In this document: positions 1 to 47,501 of the stretch, piece by piece | Layout: every line of letters begins with the position of its first letter | How positions within the stretch are numbered: the stretch's first letter is position 1 | Assembly: GCA_003220595.1 (NCBI GenBank) | Contig: QHSZ01000068.1 | Coordinates: 1 to 47,501, forward strand | Source: Candidatus Rokuibacteriota bacterium | GTDB lineage: Bacteria; Methylomirabilota; Methylomirabilia; Rokubacteriales; CSP1-6 | Direction: 5' to 3' | Length of the DNA: 47,501 bases | Position numbers and translations under genes: made by a program | The notes under the pieces: generated by a model | Database searches by the model: none | What the model saw: only the letters and a program-made list of their open reading frames with translations | What the model was told of the DNA's origin: nothing

Positions 1-108
1 GGGCAGGAGCACCACGGTCACCCGATCGCCCGCACCCAGGCTCTGCGCGACCGCGGCGCGGGCGAGGGAGGCGTCGGAGGCCTTCAGGAGATGGAGCACC
101 GCCGCCAT
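1..108 (-). CDS. DsrE-superfamily sulfur carrier-like protein, third of three (5' part only)
   Basis: The window shows only the first 36 residues, beginning with ATG at 108 on the minus strand; the rest lies beyond the left edge. The start overlaps the stop of the upstream gene as ATGA, so the two are translationally coupled. The visible part reads like the first beta strand and helix of a DsrE/DsrF/DsrH (TusB/C/D) fold: a hydrophobic strand (AAVLHLLKAS), an alanine-rich helix, then a second strand (DRVTVVLLP). Known relatives are small cytoplasmic subunits that pass persulfide sulfur between proteins for tRNA thiolation or sulfur oxidation. Family assignment rests mostly on its position as third gene after two better DsrE-like proteins. 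It could be DsrH/TusB-like, but the diagnostic C-terminus is not in view. Confidence 0.55.
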   Translation of the reverse strand, partial: MAAVLHLLKASDASLARAAVAQSLGAGDRVTVVLLP

Positions 109-485
109 CAGAACACGAGGAAGCGGCGGCCCCGCCGCACGAGCTCGGCGATCCGCTCGCGCGAGACGGGGACGACCTCGTGGCCCTCGGCGTTCCAGTT
201 CGGGTCCGTCGGGATCGCGTCGGTCGCCACATGGAAGGGAATGCCGAGCGCCCTGAGGTTCGCCCGGAACTTCGCGATGTCGTCGCCGTCGACGAGGTCG
301 TCCGTGTCGCCGTCGAGCAGGTGCGCGGCCGGACCCGAGAGGACGAACGTGACGTCGTTCTCACCGGCGACGATGCCGAGCCCGATGCGCATCGCCTCGT
401 TGGCCCGGTGCGACGCGCGCGGATCCGCCGAGATCAGGACCACGACCGGGGGGTCCTCGGGCACCGACCTGGCTCCGCCAGGCAC
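108..485 (-). CDS. DsrE-superfamily protein without cysteines
   Basis: This 125-residue protein starts at GTG 485, one base after the TGA of the preceding DsrE-like gene, and ends in an ATGA overlap with the next. The pattern of a parallel alpha/beta domain is clear: strand VVVLISAD, a helix with an ANEAMRIGLG segment, strand VTFVLSG, an acidic loop, a helix before LGIPFHVAT, and a terminal RRGRRFLVF strand. This matches DsrE/DsrF/DsrH folds. Family members that relay sulfur carry a conserved cysteine, but this protein has no cysteine at all. It is therefore probably a structural partner or a non-persulfide binding subunit in a hetero-oligomer with its neighbours, like the inactive subunits of TusBCD/DsrEFH complexes. 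That role is inferred. Confidence 0.65.
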   Translation of the reverse strand: MPGGARSVPEDPPVVVLISADPRASHRANEAMRIGLGIVAGENDVTFVLSGPAAHLLDGDTDDLVDGDDIAKFRANLRALGIPFHVATDAIPTDPNWNAEGHEVVPVSRERIAELVRRGRRFLVF

Positions 486-486
486 G

Positions 487-810
487 TCAGTTGAGCGCGA
501 CGAAGCGGTCGGTGCCGTTGATCAGGTCGGTCAGCACGACGAGGCCGCAGTAGGTGACGCGATCCGAATCCTTGAGGGGAATGCGCCGCTTCTGGCAGCC
601 ATAGGCGCATACGAAGAGCCTCGCGCCGCGGTCGGGGAGCGCGCGGATGCGCGGGTCGTCGAGCGCGCGGACTCCGTCGTCGATGAGGTACAGGTAGAGC
701 TCGGCGCCGCGGTCGAGCGCCGCGCGCGCGAGCCCCACGGCGGTCTCGAGGTTCGCGTGCTCGAGGCCCGTCGAGAGGAGCATGCCGAGCTTCTTTTTCG
801 CGAGATCCAC
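487..810 (-). CDS. DsrE-family sulfur relay-like protein
   Basis: This is the first gene of the minus-strand trio. I place the start at GTG 810 (MDLAKKKLGMLL), giving 107 residues. An upstream ATG at 849 would add 13 Cys/Arg-rich residues and run into the leader of the divergent desulfurase gene. The sequence follows a DsrE fold: N-terminal strand (KLGMLLSTG), helix (ETAVGLARAAL), strand (AELYLYLIDDGV), then strand RLFVCAYGC leading into the putative active loop. Cys68 and Cys72 (CAYGC) lie where DsrE proteins have their sulfur-accepting cysteine; Cys88 is a third. Family members accept persulfide from a cysteine desulfurase or sulfurtransferase. The divergent neighbour 43 bp away is a cysteine desulfurase, so a shared sulfur-transfer role is plausible. 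Confidence 0.7.
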   Translation of the reverse strand: MDLAKKKLGMLLSTGLEHANLETAVGLARAALDRGAELYLYLIDDGVRALDDPRIRALPDRGARLFVCAYGCQKRRIPLKDSDRVTYCGLVVLTDLINGTDRFVALN

Positions 811-853
811 GGCGGATCGAGCGTAGCATCGCCGTGAACAGGAGAGCAAGGGA

Positions 854-2011
854 ATGAGCCGACGCGTGTATCTCGATCACAACGCTTCGACGCCCGTGCA
901 CCCCGAGGTGCTGGCCGAGATGTTGCCGTTCTTCGCGGAGATCTACGGGAACCCGTCGAGCATCCACGCCTTCGGCCGCGAGGCGCGCGAGGGCGTGGAC
1001 CAGGCGCGTGAGCGCATCGCGCGGTTCCTCCAGGTGTCGCCGCAGGAGATCGTCTTCACCTCGGGTGGCACCGAGTCCGACAACCTCGGTGTGAAGGGCC
1101 TCGCGTCGGCTCGCGGCCGGGGACACCTCATCACGTCGAGCGTCGAGCACCACGCCGTGCTGCGCACCTGCCAGGTGCTCGAGGCCCAGGGCTTCGACGT
1201 CACGTACGTCGGCGTCGACGCGCACGGCATGGTGGAGCCGGACGAGGTCCGACGCGCGCTCCGGCCGGACACGATCGCGATCAGCGTCATGCACGCCAAC
1301 AGCGAGGTGGGAACGCTACAGCCGATCGGCGCGATCGGCCGGCTGGCGCGCGAGCGCTCGATTCCCTTCCACGTGGATGCCGTCCAGACGTTCGGCAAGA
1401 TCCCCCTCGACGTCGACGCCTTGGGCATCGACGTGCTCTCCTTCTCGGGCCACAAGATCTACGGCCCGAAGGGCATCGCCGGGCTCTACATCCGCAAGGG
1501 CACGAAGATGGTCTCGATCCAGCACGGCGGCGAGCACGAGCGGCGCCGGCGCGCCGGGACCGAGAACCTGCCCGGCATCGTGGGGCTCGGCAAGGCGGTG
1601 GAGGTACGGGCTCGTGACATGCACGCCGAGGCGGAGCGGGTGGGGGCGCTGCGGGACCGCCTGTGGGAGGGCGTGCGGGCGCGCGTCCCCGAGGTGCGGC
1701 TCTCCGGGCACCCGACCGAGCGGCTGCCCGGGACGGCCAGCCTGCTCGTCCGCCACGTCGAGTCCGAATCCATCGTGCTCGGCCTGGATCTCAAGGGCAT
1801 TGCCGTGTCGGCCGGGTCGGCCTGCACCTCGGGTAATGTGGAGCCCTCGCACGTCCTCGTCGCGATGGGGGTGCCCCTCGACTGGGCGATGGGCGCGGTG
1901 CGCTGCTCCCTCGGTCGTTCGACGACGGCGGAGGACGTCGACTACGTGATCGAGAGCGTGGACACGATCGTGAGGCGGCTCAGGCAGGCGCTGCCGGTCG
2001 GAGCCGCATGA
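854..2011 (+). CDS. nifS: cysteine desulfurase (NifS/IscS family)
   Basis: This 385-residue PLP enzyme converts cysteine to alanine and holds the released sulfur as a persulfide for Fe-S assembly or thiolation. Visible landmarks are the N-terminal YLDHNASTP motif, EHHAVLR around His99-100, HVDAVQTFG for cofactor contact, Lys201 in SGHKIYGPKG as the Schiff-base lysine, and Cys324 in SAGSACTSG as the persulfide cysteine. Length is normal for NifS/IscS. ATG 854 follows GGAG at 840-843 with suitable spacing. The stop overlaps the start of the IscU-like gene by 4 nt (ATGA), so desulfurase and scaffold should be made together. The divergent DsrE-like genes begin 43 bp upstream. Whether it is a general or a specialised desulfurase cannot be told from sequence. 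Confidence 0.95.
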   Translation: MSRRVYLDHNASTPVHPEVLAEMLPFFAEIYGNPSSIHAFGREAREGVDQARERIARFLQVSPQEIVFTSGGTESDNLGVKGLASARGRGHLITSSVEHHAVLRTCQVLEAQGFDVTYVGVDAHGMVEPDEVRRALRPDTIAISVMHANSEVGTLQPIGAIGRLARERSIPFHVDAVQTFGKIPLDVDALGIDVLSFSGHKIYGPKGIAGLYIRKGTKMVSIQHGGEHERRRRAGTENLPGIVGLGKAVEVRARDMHAEAERVGALRDRLWEGVRARVPEVRLSGHPTERLPGTASLLVRHVESESIVLGLDLKGIAVSAGSACTSGNVEPSHVLVAMGVPLDWAMGAVRCSLGRSTTAEDVDYVIESVDTIVRRLRQALPVGAA

Positions 2012-2379
2012 GGTACAGCCCGACGCTGGTCGACCACTTCCTGAATCCGCGCAACGCGGGGATGATGCGCGAGCCCGACGGCACCGGCGAGAGCGAGTAC
2101 GCCGGGTGCGGCGACCTCGCGCGCTTCTTCCTGCGCGTCCGCTACGGGCGGGCGGTGGAGGTGCGCTTCCAGACGTACGGCTGCGGGCCGACGATCGCGG
2201 CGGCGAGCGTCGCAAGCGAGCTCGGCCGCGGGCGGACGGTGGACGACCTGAGCCGGCTCACGTCCGGCGACGTCGAAGAGGCGCTCGAGGGGCTGCCCGA
2301 GGACCGGAAGCACGCCGCCGACGTCGCGGCGGGCGCCCTCCGCGCGGCCGCGCACGACTGGCTGAGCCGGCGGCGCTGA
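2008..2379 (+). CDS. IscU/NifU-like Fe-S scaffold with third cysteine missing
   Basis: This 123-residue protein matches the IscU/NifU-N fold: an opening like [16 protein letters not shown], then AGCGD with Cys34 and Asp36, then YGCGP with Cys59 followed by [10 protein letters not shown]. In ordinary IscU proteins the third cluster ligand sits after a Lys-x-His (a K-x-HCS motif). Here the corresponding stretch is [12 protein letters not shown], with alanine at the cysteine position and no later cysteine. Two of three cysteines plus the aspartate remain. The ATG overlaps the desulfurase stop. It may build a cluster with other ligands, act as a sulfur or iron carrier, or be a degenerate scaffold. 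The preserved frame and tight operon position argue against a dead gene. No Fe-S chaperones (HscA/HscB) or ferredoxin are adjacent. Confidence 0.8.
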
Positions 2380-2380
2380 C

Positions 2381-3043
2381 ATGTTCGACGCCCTGCGACG
2401 CGACATCCGGACGGTCTTCGAGCGCGACCCCGCCCTGCGCTCGCGCCTGGAGGCGTTGCTCTGCTACCCGGGCGTCCACGCCCTCGCGTTCCATCGCGTC
2501 GCCCACCGCCTCTGGGGCGCCGGCTGGGTAGCCACGGCCCGCGTCCTCTCCCACTTCTCGAGGTTCCTGACGGGCATCGAGATCCACCCGGCGGCTCGGC
2601 TCGGTCCGGGGCTCTTCATCGACCACGGCATGGGCGTCGTCATCGGCGAGACGGCCGAGGTCGGGGAAAACGTGACGCTCTACCAGGGCGTGAGCCTGGC
2701 GGGGACGAGCCTCAAGCGTGAGAAGCGCCACCCGACCCTCGGCGACAACGTGGTGGTCGGCGCGGGGGCCAAGGTCATCGGCGCCATCCGCATCGGCGAC
2801 AACAGCCGCATCGGTGCGGGCTCCGTGGTGGTACGCGACGTCCCGCCCAACGCTGTTGTCGTCGGCGTGCCGGGCCGGGTAACATACAAAGACGGCCAGC
2901 GGGTGACTGAAGGCATCGACCTCAATCAGACCGACCTGCCCGACCCGGTGAGCCGCACGATCGAGCAGTTGGTCGAGCGCATCCGGGCGCTCGAGGCCGA
3001 CGTGGAGACGCTGCGGAAGAATCTCAAGGAGGACCACTCGTGA
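2381..3043 (+). CDS. cysE: serine O-acetyltransferase
   Basis: CysE acetylates serine with acetyl-CoA, making the O-acetylserine used for cysteine synthesis. The 220-residue protein has the short helical N-terminal region found in compact bacterial SATs ([15 protein letters not shown]), then the left-handed beta-helix: [17 protein letters not shown] with Asp81-His82 as catalytic pair, [10 protein letters not shown] with His117, then hexapeptide turns ([21 protein letters not shown]). The C-terminal ~45 residues look like a coiled coil ([19 protein letters not shown]). In some SATs the extreme C-terminus binds cysteine synthase; here it ends in KEDHS rather than an isoleucine tail, so that complex is not predicted. 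It starts one base after the IscU-like stop, linking cysteine supply to the desulfurase, and overlaps the next gene by 4 nt. Confidence 0.95.
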
Positions 3044-3219
3044 CCCCGAAGGACGTCCTCAGCCTGAAGGAAGCGTCCACCTACCTCGCGATCGAGGAGG
3101 CAGCCCTCCGCGCGCTCGCCAGCGAGCGGCGCATTCCCGCGCTCCAGGTCAACGGCGCGTGGGTCTTCTCGAAGAAGTCCATCGACAAGTGGCGGAGCCA
3201 GCAAGCCCGGCGCACGTGA
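3040..3219 (+). CDS. small excisionase/MerR-type helix-turn-helix protein
   Basis: This is a 59-residue frame starting at GTG 3040 inside the cysE stop (GTGA) and ending inside the next start (GTGA). The sequence is typical of the helix-turn-helix domain in excisionase/MerR-like and 'HTH_17' proteins: [11 protein letters not shown] as the first helix, an [19 protein letters not shown] recognition segment, then a [15 protein letters not shown] wing and final helix. Such stand-alone domains bind DNA as small regulators or as recombination directionality factors. There is no integrase or phage gene nearby, so a regulatory role in this operon is more likely than excision. Both overlaps support real translation. 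Target and ligand are unknown. Confidence 0.75.
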
Positions 3220-3779
3220 TCCGGCGCGCGGACGCCTGGTCCATCCTCGTCGAGTTCACCCGGAGCGACAGTCTCCGCAAGCACGCCCGCGCCGTCGAGG
3301 CCTCGATGCGCGCGTACGCCCTTCGGTACGGAGAGGACCCCGACGTCTGGGGGATCGCCGGGATGCTCCACGACTTCGACTACGAGATGCATCCCCGCGC
3401 GCCGCAGCATCCGACGAAGGGCGCCGAGATCCTGATCGCGCGCGGCGTGCCCGAGCCCATCGTCCACGCCATCCTCGCACACGCGGATTACGCCGGCGTC
3501 CCACGGGTGTCGCTCCTGGACCGCGCGCTGTACGCCTGCGACGAGCTCTCAGGCTTCGTGCACGCCGTGGCCCTCGTGCGCCCCGGCAAGGTCATCACCG
3601 GCCTGGAGGTCGGGTCGGTGAAGAAGAAGCTCAAGGACAAGGCGTTCGCGCGGACGGTGAACCGCGAGGACGTCTATCGCGGGGCGAGCGAGCTCGGCGT
3701 CGACCTCGACGCGCACATCGGGTTCGTCGTCGGCGCGCTCAGCGCGGTCGCGCCCGAGCTCGGCCTCGCGCGCGGGTAA
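3216..3779 (+). CDS. HD-domain metal-dependent phosphohydrolase-like protein
   Basis: I use GTG 3216, which overlaps the HTH gene stop by 4 nt and gives 187 residues; an upstream ATG at 3159 would lie inside the HTH gene. HD-superfamily residues are visible: an early His in KHARAVE (His23), GMLHDFDYE with His52-Asp53, QHPTKGAEIL (His65), and HAILAHADYAG with further histidines, then LLDRALYACDELSG, where an aspartate completes the site. This HDIG-type layout is known from small bacterial hydrolases acting on nucleotides or other phosphoesters, but the substrate cannot be read from sequence. The C-terminal part (SVKKKLKDKAFARTVNREDV) is typical of uncharacterised HD proteins of this size. It appears to be the last gene of the sulfur/cysteine unit. 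Confidence 0.85.
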   Translation: MIRRADAWSILVEFTRSDSLRKHARAVEASMRAYALRYGEDPDVWGIAGMLHDFDYEMHPRAPQHPTKGAEILIARGVPEPIVHAILAHADYAGVPRVSLLDRALYACDELSGFVHAVALVRPGKVITGLEVGSVKKKLKDKAFARTVNREDVYRGASELGVDLDAHIGFVVGALSAVAPELGLARG

Positions 3780-3806
3780 CCGGGCGGCGGTCGGCCGCGC
3801 CCGAAG

Positions 3807-5048
3807 GTGACGGCCGGAGTGGTCGAGGAAGGCGTGACGGATCCCGGCGGCGCTCGGGCGCGTGCGATCGCCCACGTCGACATGGACGCGTTTTATGCGG
3901 CGATCGAGCAGCGCGATCGCTCGGAGCTCCGCGGGAAGCCGGTCATCGTGGGAGCGGACCCGAGGGGGCGCGGTGTCGTGTCGGCGGCGTCCTACGAGGC
4001 GCGGGCCTTCGGCGTGCGCTCGGCAATGCCGATCTCGCGTGCGGCGCGCCTCTGTCCCTACGCCGCCTTCCTGCCGGTGGACATGGCGAAGTACCGGCGG
4101 GTCTCGCTCGAGGTCATGGCGATCCTCGCCGACTTCTCGCCGCTCGTGGAGCCCGTCTCGGTGGACGAGGCCTTCGTCGACCTCACGGGCAGCGCGACCC
4201 TCTTCGGGAGTCCGCTCGACGCCGTCCGTCGGATCAAGCGGCGGATCCGTGACGAGACCGGCCTCACGGCGTCGGCGGGACTCGGCACCAACAAGTTCGT
4301 CGCCAAGGTCGCCTCGGACCTCGAGAAGCCCGACGGGCTCGTCGTCGTGCCGGCGGGCGGCGAGGCGCGGTTCCTGGCGCCGCTGCCCGTCGAGCGGATC
4401 TGGGGTGTCGGGCGGGTGACCGCCGGCGCGCTGCGCGAGCTCGGCCTCAGGACGATCGGCCAGCTCCAGCGCGTTCCGCGGCCCGTCCTGGCGCGGCGCT
4501 TCGGGAAGCACGGCCACGATCTGCACGACCTCGCCTTCGGTCGCGACGATCGACCGGTGGAGCCCTTCGGCGCGCCCAAGTCCGTCGGTGCCGAAGAGAC
4601 GTTCGGCGCCGATACGACCGACGCCGAGCTCTTGCGGAGGACGCTGCGCGCCCAGGCCGAGCGAGTGGCAGCCGAGCTGCGCGAGGCCGGCTTCGCCGCG
4701 TCACGCGTGACGCTGAAGCTCCGCCTCCAGCCCTTTGAGACGCACACGCGCAGTGCCACGGGCGAGGCGACGCAGGACGGGCTCGAGCTCTATCGACGCG
4801 CGCTGGCGCTGCTCGAGCGGGAACGGGTCGCGCGGCCCGTCCGCCTGATCGGGCTCTCGGCGTCCCGGCTCGGCCCGGGAGGCAGGGGCCAGCTCGATCT
4901 CCTGGACCCCACCGCCCTGCGGCGCGAGCGCCTGGCGCGCGTGGTGGACCGGCTCACCGAGCGGTTCGGCGAGGGCGCGGTGATCCCCGCGACCCTACTG
5001 GCGCGCCCGCGCCGCGAGCCCCCGCGCCGCGACGCCCGAGGGCGTTGA
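3807..5048 (+). CDS. dinB: DNA polymerase IV (Y-family, translesion)
   Basis: This 413-residue Y-family polymerase copies past damaged bases. Catalytic motifs are intact: AHVDMDAFYAAIE (first metal-binding Asp at residue 25), YEARAFGVRSAMP for nucleotide contact, and SVDEAFVDLTG with Asp120-Glu121. A helix-hairpin-helix thumb segment (VERIWGVGRVTAGALRELGL) and the little-finger domain follow from about residue 250. The C-terminus is Arg/Pro-rich with no recognisable beta-clamp QLxLF peptide; QLDLLD near residue 370 may serve. The start is uncertain: GTG 3807, or in-frame GTGs at 3819 or 3834; GAGGAAGG at 3825-3832 is too near 3834 to decide. It lies 27 bp after the HD gene. No LexA box was recognised upstream. 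Confidence 0.95.
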   Translation: MTAGVVEEGVTDPGGARARAIAHVDMDAFYAAIEQRDRSELRGKPVIVGADPRGRGVVSAASYEARAFGVRSAMPISRAARLCPYAAFLPVDMAKYRRVSLEVMAILADFSPLVEPVSVDEAFVDLTGSATLFGSPLDAVRRIKRRIRDETGLTASAGLGTNKFVAKVASDLEKPDGLVVVPAGGEARFLAPLPVERIWGVGRVTAGALRELGLRTIGQLQRVPRPVLARRFGKHGHDLHDLAFGRDDRPVEPFGAPKSVGAEETFGADTTDAELLRRTLRAQAERVAAELREAGFAASRVTLKLRLQPFETHTRSATGEATQDGLELYRRALALLERERVARPVRLIGLSASRLGPGGRGQLDLLDPTALRRERLARVVDRLTERFGEGAVIPATLLARPRREPPRRDARGR

Positions 5049-5071
5049 GATCTCGCGGCGGGGCGCCCCGA

Positions 5072-5101
5072 TTGCCATCCGCGGGGGGCTTCGGCTACAC
5101 T
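5072..5101 (+). promoter_or_regulatory. putative sigma70-type promoter for the ferritin-like/biotin carboxylase operon
   Basis: In the 97-bp gap between dinB and the ferritin-like gene, TTGCCA (5072-5077) and TACACT (5096-5101) are separated by 18 bp, matching consensus at 5/6 and 4/6 positions. It lies about 45 bp before ATG 5146. A perfect 12-bp GC palindrome (CGGGGCGCCCCG, 5059-5070) just upstream may help end dinB transcription but has no T tract. Called by eye only. Confidence 0.4.
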
Positions 5102-5145
5102 CGCTGAACAGCCGTTCATTCTGAGGCGCACGGTAGGGGGACCCG

Positions 5146-5901
5146 ATGGAGCGTCCGATCGGATATGACAAACTCGCGCGTGAAGACCGCTTCGTCCGCA
5201 TGCGCGCCCGCGAGGTGGCCCAGCTCAAGGTCGACCAGGGCTTTCCGCCGTTCGCGGACCTCTCGACCCGCGACTCGATGAGGGAGCGGGTACACGGGAT
5301 CATGGTGGGCGAGATGCAAGCGATGGAGGGCGCCGGGCGCACCGTGTGCGATTTCCCCGAGGCGCCGTGGGAGTTCACGCTCGACATGGCCCGCCAGGTG
5401 TGGGACGAGTCGCGGCACGTGGAGATCTATCTCCGCCTCCTCGAGCACCTCGGCGGCTACGCAGGCGAGTTCCCCGAGACGACGATCCTCTGGCGCTGCG
5501 CGTGCGCCGAGGACGCGGCCGCGCGCGTGGCCGGCGTCAACCGGGGCCTCGAAGGGCTCGCGTGCGACGTCTTCAACCAGCTGGTGCACATCGCCCGGAA
5601 GATCGGCGATCCGATCCTCGAGCGCGCGGTCGAGTTCGTCCTCGCCGACGAGATCACGCACGTCCGGATGGGCTCGAAGTGGCTCACGAAGCTCACCGAG
5701 GGCGATCCCGAGCGCCGCCGCCGCGCGATCGAGTTCCAGGAGAACATCGACGAGCGCTTCAACCTGGGCGGGGTCCGACGGGAAGGCGACCACGACGTCG
5801 TGTCGATCTCGATCGCCACGGACGTCAGGCGCATGGCAGGCTTCACGGAGGAGGAGATCGAGCGCCTGATCAAGACAACCCAGCGCTCGCAGGTCTACTG
5901 A
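5146..5901 (+). CDS. ferritin-like di-iron protein (DUF455-like)
   Basis: This 251-residue, mostly helical protein carries a full set of ferritin-like carboxylate-bridged di-iron ligands: Glu56 (VGEMQAMEG), Glu88-x-x-His91 (DESRHVEIY), Glu136 (GLEGLA) and Glu169-x-x-His172 (ADEITHVRMG). The E, ExxH, E, ExxH order matches four-helix di-iron oxidases, and the wording around DESRH and DEITHV is closest to the DUF455/MiaE-like group, whose members are poorly characterised. A di-iron oxygenase or oxidase acting on an unknown substrate is the likely activity; iron storage is less likely for a single cytosolic protein of this length. It is the first gene of a five-gene unit, 5 bp before a second ferritin-like gene. 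ATG 5146 follows TAGGGGG at 5134-5140. Confidence 0.8.
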   Translation: MERPIGYDKLAREDRFVRMRAREVAQLKVDQGFPPFADLSTRDSMRERVHGIMVGEMQAMEGAGRTVCDFPEAPWEFTLDMARQVWDESRHVEIYLRLLEHLGGYAGEFPETTILWRCACAEDAAARVAGVNRGLEGLACDVFNQLVHIARKIGDPILERAVEFVLADEITHVRMGSKWLTKLTEGDPERRRRAIEFQENIDERFNLGGVRREGDHDVVSISIATDVRRMAGFTEEEIERLIKTTQRSQVY

Positions 5902-5906
5902 GCTCC

Positions 5907-6899
5907 GTGGGTCACGCGCTCGCCGGCCAGTTCCCGGTCGACCACTCCGCCCGGCTTCTGCGCAACTATCGCTATGCGGCCGAGCGGAGCATGCGCGCCC
6001 TCGGCGGCTGGATCGCCCTCACGCCCGAGCTGCCCGCCAAGCTCCTGCTGGGCCGCCACGTATGGGACCTCGCCCAGCACGCCGACGCCTTCGGCAGGCG
6101 TCTCCCCGAGTTGCGGGCCCAGGCCCAGACGTCCGAGCCGCCCAACGAACGGTTCGTCGCCTTCATGGACGCCCTCGAGGAGCCCGAGCAGCCGCATCAG
6201 ACGGTCGAGCGCCTGGTCGGCGTCTACCGGGTCCTCAAGCCTCACGTGCTGTCGGTCTATCTCGACCACCTCGAGCGCGCGAACCCCGTCTACGAGCCGC
6301 CGACGCGGCGGATCCTCCTCCGGTGCATCGAGGACGAGCGCCGCCACATCGCGGCGGGCGCGGTCATCCTGGGGCACCTCGCCCGGACGCCAGCACAGAG
6401 GGAGCGCGCGTCCGTCTGGCAGGGACGGCTCGAAGGCCTCGTCACGGTGGCCGGCGGGGTGACCGGCGACGGCCTGCCGCCGTCGCGGCCGCCGGCGGCG
6501 CCGGCGGCGCTCGAGCTCGGCGACGACGCGCGCGAGTGGATCCGCCTCGCGGAGGGCGTGACCGTGTGGCCGATGCCCGACGACCTCCGCGCGGCCGTCG
6601 CCTCGTTCGGCGTGGCGCTCGTCGCGCGCGACGAGGCCGAGCTCGGTCGCTGGCTCGCTCCCGGGGTGGTCCGGGACGAGGCCGCTCTCGCGACGCTCGG
6701 CGCCTCGGTCTTCGACCGCCACGACGTCGTCGCCGTCTCACGCGTGGGCCGACAGTGTCTCGTGAAGCTCCGGCTCGAGGGGCCCGCCGTCCTGGTCACG
6801 GTGCTGACCCGCTGGGCGCCCGGCGACGCCGGATGGCGCGTGGCCGCGCTGGAGGTGGCGTCCGCGGACGCGGGCCGTCCGCATCTGCCGCGTCGTTGA
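5907..6899 (+). CDS. two-domain protein: ferritin-like helical region plus NTF2/SnoaL-like domain
   Basis: I use GTG 5907, 5 bp after the previous stop, giving 330 residues; the frame stays open far upstream, but that is antisense-free overlap with the first ferritin-like gene. Residues 1-165 are helical with spaced ligand-like residues: Glu26 (YAAERSM), HVWDLAQHAD around 51-60, Glu130 and Glu144-x-x-His147 (IEDERRHIAAG). The second half of a di-iron site therefore looks complete, while the first helix pair is less regular. A Pro/Ala linker (about 190-202) leads to residues 205-325, which read like an NTF2/SnoaL fold: VASFGVALVARDEAELGRWL, then strands ending GWRVAALEV. I know no named family with this pairing. 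It overlaps accC by 4 nt (TTGA). Function unknown, perhaps partner of the preceding di-iron protein. Confidence 0.65.
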   Translation: MGHALAGQFPVDHSARLLRNYRYAAERSMRALGGWIALTPELPAKLLLGRHVWDLAQHADAFGRRLPELRAQAQTSEPPNERFVAFMDALEEPEQPHQTVERLVGVYRVLKPHVLSVYLDHLERANPVYEPPTRRILLRCIEDERRHIAAGAVILGHLARTPAQRERASVWQGRLEGLVTVAGGVTGDGLPPSRPPAAPAALELGDDAREWIRLAEGVTVWPMPDDLRAAVASFGVALVARDEAELGRWLAPGVVRDEAALATLGASVFDRHDVVAVSRVGRQCLVKLRLEGPAVLVTVLTRWAPGDAGWRVAALEVASADAGRPHLPRR

Positions 6900-8242
6900 T
6901 CCGGACCGTTCTCGTCGCCAACCGGGGCGAGATCGCGCGTCGCGTCTTCCGTGCCTGCCGCCTCTTGGGCCTCGGGACGGTTGCCGTCTACTCCGACGCC
7001 GACCGCGAGTCACCCCACGTGCGGGACGCCGACCGCGCCGTGGCGATCGGCCCGCCGCCGGCGCGTGCAAGCTATCTCGACGCCGAGCGCATCCTCGCGG
7101 CGGCGCGCGAGACCGGCGCCGACGCGATCCATCCGGGCTACGGCTTCCTCTCCGAGAACTGGGCCTTCGCCGACGCGTGCCGCCGCGCCGGGATCGTGTT
7201 CATCGGGCCTTCACCCGAGGCCATCAGGCGCATGGGCGACAAGACCGAGGCGCGCCGGCTCATGGCGGCGGCGGGCGTCCCCGTCGTCCCGGGGAGCCCT
7301 GAGACGCTCGCGGACGTCGCGACGGCGGAGCGGGTCGCGCGCGACATCGGCTACCCTGTGCTCCTCAAGGCCGCGGCCGGCGGCGGCGGCATCGGCATGG
7401 CGCGCGTGGACGAGCCCGCCGGCACGGCCGCCGCGTTCGCGGCGGCGCGTCGGCGCGCCGAGGCCGCCTTCGGCCGCGGCGATCTCTACGTCGAGAAGTA
7501 CCTCGAGCGACCGCGCCACATCGAGATCCAGGTCTTCGGCGACACCGCCGGCACGGTCCTCCACCTGCACGAGCGCGAGTGCTCGATCCAGCGGCGTCAC
7601 CAGAAGCTCGTGGAGGAGTCGCCGGCGCCGAACCTGCCACCCGCTGTGAAGGAGGGTCTCACGCGTGCCGCCGTCGCGGGGGCGCGAGCCATCGAGTACG
7701 TCAACGCTGGGACCCTCGAGTTCCTCGTGGACGCCGCTGGAGGCTTCTACTTCCTCGAGATGAACACGCGGCTCCAAGTGGAGCACCCCGTCACCGAGGA
7801 GGCGACCGGTCTCGACCTGGTCGTGGAGCAGCTCCGCGTCGCCGCGGGCGAGCCGCTCGGCTGGCGCCAGGAGGCGATCGTCCAGCGCCGCGCAGCGATC
7901 GAGTGCCGAGTGTATGCTGAGGACCCGGCGAAGAACTTCCTCCCGTCTCCGGGGACGCTCACCCGGCTCGAGCTGCCGGCGGGTGAGGCGATCCGGATCG
8001 AGTCGGGCGTCGAGGCGGGGAGCGCCGTCCCCGTCCACTACGACCCACTGCTCTTCAAGCTGGTCGTGTCCGGGCGAACGCGTGGAGAGGCGGTGGCGCG
8101 GCTGGCGGACGCACTGGAGCGCTGCGTGGTCGAGGGCGTGAAGACAACGATCCCGTTACTCCGTCGGGTGGTCGCCCACGCGGAGTTCGTCGCGGGGCGG
8201 GTGCACACGCAGATGGTCGAACAAGGAGCGTTCAATGACTGA
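6896..8242 (+). CDS. accC: biotin carboxylase subunit (AccC-like)
   Basis: Biotin carboxylase uses ATP and bicarbonate to carboxylate biotin on a carrier protein. The start is TTG 6896, overlapping the upstream stop as TTGA, so the protein opens MIRTVLVANRGEIARRVFR as expected and is 448 residues long, the usual size. Visible motifs are HPGYGFLSEN, the ATP-grasp glycine loop KAAAGGGGIGM, HERECSIQRRHQK, and FLEMNTRLQVEHPVTE with catalytic Glu and Arg. The biotin-carboxylase C-terminal domain (AIECRVYAEDP, PGTLTRLELP) is complete. It may serve acetyl-CoA carboxylase or another acyl-CoA, urea or pyruvate carboxylase. No carboxyltransferase lies in this window, so the acceptor substrate is open. 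It overlaps the small carrier gene by 8 nt, indicating a matched pair. Confidence 0.93.
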   Translation: MIRTVLVANRGEIARRVFRACRLLGLGTVAVYSDADRESPHVRDADRAVAIGPPPARASYLDAERILAAARETGADAIHPGYGFLSENWAFADACRRAGIVFIGPSPEAIRRMGDKTEARRLMAAAGVPVVPGSPETLADVATAERVARDIGYPVLLKAAAGGGGIGMARVDEPAGTAAAFAAARRRAEAAFGRGDLYVEKYLERPRHIEIQVFGDTAGTVLHLHERECSIQRRHQKLVEESPAPNLPPAVKEGLTRAAVAGARAIEYVNAGTLEFLVDAAGGFYFLEMNTRLQVEHPVTEEATGLDLVVEQLRVAAGEPLGWRQEAIVQRRAAIECRVYAEDPAKNFLPSPGTLTRLELPAGEAIRIESGVEAGSAVPVHYDPLLFKLVVSGRTRGEAVARLADALERCVVEGVKTTIPLLRRVVAHAEFVAGRVHTQMVEQGAFND

Positions 8243-8450
8243 GGAGATCAAGGCGCACATCACGGGAGTCGTGTTCCAGATCCCCACGAAGCCTGGCGAC
8301 CGCGTCGCCGCCGGCGACGCGGTGATCGTGCTCGAGTCGATGAAGATGGAGATTCCCGTGGAGGCGCCGCGGGCGGGTGCGGTGAAGGAGATCCGGGTGA
8401 AGGAGGGGCAGACGGTCCAGGAGGGCGAGACCGTCGCGATCCTAGAATAG
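8235..8450 (+). CDS. 71-residue biotin carboxyl carrier protein
   Basis: This is a minimal biotinyl domain that carries carboxybiotin from the carboxylase to a carboxyltransferase. The whole protein is one barrel-sandwich hybrid: IKAHITGVVFQIPTKPGDRV, the biotin hairpin LESMKMEI with Lys37 as the biotinylated lysine, and the mirrored half GAVKEIRVKEGQTVQEGETVAILE. It lacks the Pro/Ala-rich N-terminal arm of classical AccB. Its length and sequence resemble free-standing 71-residue actinobacterial carriers of the TB7.3 type. ATG 8235 overlaps accC by 8 nt with AAGGAG at 8224-8229 inside the accC end. Lipoyl use is unlikely given the MKM motif and the biotin carboxylase neighbour. Confidence 0.9.
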   Translation: MTEEIKAHITGVVFQIPTKPGDRVAAGDAVIVLESMKMEIPVEAPRAGAVKEIRVKEGQTVQEGETVAILE

Positions 8451-8461
8451 CGGAGGGCGCC

Positions 8462-8968
8462 ATGAGTCTCGAGCTGATCCGCGGACTCTACGACTATCAC
8501 CGCTGGGCGAATCGGCGACTGTTCGACGTCGCGACGGCGCTCGGGGAGGAGCTCTCCTCCCGCGACGCGGGCAAGCCGTTCAGCTTCCCCACCGTCACCC
8601 GGATGTTCGGGCACCTCTACGGGGCGGACTGGATCTGGCTCTCACGCTGGAAGGGCGTCTCGCCGACGACGCTCCCGGGCGCCGGATTCGCGACGCTCGC
8701 CTCCATCCGGTCGCCGTGGGACGACCTCGAGCAGGAGCAGCAGGCATTCGTCGAGGGGCTCCGGCCGGCCGATCTCGAGCGCGTGGTCGAGTTCAGGAAC
8801 ACCGAGGGCAAGTCGTACAGGGTCACGCTCGGGCCGCTGCTCCAGCACGTGCCGAACCACGCCACCCACCACCGGAGCGAGATCGCCACGATGCTTACGA
8901 TGCTCAGCGGCTCGCCCCCGGACACGGGCATCAACAGCTACCTCTTGCAGAAGACGGGACAGGGGTAG
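8462..8968 (+). CDS. DinB/YfiT-family metal-binding protein
   Basis: This 168-residue four-helix protein belongs to the DinB (YfiT) superfamily, which is unrelated to DNA polymerase IV. It starts LELIRGLYDYHRWANRRLFD, the usual first helix, and has the three-histidine metal site: His51 (FGHLYGADWIW) and His133 with His137 (HVPNHATHHRSE). Relatives bind Zn or Ni and act in bacillithiol or mycothiol transfer, or are of unknown function; the tail DTGINSYLLQ is common in the group. ATG 8462 lies 11 bp after the biotin carrier, preceded by GGAGG at 8452-8456. The last codons and TAG stop sit in the first copy of a 56-bp tandem repeat, so that repeat may have changed the C-terminus. Confidence 0.88.
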   Translation: MSLELIRGLYDYHRWANRRLFDVATALGEELSSRDAGKPFSFPTVTRMFGHLYGADWIWLSRWKGVSPTTLPGAGFATLASIRSPWDDLEQEQQAFVEGLRPADLERVVEFRNTEGKSYRVTLGPLLQHVPNHATHHRSEIATMLTMLSGSPPDTGINSYLLQKTGQG

Positions 8969-9102
8969 GGCGAGCCGAGGCGGTGCCTCCGGCGAGGCGA
9001 GCAGTGACATGGTGCGAGGGGTAGGGCGAGCCGAGGCGGTGCCTCCGGCGAGGCGAGCAGTGACATGGTGCGAGGGGGAGGGCAAGCCGAGGCGGGCCTC
9101 GG
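8961..9102 (+). repeat. 56-bp tandem repeat, about 2.5 copies, with internal hairpins
   Basis: Copies run 8961-9016 and 9017-9072 (identical by eye), then a diverged partial copy at 9073-9102. Each unit contains GAGGC-GGT-GCCTC and GCCTC-CGGC-GAGGC inverted arms, so the DNA or RNA can fold into small stable hairpins. The first copy includes the stop codon of the DinB/YfiT gene. A related sequence lies in the opposite orientation at 43050-43162, so this is a dispersed family of REP-like type. There are no spacers, so it is not a CRISPR array. Confidence 0.85.
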
Positions 9103-9131
9103 CAGACGGGGACGGTGATCATGCCCGTCTG
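9103..9131. terminator. hairpin in convergent intergenic region, possible bidirectional terminator
   Basis: CAGACGGG (9103-9110) and CCCGTCTG (9124-9131) form a perfect 8-bp stem with a 13-nt loop between the convergent DinB/YfiT gene and rpoD. There is no clear T tract on either side, so it may be only a transcript-end stabiliser. The rest, to 9180, is G/C-rich with a further weak hairpin near 9134-9147 and nothing coding. Confidence 0.35.
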
Positions 9132-9180
9132 AGCCCTCGGAGGAGGGGTCGTCCGTCCCCCTTCCGACGCCGGCTTGGCG

Positions 9181-10665
9181 CTAGTTCTCGACGAACGCGC
9201 GCAGGTTGCGGCCGCGCAGCGGGTGCCGCAGCTTCCGGAGGGCCTTGGCCTCGATCTGGCGAATGCGCTCGCGCGTGACCGCGAAGCGCCGGCCGACCTC
9301 CTCGAGCGTGTGCTCACCCTCCTCGCCGATCCCGAACCGGAGACGGAGGATCTCCTTCTCCTTCGGCGAGAGCATCGACAGGGCCTTCTCCACCTGCGTC
9401 GTCAGGTCCTGGTTCAGCAGCGACTCGTTCGGCGACCCCGTCGACTTGTCTTCGAGGAAGTCGCCCAGCTCGGAGTCCTCACCGATCGGCGTCTCGAGCG
9501 AGAGCGGCTTGCGCGACGACTCGAGGATGAGCCGCACCTTCTTCGCCGGCACGCCAGTGCGCTGGGCGAGCTCCTCGGGCGTTGGCTCGCGACCCATCTC
9601 GTTGACGAGGTTCCGGTTCACGCGCGAGATCCGGTTGAGCGTCTCGACCATGTGGACCGGGATCCGGATCGTCCGCGAGTGGTCGGCGATCGCCCGCGTG
9701 ATGGCCTGACGGATCCACCACGTCGCGTACGTCGAAAACTTGAAGCCGCGGCGGTACTGGAACCGGTCCACGGCCTTCATGAGCCCGATGTTGCCCTCCT
9801 GCACGAGGTCGAGCAGCGAGAGGTCGCTCCCGAGGTAGCGCTTGGCCACCGAGACCACGAGGCGGAGGTTGGCCTCCATGAGCTCGCGCTTGGCCTGTCG
9901 CACCGTGCGGTCGCTGCGGTCGATCTGCGCGAGGACCACCGCCAGCTGGCGTCGCGGCATTCCCGCCGCCCGCTCGAGCTGGCGGAGCTCGCGGGCTGGC
10001 GCCGGCGTCCGCACGCGGCTCCGCTGGCGCGCGAGCTCGTCGATGCGCTCCGCGTGGCGTCGCACCTTCGCGACGAGCTCGTCCACCAGCGCCGGCTTGA
10101 GCGACATCTCGGCGACGATCTTCTGGATCCTCTCGGCGCTGGCCGCGATCGCCTTGGCCCGCGCAGCTCGCTTCGTGCGCCCCGTGGCGGCCTCCAGGCG
10201 GGCGATCTTCCGCTCAAGCCGGCGCAGCCGTCCGAACGCCAGGAGCACGGGCTTGAGTTCCCGCGCGTCGAGCTCGCCGCCTTCCGGCAGCACGATGACG
10301 TCGTCGGCCGGGATCTCACCACGACGCAACCTGTCGCCGATGTCGAGGAGGGCCTCGACGGCCATCGGCACACCGGCGAGAGTCCGGCGGAGCGCCACCT
10401 GTCCTACTTCGATTCGGCGGCCGATCTCGACCTCCTGCGCTGCGGTCAGGAGCGGGACCTTGCCGATCTCCTTGAGGTACAGGCGGACCGGGTCTTCGCC
10501 ACGCGCGGCGGCGGAGGGCTCGAGGACGAGCGGGCGGGGGGTCTCCTCGACCTCCTCCTCGAGAGCGACGGGAGTCTCCGGCTCGTCGGCGCCGGGGTTA
10601 AGCGCCCCTGGGGCCGTCCCCGCCGGCTCAAGAGTCGCTGCCTGACTGCCTTCCCTGAATGTCAT
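9181..10665 (-). CDS. rpoD: principal RNA polymerase sigma factor, sigma70 group 1
   Basis: This 494-residue factor directs RNA polymerase to housekeeping promoters. Region 1.2 begins at [16 protein letters not shown] (about residue 58). A non-conserved insert follows, then region 2 ([52 protein letters not shown]), region 3 ([20 protein letters not shown]) and region 4 ([14 protein letters not shown] and the helix-turn-helix [20 protein letters not shown]). The first ~55 residues are Ala/Glu/Pro-rich and show no typical region 1.1. ATG 10665 is the first Met; a TGGTGA stretch upstream may be the ribosome site. The gene faces the plus-strand neighbours on both sides and has no dnaG next to it, unlike many bacteria. 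It should read the TTGACA-like promoters noted here. Confidence 0.95.
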
Positions 10666-11087
10666 GATGTCACCAAATTGAATTCGTTCTACTTCTATGA
10701 TGCTTAGAGCCGCCCAAGCGTTTCCCCCGGGGGCTCGTGAAATCGTCTCCCTCTTTCCGGCGACTTGGCTTGGTTCCGGCCTCTGGAGCCGCCTGCTCCT
10801 GCGTCTCCTGTGTTCCCGTATCTACGGTTGAGACCGAAGATTCGGGTCCAGCTATTCAGCCTGACGGGTCTGTCCTGACCCGAGGGGTCTGCCAGCCGCC
10901 GGCCGACCCCCGTGGGGACGGCACCGCCGCCGTTCATGGTCGACCGCCATGCTAAAAGCGCTATCACCTTGCCGGGTGTTCCGCGCGCGAGGGAATACCT
11001 GCTTGTGCGCCGGGTAATTCCCTGTACGTGCTCCCGGGCCGGGTCATTTGACACCGGTCGCGGCGGAAGGGTAGAAGCGAGAGGAAG
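10666..11087. other. noncoding divergent region between rpoD and the malic enzyme gene
   Basis: About 420 bp without a convincing gene. It begins with an A/T-rich stretch (10671-10702) just upstream of rpoD, likely its promoter/leader. Hairpin-forming segments are near 10864-10881 (CGGGT/ACCCG) and 10902-10922 (nearly perfect 9-bp arms GCCGACCCC/GGGGACGGC). Toward the malic enzyme, TTGACA (11048-11053) and TAGAAG (11072-11077) with an 18-bp spacer could be a promoter, but its start point would fall only a few bases before ATG 11088. No tRNA or known ncRNA consensus was recognised. Confidence 0.6.
10990..11023. promoter_or_regulatory. imperfect inverted repeat, possible operator or leader hairpin
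   Basis: AGGGAATACC (10990-10999) pairs with GGTAATTCCCT (11013-11023), giving 10 bp with a single bulged base around a 13-nt loop. It lies about 65 bp before the malic enzyme start and 325 bp upstream of rpoD on the other strand. It is more A/T-rich than its surroundings, which fits a protein-binding palindrome, but no regulator was matched. Confidence 0.35.
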
Positions 11088-12521
11088 ATGAGAGCCCCGA
11101 GCGCGTCCTACTCATTCACGGTCCGCCTGCAGATCGAAAACCGTCCTGGGATGCTGGGGCGGGTGGCCTCAGTGATCGGCGAGGCCGGCGGCGACATCGG
11201 CGCGGTGGACCTCGTCGAGACCACGCGCGAGCGCACCGAGCGCGACATCACGGTGAAGTGCCGCGACAGCGGCCACGCCCAGCGGATCATGGGCCGGCTC
11301 AAGCACGTCGCGGGCGTACGGGTCGCCAACATCTCCGACCGGACCTTCCTCATGCACCTCGGCGGCAAGATCGAGATCCGCAACAAGGTCCCGATCCGGA
11401 CGCGCGACGACCTTTCGATGGCCTACACGCCCGGGGTCGCGCGCGTCTGCCTCGCCATCCACGACGACCGGGAGCGCGTCTTCGCGCTCACGGTCAAGCA
11501 GAACACCGTGGCCGTCGTCACCGACGGCACCGCCGTCCTCGGCCTCGGCGACATCGGGCCGGAGGCGGCGCTGCCCGTCATGGAAGGCAAGGCGATGCTC
11601 TTCAAGGAGTTCGCCGGCGTCGACGCCTTCCCCCTCTGTCTGGCGACGAAGGACGTGGACAAGATCGTCGAGACGGTCAAGCTCGTCGCGCCGGTATTCG
11701 GCGGGATCAACCTCGAGGACATCGCGGCGCCGCGGTGCTTCGAGGTCGAGGAGCGTCTCCGGAAGGACCTGGACATTCCCGTCTTCCACGACGACCAGCA
11801 CGGCACGGCGGTGGTCGTGCTCGCGGCGCTGCTCAACGCGCTCCGCATCGTGAAGAAGGATCTCCGCCGGCTGCGGGTTGTGGTGACGGGCGTCGGCGCC
11901 GCGGGGACGGCGACGATCAAGATCCTCATGTCGAGCGGCGTGCGCGACATCGTCGGCGTGGACGAGCACGGCGCGATCCACCGCGGCCGGGCGACGGGCA
12001 TGGACTTCATGAAGCGCTGGGTCGCGTCGGCGACGAACCCGCGCCAGGTGAAGGGCGGCCTCGGCGCGGCGCTCGCGCGGGCCGACGTCTTCATCGGCCT
12101 GTCGGTGCCCGGTATCCTCACGGTCAGGGACATCAGGCGGATGGCGCGGGATCCGATCGTCTTCGCCATGGCCAACCCGGAGCCGGAGATCCGGCCGGAG
12201 GAAGCCGGGCGGCACGTGCGCGTCATGGCGACCGGGCGGTCCGATTTTCCTAACCAGATCAACAACGTGCTGTGCTTCCCGGGCTTCTTCCGCGGCCTGC
12301 TCGACGCGCGGGCGCGGGCGGTCAACGACGAGATGAAGCTCGCGGCCGCGCACGCGCTCGCGGCCTGCGTGGGCCGGGACGAGCTCAGCGCGGAATACAT
12401 CATCCCGAGCGTCTTCAACAAGCGTGTGGCGCCGGCCGTCGCCGCGGGCGTGGCGCGCGCGGCCCACGAGACCGCCACGGCCCGTCGTCGGCGCCGCCTG
12501 AGTCTCTCCGGGGTCCGGTGA
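11088..12521 (+). CDS. NAD(P)-dependent malic enzyme with N-terminal ACT domain
   Basis: Malic enzyme decarboxylates malate to pyruvate with reduction of NAD(P). The 477-residue protein opens with an ACT-type regulatory domain (YSFTVRLQIENRPGMLGRVASVIGE to about residue 80), which in other enzymes binds amino acids or other small ligands. The catalytic part follows: MAYTPGVARVC, DGTAVLGLGDIGPEAALPVMEGK, GINLEDIAAPRCFEVE, FHDDQHGTAVVVLAALLNAL, and the Rossmann glycine motif TGVGAAGTA. FAMANPEPEI and SDFPNQINNVL near the end are typical of the short bacterial type. There is no phosphotransacetylase domain. Its stop overlaps the next gene by 4 nt (GTGA), so it heads the glycosyltransferase operon. 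Whether NAD or NADP is used was not decided. Confidence 0.92.
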   Translation: MRAPSASYSFTVRLQIENRPGMLGRVASVIGEAGGDIGAVDLVETTRERTERDITVKCRDSGHAQRIMGRLKHVAGVRVANISDRTFLMHLGGKIEIRNKVPIRTRDDLSMAYTPGVARVCLAIHDDRERVFALTVKQNTVAVVTDGTAVLGLGDIGPEAALPVMEGKAMLFKEFAGVDAFPLCLATKDVDKIVETVKLVAPVFGGINLEDIAAPRCFEVEERLRKDLDIPVFHDDQHGTAVVVLAALLNALRIVKKDLRRLRVVVTGVGAAGTATIKILMSSGVRDIVGVDEHGAIHRGRATGMDFMKRWVASATNPRQVKGGLGAALARADVFIGLSVPGILTVRDIRRMARDPIVFAMANPEPEIRPEEAGRHVRVMATGRSDFPNQINNVLCFPGFFRGLLDARARAVNDEMKLAAAHALAACVGRDELSAEYIIPSVFNKRVAPAVAAGVARAAHETATARRRRRLSLSGVR

Positions 12522-13234
12522 CCGCACCGCGCTGGTCCGTCGTCATCCCCGCGTTCAACGAGGCACGGCGCCTGCCGCCTTATCTCGACGAGGTCGTCGC
12601 CCACCTGGACGGGCGCGGCGAGCCGTACGAGGTCATCGTGGTGGACGACGGCTCGACCGACGGAACGCCGGACCTGGTCGCGGCGCGGCGCCACCCGGCG
12701 GTCCGGGTCCTGCGGCTCGAGCAGAACTCGGGCAAGGGCGTCGCGGTGCGCGCCGGGATGCTGGCGGCTCGCGGCGCGTATCGCCTGTTCGCCGACGCCG
12801 ACGGCGCCACGCCGATCGCCGAGCTGAAGCGCCTCGAGCCCGCCCTCACCGCGGGCGCCGACGTCGTGATCGGCTCGCGCGTGCTCGCGGACCCCGCGGT
12901 GTCGGTCGCGACGCGGCCGCACCGCGTCAGGGCGGGCCGCGTGTTCAACTGGCTGGTCGCGCAACTCGGGCTCCGCGGCGTCGCCGACTCCCAGTGCGGC
13001 TTCAAGGCATTCACGGCGGCTGCGGCGGACCGGCTCTTCGGCGGCCTCCGCACGCGAGGCTTCGGCTTCGACGTCGAGCTCCTGCTCGCCGCCCAGGCGG
13101 CGGGGGTTCGTGTCGTCGAGGTCCCCGTGAACTGGGCCGACCAGCCCGGCAGCAAGGTGGGGGTCCTGCGTCACGGGCCGGGTATGCTGTGGCAGATCGT
13201 CAGGGCGAGCCTGAGGGTGGAGAGGGCCGGGTGA
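12518..13234 (+). CDS. GT2 glycosyltransferase, dolichyl/polyprenyl-phosphate glucosyl- or mannosyltransferase-like
   Basis: This 238-residue enzyme of the DPG/DPM synthase group likely transfers a hexose from a nucleotide sugar to a polyprenyl phosphate on the cytoplasmic membrane face. The GT-A core is clear: SVVIPAFNEARRLPPYLDEV, IVVDDGSTDGT (Asp43-Asp44), NSGKGVAVRAGM, the metal-binding FADADGATP (Asp93-Asp95), DVVIGSR, and the acceptor-side DSQCGFKAFT typical of ALG5-like proteins. There are no C-terminal membrane helices. GTG 12518 overlaps the malic enzyme stop, and its own stop overlaps the aminotransferase start. The GT39-like membrane enzyme further down could use its lipid-linked sugar. 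Sugar identity is unknown. Confidence 0.88.
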   Translation: MTAPRWSVVIPAFNEARRLPPYLDEVVAHLDGRGEPYEVIVVDDGSTDGTPDLVAARRHPAVRVLRLEQNSGKGVAVRAGMLAARGAYRLFADADGATPIAELKRLEPALTAGADVVIGSRVLADPAVSVATRPHRVRAGRVFNWLVAQLGLRGVADSQCGFKAFTAAAADRLFGGLRTRGFGFDVELLLAAQAAGVRVVEVPVNWADQPGSKVGVLRHGPGMLWQIVRASLRVERAG

Positions 13235-14388
13235 GCTTCGCGCGGCGGATCCGGGAGATCGAGCCGTTCCTCGCGGTCGAGATGGGGGAACGCGCGCAGG
13301 CGCTCGAGCGGGCGGGCGTCGACGTGGTCCACTTCGAGTTCGGCGAGCCCGACTTCGAGGCGCCCGCGGTGATCCGCGAGGCGCTCGAGAAGGCGATCAA
13401 GGACGGCCACACGCGCTACACGCACAGCCTCGGCATCCTCCCGCTCCGCGAGGCGATCGCCGAGCACTACCTGACGACCTACGGCGTCACCGTCTCGCCG
13501 GACCAGATCCTCGTTACGGCGGGGACGTCGCCGGCGATGCTCCTCCTCTTCGGTCACCTCCTCGATCCGGGCGACGAGGTTGTCTTGAGCGATCCGTACT
13601 ACGCCTGCTACCCGAACTTCATCCGCTACGCGGAGGGCGTGCCCGTCTACGTGGGGGTCACCGAGGAGGACGGCTTCCAGTACCGTCCGGAGGCGATCCG
13701 CGAGAATATGGGGCCGCGCACGAAGGCCATCCTCGTCAATTCGCCCGCGAATCCGACGGGCACCGTCCTCTCGACCGAGCGCATGGCGGGGATCGCGGAG
13801 CTCGCCTCCGCCGGCGGGCCGTTCGTCGTCTCCGACGAGATCTACCATGGGCTCAGCTACCAGGGGCGGGACCGGACGATCCTCGAGTTCACCGAGCGCG
13901 CCTTCGTGCTGAACGGCTTCTCGAAGGCGTACGCGATGACCGGCTGGCGGCTCGGCTGGGTGATCGCGCCGCGCGAGCAGATCCGCGCGCTTCAGATGCT
14001 CTACGGCAACTTCTTCATCTCGACGAACGAGTTCGTCCAGTGGGCGGGCGTCGCGGCGCTGCGGGAGGCTGGCGAGGAGCGACTCAGGTTCCGTGCCATG
14101 TTCGACGAGCGCCGTCGTGCGATGCTCGCGGGCCTCCGCGCGCTCGGTCTGGGCGTCGGCTGCGAGCCGACGGGCGCCTTCTACGTGCTCGCCAACGCGC
14201 GCCACCTGGCACAGGACTCCGTGCGCCTCGCCAACGAGATCCTCGACCGCGCGCACGTCGCCGTGACGCCCGGCGCCGCCTTCGGCGCCAACGCCGAGGG
14301 CTACCTGCGCTTCTCCTACGCGTCGTCGCTCGAGCGCATCGGGGAGGGTCTCGACCGCCTCGCACGGTTCCTCGCCGCGCGACGGTGA
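13231..14388 (+). CDS. class I/II PLP aminotransferase (aspartate aminotransferase-like)
   Basis: This 385-residue fold-type I aminotransferase starts at GTG 13231 in a GTGA overlap. PLP contacts are visible: SPANPTGTV (Asn173), SDEIYHGLSY (Asp202, Tyr205), NGFSKAYAMTGWRLGW with Lys232 as Schiff-base lysine and Arg240, and a C-terminal YLRFSYASSLE holding the carboxylate-binding arginine. The N-terminal FEFGEPDFEAPAVIREAL is typical of the aspartate/aromatic aminotransferase subgroup Ig. It likely makes an amino acid, or an amino-sugar precursor given its place among glycosyltransferases, but substrate cannot be read from sequence. It is tightly coupled to GT2 upstream and the HIT gene downstream. 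Confidence 0.9.
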   Translation: MSFARRIREIEPFLAVEMGERAQALERAGVDVVHFEFGEPDFEAPAVIREALEKAIKDGHTRYTHSLGILPLREAIAEHYLTTYGVTVSPDQILVTAGTSPAMLLLFGHLLDPGDEVVLSDPYYACYPNFIRYAEGVPVYVGVTEEDGFQYRPEAIRENMGPRTKAILVNSPANPTGTVLSTERMAGIAELASAGGPFVVSDEIYHGLSYQGRDRTILEFTERAFVLNGFSKAYAMTGWRLGWVIAPREQIRALQMLYGNFFISTNEFVQWAGVAALREAGEERLRFRAMFDERRRAMLAGLRALGLGVGCEPTGAFYVLANARHLAQDSVRLANEILDRAHVAVTPGAAFGANAEGYLRFSYASSLERIGEGLDRLARFLAARR

Positions 14389-14807
14389 GCGCCACCGACT
14401 GCGCCGCGTGCCTTCACCGCTGGCCGGACCCGGCCTGCCGGATCGCCGACCTCGGCCCCGCCGTCCTCTACCTCCACGATGACCAGTTCTTTCCGGGCTG
14501 GAGCGTGCTCGTGTTGAAGCGCCACGCGACCGAGCTCTACGAGCTCGCCCGCGAGGAGCGCTCCGCGTTGATCGAGGTCGTGAGCCGCGTGGCGCAGGTC
14601 CTCGCGGCCACGTACGGCGCCCGCAAGATGAACTACGCGCTCCTGGGTAACCAGATCCCGCACGTCCACTGGCACCTGATGCCCCGCCTCGCCGCCGACC
14701 CGGCGCCGGACAGCCCCGTGTGGAGCGTGCGCCACGCGCCGCTCCGGCTCGCCTCAGGCGAGCTGGCGGCCCGCGCGGCCGCGATCCGCCAGGCACTCAC
14801 GGCGTGA
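14385..14807 (+). CDS. HIT-family nucleotide hydrolase/transferase
   Basis: A 140-residue histidine triad protein starting at GTG 14385 in a GTGA overlap. The catalytic motif IPHVHWHLMPR holds His93, His95 and His97, with Asn at YALLGNQ upstream, as in Fhit/GalT-like branches. HIT proteins hydrolyse or transfer nucleoside monophosphates from dinucleotides, adenylated amines or nucleotide sugars. Cysteines near the N-terminus (DCAACLHRWPDPAC) are common in this subgroup and could bind zinc. The operon context of sugar transfer suggests a nucleotide-sugar or adenylate substrate, but this is a guess. Length and motif are normal. Confidence 0.88.
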   Translation: MSATDCAACLHRWPDPACRIADLGPAVLYLHDDQFFPGWSVLVLKRHATELYELAREERSALIEVVSRVAQVLAATYGARKMNYALLGNQIPHVHWHLMPRLAADPAPDSPVWSVRHAPLRLASGELAARAAAIRQALTA

Positions 14808-15532
14808 GCCGCATGGACCCGGCCTACGTCGCGGTCCACCTGGAGGAGGACCGCCTGCACTGGTGGTTCAGGGGCCGGCTCGCGATCCTCCTCACGACGC
14901 TGCGGCAGGCGCTGCCGAGGCGCCGCGTGCGGCTTCTCGAGCTCGGCTGCGGCAGCGGCAACGTCCTCGCTGCGCTCGGCGAGTTCGGCGAGGCGGTCGG
15001 GATGGAGGTCCATCCCGACCTCGCCACGGCGGCGCGCGCCGCCGGCCTCGACGTGCGCCAGGGCGCCCTGCCCGACGACCTCGTGGTGCCGCCGGGCTGG
15101 GCCGACGTCGTCCTTCTCCTCGACGTGATCGAGCACGTCGCGGACGACGCCGCTGCGCTCGCGGTCGCGCGCCGGGCGCTCGCCTCGGGCGGTCTCCTCG
15201 TCGTGACGGTGCCTGCCTACCCGTGGCTCTGGAGCGCCCACGACGTCGCCCTCGGGCACCGCCGGCGCTACACCGCCCGCGGGCTCCGGCGTCTCGCCGA
15301 GGGGGCGGGGTTCACGGTGGAGCGCGTGAGCTATTTCAACACGCTCCTCTTCCCGGTGGTCGCGCTCGCGCGCGCGTGGAAGCGTTTCACCGGCGACGCG
15401 ACGCACGACCTCCACCGGCCGGCGCCCGTGCTGAACCGCGGGCTCGAGCGGCTGTTCGCCCTCGAGCGCTACGTCGTCCCGCGGGTCCCCCTGCCGTTCG
15501 GCGCTTCGTTGCTGCTGCTCGGGCGACGATGA
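14804..15532 (+). CDS. SAM-dependent class I methyltransferase
   Basis: The start is GTG 14804, overlapping the HIT stop, or ATG 14813 three codons later; I use 14804, giving 242 residues. Motif I LLELGCGSGNVLAAL binds SAM, followed by VGMEVHPDL (acidic residue for the ribose), and WADVVLLLDVIEHVADD (motif II and the DVIEHV pattern of the UbiE/Methyltransf_11-23 group). GGLLVVTVPAYPWLWSAHD and RRRYTARGLRRL are typical of methyltransferases that act on glycolipids, quinones or polysaccharide units. There is a hydrophobic C-terminal stretch (YFNTLLFPVVALARAW, ending LPFGASLLLLG) that may help contact the membrane. The stop overlaps the GT39-like start. Acceptor unknown. Confidence 0.88.
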   Translation: MSRMDPAYVAVHLEEDRLHWWFRGRLAILLTTLRQALPRRRVRLLELGCGSGNVLAALGEFGEAVGMEVHPDLATAARAAGLDVRQGALPDDLVVPPGWADVVLLLDVIEHVADDAAALAVARRALASGGLLVVTVPAYPWLWSAHDVALGHRRRYTARGLRRLAEGAGFTVERVSYFNTLLFPVVALARAWKRFTGDATHDLHRPAPVLNRGLERLFALERYVVPRVPLPFGASLLLLGRR

Positions 15533-17688
15533 TCCGCGCCCTGTGCGGAAAGGGCCCCGAGTTGGCGCTCGTTGCCGCGGCGTTCACGGTCCTGGCGGCG
15601 ACCGCCGCGGTCTGGCTCGCATGGGACCGGCGTCCCCCCGAATGGGACCACGCGAACCACCTCGAGCGCGCCGTCGTCTGCGCCCGCGACATGGCGCGGG
15701 GCGACGCGCGCGCGATCCTCGAGCGCTCGTCGTTCTATCCGCCGCTCGTGCCCTGCGCCGCGGGGCTCGCGTACCGGCTCTGGCCGTCTGACGTCGCCGC
15801 GGCCCACGCCGTGCTTCTCGCGTTCCTGGGCCTCGGGATGGCAGCGGCGTACGCGCTCGGGCGCCAGGTCGCGGGGGGCGCCGAGGGCGTCGTCGCCGCG
15901 CTCGTGTTCGGGAGCGCGCCCTTCACCATCTTCTCGTCGCTCCGGTTCCAGCTCGACCTGCCGCTCGCATCGATGGTCGCCCTCGCCGTCGCGATCCTGC
16001 TCCGCACCGAGGCCTTCGAGCGGCGCTCCTGGTCGCTCGCCTTCGGCGTGGTCCTCGGGCTCGGGATGCTGACGAAGCCCCCGTTCGCCGCGTACGTCCT
16101 GCCCGTGCTCGCGCTCGTTCTGGCCCGTGTGCGGACGCGGCGCGCGCTCGTGACCGCTCTGCTCGCCGGGCTCCTCGGCGGCGTGCTGGCGCTGCCGTGG
16201 TACGGCCCGCGGCTCCTCGGCATGGCGCCCCAGGTGGCCGCGCGCTCGTTCAGGCAGGCCGCGGAGTCCGGACACCCCGAGCCCCTGACGGCGACGGCGC
16301 TCACCTTCTACCCCCGGTGGTTCGTGCCGCAATTCGGGCTCGTCGCGACGCTCCTGTTCGTCGTCGGCGCCGCCGTCGCAGCGGCCCGGCGGCAGTGGCT
16401 TATGCTCGTCGGCGCGCTCACGCCGCTCGCGGTCGTCACGATGATCCAGAACAAGAACCTGCGCTACGCGCTTCCTCTCTTGCCCTTCGTGGCCGTGCTC
16501 GCCGGCGTGGGGTTCGGCGCCTTGCGCGGGCGCCCGCGCGCGCTCGCGCTGGTGGCGCTCGTCGCCGGTGCGGCGCTGCAGCTCTCAGCGACCGCGTTCG
16601 CTGTCCCGGCGATCCCGACGCTGCCCGGGCTGGGCGTCCCGCTGCTGCTCGGCTCCCCGCCGACCCGCGACGACTGGCGTCATCGCGACATCCTGGCTCT
16701 CCTCGCGAAGGACAGCCGCGGGGACGCGGCGACCGTCAGCGTGGTCCCGAACGACAACTTCTTCTCCGTGAGCAACTTCCGTTACTACGGCGTGCGCCAG
16801 GGCCTCCCGCTGCGGTGGGCGCGCGGCTGGGACGGCGAGCCCGTCGGGGTCGACTACATGATCCTCAAGACGGGCGCGCAGGGCCCGGTGTGGACGGCCG
16901 AGCGTCCCCGTCGTATCGCCGAGCGCCTCGCCGCCGACCCGAGCTTGGTGCGCGTGTACCCGGTCATCGGCGAGTGGACGCTCCCCGACGGCTCCACGGC
17001 GACGCTCAGGGCACGGCGGCTCGGACCCGGGGTCGCCGCCGCTCCCGCGCGCCTCGCCCGCGCCGCCGAGCACGCCGTGAGGCGGCGGCTTGCCGAGGTC
17101 GCGCGCGACGTCGAAGGCCTCGAGGTGCGCATCGTCCACGGCGACTCGATCCGGCGGGGCCGTCTCGAGCGCATCGAGATCGTCGCCGGCGCCGCGACGG
17201 TCGGTGAGCTCTGGCGCCGGAATGCGGCGCTCCTGCGTGTGCACGATCTCAGGATCGTCTTCGAGGACGTTCTGGTGAACCCGTGGAGCCTCGAGACGAC
17301 CGGCCGCCTCGACCCCCTCGATGCCCGGCAGGTCCGCCTCCAGCAGGCGACCATCCGCGCCGCCGACTTCGTCCAGTTCCTGCGCGACCTCAAGGACTTC
17401 CGTCAGGCCAGCGTCGAGCTCCTGGACGGGGCGCTCGCGTTCGTCTTCAGGCAACCGGGCCCGGACGTCTCCGGCCGCGTGAGGATCCTGCCGTCGGCGG
17501 AGCGGCCGTTCGAGGTCGGCTTCGAGGGCGTCCGGCTCGGCGGTGTTCCGGTGCCGGGGATCGTGCTCGACTGGGTGGTCCGCGGCTACGATCCCACGCT
17601 GAGGCTGGCGAGCCGCCTGCCCGTGCCGGTCGAGATCGGGCGTGTGATGATCGCCCGCGACGCGATCCGGATCTCGCCGAGCCGCTGA
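15529..17688 (+). CDS. GT39-like membrane glycosyltransferase fused to DUF2993/LmeA-like domain
   Basis: ATG 15529 overlaps the methyltransferase stop; the product has 719 residues. The first ~390 residues are a multi-spanning membrane protein: a signal-anchor helix (LALVAAAFTVLAATAAVWLAW), a first outside loop with RRPPEWDHANHLERA containing the acidic residue expected of GT-C/PMT-type enzymes, then about nine more hydrophobic segments and NKNLRYALPLLPF. A soluble region follows (about 395-505). Residues from about 510 to the end (VEGLEVRIVHGDSIRRGRLERI, ADFVQFLRDLKDF, SGRVRILPS, VPVPGIVLDWVV, LPVPVEIGRV) read like a DUF2993/LmeA lipid-binding domain; this call is moderate. The GT part should take sugar from a polyprenyl phosphate at the outer membrane face. 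One uninterrupted frame spans both parts. Confidence 0.75.
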   Translation: MIRALCGKGPELALVAAAFTVLAATAAVWLAWDRRPPEWDHANHLERAVVCARDMARGDARAILERSSFYPPLVPCAAGLAYRLWPSDVAAAHAVLLAFLGLGMAAAYALGRQVAGGAEGVVAALVFGSAPFTIFSSLRFQLDLPLASMVALAVAILLRTEAFERRSWSLAFGVVLGLGMLTKPPFAAYVLPVLALVLARVRTRRALVTALLAGLLGGVLALPWYGPRLLGMAPQVAARSFRQAAESGHPEPLTATALTFYPRWFVPQFGLVATLLFVVGAAVAAARRQWLMLVGALTPLAVVTMIQNKNLRYALPLLPFVAVLAGVGFGALRGRPRALALVALVAGAALQLSATAFAVPAIPTLPGLGVPLLLGSPPTRDDWRHRDILALLAKDSRGDAATVSVVPNDNFFSVSNFRYYGVRQGLPLRWARGWDGEPVGVDYMILKTGAQGPVWTAERPRRIAERLAADPSLVRVYPVIGEWTLPDGSTATLRARRLGPGVAAAPARLARAAEHAVRRRLAEVARDVEGLEVRIVHGDSIRRGRLERIEIVAGAATVGELWRRNAALLRVHDLRIVFEDVLVNPWSLETTGRLDPLDARQVRLQQATIRAADFVQFLRDLKDFRQASVELLDGALAFVFRQPGPDVSGRVRILPSAERPFEVGFEGVRLGGVPVPGIVLDWVVRGYDPTLRLASRLPVPVEIGRVMIARDAIRISPSR

Positions 17689-17728
17689 GCGCCGGGCCCT
17701 GCTCTGAGCGATCCAAGGGAGGAGCGCC

Positions 17729-18397
17729 ATGCGAGAATCCGCCGAGGCCAAGCGCCGGCGCGCCAGGAAGATCGTCGCCGCCCTCAAGAAGGCCTATCCC
17801 GACGCGAAGATCGCGCTCAATTTCTCGACGCCGCTCGAGCTCGTCGTGGCGACGATCCTCGCCGCCCAGTGCACCGATGAGCGCGTGAACATGGTGACGC
17901 CCGCGCTCTTTCGGAAGTACCGGACAGCCCCCGACTGGACCGCGGCCGACCTCGCGACGCTCGAGGGCGAGATCCACTCGACCGGCTTCTTTCGCGCGAA
18001 GGCGCGCTCGATCGTCGGCATGGCGAGGGCGCTCGTCGAGCGGCACGGCGGGGACGTGCCGCGGACGCGCGACGAGCTGACCGCGCTGCCCGGCGTGGGA
18101 CTCAAGACCGCCAATGTCGTGCTGGGGAACGCCTTCGGCCAGCAGGCGATCGCCGTCGACACCCACGTCTTCCGCGTCTCCCAGCGGCTGGGGCTCGCGA
18201 AGTCCGACGACCCCGACGAGATCCACGCTCAGCTGGTCCTGGTCCTGCCGAAGAAGGAGTGGACGCTCGCGACGCATCTCTTGACGACGCACGGGCGCCG
18301 GACCTGCTCCGCGCGGGCGCCCCTGTGTCCCGCCTGCCCGGTAAAGGCGGTCTGTCCGTGGCCCGACAAGACGCGCGTGTCGACGGCGAAGCGTTGA
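17729..18397 (+). CDS. nth: endonuclease III
   Basis: Nth removes oxidised pyrimidines from DNA and nicks the abasic site. The 222-residue protein has the HhH-GPD core: AAQCTDERVN, the helix-hairpin-helix LPGVGLKTANVVLGNAFG with catalytic Lys126, and AVDTHVFRV with catalytic Asp144. The C-terminal [4Fe-4S] loop has Cys193-x6-Cys200-x2-Cys203-x5-Cys209. Length is standard. ATG 17729 follows a strong AAGGGAGGAG at 17715-17724. It stands 40 bp after the glycosyltransferase operon, and its TGA lies within the putative rplM promoter -35 box. Confidence 0.96.
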   Translation: MRESAEAKRRRARKIVAALKKAYPDAKIALNFSTPLELVVATILAAQCTDERVNMVTPALFRKYRTAPDWTAADLATLEGEIHSTGFFRAKARSIVGMARALVERHGGDVPRTRDELTALPGVGLKTANVVLGNAFGQQAIAVDTHVFRVSQRLGLAKSDDPDEIHAQLVLVLPKKEWTLATHLLTTHGRRTCSARAPLCPACPVKAVCPWPDKTRVSTAKR

Positions 18398-18422
18398 CAC
18401 TGACGCGGTTTTCCCTTAAGCT
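18394..18422 (+). promoter_or_regulatory. putative promoter of rplM-rpsI
   Basis: A perfect TTGACA (18394-18399) overlaps the nth stop; 17 bp downstream is a weak TAAGCT (18417-18422). The following leader to 18479 is unusually A/T-rich for this window (TTTTCCCTTAAG, AATTTTTCTGTTTGG), as expected for a ribosomal protein promoter/leader. The -10 match is poor, so the exact start site is uncertain. Confidence 0.35.
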
Positions 18423-18479
18423 TGATCGTTGCGAATTTTTCTGTTTGGACGCCCACTTAGAGCCGTCGAGGGGACGCTG

Positions 18480-18947
18480 ATGCCGACGTCGATGCCCAAG
18501 GAGAGCGAGATCGAGCGGAAGTGGTTCGTCGTCGACGCGCAGGGCCAAGTGCTGGGGCGCCTGGCCAGCCGCGTCGCGTCAATCCTCCGCGGGAAGCACA
18601 AACCCACCTTTGCGCCCCACCTGGACGTCGGCGATCACGTCGTCGTGGTGAACGCCGAGAAGATCCATCTCACGGGGCGCAAGCTGAGCGACAAGCGCTA
18701 TCGCTGGCACACCGGCTACATCGGCGGCCTGCGCGACGTCTCCGCGGAGACGATGCTGCGGAGCCATCCCGACCGCGTCATCGAGTGGGCGGTGCAGGGG
18801 ATGCTGCCGAAGAACCGGCTCGGCAAGGCGATGGCGAAGAAGCTCAAGGTGTACCGCGGTGCCGAGCATCCACACCAGGCGCAGCAGCCCGAGCCGCTGC
18901 CGGCGCCGGCACGCGGCGCCGCCGGGAAAGCCGCGGGGGTCCGCTGA
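18480..18947 (+). CDS. rplM: 50S ribosomal protein L13
   Basis: L13 binds 23S rRNA early in large-subunit assembly. I start at ATG 18480, after GAGGGG at 18469-18474; an in-frame ATG at 18429 would add a non-homologous extension reaching into the leader. The 155-residue protein shows the family's order: [43 protein letters not shown], the [11 protein letters not shown] loop, and [21 protein letters not shown]. The [14 protein letters not shown] end is followed by an Ala/Gly/Arg-rich tail of about 15 residues beyond the usual ~142-residue length. It overlaps rpsI by one base (TGATG), the standard rplM-rpsI pair. Confidence 0.97.
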
Positions 18948-19342
18948 TGGCAGTGCTCGACAGGTTCTACGCCACGGGACGTCGCAAGACGTCGGTCGCT
19001 CGCGTGTGGGTGCGCCCGGGGTCGGGACGCATCGTCGTCAACCGGCGCGCCTTCGAGGATTACTTCCCACGCGAGACGCTGCGGATGATCATCGCGCAGC
19101 CGCTGCAGATCACGAACACCCTCGGGCAGTTCGACGTGCTCATCACCGTCAAGGGCGGCGGGCCCTCGGGCCAGGCGGGCGCCGTGCGCCACGGGATCTC
19201 GCGCGCGCTCGCCCGCTACGACGACAAGCTGCGCCTGCCGCTGAAGAAGGCCGGCCTGCTGACCCGGGACCCGCGCATGCGCGAGCGGAAGAAGTACGGC
19301 CAGCCCGGCGCCCGGCAGAAGTTCCAGTACTCGAAGCGGTAG
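18947..19342 (+). CDS. rpsI: 30S ribosomal protein S9
   Basis: S9 is a small-subunit protein whose C-terminal tail reaches the P-site tRNA anticodon. The 131-residue product starts at ATG 18947, sharing one base with the L13 stop. It contains [36 protein letters not shown], the [19 protein letters not shown] core and the conserved [27 protein letters not shown]-type ending, of which the terminal SKR contacts tRNA. Length is normal. It is followed closely by argC, 18 bp to its chosen start, with no terminator visible, so the arginine genes may be read through from this ribosomal unit. Confidence 0.97.
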
Positions 19343-19359
19343 TGCCTGGACGGCCCGAC

Positions 19360-20409
19360 GTGGCGCGCGTAGCGGTCGCCGGAGCGAGCGGCTACATGGG
19401 AGCCGAGCTCCTCCGGCTCCTCCTCGGCCACTCGAAGGTCCGCCTGATGGGTGTGACCTCCGACCGCCTCGCGGGAGAGCCGTTGGCTCGCGCGTACCCG
19501 CATCTGCGCGCGATCACCGATCTCCGCTTCCACGAGCTCGACGCCGACTGGCTCGCGGACACGGCCGACGTGGTGTTCCTGGCCCTGCCCCACATGGAGT
19601 CGCAGAAGATCGTCCCGCTGCTGCGGCGGCGCGGCGTCAAGGCGATCGACCTCTCGGCCGACTATCGGCTGCGCGACGCGAACGACTACGTCACCTGGTA
19701 CAAGGCGCCACACACGGACCTCGCGGGGCTCGCCGAGGCCGTCTACGGCCTGCCCGAGCTCCACCGCAAGGCGATCGCCGGCGCGTCGCTCGTCGCCGCG
19801 CCGGGCTGTTACCCCGCGGGCGCGGTGCTCGCCACGGCGCCCCTCCTCAAGCGCGGGCTCGCCAGGCTCGAGGGCATTGTGATCGATGGCAAGTCCGGCG
19901 TCACCGGCGCCGGCGCCCAGGGTCGGAAGGTCGAGCCGATGTACCTCTACACCGAGGCCAACGAAAACGTGCAGGCCTACGGCGTCGCGAGCCACCGGCA
20001 CACGCCGGAGATCGAGCAGGAGCTCGGGGCGCTCGCGGGCGCGCCGGTGCGGGTCTCGTTCACGCCGCACCTGCTGCCGCTCAACCGGGGCCTCTTCACG
20101 ACCGCCTCGGTGGCGCTCACGCAGGCGCTCCCGACGGGGGCGCTGCTCGAGGTGTACCGCGAGTTCTACGCGGGTGAGCCGTTCGTCCGCGTGCTCGACG
20201 AGGGCGAGCAGCCGGCGACGCGCGCGGTCGTCGGCTCGAACTACTGCGACGTCACGGTGGTCGCCGACGCGCGGACGGGGCGGGCAGTGTGCCTGTCGGC
20301 CCTCGACAACCTCGGCAAGGGCGGCTCGGCCAACGGTGTGCAGAACCTCAACATCCTCTCTGGCTGGCCCGAGCGTGCGGGGCTCGAGGCGCCGCCGGTG
20401 TACCCCTAG
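19360..20409 (+). CDS. argC: N-acetyl-gamma-glutamyl-phosphate reductase
   Basis: ArgC reduces N-acetylglutamyl phosphate to the semialdehyde in arginine synthesis. I choose GTG 19360 because the protein then opens MARVAVAGASGYMGAELLRLL, as ArgC proteins do; GTG 19342, overlapping the rpsI stop, would add six residues. The 349 residues include the NADP-binding GASGYMG, AIDLSADYRLRD, YGLPELHR, AAPGCYPAGAVLA with the catalytic cysteine, GKSGVTGAGAQGR, and SHRHTPEIEQEL with a catalytic histidine. The ending LDNLGKGGSANGVQNLNIL is also typical. It lies directly before argJ (4-bp gap); the remaining arginine genes are not in the window. Confidence 0.95.
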   Translation: MARVAVAGASGYMGAELLRLLLGHSKVRLMGVTSDRLAGEPLARAYPHLRAITDLRFHELDADWLADTADVVFLALPHMESQKIVPLLRRRGVKAIDLSADYRLRDANDYVTWYKAPHTDLAGLAEAVYGLPELHRKAIAGASLVAAPGCYPAGAVLATAPLLKRGLARLEGIVIDGKSGVTGAGAQGRKVEPMYLYTEANENVQAYGVASHRHTPEIEQELGALAGAPVRVSFTPHLLPLNRGLFTTASVALTQALPTGALLEVYREFYAGEPFVRVLDEGEQPATRAVVGSNYCDVTVVADARTGRAVCLSALDNLGKGGSANGVQNLNILSGWPERAGLEAPPVYP

Positions 20410-20413
20410 CGCG

Positions 20414-21634
20414 ATGGCGTCACCGGAGTTGGACTGGCTCGAGGGTGGTGTCACCGCCGTGCCCGGCATTCTCGCGGCCGGCGTCGCGGCCGGCATCAAG
20501 CCCACCGGCAAGAAGGATCTCGCGCTGATCTATTCCTCGACGCCGGCGCGCGTGGCGGCGCAGTTCACCTCCAACCAGGTCAAGGGCGCGCCCGTACTGG
20601 TCTCGATGGAGCACGCGCGCGGCGGGCAGGCGCAGGCGATCCTCGCCTCGAGCGGCTGCGCCAACGTCTGTACGGGCGAGCGCGGCATCAAGGACGCGCG
20701 CGAGATGACGAAGCTCGCCGGCGAGCTCTTGCGGATCCCCGCGAACCACGTGCTCGTGGCGTCCACGGGCGTGATCGGCGTGCCGCTCCCGATGGACAAG
20801 GTCCGCGTGGCGCTGCCGAAGCTCGTGAAGGCGCTCTCGCCGCAGGGCGGCCGGGCTGCGGCCGAGGCGATCCTGACGACCGACACGCGGACGAAGGAGG
20901 CGGCCCTGCGGCTCGAGGTGAACCGCCGGCCGGTCACGCTCGGTGGGGTCGCGAAGGGCGTTGGCATGCTCGAGCCCCACCTGGCGACGATGTTCTGCTT
21001 CGTCGCGACCGACGCAGCGCTCACGCGTGACGCGCTGCGCGGGGTCGTCCGCCGCGCGGTAGACCGCTCCTTCAACCGGATCTCCGTGGACTCGGACCAG
21101 TCGACGAGCGACACCGTCGCGGTGCTGGCCAACGGCCTCGCCGAGAGCGCGCCGCTCGAGGAGGGCGGGCGGGGCCTGCGCCAGTTCGCCGCCGGGCTCG
21201 GGGCGCTCATGACGAAGCTCGCGCGGATGCTGGTCGCTGACGGCGAGGGGGCGACGAAGCTCGTGGCCGTCACCGTACGCGGCGCGACGAGCCGACGCGA
21301 CGCCCTGCTGGCCGCGCGCAGCGTGGCGAACTCGCCGCTCGTGAAGGCCGCGATCAACGGCGCCGACCCCAACTGGGGGCGGATCATGATGGCCCTCGGA
21401 AAGTCGGCGGCGCGCGTGGAGCAGGAGAAGGTCTCGATCCTGTTCCAGGACGAGCGCGTGGTCGAGCGGGGCATGCTGCGGGACGGCGTGCGCCTCGAGC
21501 GGGTCAGGGAGATCATGGGAGGGCAGGAGTACGCCATCACGATCGACCTGGGGCTGGGGCGCGGAGAGGAGCAGGTCTTCACCTGCGACCTCAGTGAGGA
21601 GTACGTACGGATCAACGGCAAGTACACGACGTAG
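20414..21634 (+). CDS. argJ: glutamate N-acetyltransferase / ornithine acetyltransferase
   Basis: ArgJ moves acetyl from N-acetylornithine to glutamate, closing the acetyl cycle of arginine synthesis; some forms also use acetyl-CoA. The 406-residue precursor is expected to cut itself between Ala191 and Thr192 in [10 protein letters not shown], producing two chains with Thr192 as nucleophile. Other landmarks are [11 protein letters not shown], the oxyanion pair near [39 protein letters not shown], and the C-terminal [11 protein letters not shown]-type end. ATG 20414 follows argC after 4 bp. The presence of ArgJ implies the recycling route and that a separate ArgE may be unnecessary. Whether it is mono- or bifunctional cannot be told. 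Confidence 0.95.
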
Positions 21635-21665
21635 CGCACCATCACGCACGCCGCGCACATTCGGT

Positions 21666-21680
21666 CGGAGCGACGCTCCG
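21666..21680 (+). promoter_or_regulatory. GC-rich hairpin in rpsB leader
   Basis: CGGAGCG (21666-21672) and CGCTCCG (21674-21680) are perfect inverted arms; allowing a GAC loop gives a 6-bp stem. It lies 34 bp before ATG 21714 and 24 bp before the strong AAGGAGG (21704-21710). It could be the remains of a terminator after argJ or part of an S2-binding leader; there is no T tract, and I cannot decide between them. Confidence 0.3.
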
Positions 21681-21713
21681 GAGCGCGGCGGAGGACAAAC
21701 CGAAGGAGGCCGC

Positions 21714-22487
21714 ATGGCGACGCTGACGATGAAGGAGCTGCTGGAGGCCGGGGTGCATTTCGGCCACCAGACCAAGCGCTGGAACCCGAAGATGCAGAAG
21801 TACATCTTCGGTGAGCGAAACGGGATCTACATCATCGACCTCCAGAAGACCCTGAAGAAGTTCCGCGAGGCGTACGCCTTCGTGCGCGACCTGGCCGCCG
21901 GCGGGGGGACGGTCCTCTTCATCGGCACGAAGAAACAGGCGCAGGAGAGCGTCTTCGAAGAGGCGACCCGCTGCGGGATGTTCTACGTCAACCAGCGGTG
22001 GCTGGGCGGGACGCTGACGAACTTCGCGACGATCCGCAAGTCGATCGCGCGGCTCAAGAAGCTCGAGGAGATGAAGGAGACCGGCGAGTTCGAGCGGCTG
22101 CCGAAGAAGGAGGCGCTCGAGCTCGACCGCGAGCGCGAGAAGCTCCAGAAGGCGCTCGTGGGCATCAAGGCCATGGAGCAGTTGCCCGCGGCGGTGTTCA
22201 TCATCGATCCGCGCAAGGAGCGGATCGGGGTCGCCGAGGCGCAGCGGCTCGGCATCCCGATCGTGGCCATCGTGGACACGAACTGCGACCCGACCGGGAT
22301 CGACTATGCGATCCCCGGCAACGACGACGCAATCCGCGCCGTCCGGCTCATCACCGCGCGCATCGCCGACGCGATCAACGAAGGGCGGGGTACCCTCGCG
22401 AAGGACGAGGCCGAGGGCGCGGCGGCCGAGGCGTCCGAGACGGCCGCGGAGCCCATCGAGATGGCCGCGGCCGAGACGGAGGACTAG
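21714..22487 (+). CDS. rpsB: 30S ribosomal protein S2
   Basis: S2 is a late-binding small-subunit protein that helps dock S1. The 257-residue protein starts at ATG 21714 after an ideal AAGGAGG (21704-21710). Conserved parts are [78 protein letters not shown], and [23 protein letters not shown]. An acidic Ala/Glu-rich tail of about 30 residues follows, as in many high-GC lineages. tsf begins 3 bp after its stop, the standard rpsB-tsf order. Confidence 0.97.
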
Positions 22488-22490
22488 CCG

Positions 22491-23096
22491 ATGGCGTCGA
22501 ACGCCCAGCTGGTGAAGGCGCTCCGCGACCGCACGGGCGCGGGCGTGATGGACTGCAAGGAGGCCCTCCAGGACGCCAAGGGCGACCTCGAGCACGCCGT
22601 CGAGTACCTCCGGAAGAAGGGGCTCGCGCAGGCGGCCAGGCGCGCCCACCGGGAGGTGAAGGAGGGTGTCGTCGGCGCGTACATCCACCCCGGCGCGAAG
22701 CTCGGGGTGCTCGTCGAGGTGGACTGCGAGACCGATTTCGTCGCCAAGACCGACGCGTTCCAGGCGCTCGTCAAGGACCTCGGCATGCAGATCGCCGCCG
22801 CGAACCCGCAGTACGTGTCGCGCGAGGACGTGCCCGGCGCCGTCCTCGAGAAAGAGCGTGAGATCTACCGCGGGCAGCTCGCGGACCAGAAGAAGCCGCC
22901 GCAAGTGATCGACAAGATCATCGAGGGCAAGCTCGAGAAGTTCTTCAGCGAGCAGTGCCTGCTCGAGCAGGCCTTCGTCAAGGACGCCTCCGGGAAGACC
23001 CGGGTGAAGGACCTCGTCGACGGCGTCAATGCGAAGACGGGCGAGCGCGTCGTCGTCAAGCGCTTCGCGCGGTTTCAGGTCGGCGAGGCGGGGTAG
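22491..23096 (+). CDS. tsf: elongation factor Ts (short form)
   Basis: EF-Ts reloads EF-Tu by exchanging GDP for GTP. At 201 residues this is the short type, similar to Thermus, lacking much of the second core subdomain and coiled coil found in the ~283-residue E. coli protein. The N-terminal UBA-like domain ([21 protein letters not shown]), the YLRKKG helix and the EF-Tu contact [16 protein letters not shown] are complete. The C-terminal part runs [23 protein letters not shown] and ends in [11 protein letters not shown], the normal final strand, so the protein is not truncated. It lies between rpsB and pyrH with 2-3 bp gaps. Confidence 0.96.
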
Positions 23097-23098
23097 CC

Positions 23099-23842
23099 AT
23101 GGCGGCGGGTGCGGGCACCGCACGCCCGGCGTACCGCCGTATCGTCCTGAAGATCTCGGGCGAGGCGCTCGCCGGGAGCCAGGGCTACGGGATCGATCCG
23201 CTGATGCTCGAACGGGTCGCGGGGGAGCTGCGTGAGGTGACGGCGCTGGGCGTCCAGGTTGCCATCGTGATCGGCGGCGGCAACATCTTCCGGGGCGTGG
23301 CGGCGAGCGCCGACGGCATGGACCGGGCGACGGCCGACTACATGGGCATGCTCGCGACGGTCATCAACGCCCTCGCCCTCCAGGATGCGCTCGAGAAGGC
23401 GGGCCTGCAGACGCGCGTGCTCTCCGCGATCGAGATGCGCGCGGTGGCCGAGCCGTACATCCGGCGACGCGCGATCCGGCACCTCGAGAAGGGGCGCGTC
23501 GTGATCTTCGCGGCCGGTACCGGCAACCCCTTCTTCACGACCGACACCGCGGGCGCGCTGCGCGCGGTCGAGATCGGCGCCGACGCGATCATGAAGGCCA
23601 CGAAGGTCGACGGCATCTACTCGGCCGACCCGAAGAAGGATGCGACGGCACACTACCTGCCACGCGTCACCTACATCGACGCGCTCAATCAGCGGTTGCA
23701 AGTGATGGATACGACGGCCATCTCGCTCTGCATGGAGAACGCGCTGCCGATCGTCGTCTTCGATCTGACCCGGCCCGGGAACATCCGGCGCATCGTCCTG
23801 GGCGAGCCGGTCGGCTCGATCGTGTCCTCCGGAGGAGGCTGA
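23099..23842 (+). CDS. pyrH: uridylate kinase
   Basis: PyrH phosphorylates UMP to UDP and belongs to the amino-acid kinase fold. The 247-residue protein shows [15 protein letters not shown], the glycine-rich [10 protein letters not shown] loop, [16 protein letters not shown], the [22 protein letters not shown] segment, [19 protein letters not shown] for UMP and nucleotide binding, and [13 protein letters not shown]. Length and order are standard for the hexameric bacterial enzyme, which is usually activated by GTP and inhibited by UTP. ATG 23099 follows tsf after 2 bp. It is in the widespread rpsB-tsf-pyrH-frr order. Confidence 0.97.
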
Positions 23843-23847
23843 CGGGA

Positions 23848-24402
23848 ATGCAGACGGTGCTGAAGGATGTCGAGGCCAGGATGACCGTCGCGCTCGACAC
23901 GCTCGGGCGCGAGTTCGCGACCGTGCGTACGGGCCGCGCCTCGGCCGGGCTCCTCGACGGCATCCGCGTGGACTACTACGGGACGCCCACGCCGGTGAAC
24001 CAGATGGCCTCCGTGTCGGTGCCGGACGCGCGGACGCTGGTGATCCAGCCCTGGGAGGCGGCGCAGCTCAAGGCGATCGAGAAGGCGATCATGACCTCCG
24101 ACCTCGGGCTCACGCCCCAGAACGACGGCAAGGTCATCCGCCTCGCGATGCCGTCGCCGACCGAGGAGCGCCGCAAGCAGCTGGCCAAGACCGTCCACAA
24201 GCTGGCCGAGGACTCTCGGATCGCCATCCGAAACGTCCGCCGCGAGGCCAACGATCGGCTCAAGGCTATGGCGAAGGACAAGAAGGTCTCGGAGGATGAG
24301 GAGCGTCGCGGCCACGACCAGATCCAGAAGACCACCGACAAGTTCATCGCCCGGGTGGACGAGCTCCTGAAGAAGAAGGAGCAGGAAATTTTGTCCTTCT
24401 AG
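23848..24402 (+). CDS. frr: ribosome recycling factor
   Basis: RRF works with EF-G to split ribosomes after termination. The 184-residue protein has the normal length and two-domain layout: helix 1 (VLKDVEARMTVALDTLGREFATVRTGRAS) is followed by domain II (VDYYGTPTPVNQMASVSVPDARTLVIQPWE, IMTSDLGLTPQNDGKVIRLAMP), then helices 2 and 3 (TEERRKQLAKTVHKLAEDSRIAIRNVRREAND, ending KKKEQEILSF). Arginines of the RNVRRE segment contact 23S rRNA in known structures. It starts 5 bp after pyrH with GGAGGAGG at 23831-23838 as ribosome site. No anomaly seen. Confidence 0.97.
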   Translation: MQTVLKDVEARMTVALDTLGREFATVRTGRASAGLLDGIRVDYYGTPTPVNQMASVSVPDARTLVIQPWEAAQLKAIEKAIMTSDLGLTPQNDGKVIRLAMPSPTEERRKQLAKTVHKLAEDSRIAIRNVRREANDRLKAMAKDKKVSEDEERRGHDQIQKTTDKFIARVDELLKKKEQEILSF

Positions 24403-24425
24403 GGCGAATATGAGATGACCTTCCC

Positions 24426-25208
24426 ATGGCGCTGAGACCCGCGAGAGCGTACCGGCACACCGACCTGACGACGCTCGGCAAGACCGAGCTCCTGGAGGTC
24501 GTACGGTCGCAGCCGATCCCCGAGCACATCGCCGTCATCATGGACGGCAACGGCCGCTGGGCGACGCGGCGCGGCTTCCCGCGCGTCGCGGGCCACCGGG
24601 AGGGCGTGAAGACGGCGCGGGCGATCGTGCGCGCGGCCGAGGCGCTCGGACTGCGGTACCTGACGCTGTACGCCTTCTCGACGGAGAACTGGAGCCGCCC
24701 GGCACAGGAAGTCTCGACGCTCATGAAGCTGCTCGAGCGCGCGATCCGGTCGGAGCTTCCCGATCTCATGGCGCGCAACACGCGCTTCCGCGTCGTCGGC
24801 CGGCCGAACGGGGTGCCCGCGGCCGTGCGGCAGGGGCTCGAGCACGTGGTCCGGGAGACCCAGCACAACACCGGGCTCCACATCCTGCTGGCCTTCAACT
24901 ATGGCGGGCGCGACGAGCTCGTCGACGCCTTTCGCGTCCTGGCGCGCCAGGTGCAGGCCGGCGAGCTCGATCCAGACGACGTGTCCGAGAAGCACATCCG
25001 CCAGGCGCTCTACACCGCCGACATCCCCGATCCGGACCTGCTGATCCGCACGAGTGGCGAGATGCGCGTGTCGAACTTCCTCCTGTGGCAGATCGCGTAC
25101 ACGGAGCTCTGGGTCACCCCGACGCTCTGGCCCGACTTCGGTCCCGCCGACCTTTACCGCGCCGTCGCCGAGTTCCAGCGGCGCACGCGTCGCTTCGGGG
25201 GCGTATGA
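24426..25208 (+). CDS. uppS: undecaprenyl diphosphate synthase (cis-prenyltransferase)
   Basis: UppS adds isopentenyl units to farnesyl diphosphate, making the C55 carrier for cell-wall and other glycans. The 260-residue protein has IPEHIAVIMDGNGRWATRRG with catalytic Asp40, GHREGVKTARAIV, LTLYAFSTENWSRP, a FNYGGRDELVDAF segment and PDPDLLIRTSGEMRVSNFLLWQ, including the RxSGExRxSNF pattern. About 30 residues precede the usual start; GTG/ATG alternatives nearer IPEHIA are absent, so ATG 24426 stands. It is the source of the polyprenyl phosphate that the GT2/GT39 operon at 12518-17688 would need. It overlaps dxr by 4 nt (ATGA); cdsA, usually between them, is missing. Confidence 0.96.
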   Translation: MALRPARAYRHTDLTTLGKTELLEVVRSQPIPEHIAVIMDGNGRWATRRGFPRVAGHREGVKTARAIVRAAEALGLRYLTLYAFSTENWSRPAQEVSTLMKLLERAIRSELPDLMARNTRFRVVGRPNGVPAAVRQGLEHVVRETQHNTGLHILLAFNYGGRDELVDAFRVLARQVQAGELDPDDVSEKHIRQALYTADIPDPDLLIRTSGEMRVSNFLLWQIAYTELWVTPTLWPDFGPADLYRAVAEFQRRTRRFGGV

Positions 25209-26368
25209 AGCGGCTCACGCTCCTCGGTGCGACGGGGTCGATCGGGCTCCGCACTCTCGAGATCGTCTCGAGCTTCCCGGAAGAGTTCCAGGTGGCGGGG
25301 CTCGCGGCGCGCGGGTCGAACGTCGAGCTGATCGCGGATCTCTGCCGCAAGTTCTCGCCGGCCGCGGTCGCGCTGCTCGACCGCGGCGCGGTGGACCGCC
25401 TGAGCCGCCTCCTCGCGCCACCGCGGCCCGAGCTGCTCGCCGGACCAGAGGGGCTCGTCGCGCTCGCCCGGGACGCCGAGGCCGACGTCATCGTGTCGGC
25501 GCTCGTGGGTGCCGCCGGGCTCCTGCCGACGATGGCGGGGATCCTGGCCGGGCGCACCGTGGCGCTCGCCAACAAGGAGACGCTGGTGATGGCCGGGAAC
25601 CTGATGACGGCGGCCGCCCGACGGCGTGGCGTCAAGCTCCTGCCGGTCGACTCCGAGCACAGCGCCATCTTCCAGTGTCTCGTCGGCCACAACCGCGGCG
25701 ACGTCCACCGGATCCTCCTCACCGCGTCCGGCGGGCCATTCCGCGAGACGCCGAGGGCCCGGCTGGCCACGGTGACGGTCGAGGACGCGCTCCGGCACCC
25801 GACGTGGAAGATGGGCGCGAAGATCACGATCGACTCAGCGACGCTCATGAACAAGGGGCTCGAGATCATCGAGGCGCGCTGGCTCTTCGACCTGACGCCC
25901 GACCGCGTCCAGGTCGTCGTCCACCCGCAGTCCATCATCCACTCGATGGTCGAGTACATCGACGGCTCCGTCATCGCGCAGCTCGGCGTCGCCGACATGG
26001 GCGTGCCGATCCTGTATGCGCTCACGTACCCGGAGCGACGGCCGACGCCGGCCGCGCGGCTCGATCTCACGCGGGTGGGCCAGCTGACCTTCTTCGAGCC
26101 CGACACGGAAAAGTTCCCGTGCCTGCGCCTCGCGCGGACGGCACTCGAGCACGGGAGCGCCGCCCCCGTCGTCCTCAACGCCGCGAACGAGATCGCCGTG
26201 GCGGCTTTCCTCGAGCGGCGGATCGGATTCAACGACATCGCCGCCCTCATCGAGCGGGCGCTCGGCGACGCGCGGACCGACGACGTCGCGTCCATCGAGG
26301 AGTGCGTCGCCGTCGACGTGGAGACGCGTGCCCGCGTCCGCACGCTCGTGGAGGGGCGGACGGCGTGA
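25205..26368 (+). CDS. dxr: 1-deoxy-D-xylulose 5-phosphate reductoisomerase
   Basis: Dxr converts DXP to MEP, the committed step of the MEP isoprenoid pathway. The 387-residue protein starts at ATG 25205 in an ATGA overlap with uppS. It shows the NADPH motif LTLLGATGSIGLRTLEI, ALANKETLVMAG, the metal-binding LLPVDSEHSAIFQ, LTASGGPFRE, DALRHPTWKMGAKITIDSATLMNKGLE, and the VHPQSIIHSMVEY loop. The C-terminal helical domain (VVLNAANEIAVAAFL) is complete. It is the fosmidomycin target in other bacteria. With ispG downstream, two MEP enzymes sit in this unit beside uppS, a consumer of their product. Confidence 0.97.
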   Translation: MKRLTLLGATGSIGLRTLEIVSSFPEEFQVAGLAARGSNVELIADLCRKFSPAAVALLDRGAVDRLSRLLAPPRPELLAGPEGLVALARDAEADVIVSALVGAAGLLPTMAGILAGRTVALANKETLVMAGNLMTAAARRRGVKLLPVDSEHSAIFQCLVGHNRGDVHRILLTASGGPFRETPRARLATVTVEDALRHPTWKMGAKITIDSATLMNKGLEIIEARWLFDLTPDRVQVVVHPQSIIHSMVEYIDGSVIAQLGVADMGVPILYALTYPERRPTPAARLDLTRVGQLTFFEPDTEKFPCLRLARTALEHGSAAPVVLNAANEIAVAAFLERRIGFNDIAALIERALGDARTDDVASIEECVAVDVETRARVRTLVEGRTA

Positions 26369-27729
26369 CCACGCTCGTCTCCTTCGTCGTCGTCGTCGGC
26401 ATCCTGATCCTCATCCACGAGCTCGGGCACTTCTTTGTGGCGCGGCTGTGCGGGGTCGGCGTGGAGCGCTTCTCCATCGGGTTCGGCCCGGTGCTGCTCC
26501 GCTGGCGCGGCAAGGAGACCGAGTACTGCCTCTCGGCGATCCCGATGGGCGGCTACGTGAAGATGCTCGGCGAGGAGAGCCCACTCGAGGGCGGCCCGAC
26601 GATCACCTACGATCCGACCAAGGCGTTCGCCCTCAAGCCGCTCCCGGCCCGCTTCCTCATCGTCTTCGCCGGACCCGGAATGAACTTCGTCCTGGCCGCG
26701 CTCCTCTTCGCGGCGGTCCTCGCGACCGTCGGGCGGCCCGTGTGGCCGGCGCTCGTGGGGCGGGTCGTCGAGGGCAGTCCGGCGGCGGCCGCGGGGCTCA
26801 GGACCGGCGATCTCGTCACGCGCGTGGACGGGCGCGAGGTCTCGAACTGGGAAGACCTCGAGCGCGCGGTGGCCGGCTCGGGCGGCAACGCGCTCACGTT
26901 GACCGTGCAGCGCGGCGGCGCGGCGCAGACGGTGAGCCTGACCCCGCGCCGGACGACCGTGCGCGACCCGATCTTCCGCGACCCGAAGGAGGCCTGGGAG
27001 CTCGGCGCGGGACCGCAGCTCACGCCGCAGATCGGCTCGGTCAACCCCGGCTCGCCGGCCGAGCGGGCCGACGTGCGCGCCGGCGATCTCGTCATCGCGG
27101 TCGGGGGCCAGCCTGTCTACACGCCCGACGAGCTCATGCAGGCGATCCAGAAGCGCGGCGGCCAGACCTTCGAGCTCACGCTGGAGCGCGACGGGCGGCC
27201 GCAGGTGGTGAGCGTGACGGCGAGTTCCGTCCGGGAGAGGGGGCCGGGCGGTCAGGAGACGGAGATCGGTCGCATCGGCGTCGGTATCGTCACGAAGGTC
27301 GTCCGGTACGAAGCCTACGATCCGCTCGTCGCCTTCGGCTACGGCTGGGTGAAGACGTGGGAGATGACGGCGCTGACGGTCAAGGCCTTCTGGAAGCTCG
27401 TGTCGCGGCAGATCGAATCGTCGAACATCGGCGGTCCGATCCAGATCGCCACCGAAGCGGGACGCCAGGCCAAGGAGGGCGTGGGCGCGCTCGTCCTCTT
27501 CACGGCCTACATCAGCGTGAACCTGGCCGTGCTGAACCTGCTGCCCGTACCCATGCTCGACGGCGGGCATCTCTTCTTCTTCGTCATCGAGGCGGTGCTC
27601 GGCCGACCGCTCTCGCTCAAGAAGCGCGAGGCGGCCCAGCAGCTCGGGTTCGTTTTGCTGATGCTCCTCATGGCGTACGCGCTCTACAATGACTTGGTGC
27701 GGATCGACGCGTTCAAAATCTTCCGATAG
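26365..27729 (+). CDS. rseP: RIP-type site-2 zinc metalloprotease
   Basis: RseP cleaves membrane-embedded anti-sigma factors and leftover signal peptides. The 454-residue protein begins at GTG 26365, overlapping dxr by 4 nt. The first membrane helix holds the zinc site HELGH (His18, Glu19, His22). The second site is LNLLPVPMLDGGH near residue 400. Two PDZ domains lie between: about 115-200 (VVEGSPAAAAGLRTGDLVTRVDGREV) and 210-300 (IGSVNPGSPAERADVRAGDLVIAVGG). Four membrane segments are expected. The protein is of normal length. Its substrate anti-sigma factor is not in the window. Confidence 0.96.
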   Translation: MTTLVSFVVVVGILILIHELGHFFVARLCGVGVERFSIGFGPVLLRWRGKETEYCLSAIPMGGYVKMLGEESPLEGGPTITYDPTKAFALKPLPARFLIVFAGPGMNFVLAALLFAAVLATVGRPVWPALVGRVVEGSPAAAAGLRTGDLVTRVDGREVSNWEDLERAVAGSGGNALTLTVQRGGAAQTVSLTPRRTTVRDPIFRDPKEAWELGAGPQLTPQIGSVNPGSPAERADVRAGDLVIAVGGQPVYTPDELMQAIQKRGGQTFELTLERDGRPQVVSVTASSVRERGPGGQETEIGRIGVGIVTKVVRYEAYDPLVAFGYGWVKTWEMTALTVKAFWKLVSRQIESSNIGGPIQIATEAGRQAKEGVGALVLFTAYISVNLAVLNLLPVPMLDGGHLFFFVIEAVLGRPLSLKKREAAQQLGFVLLMLLMAYALYNDLVRIDAFKIFR

Positions 27730-27738
27730 GACGGGGCG

Positions 27739-28833
27739 ATGATCACACGGCGGAAGACGCGGCAGCTACAGCTGGGCAACGTCAAGGTGGGCGGCGGCGC
27801 GCCGATCACGGTGCAGTCGATGACCAAGACCGACACGCGCGACGTCCAGGCGACGCTGCTCGAGATCTGGTCGCTCGAGGCGGCGGGCTGCGACATCGTC
27901 CGGTGCGCGGTGCCCGTCCGGGAGGCTGCCGAGAAGCTCGGCGAGATCAGGCGGCAGATCCGGATCCCGCTCGTGGCCGACATCCACTTCAACTACAAGC
28001 TTGCGCTGATCGCCCTCGAGCAAGGGGTGGACGGGCTTCGCCTGAACCCGGGTAACATCGGCGGCAAGCAGTTCGTCCAGGAGGTTGTGAACCTCGCGAA
28101 GGACAAGCGGATCCCGGTCCGGATCGGGGTCAACGCGGGCTCCCTCGAGAAGGACCTGCTCGCGAAGTACAACGGCCCGACGCCGGAGGGCATGGTCGAA
28201 TCCGCGCTCCGCCACATCCGCATCCTCGAGGACTGCAACTATCCCGAGATGAAGGTTTCGCTGAAGGCGTCCGACCCGCGCATGATGATCGAGGCGTACC
28301 GGATGCTCGCCGACCAGGTCGAGTACCCGTTCCACCTCGGCGTCACGGAAGCGGGCACGCCCGGCGTCGGCACGATCAAGTCGGCGGTCGGGCTCGGCGC
28401 GCTCCTGTCCGAGGGCATCGGCGACACGATCCGCGTCTCGCTCTCGGCCGATCCGACCGAGGAAGTGCGGGTCGGGATCGATATCCTGAAATCGCTCGGG
28501 CTCAGGAAGGGCGGCCTCACGTTCGTGTCGTGTCCCTCGTGCGGGCGCGCCGACGTCGACCTGGTCAAGCTCGCAAAGGAAGTCGAGGACGAGTTCCGCG
28601 GCCTGAACGAGGAGATCCACATCGCGGTCATGGGCTGCGAGGTCAACGGTCCGGGCGAGGCGCGCGCGGCGGACATCGGTGTCGCCGGCGGGCGCGGGAT
28701 CGGGCTCATCTTCAAGGGCGGCGCGGTCATCCGCAAGGTGGCCGAGAAGGACATCGTCACGACGATGCGCGAAGAGGTCGACAAGTTCATCGCCGAGCGT
28801 CGTGCGGCGAAGGCGGCGGCGGTCCCGGACTGA
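27739..28833 (+). CDS. ispG: (E)-4-hydroxy-3-methylbut-2-enyl-diphosphate synthase (flavodoxin/ferredoxin)
   Basis: IspG opens the MEcPP ring to HMBPP using two electrons through a [4Fe-4S] cluster. The 364-residue protein has the TIM-barrel part (GGAPITVQSMTKTDTRDV, LVADIHFNYKLALIALEQGVDGLRLNPGNIG, RIGVNAGSLEKDLL) and the C-terminal cluster domain with CPSCGR and MGCEVNGPGEARAADIG, which supply three cysteines and a glutamate. It is the compact two-domain form without the plant-type insert. ATG 27739 lies 9 bp after rseP. The stop overlaps the start of a [2Fe-2S] ferredoxin-like gene (TGATG), suggesting that protein is its electron donor. Confidence 0.97.
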   Translation: MITRRKTRQLQLGNVKVGGGAPITVQSMTKTDTRDVQATLLEIWSLEAAGCDIVRCAVPVREAAEKLGEIRRQIRIPLVADIHFNYKLALIALEQGVDGLRLNPGNIGGKQFVQEVVNLAKDKRIPVRIGVNAGSLEKDLLAKYNGPTPEGMVESALRHIRILEDCNYPEMKVSLKASDPRMMIEAYRMLADQVEYPFHLGVTEAGTPGVGTIKSAVGLGALLSEGIGDTIRVSLSADPTEEVRVGIDILKSLGLRKGGLTFVSCPSCGRADVDLVKLAKEVEDEFRGLNEEIHIAVMGCEVNGPGEARAADIGVAGGRGIGLIFKGGAVIRKVAEKDIVTTMREEVDKFIAERRAAKAAAVPD

Positions 28834-29165
28834 TGGGGCAGTACCGGACCCACGTCTTCGTGTGCACCTCGGGCGATACATGCCCGACGCAGGGTGACGT
28901 GGAGCAGTTCGTGAAGTACCTCCGCGGCGAGGCGGCCAAGGCCGGCCTCAAGGACGAGGTCAGGATTAACAAGGCGGGCTGCTTCTCGCAATGCGGCCAC
29001 GGCCCGATGATGGTGGTCTACCCCGAGGACGTCTGGTATGGCGGCGTCTCTGCGGCGGACCTCACGGAGATCTTCGAGTCGCACATCGTGGGCGGCAAGC
29101 CGGTCGACCGTCTCCGCTACCAGCCGGGCGTCAAAGGGGCCAACAAGAAGAAGGACGCGAAGTAA
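28833..29165 (+). CDS. thioredoxin-fold [2Fe-2S] ferredoxin
   Basis: This 110-residue protein shares one base with the ispG stop (TGATG). It reads like the thioredoxin-like [2Fe-2S] family (NuoE-C-terminal/Shethna-type): strand HVFVCTSGDTC with Cys11 and Cys17, helix VEQFVKYLRGEAAKAGL, strand EVRINKAGCFSQCGHGP with Cys50 and Cys54, then PMMVVYPEDVWYGGVSAADL. The four cysteines and the GP-MMVVYP turn are characteristic. A basic tail (GVKGANKKKDAK) ends it. Such ferredoxins pass single electrons in the cytoplasm. Overlap with ispG, which needs a low-potential donor, makes IspG the most likely partner; this is inference from position. Confidence 0.85.
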   Translation: MGQYRTHVFVCTSGDTCPTQGDVEQFVKYLRGEAAKAGLKDEVRINKAGCFSQCGHGPMMVVYPEDVWYGGVSAADLTEIFESHIVGGKPVDRLRYQPGVKGANKKKDAK

Positions 29166-29167
29166 CC

Positions 29168-30865
29168 GTGCGCCGGTCGAAGTCGCTCGTCCCGACGCTA
29201 CGGGAAGATCCCGCCGACGCCGAAGCGCTCAGTCACCGCCTCATGCTCCGCGCGGGGCTCGTCCGGCAGCTCGCCGCCGGGATCTACGTCTACCTCCCGC
29301 TCGGTCAGCGCGTGCTCGACAAGGTCAACACGATCGTCCGCGAGGAGATGAACGCGATCGGCGGGCAGGAGATCACGATGCCCGTCGTCCAGCCCGCCGA
29401 GCTCTGGCAGCAGTCGGGGCGGTGGGAGGGCATCAACGAGATGTTCAAGCTGAAGGACCGCTGGGGACGCGACCTCTGCCTCGGCATGACGCACGAGGAG
29501 GTCGTGGCGTGGCTCGCCGCGCACGAAATCCGCTCGTACCGCGACCTGCCGCAGATCTGGTACCAGATCCAGACCAAGGAGCGGGACGAAGCGCGGCCAC
29601 GCTCGGGCGTCCTCCGGACGCGCGAGTTCCTCATGAAGGATTCCTACACGCTCGACCCCGACGTCGCGGCGCTCGACCGCTCGTATGCCGCGCACGAGCG
29701 GGCCTACCGGCGGATCTTCGATCGCTGCGGCCTGCGCTACTACGTTGTGCAGTCGGACACCGGCATGATGGGTGGCCTCGGCTCGCACGAGTTCATGGCG
29801 CCGAGCGCGGCGGGTGAGGACGAGGTGGCGCTGTGCGCGGGATGCGGCTACGCCGCCAACGTCGAGCTGGCGCGCGGCGTCCCCGCGGCGCCCGAGTCCC
29901 CCGTCTGGACACGCCAGGAGGTGGCCACGCCGAACGTGCGCACGATCGCCGAGGTGTCGCAGCTCCTCGGGATCGATCCGCGGCTCACGCTCAAGTCGCT
30001 CCTCTATGTCGCGAAGACCTCGGGACCGGTCCTCGTCCTCGTGCGTGGCGACCACGCGCTCCACGAGCGGAAGCTCGCGCGCGCGCTCGGCGAGGAGTTC
30101 CGCGCCGCGCACCCGGACGAGGTGCGCGGCGCGCTGGGCGCGCCGGTGGGTTCCGTCGGGCCGGTCGGCGCCCGCGTGCCGATCGTGGCCGACGAGGCGC
30201 TCCGGACCGGGACGTACGTCGTCGGCGCCAACCGCGAAGGCTTCCACCTGAAGGGTGTCGCGCCGGGCCGCGACTTCGCGTGCCGGTTCGCCGATCTCCA
30301 CGCGGTGGCGCCCGGCGAGGCATGCACGGTCTGCGGCAAGCCGCTCGCGGTCGAGCGCGTCATCGAGATCGGCAACATCTTCAAGCTCGGCACGAAATAC
30401 TCGGTGCCCCTCAAGGCAACGTACCTCGACGAGGCGGGGCGCGAGCAGCCGATCGTGATGGGTAGCTATGGGATCGGTCCCGCGCGTATCGCCGCGGCGG
30501 CGATCGAGCAGCTCGCCGACCAGGACGGCGTCGTCTGGCCGTGGTCGATCGCGCCCTTCCAGGTCTATGTCGTCGTCGTCTCGGTGAAGGACGCGGCCCA
30601 GCTCGGCGCGGCCGAGCAGATCTACGGCGAGTGCTGGGGGCAAGGGCTCGAGGCGATCCTCGACGACCGGGACGAGCGCCCCGGTGTGAAGTTCAAAGAC
30701 GCCGACCTCCTCGGCATTCCGGTCCGCATCACTGTCGGTAACTCCTTCGTGAAGGAGGGGCTCGTCGAGGTCCGGAGCCGCCGGACGCGCCAGGAGCGTC
30801 GCGTCGGCCAGGGCGAGGTCGTGGCGGCCGTGCGCGCCATGGAGGCCGAGGAGGGCCGGACGTAG
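29168..30865 (+). CDS. proS: prolyl-tRNA synthetase (bacterial type)
   Basis: ProRS charges tRNA-Pro with proline. The 565-residue protein is the bacterial type with an editing insertion. Class II motif 1 lies around GIYVYLPLGQRVLDKVNTIVREEM. Motif 2 runs TKERDEARPRSGVLRTREFLMKD in part (RPRSGVLRTREFLMKDSYT). The INS editing domain occupies about 220-385 (LLGIDPRLTLKSLLYVA, VLVRGDHALHERKL). Motif 3 is MGSYGIGPARIAAAAIEQ. The anticodon-binding domain closes the protein (VVVVSVKDAAQLGAAEQIY, LDDRDERPGVKFKDADLLGIP). The start is GTG 29168, 2 bp after the ferredoxin stop and inside normal family length. It appears to end this long unit: a terminator lies 65 bp downstream. Confidence 0.96.
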   Translation: MRRSKSLVPTLREDPADAEALSHRLMLRAGLVRQLAAGIYVYLPLGQRVLDKVNTIVREEMNAIGGQEITMPVVQPAELWQQSGRWEGINEMFKLKDRWGRDLCLGMTHEEVVAWLAAHEIRSYRDLPQIWYQIQTKERDEARPRSGVLRTREFLMKDSYTLDPDVAALDRSYAAHERAYRRIFDRCGLRYYVVQSDTGMMGGLGSHEFMAPSAAGEDEVALCAGCGYAANVELARGVPAAPESPVWTRQEVATPNVRTIAEVSQLLGIDPRLTLKSLLYVAKTSGPVLVLVRGDHALHERKLARALGEEFRAAHPDEVRGALGAPVGSVGPVGARVPIVADEALRTGTYVVGANREGFHLKGVAPGRDFACRFADLHAVAPGEACTVCGKPLAVERVIEIGNIFKLGTKYSVPLKATYLDEAGREQPIVMGSYGIGPARIAAAAIEQLADQDGVVWPWSIAPFQVYVVVVSVKDAAQLGAAEQIYGECWGQGLEAILDDRDERPGVKFKDADLLGIPVRITVGNSFVKEGLVEVRSRRTRQERRVGQGEVVAAVRAMEAEEGRT

Positions 30866-30897
30866 TCCCGCTCACGTGCCCCGAGGCACGCTGAGCC

Positions 30898-30926
30898 TTG
30901 CCACGGCAGCTGATACGTGCTAAATT
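30898..30926 (+). promoter_or_regulatory. putative sigma70 promoter of the rimP-nusA-infB operon
   Basis: TTGCCA (30898-30903) and TAAATT (30921-30926) are 17 bp apart, matching consensus at 5/6 and 4/6 positions in a locally A/T-rich stretch. The likely start point is near 30933, at the 5' arm of the terminator hairpin that follows, about 55 bp before rimP. The -35 hexamer is identical to that proposed at 5072. Confidence 0.5.
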
Positions 30927-30930
30927 CTTG

Positions 30931-30957
30931 AAAAAGTGGGCGTTGCCCGCTTTTTTT
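30931..30957 (+). terminator. intrinsic terminator between proS and rimP, possibly an attenuator
   Basis: AAAAAGTGGGC (30931-30941), loop GTT, GCCCGCTTTTT (30945-30955) form an 11-bp stem including one G-U pair, followed by a run of seven Ts (30951-30957, shared with the stem). It is the clearest rho-independent terminator in the window. It should stop proS read-through; because the putative promoter directly precedes it, it may also control the downstream operon. Confidence 0.8.
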
Positions 30958-30988
30958 AGTTTTGCCCACGGGCAAGGGGAAAAGCCCA

Positions 30989-31456
30989 ATGGATGACGTG
31001 GAGCGGGTCGACCAGATCGAGGAGGTGGTCACGCCCGTGCTTCATGACCACGGGCTCCAGCTGGTGGATCTGGAGTGGCGTGCCCTGCGGCCGCGCTCAG
31101 TCCTGCGCCTGTTCGTCGACAAGCCCGGTGGCGTGGGCATCGGCGACTGCGAGCGGGCGAGCCGTGAGATCGGCGACGTGCTCGACGCGGCCGCGCTCAT
31201 CGAGGGCACGTACGATCTCGAGGTGTCCTCCCCAGGACTCGACCGGCAGCTCCGGAAGGACCGCGAGTTTCGCTGGGCCGTGGGCCGTCGCGTCAGGTGC
31301 TGGCTCGCGGGCGGTGAGGAGGTGCGCGGCCGACTCGCCGCGGTCGAGCCGGACCGGCTCGTCCTCGAGCGCGACGGAGGACGGGTGGAGTTGCCGCGCG
31401 GAGCGTTGACGAAGGCGCGCCTAGAGGCGGAGGTCCCCTGGCCCCGCAAGGCGTAG
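30989..31456 (+). CDS. rimP: ribosome maturation factor RimP
   Basis: RimP is needed for late maturation of the 30S subunit. I start at ATG 30989, preceded by AAGGGGA (30974-30980); a TTG at 30962 would lie inside the leader hairpins. The 155-residue protein has the N-terminal domain (VVTPVLHDHGLQLVDLEWRAL, LRLFVDKPGGVGIGDCERASREIGDVLDA, TYDLEVSSPGLDRQLRKDREF) and the C-terminal SH3-like domain (VGRRVRCWLAGGEEVRGRLAAVEPDRLVLE). It heads the rimP-nusA-infB operon, the order found in most bacteria, and nusA follows after 27 bp. Confidence 0.95.
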   Translation: MDDVERVDQIEEVVTPVLHDHGLQLVDLEWRALRPRSVLRLFVDKPGGVGIGDCERASREIGDVLDAAALIEGTYDLEVSSPGLDRQLRKDREFRWAVGRRVRCWLAGGEEVRGRLAAVEPDRLVLERDGGRVELPRGALTKARLEAEVPWPRKA

Positions 31457-31483
31457 AATCCCGGATAGGTGGTGCCGGGCACG

Positions 31484-32815
31484 ATGAACCGAGAGTTGAT
31501 CAATGTCATCGAGCAGATCGGGCGCGAGAAGGGGATCGACAAGGAGATCCTCTTTGAGGCGCTGGAGTCTGCCCTGCTCTCGGCCTCGCGCAAGACACTC
31601 GGTCCGGCCGAGAACGTCCGGATGCACATCGACCGCAAGAGCGGCGACCTCCGCGTGTACTGCCGCAAGAAGGTCGTCGGCGAAGTCACCGACGACAAGT
31701 TCGAGATCAGCCTGGAGGACGCGAAAGCCCTGAACAAGGACGCCGAGCTCGACGACGAGCTGGAGCTTGAGCAGGAGCGCCCGCCGCAGGACTTCGGGCG
31801 GATCGCGGCCCAGACGGCCAAGCAGGTGATCCTCCAGAAGGTGCGGGATGCGGAGCGTGAGGGGATCTACTCCGAGTTCGCGGGCAAGGAGGGGCAGATC
31901 TTGCGCGGGGTGGTCCATCGCATCGAGAAGCGCAACGTGATCCTCGAGATCGGCAAGGCGGAGGCGATCCTGCCGGAGCGCGAGCAGATCCCCGGCGAGC
32001 GCTACAACCCCGGCGACCGGATCCGCGCGTACGTGCTCGAGGTGCGCCGGACCGCGAAGGGGCCGCAGATCTCGCTCTCGCGCACGCACCCGGGGTACCT
32101 CGCCCGGCTGTTCGAGACGGAGATCCCCGAGATCCAGGAGGGGATCGTCCTCGTGAAGGCCACGGCGCGGGAGGCCGGCGAGCGCGCGAAGGTGGCGGTC
32201 GCCTCGACCAAGCGCGACGTCGACCCGATCGGGGCCTGTGTCGGCCTGCGCGGCACCCGGATCCAGGTGATCAGCCGGGAGCTGCGCGGCGAGAAGATCG
32301 ACATCATCGAGTGGTCGCACGACCCGGCCACGTTCGTCGCGCGGGCGCTGTCGCCGGCGAAGGTGTCGTCGGTGACGATCGCCGAGCAGGGCGAGCTCGA
32401 CACTCAGCCCTCGGCGCTCGTCATCGTGCCGGATAATCAGCTCTCGCTGGCGATCGGCAAGAAGGGGCAGAACGCGCGCCTGGCCGCGAAGCTCACGGGC
32501 ATGCGCATCGACATCAAGAGCGAGTCGGAGGTCGAGGCCGAGCGGGCGCCGGTCGCCGACCCGGCCGCGGATCGCGCGGCGCTCGACACGCTCGCCGGGA
32601 TGACGCCCGAGGCGGCGGCGGCGCTCAGCGCCGCGGGGCTCGCGTCACCCGCGGCGGTTGCGAAGGCGGGGCGCGAGAGGCTCGCCGCGATGGCGGAGGT
32701 CGGCGACCGCGCGGAGCAGATCCACGCGGCGGCCGAAGCCTGGGTGGCGCGCAAGACGCCGGTGGCGGACGTCGGTTCCGGCGCGGCACCCGCGGAGCCG
32801 GCGGCCTCGGCATGA
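31484..32815 (+). CDS. nusA: transcription termination/antitermination factor NusA
   Basis: NusA binds RNA polymerase and nascent RNA to modulate pausing, termination and rRNA antitermination. I choose ATG 31484, which gives the usual MNRELINVIEQIGREKGID opening after AGGTGG (31467-31472); a GTG at 31469 adds five residues. Domains in the 443-residue protein are: N-terminal polymerase-binding domain (1-130), S1 (about 132-200, GQILRGVVHRIEKRNVILEIG), KH1 and KH2 (about 205-345, including DPIGACVGLRGTRIQ and LAIGKKGQNARLAAKLTGMRIDI), then one Ala-rich helical repeat of AR2/HhH type (LDTLAGMTPEAAAALSAAGL). Its stop overlaps rnpM by 4 nt. NusA autoregulation could act through the leader terminator at 30931-30957. 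Confidence 0.96.
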   Translation: MNRELINVIEQIGREKGIDKEILFEALESALLSASRKTLGPAENVRMHIDRKSGDLRVYCRKKVVGEVTDDKFEISLEDAKALNKDAELDDELELEQERPPQDFGRIAAQTAKQVILQKVRDAEREGIYSEFAGKEGQILRGVVHRIEKRNVILEIGKAEAILPEREQIPGERYNPGDRIRAYVLEVRRTAKGPQISLSRTHPGYLARLFETEIPEIQEGIVLVKATAREAGERAKVAVASTKRDVDPIGACVGLRGTRIQVISRELRGEKIDIIEWSHDPATFVARALSPAKVSSVTIAEQGELDTQPSALVIVPDNQLSLAIGKKGQNARLAAKLTGMRIDIKSESEVEAERAPVADPAADRAALDTLAGMTPEAAAALSAAGLASPAAVAKAGRERLAAMAEVGDRAEQIHAAAEAWVARKTPVADVGSGAAPAEPAASA

Positions 32816-33066
32816 AGCGCGAGCCCGGGCGCACCTGTCTCGGCTGCCGCCGCGTGCTGCCGCGGCGCGCTCTCGTGCGTCTCGTGCGCGGGGACGATGG
32901 CGTCGTCGTGGCCGATCCGCGTGGCTCGGCGAGGGGACGCGGCGCGTGGGTGTGCCCGGTCGAGGCGTGCTTGGCGCGCGCGCTCCAGCGGGGCCGATTG
33001 AGCCACGCGTTCAGGAAGCCGTGTGACGTCGGCAAGGATGTGCTCGAACTGGCTCGGGGGAGGTGA
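32812..33066 (+). CDS. rnpM: YlxR/RnpM family RNA-binding protein (DUF448)
   Basis: This small protein of 84 residues sits, as usual, between nusA and infB. It carries the DUF448 signature: GRTCLGCRRVLPRRALVRLVR, the strand VVVADPRGSARGRGAWVC, and a C-terminal basic helix (CLARALQRGRLSHAFRK). The two C-rich corners resemble zinc-knuckle positions, though metal binding is not assured. The Bacillus and Clostridioides homologues bind RNase P RNA and modulate it, hence the RnpM name. ATG 32812 overlaps the nusA stop (ATGA). The L7Ae-like ylxQ gene found here in Firmicutes is absent. infB starts 7 bp after the stop. Confidence 0.9.
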   Translation: MKREPGRTCLGCRRVLPRRALVRLVRGDDGVVVADPRGSARGRGAWVCPVEACLARALQRGRLSHAFRKPCDVGKDVLELARGR

Positions 33067-33073
33067 GGGAGCC

Positions 33074-35563
33074 GTGGCGGCGAAGATCAAGCTGATGGAA
33101 CTCGCGAAGGAGCTCGGCGTGACCAGCAAGGAGTTGATGGTCGCGGCCGAGGAGATGGGTCACAAGGGCGTACGCGCCATGAGCCCCCTCGATTCGACGC
33201 TCGCGAACGCGCTGAGACTCAAGCTCGGCAAGGGACGCGACCTCCCCGAGGAGCCGAAGCCGAAACGTGTCGCCAAGCCGAAGGCGCCGGCCGACGCCGT
33301 CGGGGCGATCGACGGTGCGCCGGTCAAGAAGCGGACAACGCGCGGAAAGAAGGGCACCGAGGTCGAGCTGGAGGAGGTGCCCGCCGAGGTCAAGCCCGCC
33401 GCCACGATCGTCAAGCCGAGGCCCGCGGTGCCCACGCCCGACATCGCGCCGGAGACGCCGCCGTTGGTCGTCATTCGCGAGCCTGAAGTCGCGCCCGAGC
33501 CCTCCTCCATCGCGCCCGTCGCCGAACCGCAAACGGCCGTCAAGCCTGCCGCGGCGGCCGCGCCGCCACCCTCGGCGCCGCAGGTGAAGAAACCCGAGCC
33601 CAAGATCGTGCCCTTCCGGCCCCTCGAACGCCCGGCGCAGCCGGCGTCGGCGTCGCGACCGTTGCGGCAGCCCACGCCGCGCCCCGCGGCGCCTCCGGCC
33701 GCGGCGAGACCCCAGCAGCCCGCAGCGCCCGCCGCGCCGGCGGCCCCGGTCGCACCGGCCCGTCCAGCCGCGGCGGCGACCGTCATCGAGGCGGCGCCCG
33801 CGCCGCCGGCCGAGGTCAAGCGTGAGCTGATCCGCGTGCCCGAATCGGTCACCGTCGGCGAGCTCGCCGAGAAGATGCGGCGCAAATCGGGCGAGGTCAT
33901 CAAGACCCTGCTCGAGCTCGGCGTGATGGCGACGGTGAACGAGCTGCTCGATGCGACCGCCGCGAAGCTCGTGGCCGACAAGTTCAGCTTCGACGTCGAG
34001 ATCCGCTCGGTCGAGGGCGAGGTGCTCGACGAGGAAGACTCCGATCCGGCGCAGCTGAAGCTGCGCCCGCCCGTCGTCACCGTCATGGGCCACGTCGACC
34101 ACGGCAAGACGTCCCTGCTCGACGCGATCCGGAAGGCGCGCGTCGCCGAGAAGGAATTCGGCGGAATCACGCAGCATATCGGGGCCTACCAGGTGGAGAC
34201 CCGGCACGGCAAGGTCACGTTCCTCGACACGCCGGGCCACGAGGCGTTCACGGCGATGCGCGCCCGCGGGGCCCAGGCGACCGATATCGTCATCCTCGTC
34301 GTCGCGGCCGACGACGGGGTCATGCCTCAGACCGTCGAGGCCATCAACCATGCCCGCGCGGCCAACGTGCCGATCGTCGTCGCCGTGAACAAGGTCGACA
34401 AGCCCGAGGCCGACCCCGAGCGCGTCAAGCGCGAGCTGGCCAACCACGCGCTCGTCCCCGAGGAGTGGGGCGGCCAGACGATCTACGTGCCGACGTCCGC
34501 GAAAAAGGGGACGGGTATCGATCAGCTCCTCGAGATGACCGCGCTCCAGTCGGAGATCCTCGAGTTGAAGGCGAACCCGACGCGCGCGGCGAAGGGCGTG
34601 ATCATCGAGAGCCGGCTCGATCGCGGGCGCGGCCCGGTCGCGACGGTGCTCATCCAGAACGGAACGCTCAAGGAGGGTGACGCGGTGGTCGTCGGCGCCC
34701 ACTCGGGGCGGATCCGCGCCCTGATCGACCCGAGCGGCAAGAAGGTCAAGAGCGCGGGCCCGTCCGACCCGGTCGAGATCCAGGGTCTCTCCGGCGTGCC
34801 CTCGGCGGGGGACGTTCTGGTGGCGGTGTCCGACGAGCGCAAGGCGCGGCAGATCGCGACCATGCGCCAGGATCGCGAGAAGGCGAAGGGGAAGGCATCG
34901 ACGCGGATCACGCTCGAGGGGCTCCAGAAGCAGATCCAGACCGGCGAGGTGAAGGAGCTCCGCCTCATCCTCAAGGCCGACGTGCAGGGCTCCGTCGAGG
35001 CGCTGGCCGAGGCGCTCGAGCGCCTCTCGACCGACGAGGTCAAGCTGAAGGTCATCCACAGCTCGGTCGGCGCCATCAACGAGAGCGACGTCATGCTGGC
35101 CTCGGCGTCGAACGCGGTCGTCATCGGCTTCAACGTGAAACCCGAGGCGAAGGCCGTCACGCAGGCGCAGGCCAACGGAGTGGACGTCCGGACCTACAAC
35201 GTCATCTACGAGGCGATCAACGACCTCCGGGCGGCGCTGGCCGGCATGCTCGCGCCCGAGATCCGCGAGACCGCGCTCGGCCGTGCGCAGGTGCGGCAGA
35301 TCTTCGTGATCTCGAAGCTCGGCCCGATCTGCGGCTCGTACGTCGCCGAGGGCAAGATCACCCGGGCGGCCAAAGTCCGGGTGCGGCGCGGCGACGAAGT
35401 GGTGGGCACGGGCACGGTCGGCTCGCTCAAACGCTTCAAGGACGACGTCCGCGAGGTGCTGGCCGGCCTCGAGTGCGGAATCGGCGTCGACGGGGTGAGC
35501 GGAGTCCAGCCGGGCGACATCCTCGAGCTCTACACGGTCGAGGAGGTGGCGCGCACGCTCTAG
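33074..35563 (+). CDS. infB: translation initiation factor IF-2
   Basis: IF-2 is the GTPase that places initiator tRNA on the ribosome. I start at GTG 33074 after GGGGGAGG (33056-33063); the product has 829 residues. It opens with an IF2_N domain ([19 protein letters not shown]), then a long Pro/Ala/Lys linker (about 60-245), a second IF2_N-like domain ([29 protein letters not shown]), and the G domain from about 335: [27 protein letters not shown] and [14 protein letters not shown], then [13 protein letters not shown]. Domains II-IV follow to the end ([34 protein letters not shown]). All motifs are intact. The DUF503 gene starts 24 bp downstream. Confidence 0.97.
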
Positions 35564-35587
35564 GGGGCGTCCGCGTCGGAGGCTGCC

Positions 35588-35878
35588 GTGGCGACGGCGC
35601 GCGTCGCGCTGGGGATGGTCGAGCTTCACCTCCCGGACGTCGGCTCGCTCAAGGGCAAGCGACACGTCCTGAAGGGCCTCAAGGAGAGGGTGCGCGCCCG
35701 CTTCGAGGTGTCCGTCGCCGAGGTGGACCATCAGGATATCTGGCAGCGCGCCACGCTCGCCGTCGCGTACGTCTCCGCCGACGGCCGGCACGCCAACGAA
35801 GTCGTCTCCAAGGCGATGGACTACATCGAGGACAACGTCGAGGGCCGCGTCATCGAGACCTTCGTGGAGATCCTCTGA
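35588..35878 (+). CDS. DUF503 (YlxP-like) small protein
   Basis: This 96-residue protein has the DUF503 signature: an N-terminal strand VALGMVELHLPDVGSLKGKRHVLKGLKERVRARF, the EVDHQDIWQRATLAVAYVS strand pair, and a C-terminal helix SKAMDYIEDNV. Homologues lie between infB and rbfA in many bacteria, including YlxP of Bacillus; they are linked to ribosome biogenesis by position, but molecular role is unsettled. The start is GTG 35588, following GGAGG at 35579-35583 closely; no other in-frame start fits. Its stop shares one base with rbfA (TGATG). Confidence 0.92.
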   Translation: MATARVALGMVELHLPDVGSLKGKRHVLKGLKERVRARFEVSVAEVDHQDIWQRATLAVAYVSADGRHANEVVSKAMDYIEDNVEGRVIETFVEIL

Positions 35879-36231
35879 TGCAGGGCAAGCGACTCGACCG
35901 CGTCAACCAGCTCATCAAGGAGGAGATCTCCATCCTGCTGCAGCGGGAGCTCAAGGACCCACGCCTCGGCTTCGTCACCGTCACCCAGGTGGATACGGCG
36001 AAGGACCTCTCGCGGGCCAAGGTCTTCGTCTCGGTGCTGGGCGACGACGGGCAGTGGGCGGCCTCGCTCACGGCCCTCGGGAGCGCCCGCGGCTTTATCC
36101 GCAACTGGCTCCGGCATCACCTCGAGCTCCGCGTCACGCCCGAGCTGGACTTCCGTCCCGACCACTCGATGGAGCACGCGGCGCGCATCCAGGCGCTGCT
36201 CCGGGACCTGGACGCCGGATCCGGCTCGTGA
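35878..36231 (+). CDS. rbfA: ribosome-binding factor A
   Basis: RbfA binds immature 30S subunits and aids processing of 16S rRNA ends. The 117-residue protein has its normal single KH-like domain: RLDRVNQLIKEEISILLQRELKDPRLGFVTVTQVDTAKDLSRAKVFVSVLG, a helix SARGFIRNWLRHHLELRVTPELDF, and DHSMEHAARIQALLRDL. The ATG shares a base with the DUF503 stop and lies after GGAG at 35867-35870. The stop overlaps nrnA by 4 nt (GTGA). The operon order infB-DUF503-rbfA-nrnA-truB-ribF is common. Confidence 0.95.
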   Translation: MQGKRLDRVNQLIKEEISILLQRELKDPRLGFVTVTQVDTAKDLSRAKVFVSVLGDDGQWAASLTALGSARGFIRNWLRHHLELRVTPELDFRPDHSMEHAARIQALLRDLDAGSGS

Positions 36232-37235
36232 GCGGGGGTGTCGAGCACCGGGGGTCGACGCCCGCGGAGGCGGTGCTCGCCCCCTTCCGGAAGGACGGCG
36301 GGCGAGCGCTCATGCTGGGGCACGTCCATCCGGACGCCGACGTGCTCGGCACGCTCCTGGCGCTCGGCCTCGCCCTCGAGGGCCGGGGCTGGAGCGTGGC
36401 GTACGGCGGCCCGCACGCCGCGCCGGGAGCGCTCGGCTTCCTGCCCGGCATCGAGCGCTACGGGCGCCTCGCCGAGGTCGGCGGCCCCTTCGACGTCGCC
36501 GTGCTGACCGACTGCCCGAACCCCCAGCGTACCGAGGGGCTCATCGACCAGGCCCGCCGGGCCGCCCGGCTCATCGTGAACATTGACCACCACCCGGACA
36601 ACCGCCGCTACGCCGACGTGAACTGGCTCGACGTCGAGGCGGCGGCCACGGGTGAGATGGTCTACGAGCTCCTCGAGGCCCTCGGCGCCCCGCTGACGCC
36701 GCCGATCGCCACGAACCTCTTCACCGCCATCCACACGGACACGGGCTCCTTCCGCTACTCGAACGTGACGGCGCGCACGTTCCGGACGGCGGCCGCGCTC
36801 GTCGCCGCAGGCGCCGAGCCTGCGCTCGTCTCGGAGAGCCTCTACGAGCGCCGCGCGCCCGATGCGCTGCGCTGGCTCGGCGAGTCGCTCGCGCGCGTCG
36901 AGGTGAGCGACGCCGGGCGGCTCGCGTGGCTCGCCCTGCCGGCCGGAGCGGTGCCGGAGACGTTCGTCGAGTCCGAGGAGCTCGTGAACTATCCGCGCTC
37001 GATCGCGACGGTGCGCGTGGCGTGCCTCTTCCGCGAGCGCGGCGGCGAGGTGAAGGTGAGCCTCCGCGGCAAGGGCGACGTGGACGTCCAGCGGATCGCG
37101 GCGCAGTTCGGTGGCGGCGGTCATCGCAGCGCGGCCGGCTGCACGGTGCCGGGGCCGGTGGCCGCGGCGATGCGGGCCGTGCTCGCGGCGGCGCGGGCGG
37201 CGCTTGCCGAGGCGCGGCCGGGCGCCCCGCGATGA
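36228..37235 (+). CDS. nrnA: DHH-family bifunctional oligoribonuclease / pAp phosphatase
   Basis: NrnA-type enzymes degrade very short RNAs and dephosphorylate pAp, linking RNA turnover to sulfate assimilation. The 335-residue protein starts at GTG 36228, overlapping rbfA by 4 nt. It has the DHH-domain metal motifs: GHVHPDADVLGTLLAL (His32, His34, Asp36, Asp38), DVAVLTDCPNPQR, NIDHHPDN as the DHH signature, and a GSFRYSNVTARTF segment. The DHHA1 domain is at the C-terminus with FGGGGHRSAAGCTV, which binds substrate phosphate. The usual early GHxxPDGD is here GHVHPDADV. No canonical orn gene is visible. Confidence 0.92.
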   Translation: MSGGVEHRGSTPAEAVLAPFRKDGGRALMLGHVHPDADVLGTLLALGLALEGRGWSVAYGGPHAAPGALGFLPGIERYGRLAEVGGPFDVAVLTDCPNPQRTEGLIDQARRAARLIVNIDHHPDNRRYADVNWLDVEAAATGEMVYELLEALGAPLTPPIATNLFTAIHTDTGSFRYSNVTARTFRTAAALVAAGAEPALVSESLYERRAPDALRWLGESLARVEVSDAGRLAWLALPAGAVPETFVESEELVNYPRSIATVRVACLFRERGGEVKVSLRGKGDVDVQRIAAQFGGGGHRSAAGCTVPGPVAAAMRAVLAAARAALAEARPGAPR

Positions 37236-38164
37236 GCGGGATCAGCGTCGACGCCGGCGTGCTCGTCGTGGACAAGGCGCCAGGCGTGACCTCGTTCGAC
37301 GCGGTCACTCTGGTGCGCCGGCGGCTCGGCCTGCGCCGCGTCGGCCACGCGGGCACCCTCGATCCCGCGGCGACGGGCGTGCTGCCGATCCTGCTCGGTG
37401 AGGCGACGAAGCTCACGCCCTATCTCATGGACCAAGAGAAGGAGTACGTTGCAACCGTCCGCTTCGGCCTGACCACCGACACCCAGGACGTCGGCGGCCG
37501 CGTCCTATCGGAAACCCCGGTGCCGTCGCTCGCGCGGCGGGAGCTCGAGGACGCCTGCCGGCCGTTCGTGGGACGCGTTAAGCAGGTGCCGCCGATGTAC
37601 TCCGCGGTCCACCACGAGGGGCGGCGGCTCTACGAGTTGGCGCGCCAGGGCATCGACGTGGAGCGCGAGCCGCGCGAGGTGTTCGTGCGCTCGATCGCGG
37701 TGGAGGAGGTGGCGTCCCCGCGCGCCACGCTCCGTGTCGTCTGCGGCAAGGGGACGTACGTGCGCGTCCTCGCCGCCGACCTCGGCGCGGCGCTCGGCTA
37801 CGGCGGGGCCGTCGAGCGTCTGAGCCGCGCGCGCGTCGGGCCCTTCACGCTCGCCGACGCCGTCGCCTGGGCGGATCTCGCGACGGCTGAGCGCCAGGCG
37901 CTGTCGGCGCGCGTGAAACGCCCGGAAGCCGCGTTGGCCGACTGGCCCGCCGTGACGCTGGACGAGCCGGCCGCGACGGCGTTCGCGCACGGGCGGGCCG
38001 TCGGGGTGACACCCGCGCAGGCGACTGGAGACCGCTACGTCCGTGTGCACGACGCCGCCGGCGCGCTCGTCGGCGTGGGCGCCCTCGCGGCCGCCGGGCA
38101 CCAGGTGAGGCCGGTTCGGATTCTGCATGCGGATCGTCCGGGGACTCGAGTCCTACCCTCCTGA
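37232..38164 (+). CDS. truB: tRNA pseudouridine(55) synthase
   Basis: TruB makes pseudouridine 55 in the T loop of tRNAs and also helps tRNA fold. The 310-residue protein starts at ATG 37232 (ATGA overlap). It shows GVLVVDKAPGVTSFDAVTLVRR, HAGTLDPAATGVLPILLGEATKL with the catalytic Asp, EYVATVRFGLTTDTQDVGG, KQVPPMYSAVHHEGRRLYELARQG, and VCGKGTYVRVLAADLG. A C-terminal PUA-like region follows (AFAHGRAVGVTP, DRYVRVHDAAGALVGVGAL). Its last 38 nt are shared with ribF in another frame, an unusually long overlap for this operon. Confidence 0.95.
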   Translation: MSGISVDAGVLVVDKAPGVTSFDAVTLVRRRLGLRRVGHAGTLDPAATGVLPILLGEATKLTPYLMDQEKEYVATVRFGLTTDTQDVGGRVLSETPVPSLARRELEDACRPFVGRVKQVPPMYSAVHHEGRRLYELARQGIDVEREPREVFVRSIAVEEVASPRATLRVVCGKGTYVRVLAADLGAALGYGGAVERLSRARVGPFTLADAVAWADLATAERQALSARVKRPEAALADWPAVTLDEPAATAFAHGRAVGVTPAQATGDRYVRVHDAAGALVGVGALAAAGHQVRPVRILHADRPGTRVLPS

Positions 38165-39044
38165 CGCCGGCGAGAGCGCCGTCGCGCTCGGCGTCTTCGA
38201 CGGCATCCATCTCGGCCACCGCGCGATCCTCACGACCGCCGTGGGCGAGGCGCGGCGGCACGGGCTCATGGCGCTCGCCTGTACGTTCGACCCGCACCCG
38301 CTCGAGGTGCTCCAGCCCGCGCGGGCGCCCCTCCCGCTGACGAGCCTCGAGGAGCGGCTCGCGCTCATCGCCGAGACGGGCATCGACGCGACCGTCGTCG
38401 TGGCCTTCACGCGGGACGTGGCGGCGATGGAGCCCGAGACGTTCGTGCGCGACGTGCTCGTCGGGAGGCTCAAGGCGCGCGCCATCGTGGTCGGCTTCAA
38501 CCACCGCTTCGGCCGCGGCGCGCGCGGCGACGCGGAGCTGCTCGAGACGCTGGGCGTCCGGCTCGGCTTCCGCGCCCACGTGGTGGCCCCCCTCGTGGTG
38601 GATGGAATCCCGGTCTCCTCGTCGGAGGTCCGGGCGGCCCTCCAGGCCGGCGACGTCGAGCGCGCGGCGCGGTTGCTCGGACGCCTGTACTCGGTGGAGG
38701 GCGAGGTCGTGAGGGGCGCCGGCCGAGGCCGGACCCTCGGCTTTCCCACCGCGAACGTGAAGCCCGACCACCCCGTGGCGCTCCCGGCCGGCGTCTACGT
38801 CTGCCAGGCCCTCGCCGGATCTGAGCGCTACGACGCGGTGCTCAACCTCGGTGTGCGGCCGACGTTCGGCGAGACCGAGCTCCTGGTCGAGGCGCATCTT
38901 TTGGATTTCTCGGGCGATCTCTATGGCCGCCGGCTCAGGCTCGAGTTCCTCCGTCGCCTCAGGGAGGAGCGGAAGTTCCCTGATATCGAGGCGCTCCGGC
39001 GACAAATCGCCCTCGACGTGGCCGCGGCGCGGCAGGGAGGCTGA
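38127..39044 (+). CDS. ribF: bifunctional riboflavin kinase / FAD synthetase
   Basis: RibF phosphorylates riboflavin and then adenylates FMN to FAD. The 305-residue protein begins at ATG 38127, inside truB, because the family opening (SAVALGVFDGIHLGHRAILTTAV) requires it. The N-terminal nucleotidyltransferase domain includes TFDPHPLEVL, the VVGFNHRFGRGARGD segment and SSSEVRAAL. The C-terminal riboflavin kinase domain has VVRGAGRGRTLGFPTANV, GVYVCQA, LNLGVRPTFG, EAHLLDFSGDLYGRRLRLEFL. Lengths are normal. It ends the rimP operon as read here; the next gene, rpsO, has its own promoter-like leader. Confidence 0.95.
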   Translation: MRIVRGLESYPPDAGESAVALGVFDGIHLGHRAILTTAVGEARRHGLMALACTFDPHPLEVLQPARAPLPLTSLEERLALIAETGIDATVVVAFTRDVAAMEPETFVRDVLVGRLKARAIVVGFNHRFGRGARGDAELLETLGVRLGFRAHVVAPLVVDGIPVSSSEVRAALQAGDVERAARLLGRLYSVEGEVVRGAGRGRTLGFPTANVKPDHPVALPAGVYVCQALAGSERYDAVLNLGVRPTFGETELLVEAHLLDFSGDLYGRRLRLEFLRRLREERKFPDIEALRRQIALDVAAARQGG

Positions 39045-39053
39045 GGGCTTTAC

Positions 39054-39082
39054 TTTACTTCCGAGCTACCCCGTGATATCCT
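39054..39082 (+). promoter_or_regulatory. putative promoter of rpsO-pnp, extended -10 type
   Basis: TTTACT (39054-39059) and TATCCT (39077-39082) are 17 bp apart, each matching 4/6 consensus positions, and TGA directly before the -10 gives an extended TGn element. The surrounding leader (39045-39110) is notably A/T-rich for this window. Transcription would begin near 39089, leaving an ~80-nt leader before rpsO. Confidence 0.5.
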
Positions 39083-39141
39083 CCGTATCTGCTCACAACA
39101 AAAGAGCTTTTTGGAACCCGTTCGGGTGGAGCTTGGCTTCC

Positions 39142-39169
39142 CGGAACGTGGCGATTGGAGGAAGTTCCG
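39142..39169 (+). promoter_or_regulatory. rpsO leader hairpin enclosing the Shine-Dalgarno sequence
   Basis: CGGAAC (39142-39147) and GTTCCG (39164-39169) are perfect inverted arms. The loop contains the ribosome site GGAGGAA (39157-39163), and the 3' arm ends at the base before ATG 39170. Just upstream, ACCCGTTCGGGT (39116-39127) forms a second small hairpin. S15 represses its own mRNA through structured leaders in several bacteria; this layout fits such control but is not one of the published structures that I can recognise. Confidence 0.4.
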
Positions 39170-39439
39170 ATGCCGCTCACCGTCGAAAAGAAGAAGAGCT
39201 TGATCGAGCAGTTCCGCGTCCACGAGGGCGACACGGGGTCGCCCGAAGTGCAGATCGCGCTCCTCACGGAGCGCATCAACGGTCTCACCGATCACTTCAA
39301 GCAGCACATCAAGGATCACCACTCCCGACGGGGTCTCCTGATGCTCATCGGCAAGCGCCGGGGCCTTATCGAGTACCTCAAGATCAAGGACGCCGACCGG
39401 TACCGAGTCATCATCGACAAGCTCGGAATCCGCAGGTGA
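39170..39439 (+). CDS. rpsO: 30S ribosomal protein S15
   Basis: S15 binds the central three-way junction of 16S rRNA and forms a bridge to the large subunit. From ATG 39170 it is exactly the usual 89 residues; an ATG at 39155 would sit upstream of the strong GGAGG (39157-39161), so it is rejected. The protein is four helices: [43 protein letters not shown], the [22 protein letters not shown] segment that contacts rRNA, and [15 protein letters not shown]. It stands before pnp with a 70-bp gap, the conserved rpsO-pnp order. Confidence 0.97.
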
Positions 39440-39464
39440 GCGCGGGTTCTCACCCCATGGATTG

Positions 39465-39499
39465 GTCCTCGGACGCAAAGACTCCGGGGGCCCGAGGAC
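39465..39499 (+). promoter_or_regulatory. pnp leader hairpin covering the ribosome-binding site
   Basis: GTCCTCGG (39465-39472) pairs perfectly with CCGAGGAC (39492-39499), and TT/AA extends the stem past one bulged G. The 3' arm contains GAGGA (39494-39498), the apparent ribosome site for pnp (ATG 39510). In E. coli the pnp leader is a double-stranded structure cut by RNase III and then degraded by PNPase as autoregulation. This hairpin occupies the same place, but the mechanism here is inferred. Confidence 0.45.
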
Positions 39500-39509
39500 A
39501 ATCGTCACG

Positions 39510-41651
<2,142 letters not shown>

Positions 41652-41663
41652 AAGGCGGTACCC

Positions 41664-42929
41664 GTGACCGAGGGCTATCAGAAGAGCGTCCTGCCGAACG
41701 GCACGCGTGTCGTGACCGAGCGGATGGAGCACGTCCGGTCGGTCGCGGTGGGCGTCTGGGTCGAGACCGGATCACGACACGAACCCGAGAGCCGCGGCGG
41801 GATGTCCCACCTCATCGAGCACCTGGTCTTCAAGGGCACGGCTGCGCGCACCGCCGAGGAGATCGCGCGCACGATGGATTCGGTCGGCGGGCAGATGGAC
41901 GCCTTCACGACCAAGGAGCACACGTGCTTCTACGTGCAGGTCCTCGACGAGCACTTGCCGCTGGCCGTGGATCTCCTCACCGACATCCTGCTGCACCCCG
42001 TCTTCAACGCGGAGGAGCTCGAGCGTGAGAAGTCGGTGGTCCTGCAGGAGATCAAGATGGTGGAGGACACCCCCGACGACCTGATCCACGACCTGTTCGC
42101 CGCCCAGATCTGGGAGGGGCACCCCTTGGGGCGCCCGATCCTCGGCACGCGCGAGGCGGTGACCGGCTACGGCCGCGACACCGTCCTGAGCCACTTCGGC
42201 GAGGAGTACGTGCCGCCGCGGATCATGATCGCGGTCGCCGGCAACGCCACCCACGCCCGGGTCGTCGATCTGTTCGGCGCCCACTTCGACGGCTTCCAGC
42301 GGGCGCCCGTCGCGAGGACCGACACACCGGCGACCCTGAAGCCGGGCGTGAACATCGTCCAGAAGACCCTCGAGCAGGTCCACGTCATCCTGGGCTTCCC
42401 CGGGCTCCACCACTCGGCGCCCGAGCGATACGCCCTCTTCCTGCTGAACGACGTGATCGGCGGCAGCATGTCCTCGCGTCTGTTCCAGGAGGTGCGCGAG
42501 CGCCAGGGACTGGTGTACTCGGTCCACTCGAGCGTCCAGGCGTACGCGGACACGGGGACGCTCTACATCTATGCCGCGACCGACGCGCCGAACTTCTCCA
42601 AGGTGCTCAAGTCGACGCTCAAGGAGATCCGCAACCTCAAGAAGCACGGTGTCACCGCGGAGGAGCTGCGGCGGTCCAAGGACCATCTGAAAGGGAGCCT
42701 CATGCTCTCGCTCGAGTCCACGTCGAGCCGGATGAACCGCCTCGCCAAGCACGAGATGCATCACGGTTCGTTCCTCACGATGGACCAGATGCTGGCGGCG
42801 ATCGACGGGGTCCGTCACGAAGAGGTCTCGGCGCTCATCGCCGAGCTTCTGGACGAGGACCGTCTCGCGCTCACGACCCTCGGACCGCTCGACCGCCGCA
42901 ACCTCCCGCGGGAGCTCCTGCGTCATTGA
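41664..42929 (+). CDS. M16-family zinc peptidase (mitochondrial-processing-peptidase-like)
   Basis: A 421-residue M16B peptidase starting at GTG 41664, 12 bp after pnp. The inverted zinc motif is HLIEH in MSHLIEHLVFKGT (HxxEH), with the distal glutamate in ELEREKSVVLQEIKMVEDTPDD about 75 residues on. Both halves of the M16 fold are present: the active N-terminal half and a C-terminal half containing the substrate-binding RxxxxY-like segment RLFQEVRERQGLVYSVHSSV. There is no signal peptide, so it acts in the cytoplasm. Homologues follow pnp in many genomes (YmxG-type), but physiological substrates are unclear. A noncoding repeat region begins right after the stop. Confidence 0.93.
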   Translation: MTEGYQKSVLPNGTRVVTERMEHVRSVAVGVWVETGSRHEPESRGGMSHLIEHLVFKGTAARTAEEIARTMDSVGGQMDAFTTKEHTCFYVQVLDEHLPLAVDLLTDILLHPVFNAEELEREKSVVLQEIKMVEDTPDDLIHDLFAAQIWEGHPLGRPILGTREAVTGYGRDTVLSHFGEEYVPPRIMIAVAGNATHARVVDLFGAHFDGFQRAPVARTDTPATLKPGVNIVQKTLEQVHVILGFPGLHHSAPERYALFLLNDVIGGSMSSRLFQEVRERQGLVYSVHSSVQAYADTGTLYIYAATDAPNFSKVLKSTLKEIRNLKKHGVTAEELRRSKDHLKGSLMLSLESTSSRMNRLAKHEMHHGSFLTMDQMLAAIDGVRHEEVSALIAELLDEDRLALTTLGPLDRRNLPRELLRH

Positions 42930-42974
42930 GTGGGGCGGCCCGAGATGGCCCCCCCACCCCCCCACCACGCGTCC

Positions 42975-42997
42975 CGAGCGAGCGCGAGGCTCGCTCG
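42975..42997. terminator. strong hairpin after M16 peptidase gene, possible terminator without T tract
   Basis: CGAGCGAGC (42975-42983), loop GCGAG, GCTCGCTCG (42989-42997): a perfect 9-bp stem. No run of T follows on either strand, so it may act as an RNA-end stabiliser or rho-assisted site rather than a classical intrinsic terminator. Confidence 0.35.
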
Positions 42998-43049
42998 TCC
43001 CGGCGGGCGGCCGTTCAGCGCCGCCGCGCGTCCTGCGGCTCGCACATCT

Positions 43050-43162
43050 CGAACCATGTCACTGCTCGCCTCGCCGCTGCGGCGGCGCCTCGGCTCGCAC
43101 TTCCCACGAACCATTTCACCGCTCGCCTCGCGGCTCGACGCCGCTCAGCTCGCACTTCCACT
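43050..43162 (-). repeat. two diverged units of the 56-bp repeat family, inverted relative to 8961-9102
   Basis: Units run about 43050-43106 and 43107-43162 (57-bp spacing). Read on the minus strand they match the 8961-9102 repeat: shared parts are ACCATGTCACTGCTCGCCTC and CGCCTCGGCTCG, with ACCATTTCACCGCTCGCCTC in the second unit. A further tail-like fragment (GCGGCTCGCACATC) lies at 43035-43048. The inner GC hairpin has changed (CCGCTGCGGCGGCG) but keeps pairing ability, suggesting that structure is conserved. Confidence 0.75.
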
Positions 43163-43190
43163 CCGGCGGGTTTTGCTCTAAGGTGAGGGC

Positions 43191-44489
<1,299 letters not shown>

Positions 44490-44506
44490 GTCCCGGAGGG
44501 ACCCAA

Positions 44507-45229
44507 GTGAAGGTCGAGACCCGCGACAAGCTCTACGAGGGAAAGGCGAAGATCGTCTACGCGACCAGCCGCCCGGGCACCGTCGTGCAGTACTTCAAGG
44601 ACGACGCCACGGCCTTCAACGCGCTCAAACGCGGAACGATCGTCGGCAAGGGCGTCGTCAACAACCGGATGTCGGCGGCGATGTTCGAGCGCCTCGAGCG
44701 GGCGCGGATCCCCACGCACTACCTCGGCACGCTCTCCGACCGGGAGATGCTCTGCCGTCGGCTCGAGATCATCAAGATCGAGACGATCGTGCGCAACATC
44801 GTCGCCGGGAGTCTCGCCAAACGGACGGGACTCGAGGAGGGCACGCCGATCCGGCAGCCGATCGTCGAGCTCTACTACAAGTCCGACCCGCTCGGCGACC
44901 CGATGCTGAACGACGACCATGTCCGCATGCTCTCGCTCGCGACGCCGGCGGAGCTCGCCTGGATGAAGCGCACGGCGCTCCGGATCAACGCCGTCCTGCG
45001 GCCGCACATGCGGACGCGCGGGCTCCTCCTCGTGGACTTCAAGCTCGAGTTCGGGCGGGCGGGGAAGAAGCTCTACCTGGGCGACGAGATCTCGCCCGAC
45101 ACGTGCCGGCTCTGGGACCGGCAGACGCGGGAGAAGCTCGACAAGGACCGCTTCCGGCGCGACCTCGGCGGCGTCGAAGAAGCCTACCAGGAAGTCTACC
45201 GCCGCCTGGTCGAGGGCACGCATGCCTGA
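44507..45229 (+). CDS. purC: SAICAR synthetase
   Basis: PurC joins aspartate to CAIR using ATP, giving SAICAR, the substrate of PurB. I choose GTG 44507 because GGAGG (44495-44499) stands 7 nt before it and the protein then begins MKVETRDKLYEGKAKIVY, as expected; a GTG at 44486 overlapping the purB stop would add seven residues. The 240-residue protein has KDDATAFNALKRGTI, GVVNNRMSAAMFERL, the signature IVRNIVAGSLAKRTG, IVELYYKSDPLGDPMLNDDH, LLLVDFKLEFGR, and LGDEISPDTCRLWD with the metal-binding Asp/Glu. The stop overlaps purS by 8 nt. Confidence 0.96.
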   Translation: MKVETRDKLYEGKAKIVYATSRPGTVVQYFKDDATAFNALKRGTIVGKGVVNNRMSAAMFERLERARIPTHYLGTLSDREMLCRRLEIIKIETIVRNIVAGSLAKRTGLEEGTPIRQPIVELYYKSDPLGDPMLNDDHVRMLSLATPAELAWMKRTALRINAVLRPHMRTRGLLLVDFKLEFGRAGKKLYLGDEISPDTCRLWDRQTREKLDKDRFRRDLGGVEEAYQEVYRRLVEGTHA

Positions 45230-45524
45230 GGCTGCGCGCGCGGACCCTCGGACCATGAAGGTCCGCGTCCTCGTGAGGCTGAAACCCGGTATCCTCGACG
45301 TCCAGGGCGCCGCCGTGAAGCGCGCGCTCGCGGGCCTCGGGTTCGACGAGGTCACGGACCTCCGCGTGGGGAAGGTGATCGAGGTCGAGCTCCCCACCGG
45401 GTCGCTGGCCGAGGCGCGCCAGCGGGTCGGCGAGATGTGCCGCCAGCTCCTGGCGAACCCGATCCTGGAGGACTACACGCTCGAGATGGCGGACGACCTT
45501 GCCCCGCGCGAGGCCGTTCGGTAA
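45222..45524 (+). CDS. purS: phosphoribosylformylglycinamidine synthase subunit PurS
   Basis: PurS bridges PurL and PurQ in the three-subunit FGAM synthase. From ATG 45222, which has GAGGG (45211-45215) before it, the protein has 100 residues; the family core begins at an in-frame ATG 45255 (KVRVLVRLKPGILDVQGAAVKRAL), leaving 89 residues, so the start is uncertain. The single small alpha/beta domain is complete: LGFDEVTDLRVGKVIEVELP and ARQRVGEMCRQLLANPILEDYTLEM. Its presence explains why the following PurL is the short form. It overlaps purC and is 1 bp from the purQ start used here. Confidence 0.93.
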   Translation: MPEAARADPRTMKVRVLVRLKPGILDVQGAAVKRALAGLGFDEVTDLRVGKVIEVELPTGSLAEARQRVGEMCRQLLANPILEDYTLEMADDLAPREAVR

Positions 45525-45525
45525 G

Positions 45526-46248
45526 ATGCCAGTGATGAGATTCGGCGTGGTCGTCTTCCCGGGCACGTGGAGCGACTGCGACTTCCACTACGTCATTTCC
45601 GAGGTCCTTCATCAACCGGTCAAGTACGTCTGGCACCGGGACCGTGACCTCCAGGACCTCGACTGCGTCGTCCTGCCGGGCGGCTTCTCCTACGGCGACT
45701 ACCTCCGGGCGGGCGCCGTCGCCGGTCGCTCACCGGTCGTCGGGGCGCTGCGCGAGTTCGTCGCACAGGGCGGCTCGGTCCTGGGCTCCTGCAACGGGTT
45801 CCAGATCCTCTGCGAGGCGGGGTTCCTGCCGGGGGCGCTCACGCGCAACGAGTGCCTGCAGTACCGCTGCCAGTCCACCCATCTCGTCGTCGACAACACC
45901 GAGACGCCGTTCACGCGCGGGCTCCGGCCGGGGCAGGTGCTCACGATGCCGATCTCGCACGGCGAGGGCAAGTACTACGCGGAGCCGGAGACGCTCCGTG
46001 AGCTCAAGGCGAGGAACCAGATCGTCTTCCGCTATGCGACGGCCGACGGGCGCGTGACGAAGGCCGCGAATCCGAACGGCTCGCTCGAGAACATCGCAGG
46101 AATCGTGAATCCGGAAGGCAACGTGCTCGGGCTCATGCCGCACCCCGAGCGCGCGGCCGAGTCGGCGATAGGCGGCACGGACGGGCTCCTGCTGTTCCAG
46201 AGCCTCCTCGGCAGCCTCGTCGAGGATGGCAGCTTCCTCAAGCGGTAG
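45526..46248 (+). CDS. purQ: FGAM synthase glutaminase subunit PurQ
   Basis: PurQ hydrolyses glutamine and feeds ammonia to PurL. I use ATG 45526; ATG 45535 is three codons further ([17 protein letters not shown]) and equally reasonable. The 240-residue protein is a class I amidotransferase: [24 protein letters not shown], the nucleophile cysteine in [17 protein letters not shown], and the partner histidine/glutamate in [20 protein letters not shown] is also typical. It lies between purS and purL. The TAG stop is 6 bp before the purL start in the same frame. Confidence 0.95.
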
Positions 46249-46254
46249 CCGGGG

Positions 46255-47501
46255 TTGACGGGGGCTCCACCGAAAGTCACGCTCGACCTCGCGCTGGAGT
46301 CCGGCCTCACCGCCGACGAGTACGACCGCATCCTGACGCGGCTCGGCCGTGAGCCCACCGATACCGAACTCGGACTCTTCTCGGCGCTCTGGTCCGAGCA
46401 CTGCGCCTACAAGCACTCGCGGATCTTTCTCGGCCGGCTGCCCACGCACGGGGCACGGGTGCTGCAGGGCCCCGGCGAGAACGCCGGGGCGGTCGACATC
46501 GGCGACGGCTGGGCGGTCGTCTTCAAGATGGAGAGCCACAACCACCCGTCGTTCATCGAGCCCTTCCAGGGCGCGGCGACGGGGGTGGGCGGGATCCTGC
46601 GTGACATTTTCACGATGGGCGCCCGACCCATCGCCATCCTCGACTCGCTCCGCTTCGGCGACCTGACCGACCCCAAGACGCGCCACCTGGTGACCGGCGT
46701 CGTCTCGGGCATCAGCTGGTACGGCAACTGCTTCGGCTGCCCGACCGTGGGCGGCGAGATCGCCTTCGCGCCAGAGTACGCGGGCAACCCGCTCGTCAAC
46801 GTCATGTGCGTCGGGCTGGTGCGCGGCGACCAGATCTTCCGCGCCCGGGCCGAGGGGATCGGCAACCCCGTCTTCTATGTCGGCAACAAGACGGGGCGCG
46901 ACGGGATCCACGGCGCGACGATGGCGTCGGCCACGTTCGACGCGCACGCCGAGCTGCGGCGACCGACGGTGCAGGTGGGCGACCCGTTCACCGAAAAGCT
47001 CCTGCTCGAGGCGTGCCTGGAGGCCATGCGCACGGGCGCGGTCGTCGGCATCCAGGACATGGGCGCCGCGGGCCTCGCGTGCTGCACGTCGGAGATGCCC
47101 GCCCGGGCCGGCACGGGGATGGACGTCGAGCTGTCGCGCGTGCCCCAGCGCGAGGTGGCGATGACGCCCTACGAGATCCTCCTCTCGGAGTCGCAGGAGC
47201 GCATGCTCCTGGTCGTGGCGCGCGGCCGCGAGGACGAGATCACGCGGATTTTCGCCAAGTGGGAGCTCGCCGCGGTGGAGGTCGGTCGCGTCACCGCCGG
47301 TGGAACCCTCACCGCCCGCCTGGGCGGAGAGGTCGTGGCCCACGTTCCCGTGGACCTCCTCGCCGACGGGCCCAAGTACACGAAGCCGATCGCGCGGCCC
47401 GCGTGGCAGGCCGAGGCCGAACGCTTCGATCCGCTCTCGCTCCCCGAGCCCCAGGACTATGCCGCGGCGCTCGTCGAGCTCTGCGGCTCGCCGACGATCG
47501 C
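46255..47501 (+). CDS. purL: FGAM synthase large subunit PurL (5' part only)
   Basis: PurL uses ATP and ammonia to convert FGAR to FGAM. The visible 415 residues start at TTG 46255; an in-frame stop at 46246 and no ATG/GTG before the conserved region leave this as the only upstream start. Conserved parts are [66 protein letters not shown], the [19 protein letters not shown] loop and [17 protein letters not shown]. It is the small Bacillus-type PurL that works with separate PurS and PurQ, not the ~1300-residue fused enzyme. The second half lies beyond the window. Confidence 0.95.

Follow-up and report, generated by a model that had tools for sequence, protein, structure and literature searches.

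The rimP-nusA-ylxR-infB operon of the window (i.e. the whole 47,501-nt stretch of DNA that was analysed; all coordinates are window positions) is preceded by a promoter that runs directly into an intrinsic terminator hairpin, and it is very probable that this promoter-proximal terminator attenuates the operon, with NusA occupancy as the proposed switch. The element is almost certainly the rimP-leader that has already been described. What is new here is i) that in the family of genomes to which the window belongs the stem core is predicted to start ~4 nt into the RNA, giving a predicted terminated RNA of ~25 nt, and ii) that the leader follows nusA. The features concerned are listed below.

30898-30926, plus strand: sigma-70-type promoter, with the -35 TTGCCA (30898-30903), a 17-nt spacer and the extended -10 TG-C-TAAATT (30918-30926)
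30921-30926, plus strand: -10 TAAATT, with the extended TG at 30918-30919, read from the sequence
30933, plus strand: predicted transcription start, placed 7 nt past the -10, a spacing that is nearly fixed in the family
30931-30955, plus strand: intrinsic terminator hairpin AAAAAGTGGGC-GTT-GCCCGCTTTTT, from its fold, pair counts and the covariance model R1
30936-30941 and 30945-30950, plus strand: core stem of the terminator in the predicted fold, GTGGGC with GCCCGC, around a 3-nt loop
30951-30957, plus strand: U-tract of seven uninterrupted U, the predicted release point of an RNA of ~25 nt
30962-30975, plus strand: local hairpin UUGCC-CACG-GGCAA in the predicted fold, 30962-30966 pairing with 30971-30975; not conserved
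30974-30979, plus strand: Shine-Dalgarno-like AAGGGG, 9 nt 5' of the ATG, identified by eye
30989-31456, plus strand: rimP (PF02576, E 2.3e-21; PF17384, E 1.2e-10)
31484-32815, plus strand: nusA, with NusA_N, S1 and KH domains (PF08529, E 3.8e-42)
32812-33066, plus strand: ylxR (PF04296)
33083-35563, plus strand: infB, start approximate (PF11987, PF04760)

The letters and coordinates given in a preliminary description of this DNA all proved correct when re-checked. The hairpin begins 4 bases past the -10, the gap from the terminator to rimP is 31 nt, and the two outermost A-U pairs of the hairpin would precede the predicted transcription start. Folding of 30 nt gave -13.8 kcal/mol (z -3.8), and the promoter-like match at 30898-30926 was unique on both strands of the 8 kb scanned, where 0.2 matches were expected. 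A hairpin followed by a U-tract is not beyond chance in a window of this kind: a plain terminator scan of the 8 kb found 3 sites with 3.1 expected, and a scan of the entire window under stricter criteria found three, of which the hairpin of the rimP leader ranked third (core-stem energy -8.7). A site of -8 kcal/mol or better was present in 25 of 60 shuffled windows. The significance of the hairpin comes from its conservation across genomes and not from the window alone. The stem-plus-T pattern has a single occurrence in the 4.06-Mb genome to which the window belongs. Two further hairpins were seen in passing. The strongest hairpin with a U-rich tail in the window is at 19968 on the minus strand (-15.0 kcal/mol, tail TTTTCGTT), and the local hairpin UUGCC-CACG-GGCAA, which is found in a few close relatives, adjoins the rimP Shine-Dalgarno AAGGGG (30962-30979) and could affect translation.

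We found rimP in 54 of the 57 genomes of the family, and the promoter-terminator unit stands before it in all 54 (53 by the script's motif; L033, which has a single changed base beside the stem, was recognised by eye), which confirms the earlier claim of a promoter followed immediately by a strong terminator before rimP-nusA. A covariance model (R1), made for the hairpin from the leaders of the family and of the rest of the class, matched 54 of the 57 family genomes at one place each, always 14-183 nt 5' of rimP and on its strand; the three genomes with no match are also the ones that yielded no rimP. A strict promoter-plus-hairpin pattern occurred once each in 42 of the 57 genomes and not at all in the reversed control. 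Counted from the first base of the -10, the stem core lies at 15 nt in 44 of the 54 leaders, at 16 nt in 8 and at 14 nt in 1; for L040 the script picked the wrong -10, and the distance by eye is 16 nt. A spacer of 17 or 18 nt separates a TTG from the -10 in 53 of the 54. The distance from the end of the stem core to the gene match, at 22-191 nt, is variable. If transcription is assumed to start 7 nt past the -10, the stem core of the family is predicted to begin at about the fourth nucleotide of the RNA and the terminated RNA to be ~25 nt long.

Together with 35 leaders from the rest of the class, the family gave a set of 89. A terminator finder that uses no motif detected a hairpin with a U-rich tail in 33 of these 35 class leaders, and in each of the 33 the 5' arm contains GTGGGC. 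Its two misses (L056 and L058) have a shortened stem in which CGGGC, GCCCGC and a U-rich tail are kept; having no core by the script they were excluded, and the remaining 87 leaders were used for the pairing tests, the covariation analysis, the tail counts and an alignment (A1) of their 65 distinct hairpins. Among the 33 class leaders with a core, the -10-to-core spacing is 13-23 nt in the 28 that have a plausible TG-type pick (4 leaders gave no -10, and the one pick at 8 nt, in L089, is probably wrong), TTG at a 16-18-nt spacer is present in 24, and the stem core is predicted to start 2-12 nt into the RNA in most. The U-tract is interrupted in many of the 33 (for instance CTCTTTGTTTT and CTTTCTTATTT), and an interrupted U-tract makes a poorer classical terminator. 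The leaders of one family, f10 (L056 and L058, in which the stem is reduced to about CGGGC/GCCCG, and others such as L068, L076-L078 and L080-L082), have a broken U-tract (CUUUGUUUUAU) and a longer loop; here the element may cause pausing rather than termination.

Covariation gives the hairpin modest support. Standard pairs fill 95.5% of the pair cells in the 65 distinct hairpins, and double changes are seen in 3 of the 10 stem pairs, one of them a change from G-C to C-G right next to the UGGGC core. Such double-change cells number 19, compared with 5.4 when partners are shuffled; when the 3' partners were moved by +2 columns, 10 double-change cells in 2 pairs remained (score 0.143 vs 0.166). 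The four GGGC/GCCC pairs are invariant in all 65 aligned hairpins, partly as a result of how the sequences were picked, and are therefore uninformative by covariation; the motif-free finder recovered the same core in 33 of the 35 class leaders.

The pattern AGAGTGGG-N3-8-CCCACTCTTT, applied without reference to genes to a collection of genomes from 84,980 species, gave at least 117 stretches. Among the 117 matches listed, 110 have rimP (102) or nusA (8) within 700 nt downstream. Six of the others listed (L095, L102, L127, L158, L171 and L189), for which neither gene was found downstream in the available DNA, are possibly ordinary terminators, and for the seventh (L132) the available sequence ends before a gene could appear. 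The eight listed matches in which nusA comes first are from Atribacteria, Planctomycetota, Akkermansiaceae (2), Prosthecobacter, Elusimicrobiota, Verrucomicrobiales and Armatimonadota; a search of these eight genomes, whose completeness is not given, with RimP_N found no match in any. We then sampled 57 genomes (L208-L264) around one of them (G097), from the same order. NusA_N was found in 57 of 57 and RimP_N in none, although a RimP too divergent for Pfam is possible.

In this rimP-free order a terminator-like hairpin lies 5' of nusA in 56 of the 57 genomes, many of which are close relatives, so that the counts are not independent. The hairpin has the TGGG..CCC[A/G] core and a U-rich tail in 43 of the 57, the class to which the shuffle control applies (10 of 1140 base shuffles have the core), and in 13 it is another GC-rich hairpin with a U-rich tail (CGGGA..TCCCG in 10). 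One leader (L210) fell outside the script's classes and has, by eye, an imperfect version, GAGAGTGGGC..GCCC..CTCTCTTTTTT; in three others (L241, L263 and L264) the contig starts less than 260 nt from nusA. A loose stem pattern was uninformative in this order, with 60 places in 38 of the 57 genomes as against 119 places in the reversed control. A literature search, which covered few subscription journals, found no statement on a nusA leader without rimP. The original rimP-leader paper left open whether RimP or NusA is the regulator, and the rimP-free order bears on this choice: that nearly all of its genomes, in which no rimP was detected, have a terminator-like hairpin before nusA favours NusA over RimP.

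The hairpin lies ~65 nt past the stop codon of proS, and it might therefore be read as the terminator of the upstream proS transcript, overlapped by the promoter by chance; such a terminator would also block read-through from proS. We consider this improbable, as the hairpin stays while the upstream gene changes. When ~1.2-2 kb of upstream DNA was searched, proS was found in 50 of the 54 family loci and in 3 of the 35 other class loci (L085-L087), and the hairpin is kept at all 4 family loci and at 32 of the 35 other class loci (2 with a shortened stem) where proS was not found upstream. By eye, the upstream frame resembles the C-terminus of an EF-G-type protein in the majority of the other class loci, and among the four proS-free family loci two have ispG-like frames upstream and one a ferredoxin-like frame. 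The position of the hairpin is also fixed relative to the promoter, and hairpins stand before nusA in other phyla too. A role as proS terminator was accordingly rejected as the main function, and the attenuation of the NusA operon that the preliminary description had raised is very probable, the hairpin being conserved with rimP or nusA regardless of the upstream gene and fitting the published rimP-leader.

It is likewise very improbable that the palindrome at the start site acts as DNA, as an operator bound by a repressor, rather than as an RNA element. The site is a near inverted repeat, and in 22 of the 54 genomes R1 matches the opposite strand there as well. However, a U-G wobble in 35 of the 87 leaders keeps the RNA stem and breaks the DNA symmetry, the loop varies between 3 and 7 nt, and T-richness downstream (means of 9.2 and 9.0 of 12, where at least 5 T of 12 were already required when the leaders were picked) exceeds A-richness upstream (5.8 and 4.8 of 12); moreover Naville and Gautheret report the element as a terminator. 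On the wobble pairs, loop lengths and T/A asymmetry the operator was rejected. The hairpin might also, at the 5' terminus of the RNA, mainly stabilise the mRNA end or pause RNA polymerase with little termination, to which we give a slim chance. What would suit such a role is how early the core is predicted to begin, at ~4 nt of the RNA in the family and 2-12 nt in most class leaders, together with the interrupted U-tracts of many leaders from the rest of the class. Against it, the tails average ~9 U of 12, well above the 5 of 12 required, the window itself has seven uninterrupted U, and termination is reported for the leaders of S. agalactiae and B. subtilis.

The preliminary description had also proposed a switch between the terminator and a competing fold, in which TTGCCCG (30943-30949) would pair with CGGGCAA (30969-30975) and TGGGC (30937-30941) with GCCCA (30984-30988). 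These pairings are present in the window; they are not conserved, and the homologous leaders retain the terminator and not the pairings. We searched for the named pairings and for any helix that a terminator arm could form with the 45 nt that follow, and found no conserved antiterminator among the 87 leaders. The 7-bp helix with the 3' arm occurs in only 5 of the 54 family leaders (L001, which is the leader in the window, and L002, L003, L005 and L006) and in none of the 33 other class leaders, and a 5'-arm helix of at least 5 bp occurs in 6 of the 54 and none of the 33. The mean longest helix equals that of shuffles for the 3' arm plus loop (4.5 vs 4.3 in the family, 4.1 vs 4.2 in the other class leaders) and for the 5' arm (3.3 vs 3.2 and 2.7 vs 2.8, respectively). 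In the window the 7-bp match of the 3' arm was equalled in 1 of 100 shuffles, and is thus locally unusual and shared only by close relatives; the 6-bp match of the 5' arm was equalled in 9 of 100.

The competing fold, when forced, reached -15.0 kcal/mol compared with -25.2 kcal/mol for the terminator fold, i.e. it is ~10 kcal/mol weaker, and most of CGGGCAA is better used in the local hairpin of 30962-30966 with 30971-30975. In addition, the partner strand is made 12-18 nt past the U-tract, which is too late to prevent termination. An antiterminator switch is therefore extremely unlikely, and was rejected on the conservation test and the order of transcription.

In the attenuation mechanism that we prefer, RNA polymerase would start at ~30933 and would transcribe the terminator hairpin first, which would form as the RNA leaves the polymerase. 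A share of polymerases would stop at ~30957 and release an RNA of ~25 nt, and the others would continue into rimP-nusA. NusA, when abundant, would join the polymerase, promote termination at the hairpin and so lower expression of its own operon; when NusA is scarce there would be more read-through. No antiterminator RNA fold would be needed. We infer the start site, the termination and its efficiency and, by analogy, the identity of the effector. NusA is the best candidate, supported by the analogy with B. subtilis, for which autoregulation by leader termination is published.

Sigma region 4 leaves the flap of the polymerase, where NusA binds, and with so tight a placement behind the promoter, termination would be decided directly after this departure. 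A predicted RNA of ~25 nt gives NusA little room for loading after sigma, and this counts against the NusA mechanism. It is possible, if on balance unlikely, that in the family the attenuator is fused to the core promoter, that the decision is taken at ~+25 and gauges free NusA by the speed with which sigma is replaced at promoter escape and not by the NusA on elongating polymerase, and that the wider rimP-leader is an ancient nusA-leader which nusA kept after the loss of rimP. In the window, which comes from a deep lineage, a very widespread attenuator of bacteria takes a highly compact form, a promoter plus ~25 nt, and the terminated RNA of ~25 nt would be a minimal template for asking how early NusA can act after initiation.

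Several leaders of the same operon are known. Rfam gave no gathering matches in the window; the sub-threshold matches (8 up to E 5, the best being STnc40 with E 0.21 and 19.8 of 45 bits) were taken as chance. RF01770 is described as the gammaproteobacterial rimP leader (PMC5955585), and belongs to the same operon with the same proposed kind of regulation; its covariance model has 102 positions and gave no match to the leader of the window. For E. coli, two terminators, t1 and t2, are reported upstream of rimP (PMC6511841). For the rimP leader of S. agalactiae, mapped by RNA-seq, a short RNA and a long transcript are reported to share their start, with termination 31 nt after it, and feedback by NusA was suggested (PMC4448216); the short RNA is mapped there, whereas the RNA of ~25 nt in the window is predicted. 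For B. subtilis, NusA-stimulated intrinsic termination in the leader is stated to control nusA (reviewed in PMC12288461), and the leader, before rimP, is given as 180 nt (PMC2965389); in the window, a terminator in the nusA operon is placed by sequence downstream of a predicted promoter and of a predicted start site.

The closest likeness in these sources is to the general rimP-leader of Naville and Gautheret (2010), reported as a terminator in the 5' UTR of rimP-nusA-infB that has GGGc(...)gCCC and a U-stretch, stands 4-130 nt ahead of the gene and shows no visible antiterminator; NusA was proposed as its effector (PMC2965389). The window likewise has its hairpin in the 5' leader of a rimP-nusA-infB operon, with GGGC-GTT-GCCC at 30938-30948 and the U-stretch directly after it at 30951-30957, its gap of 31 nt falls within the published range, and no conserved antiterminator was found here. 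Unlike the rimP-leaders of the wide scan, in which the core lies a median of 38 nt past the first base of the -10 (an approximate value from nearest-hexamer picks, some of them possibly false, for the 104 of 110 listed leaders with a -10-like site), the family has its core locked 14-16 nt past that base.
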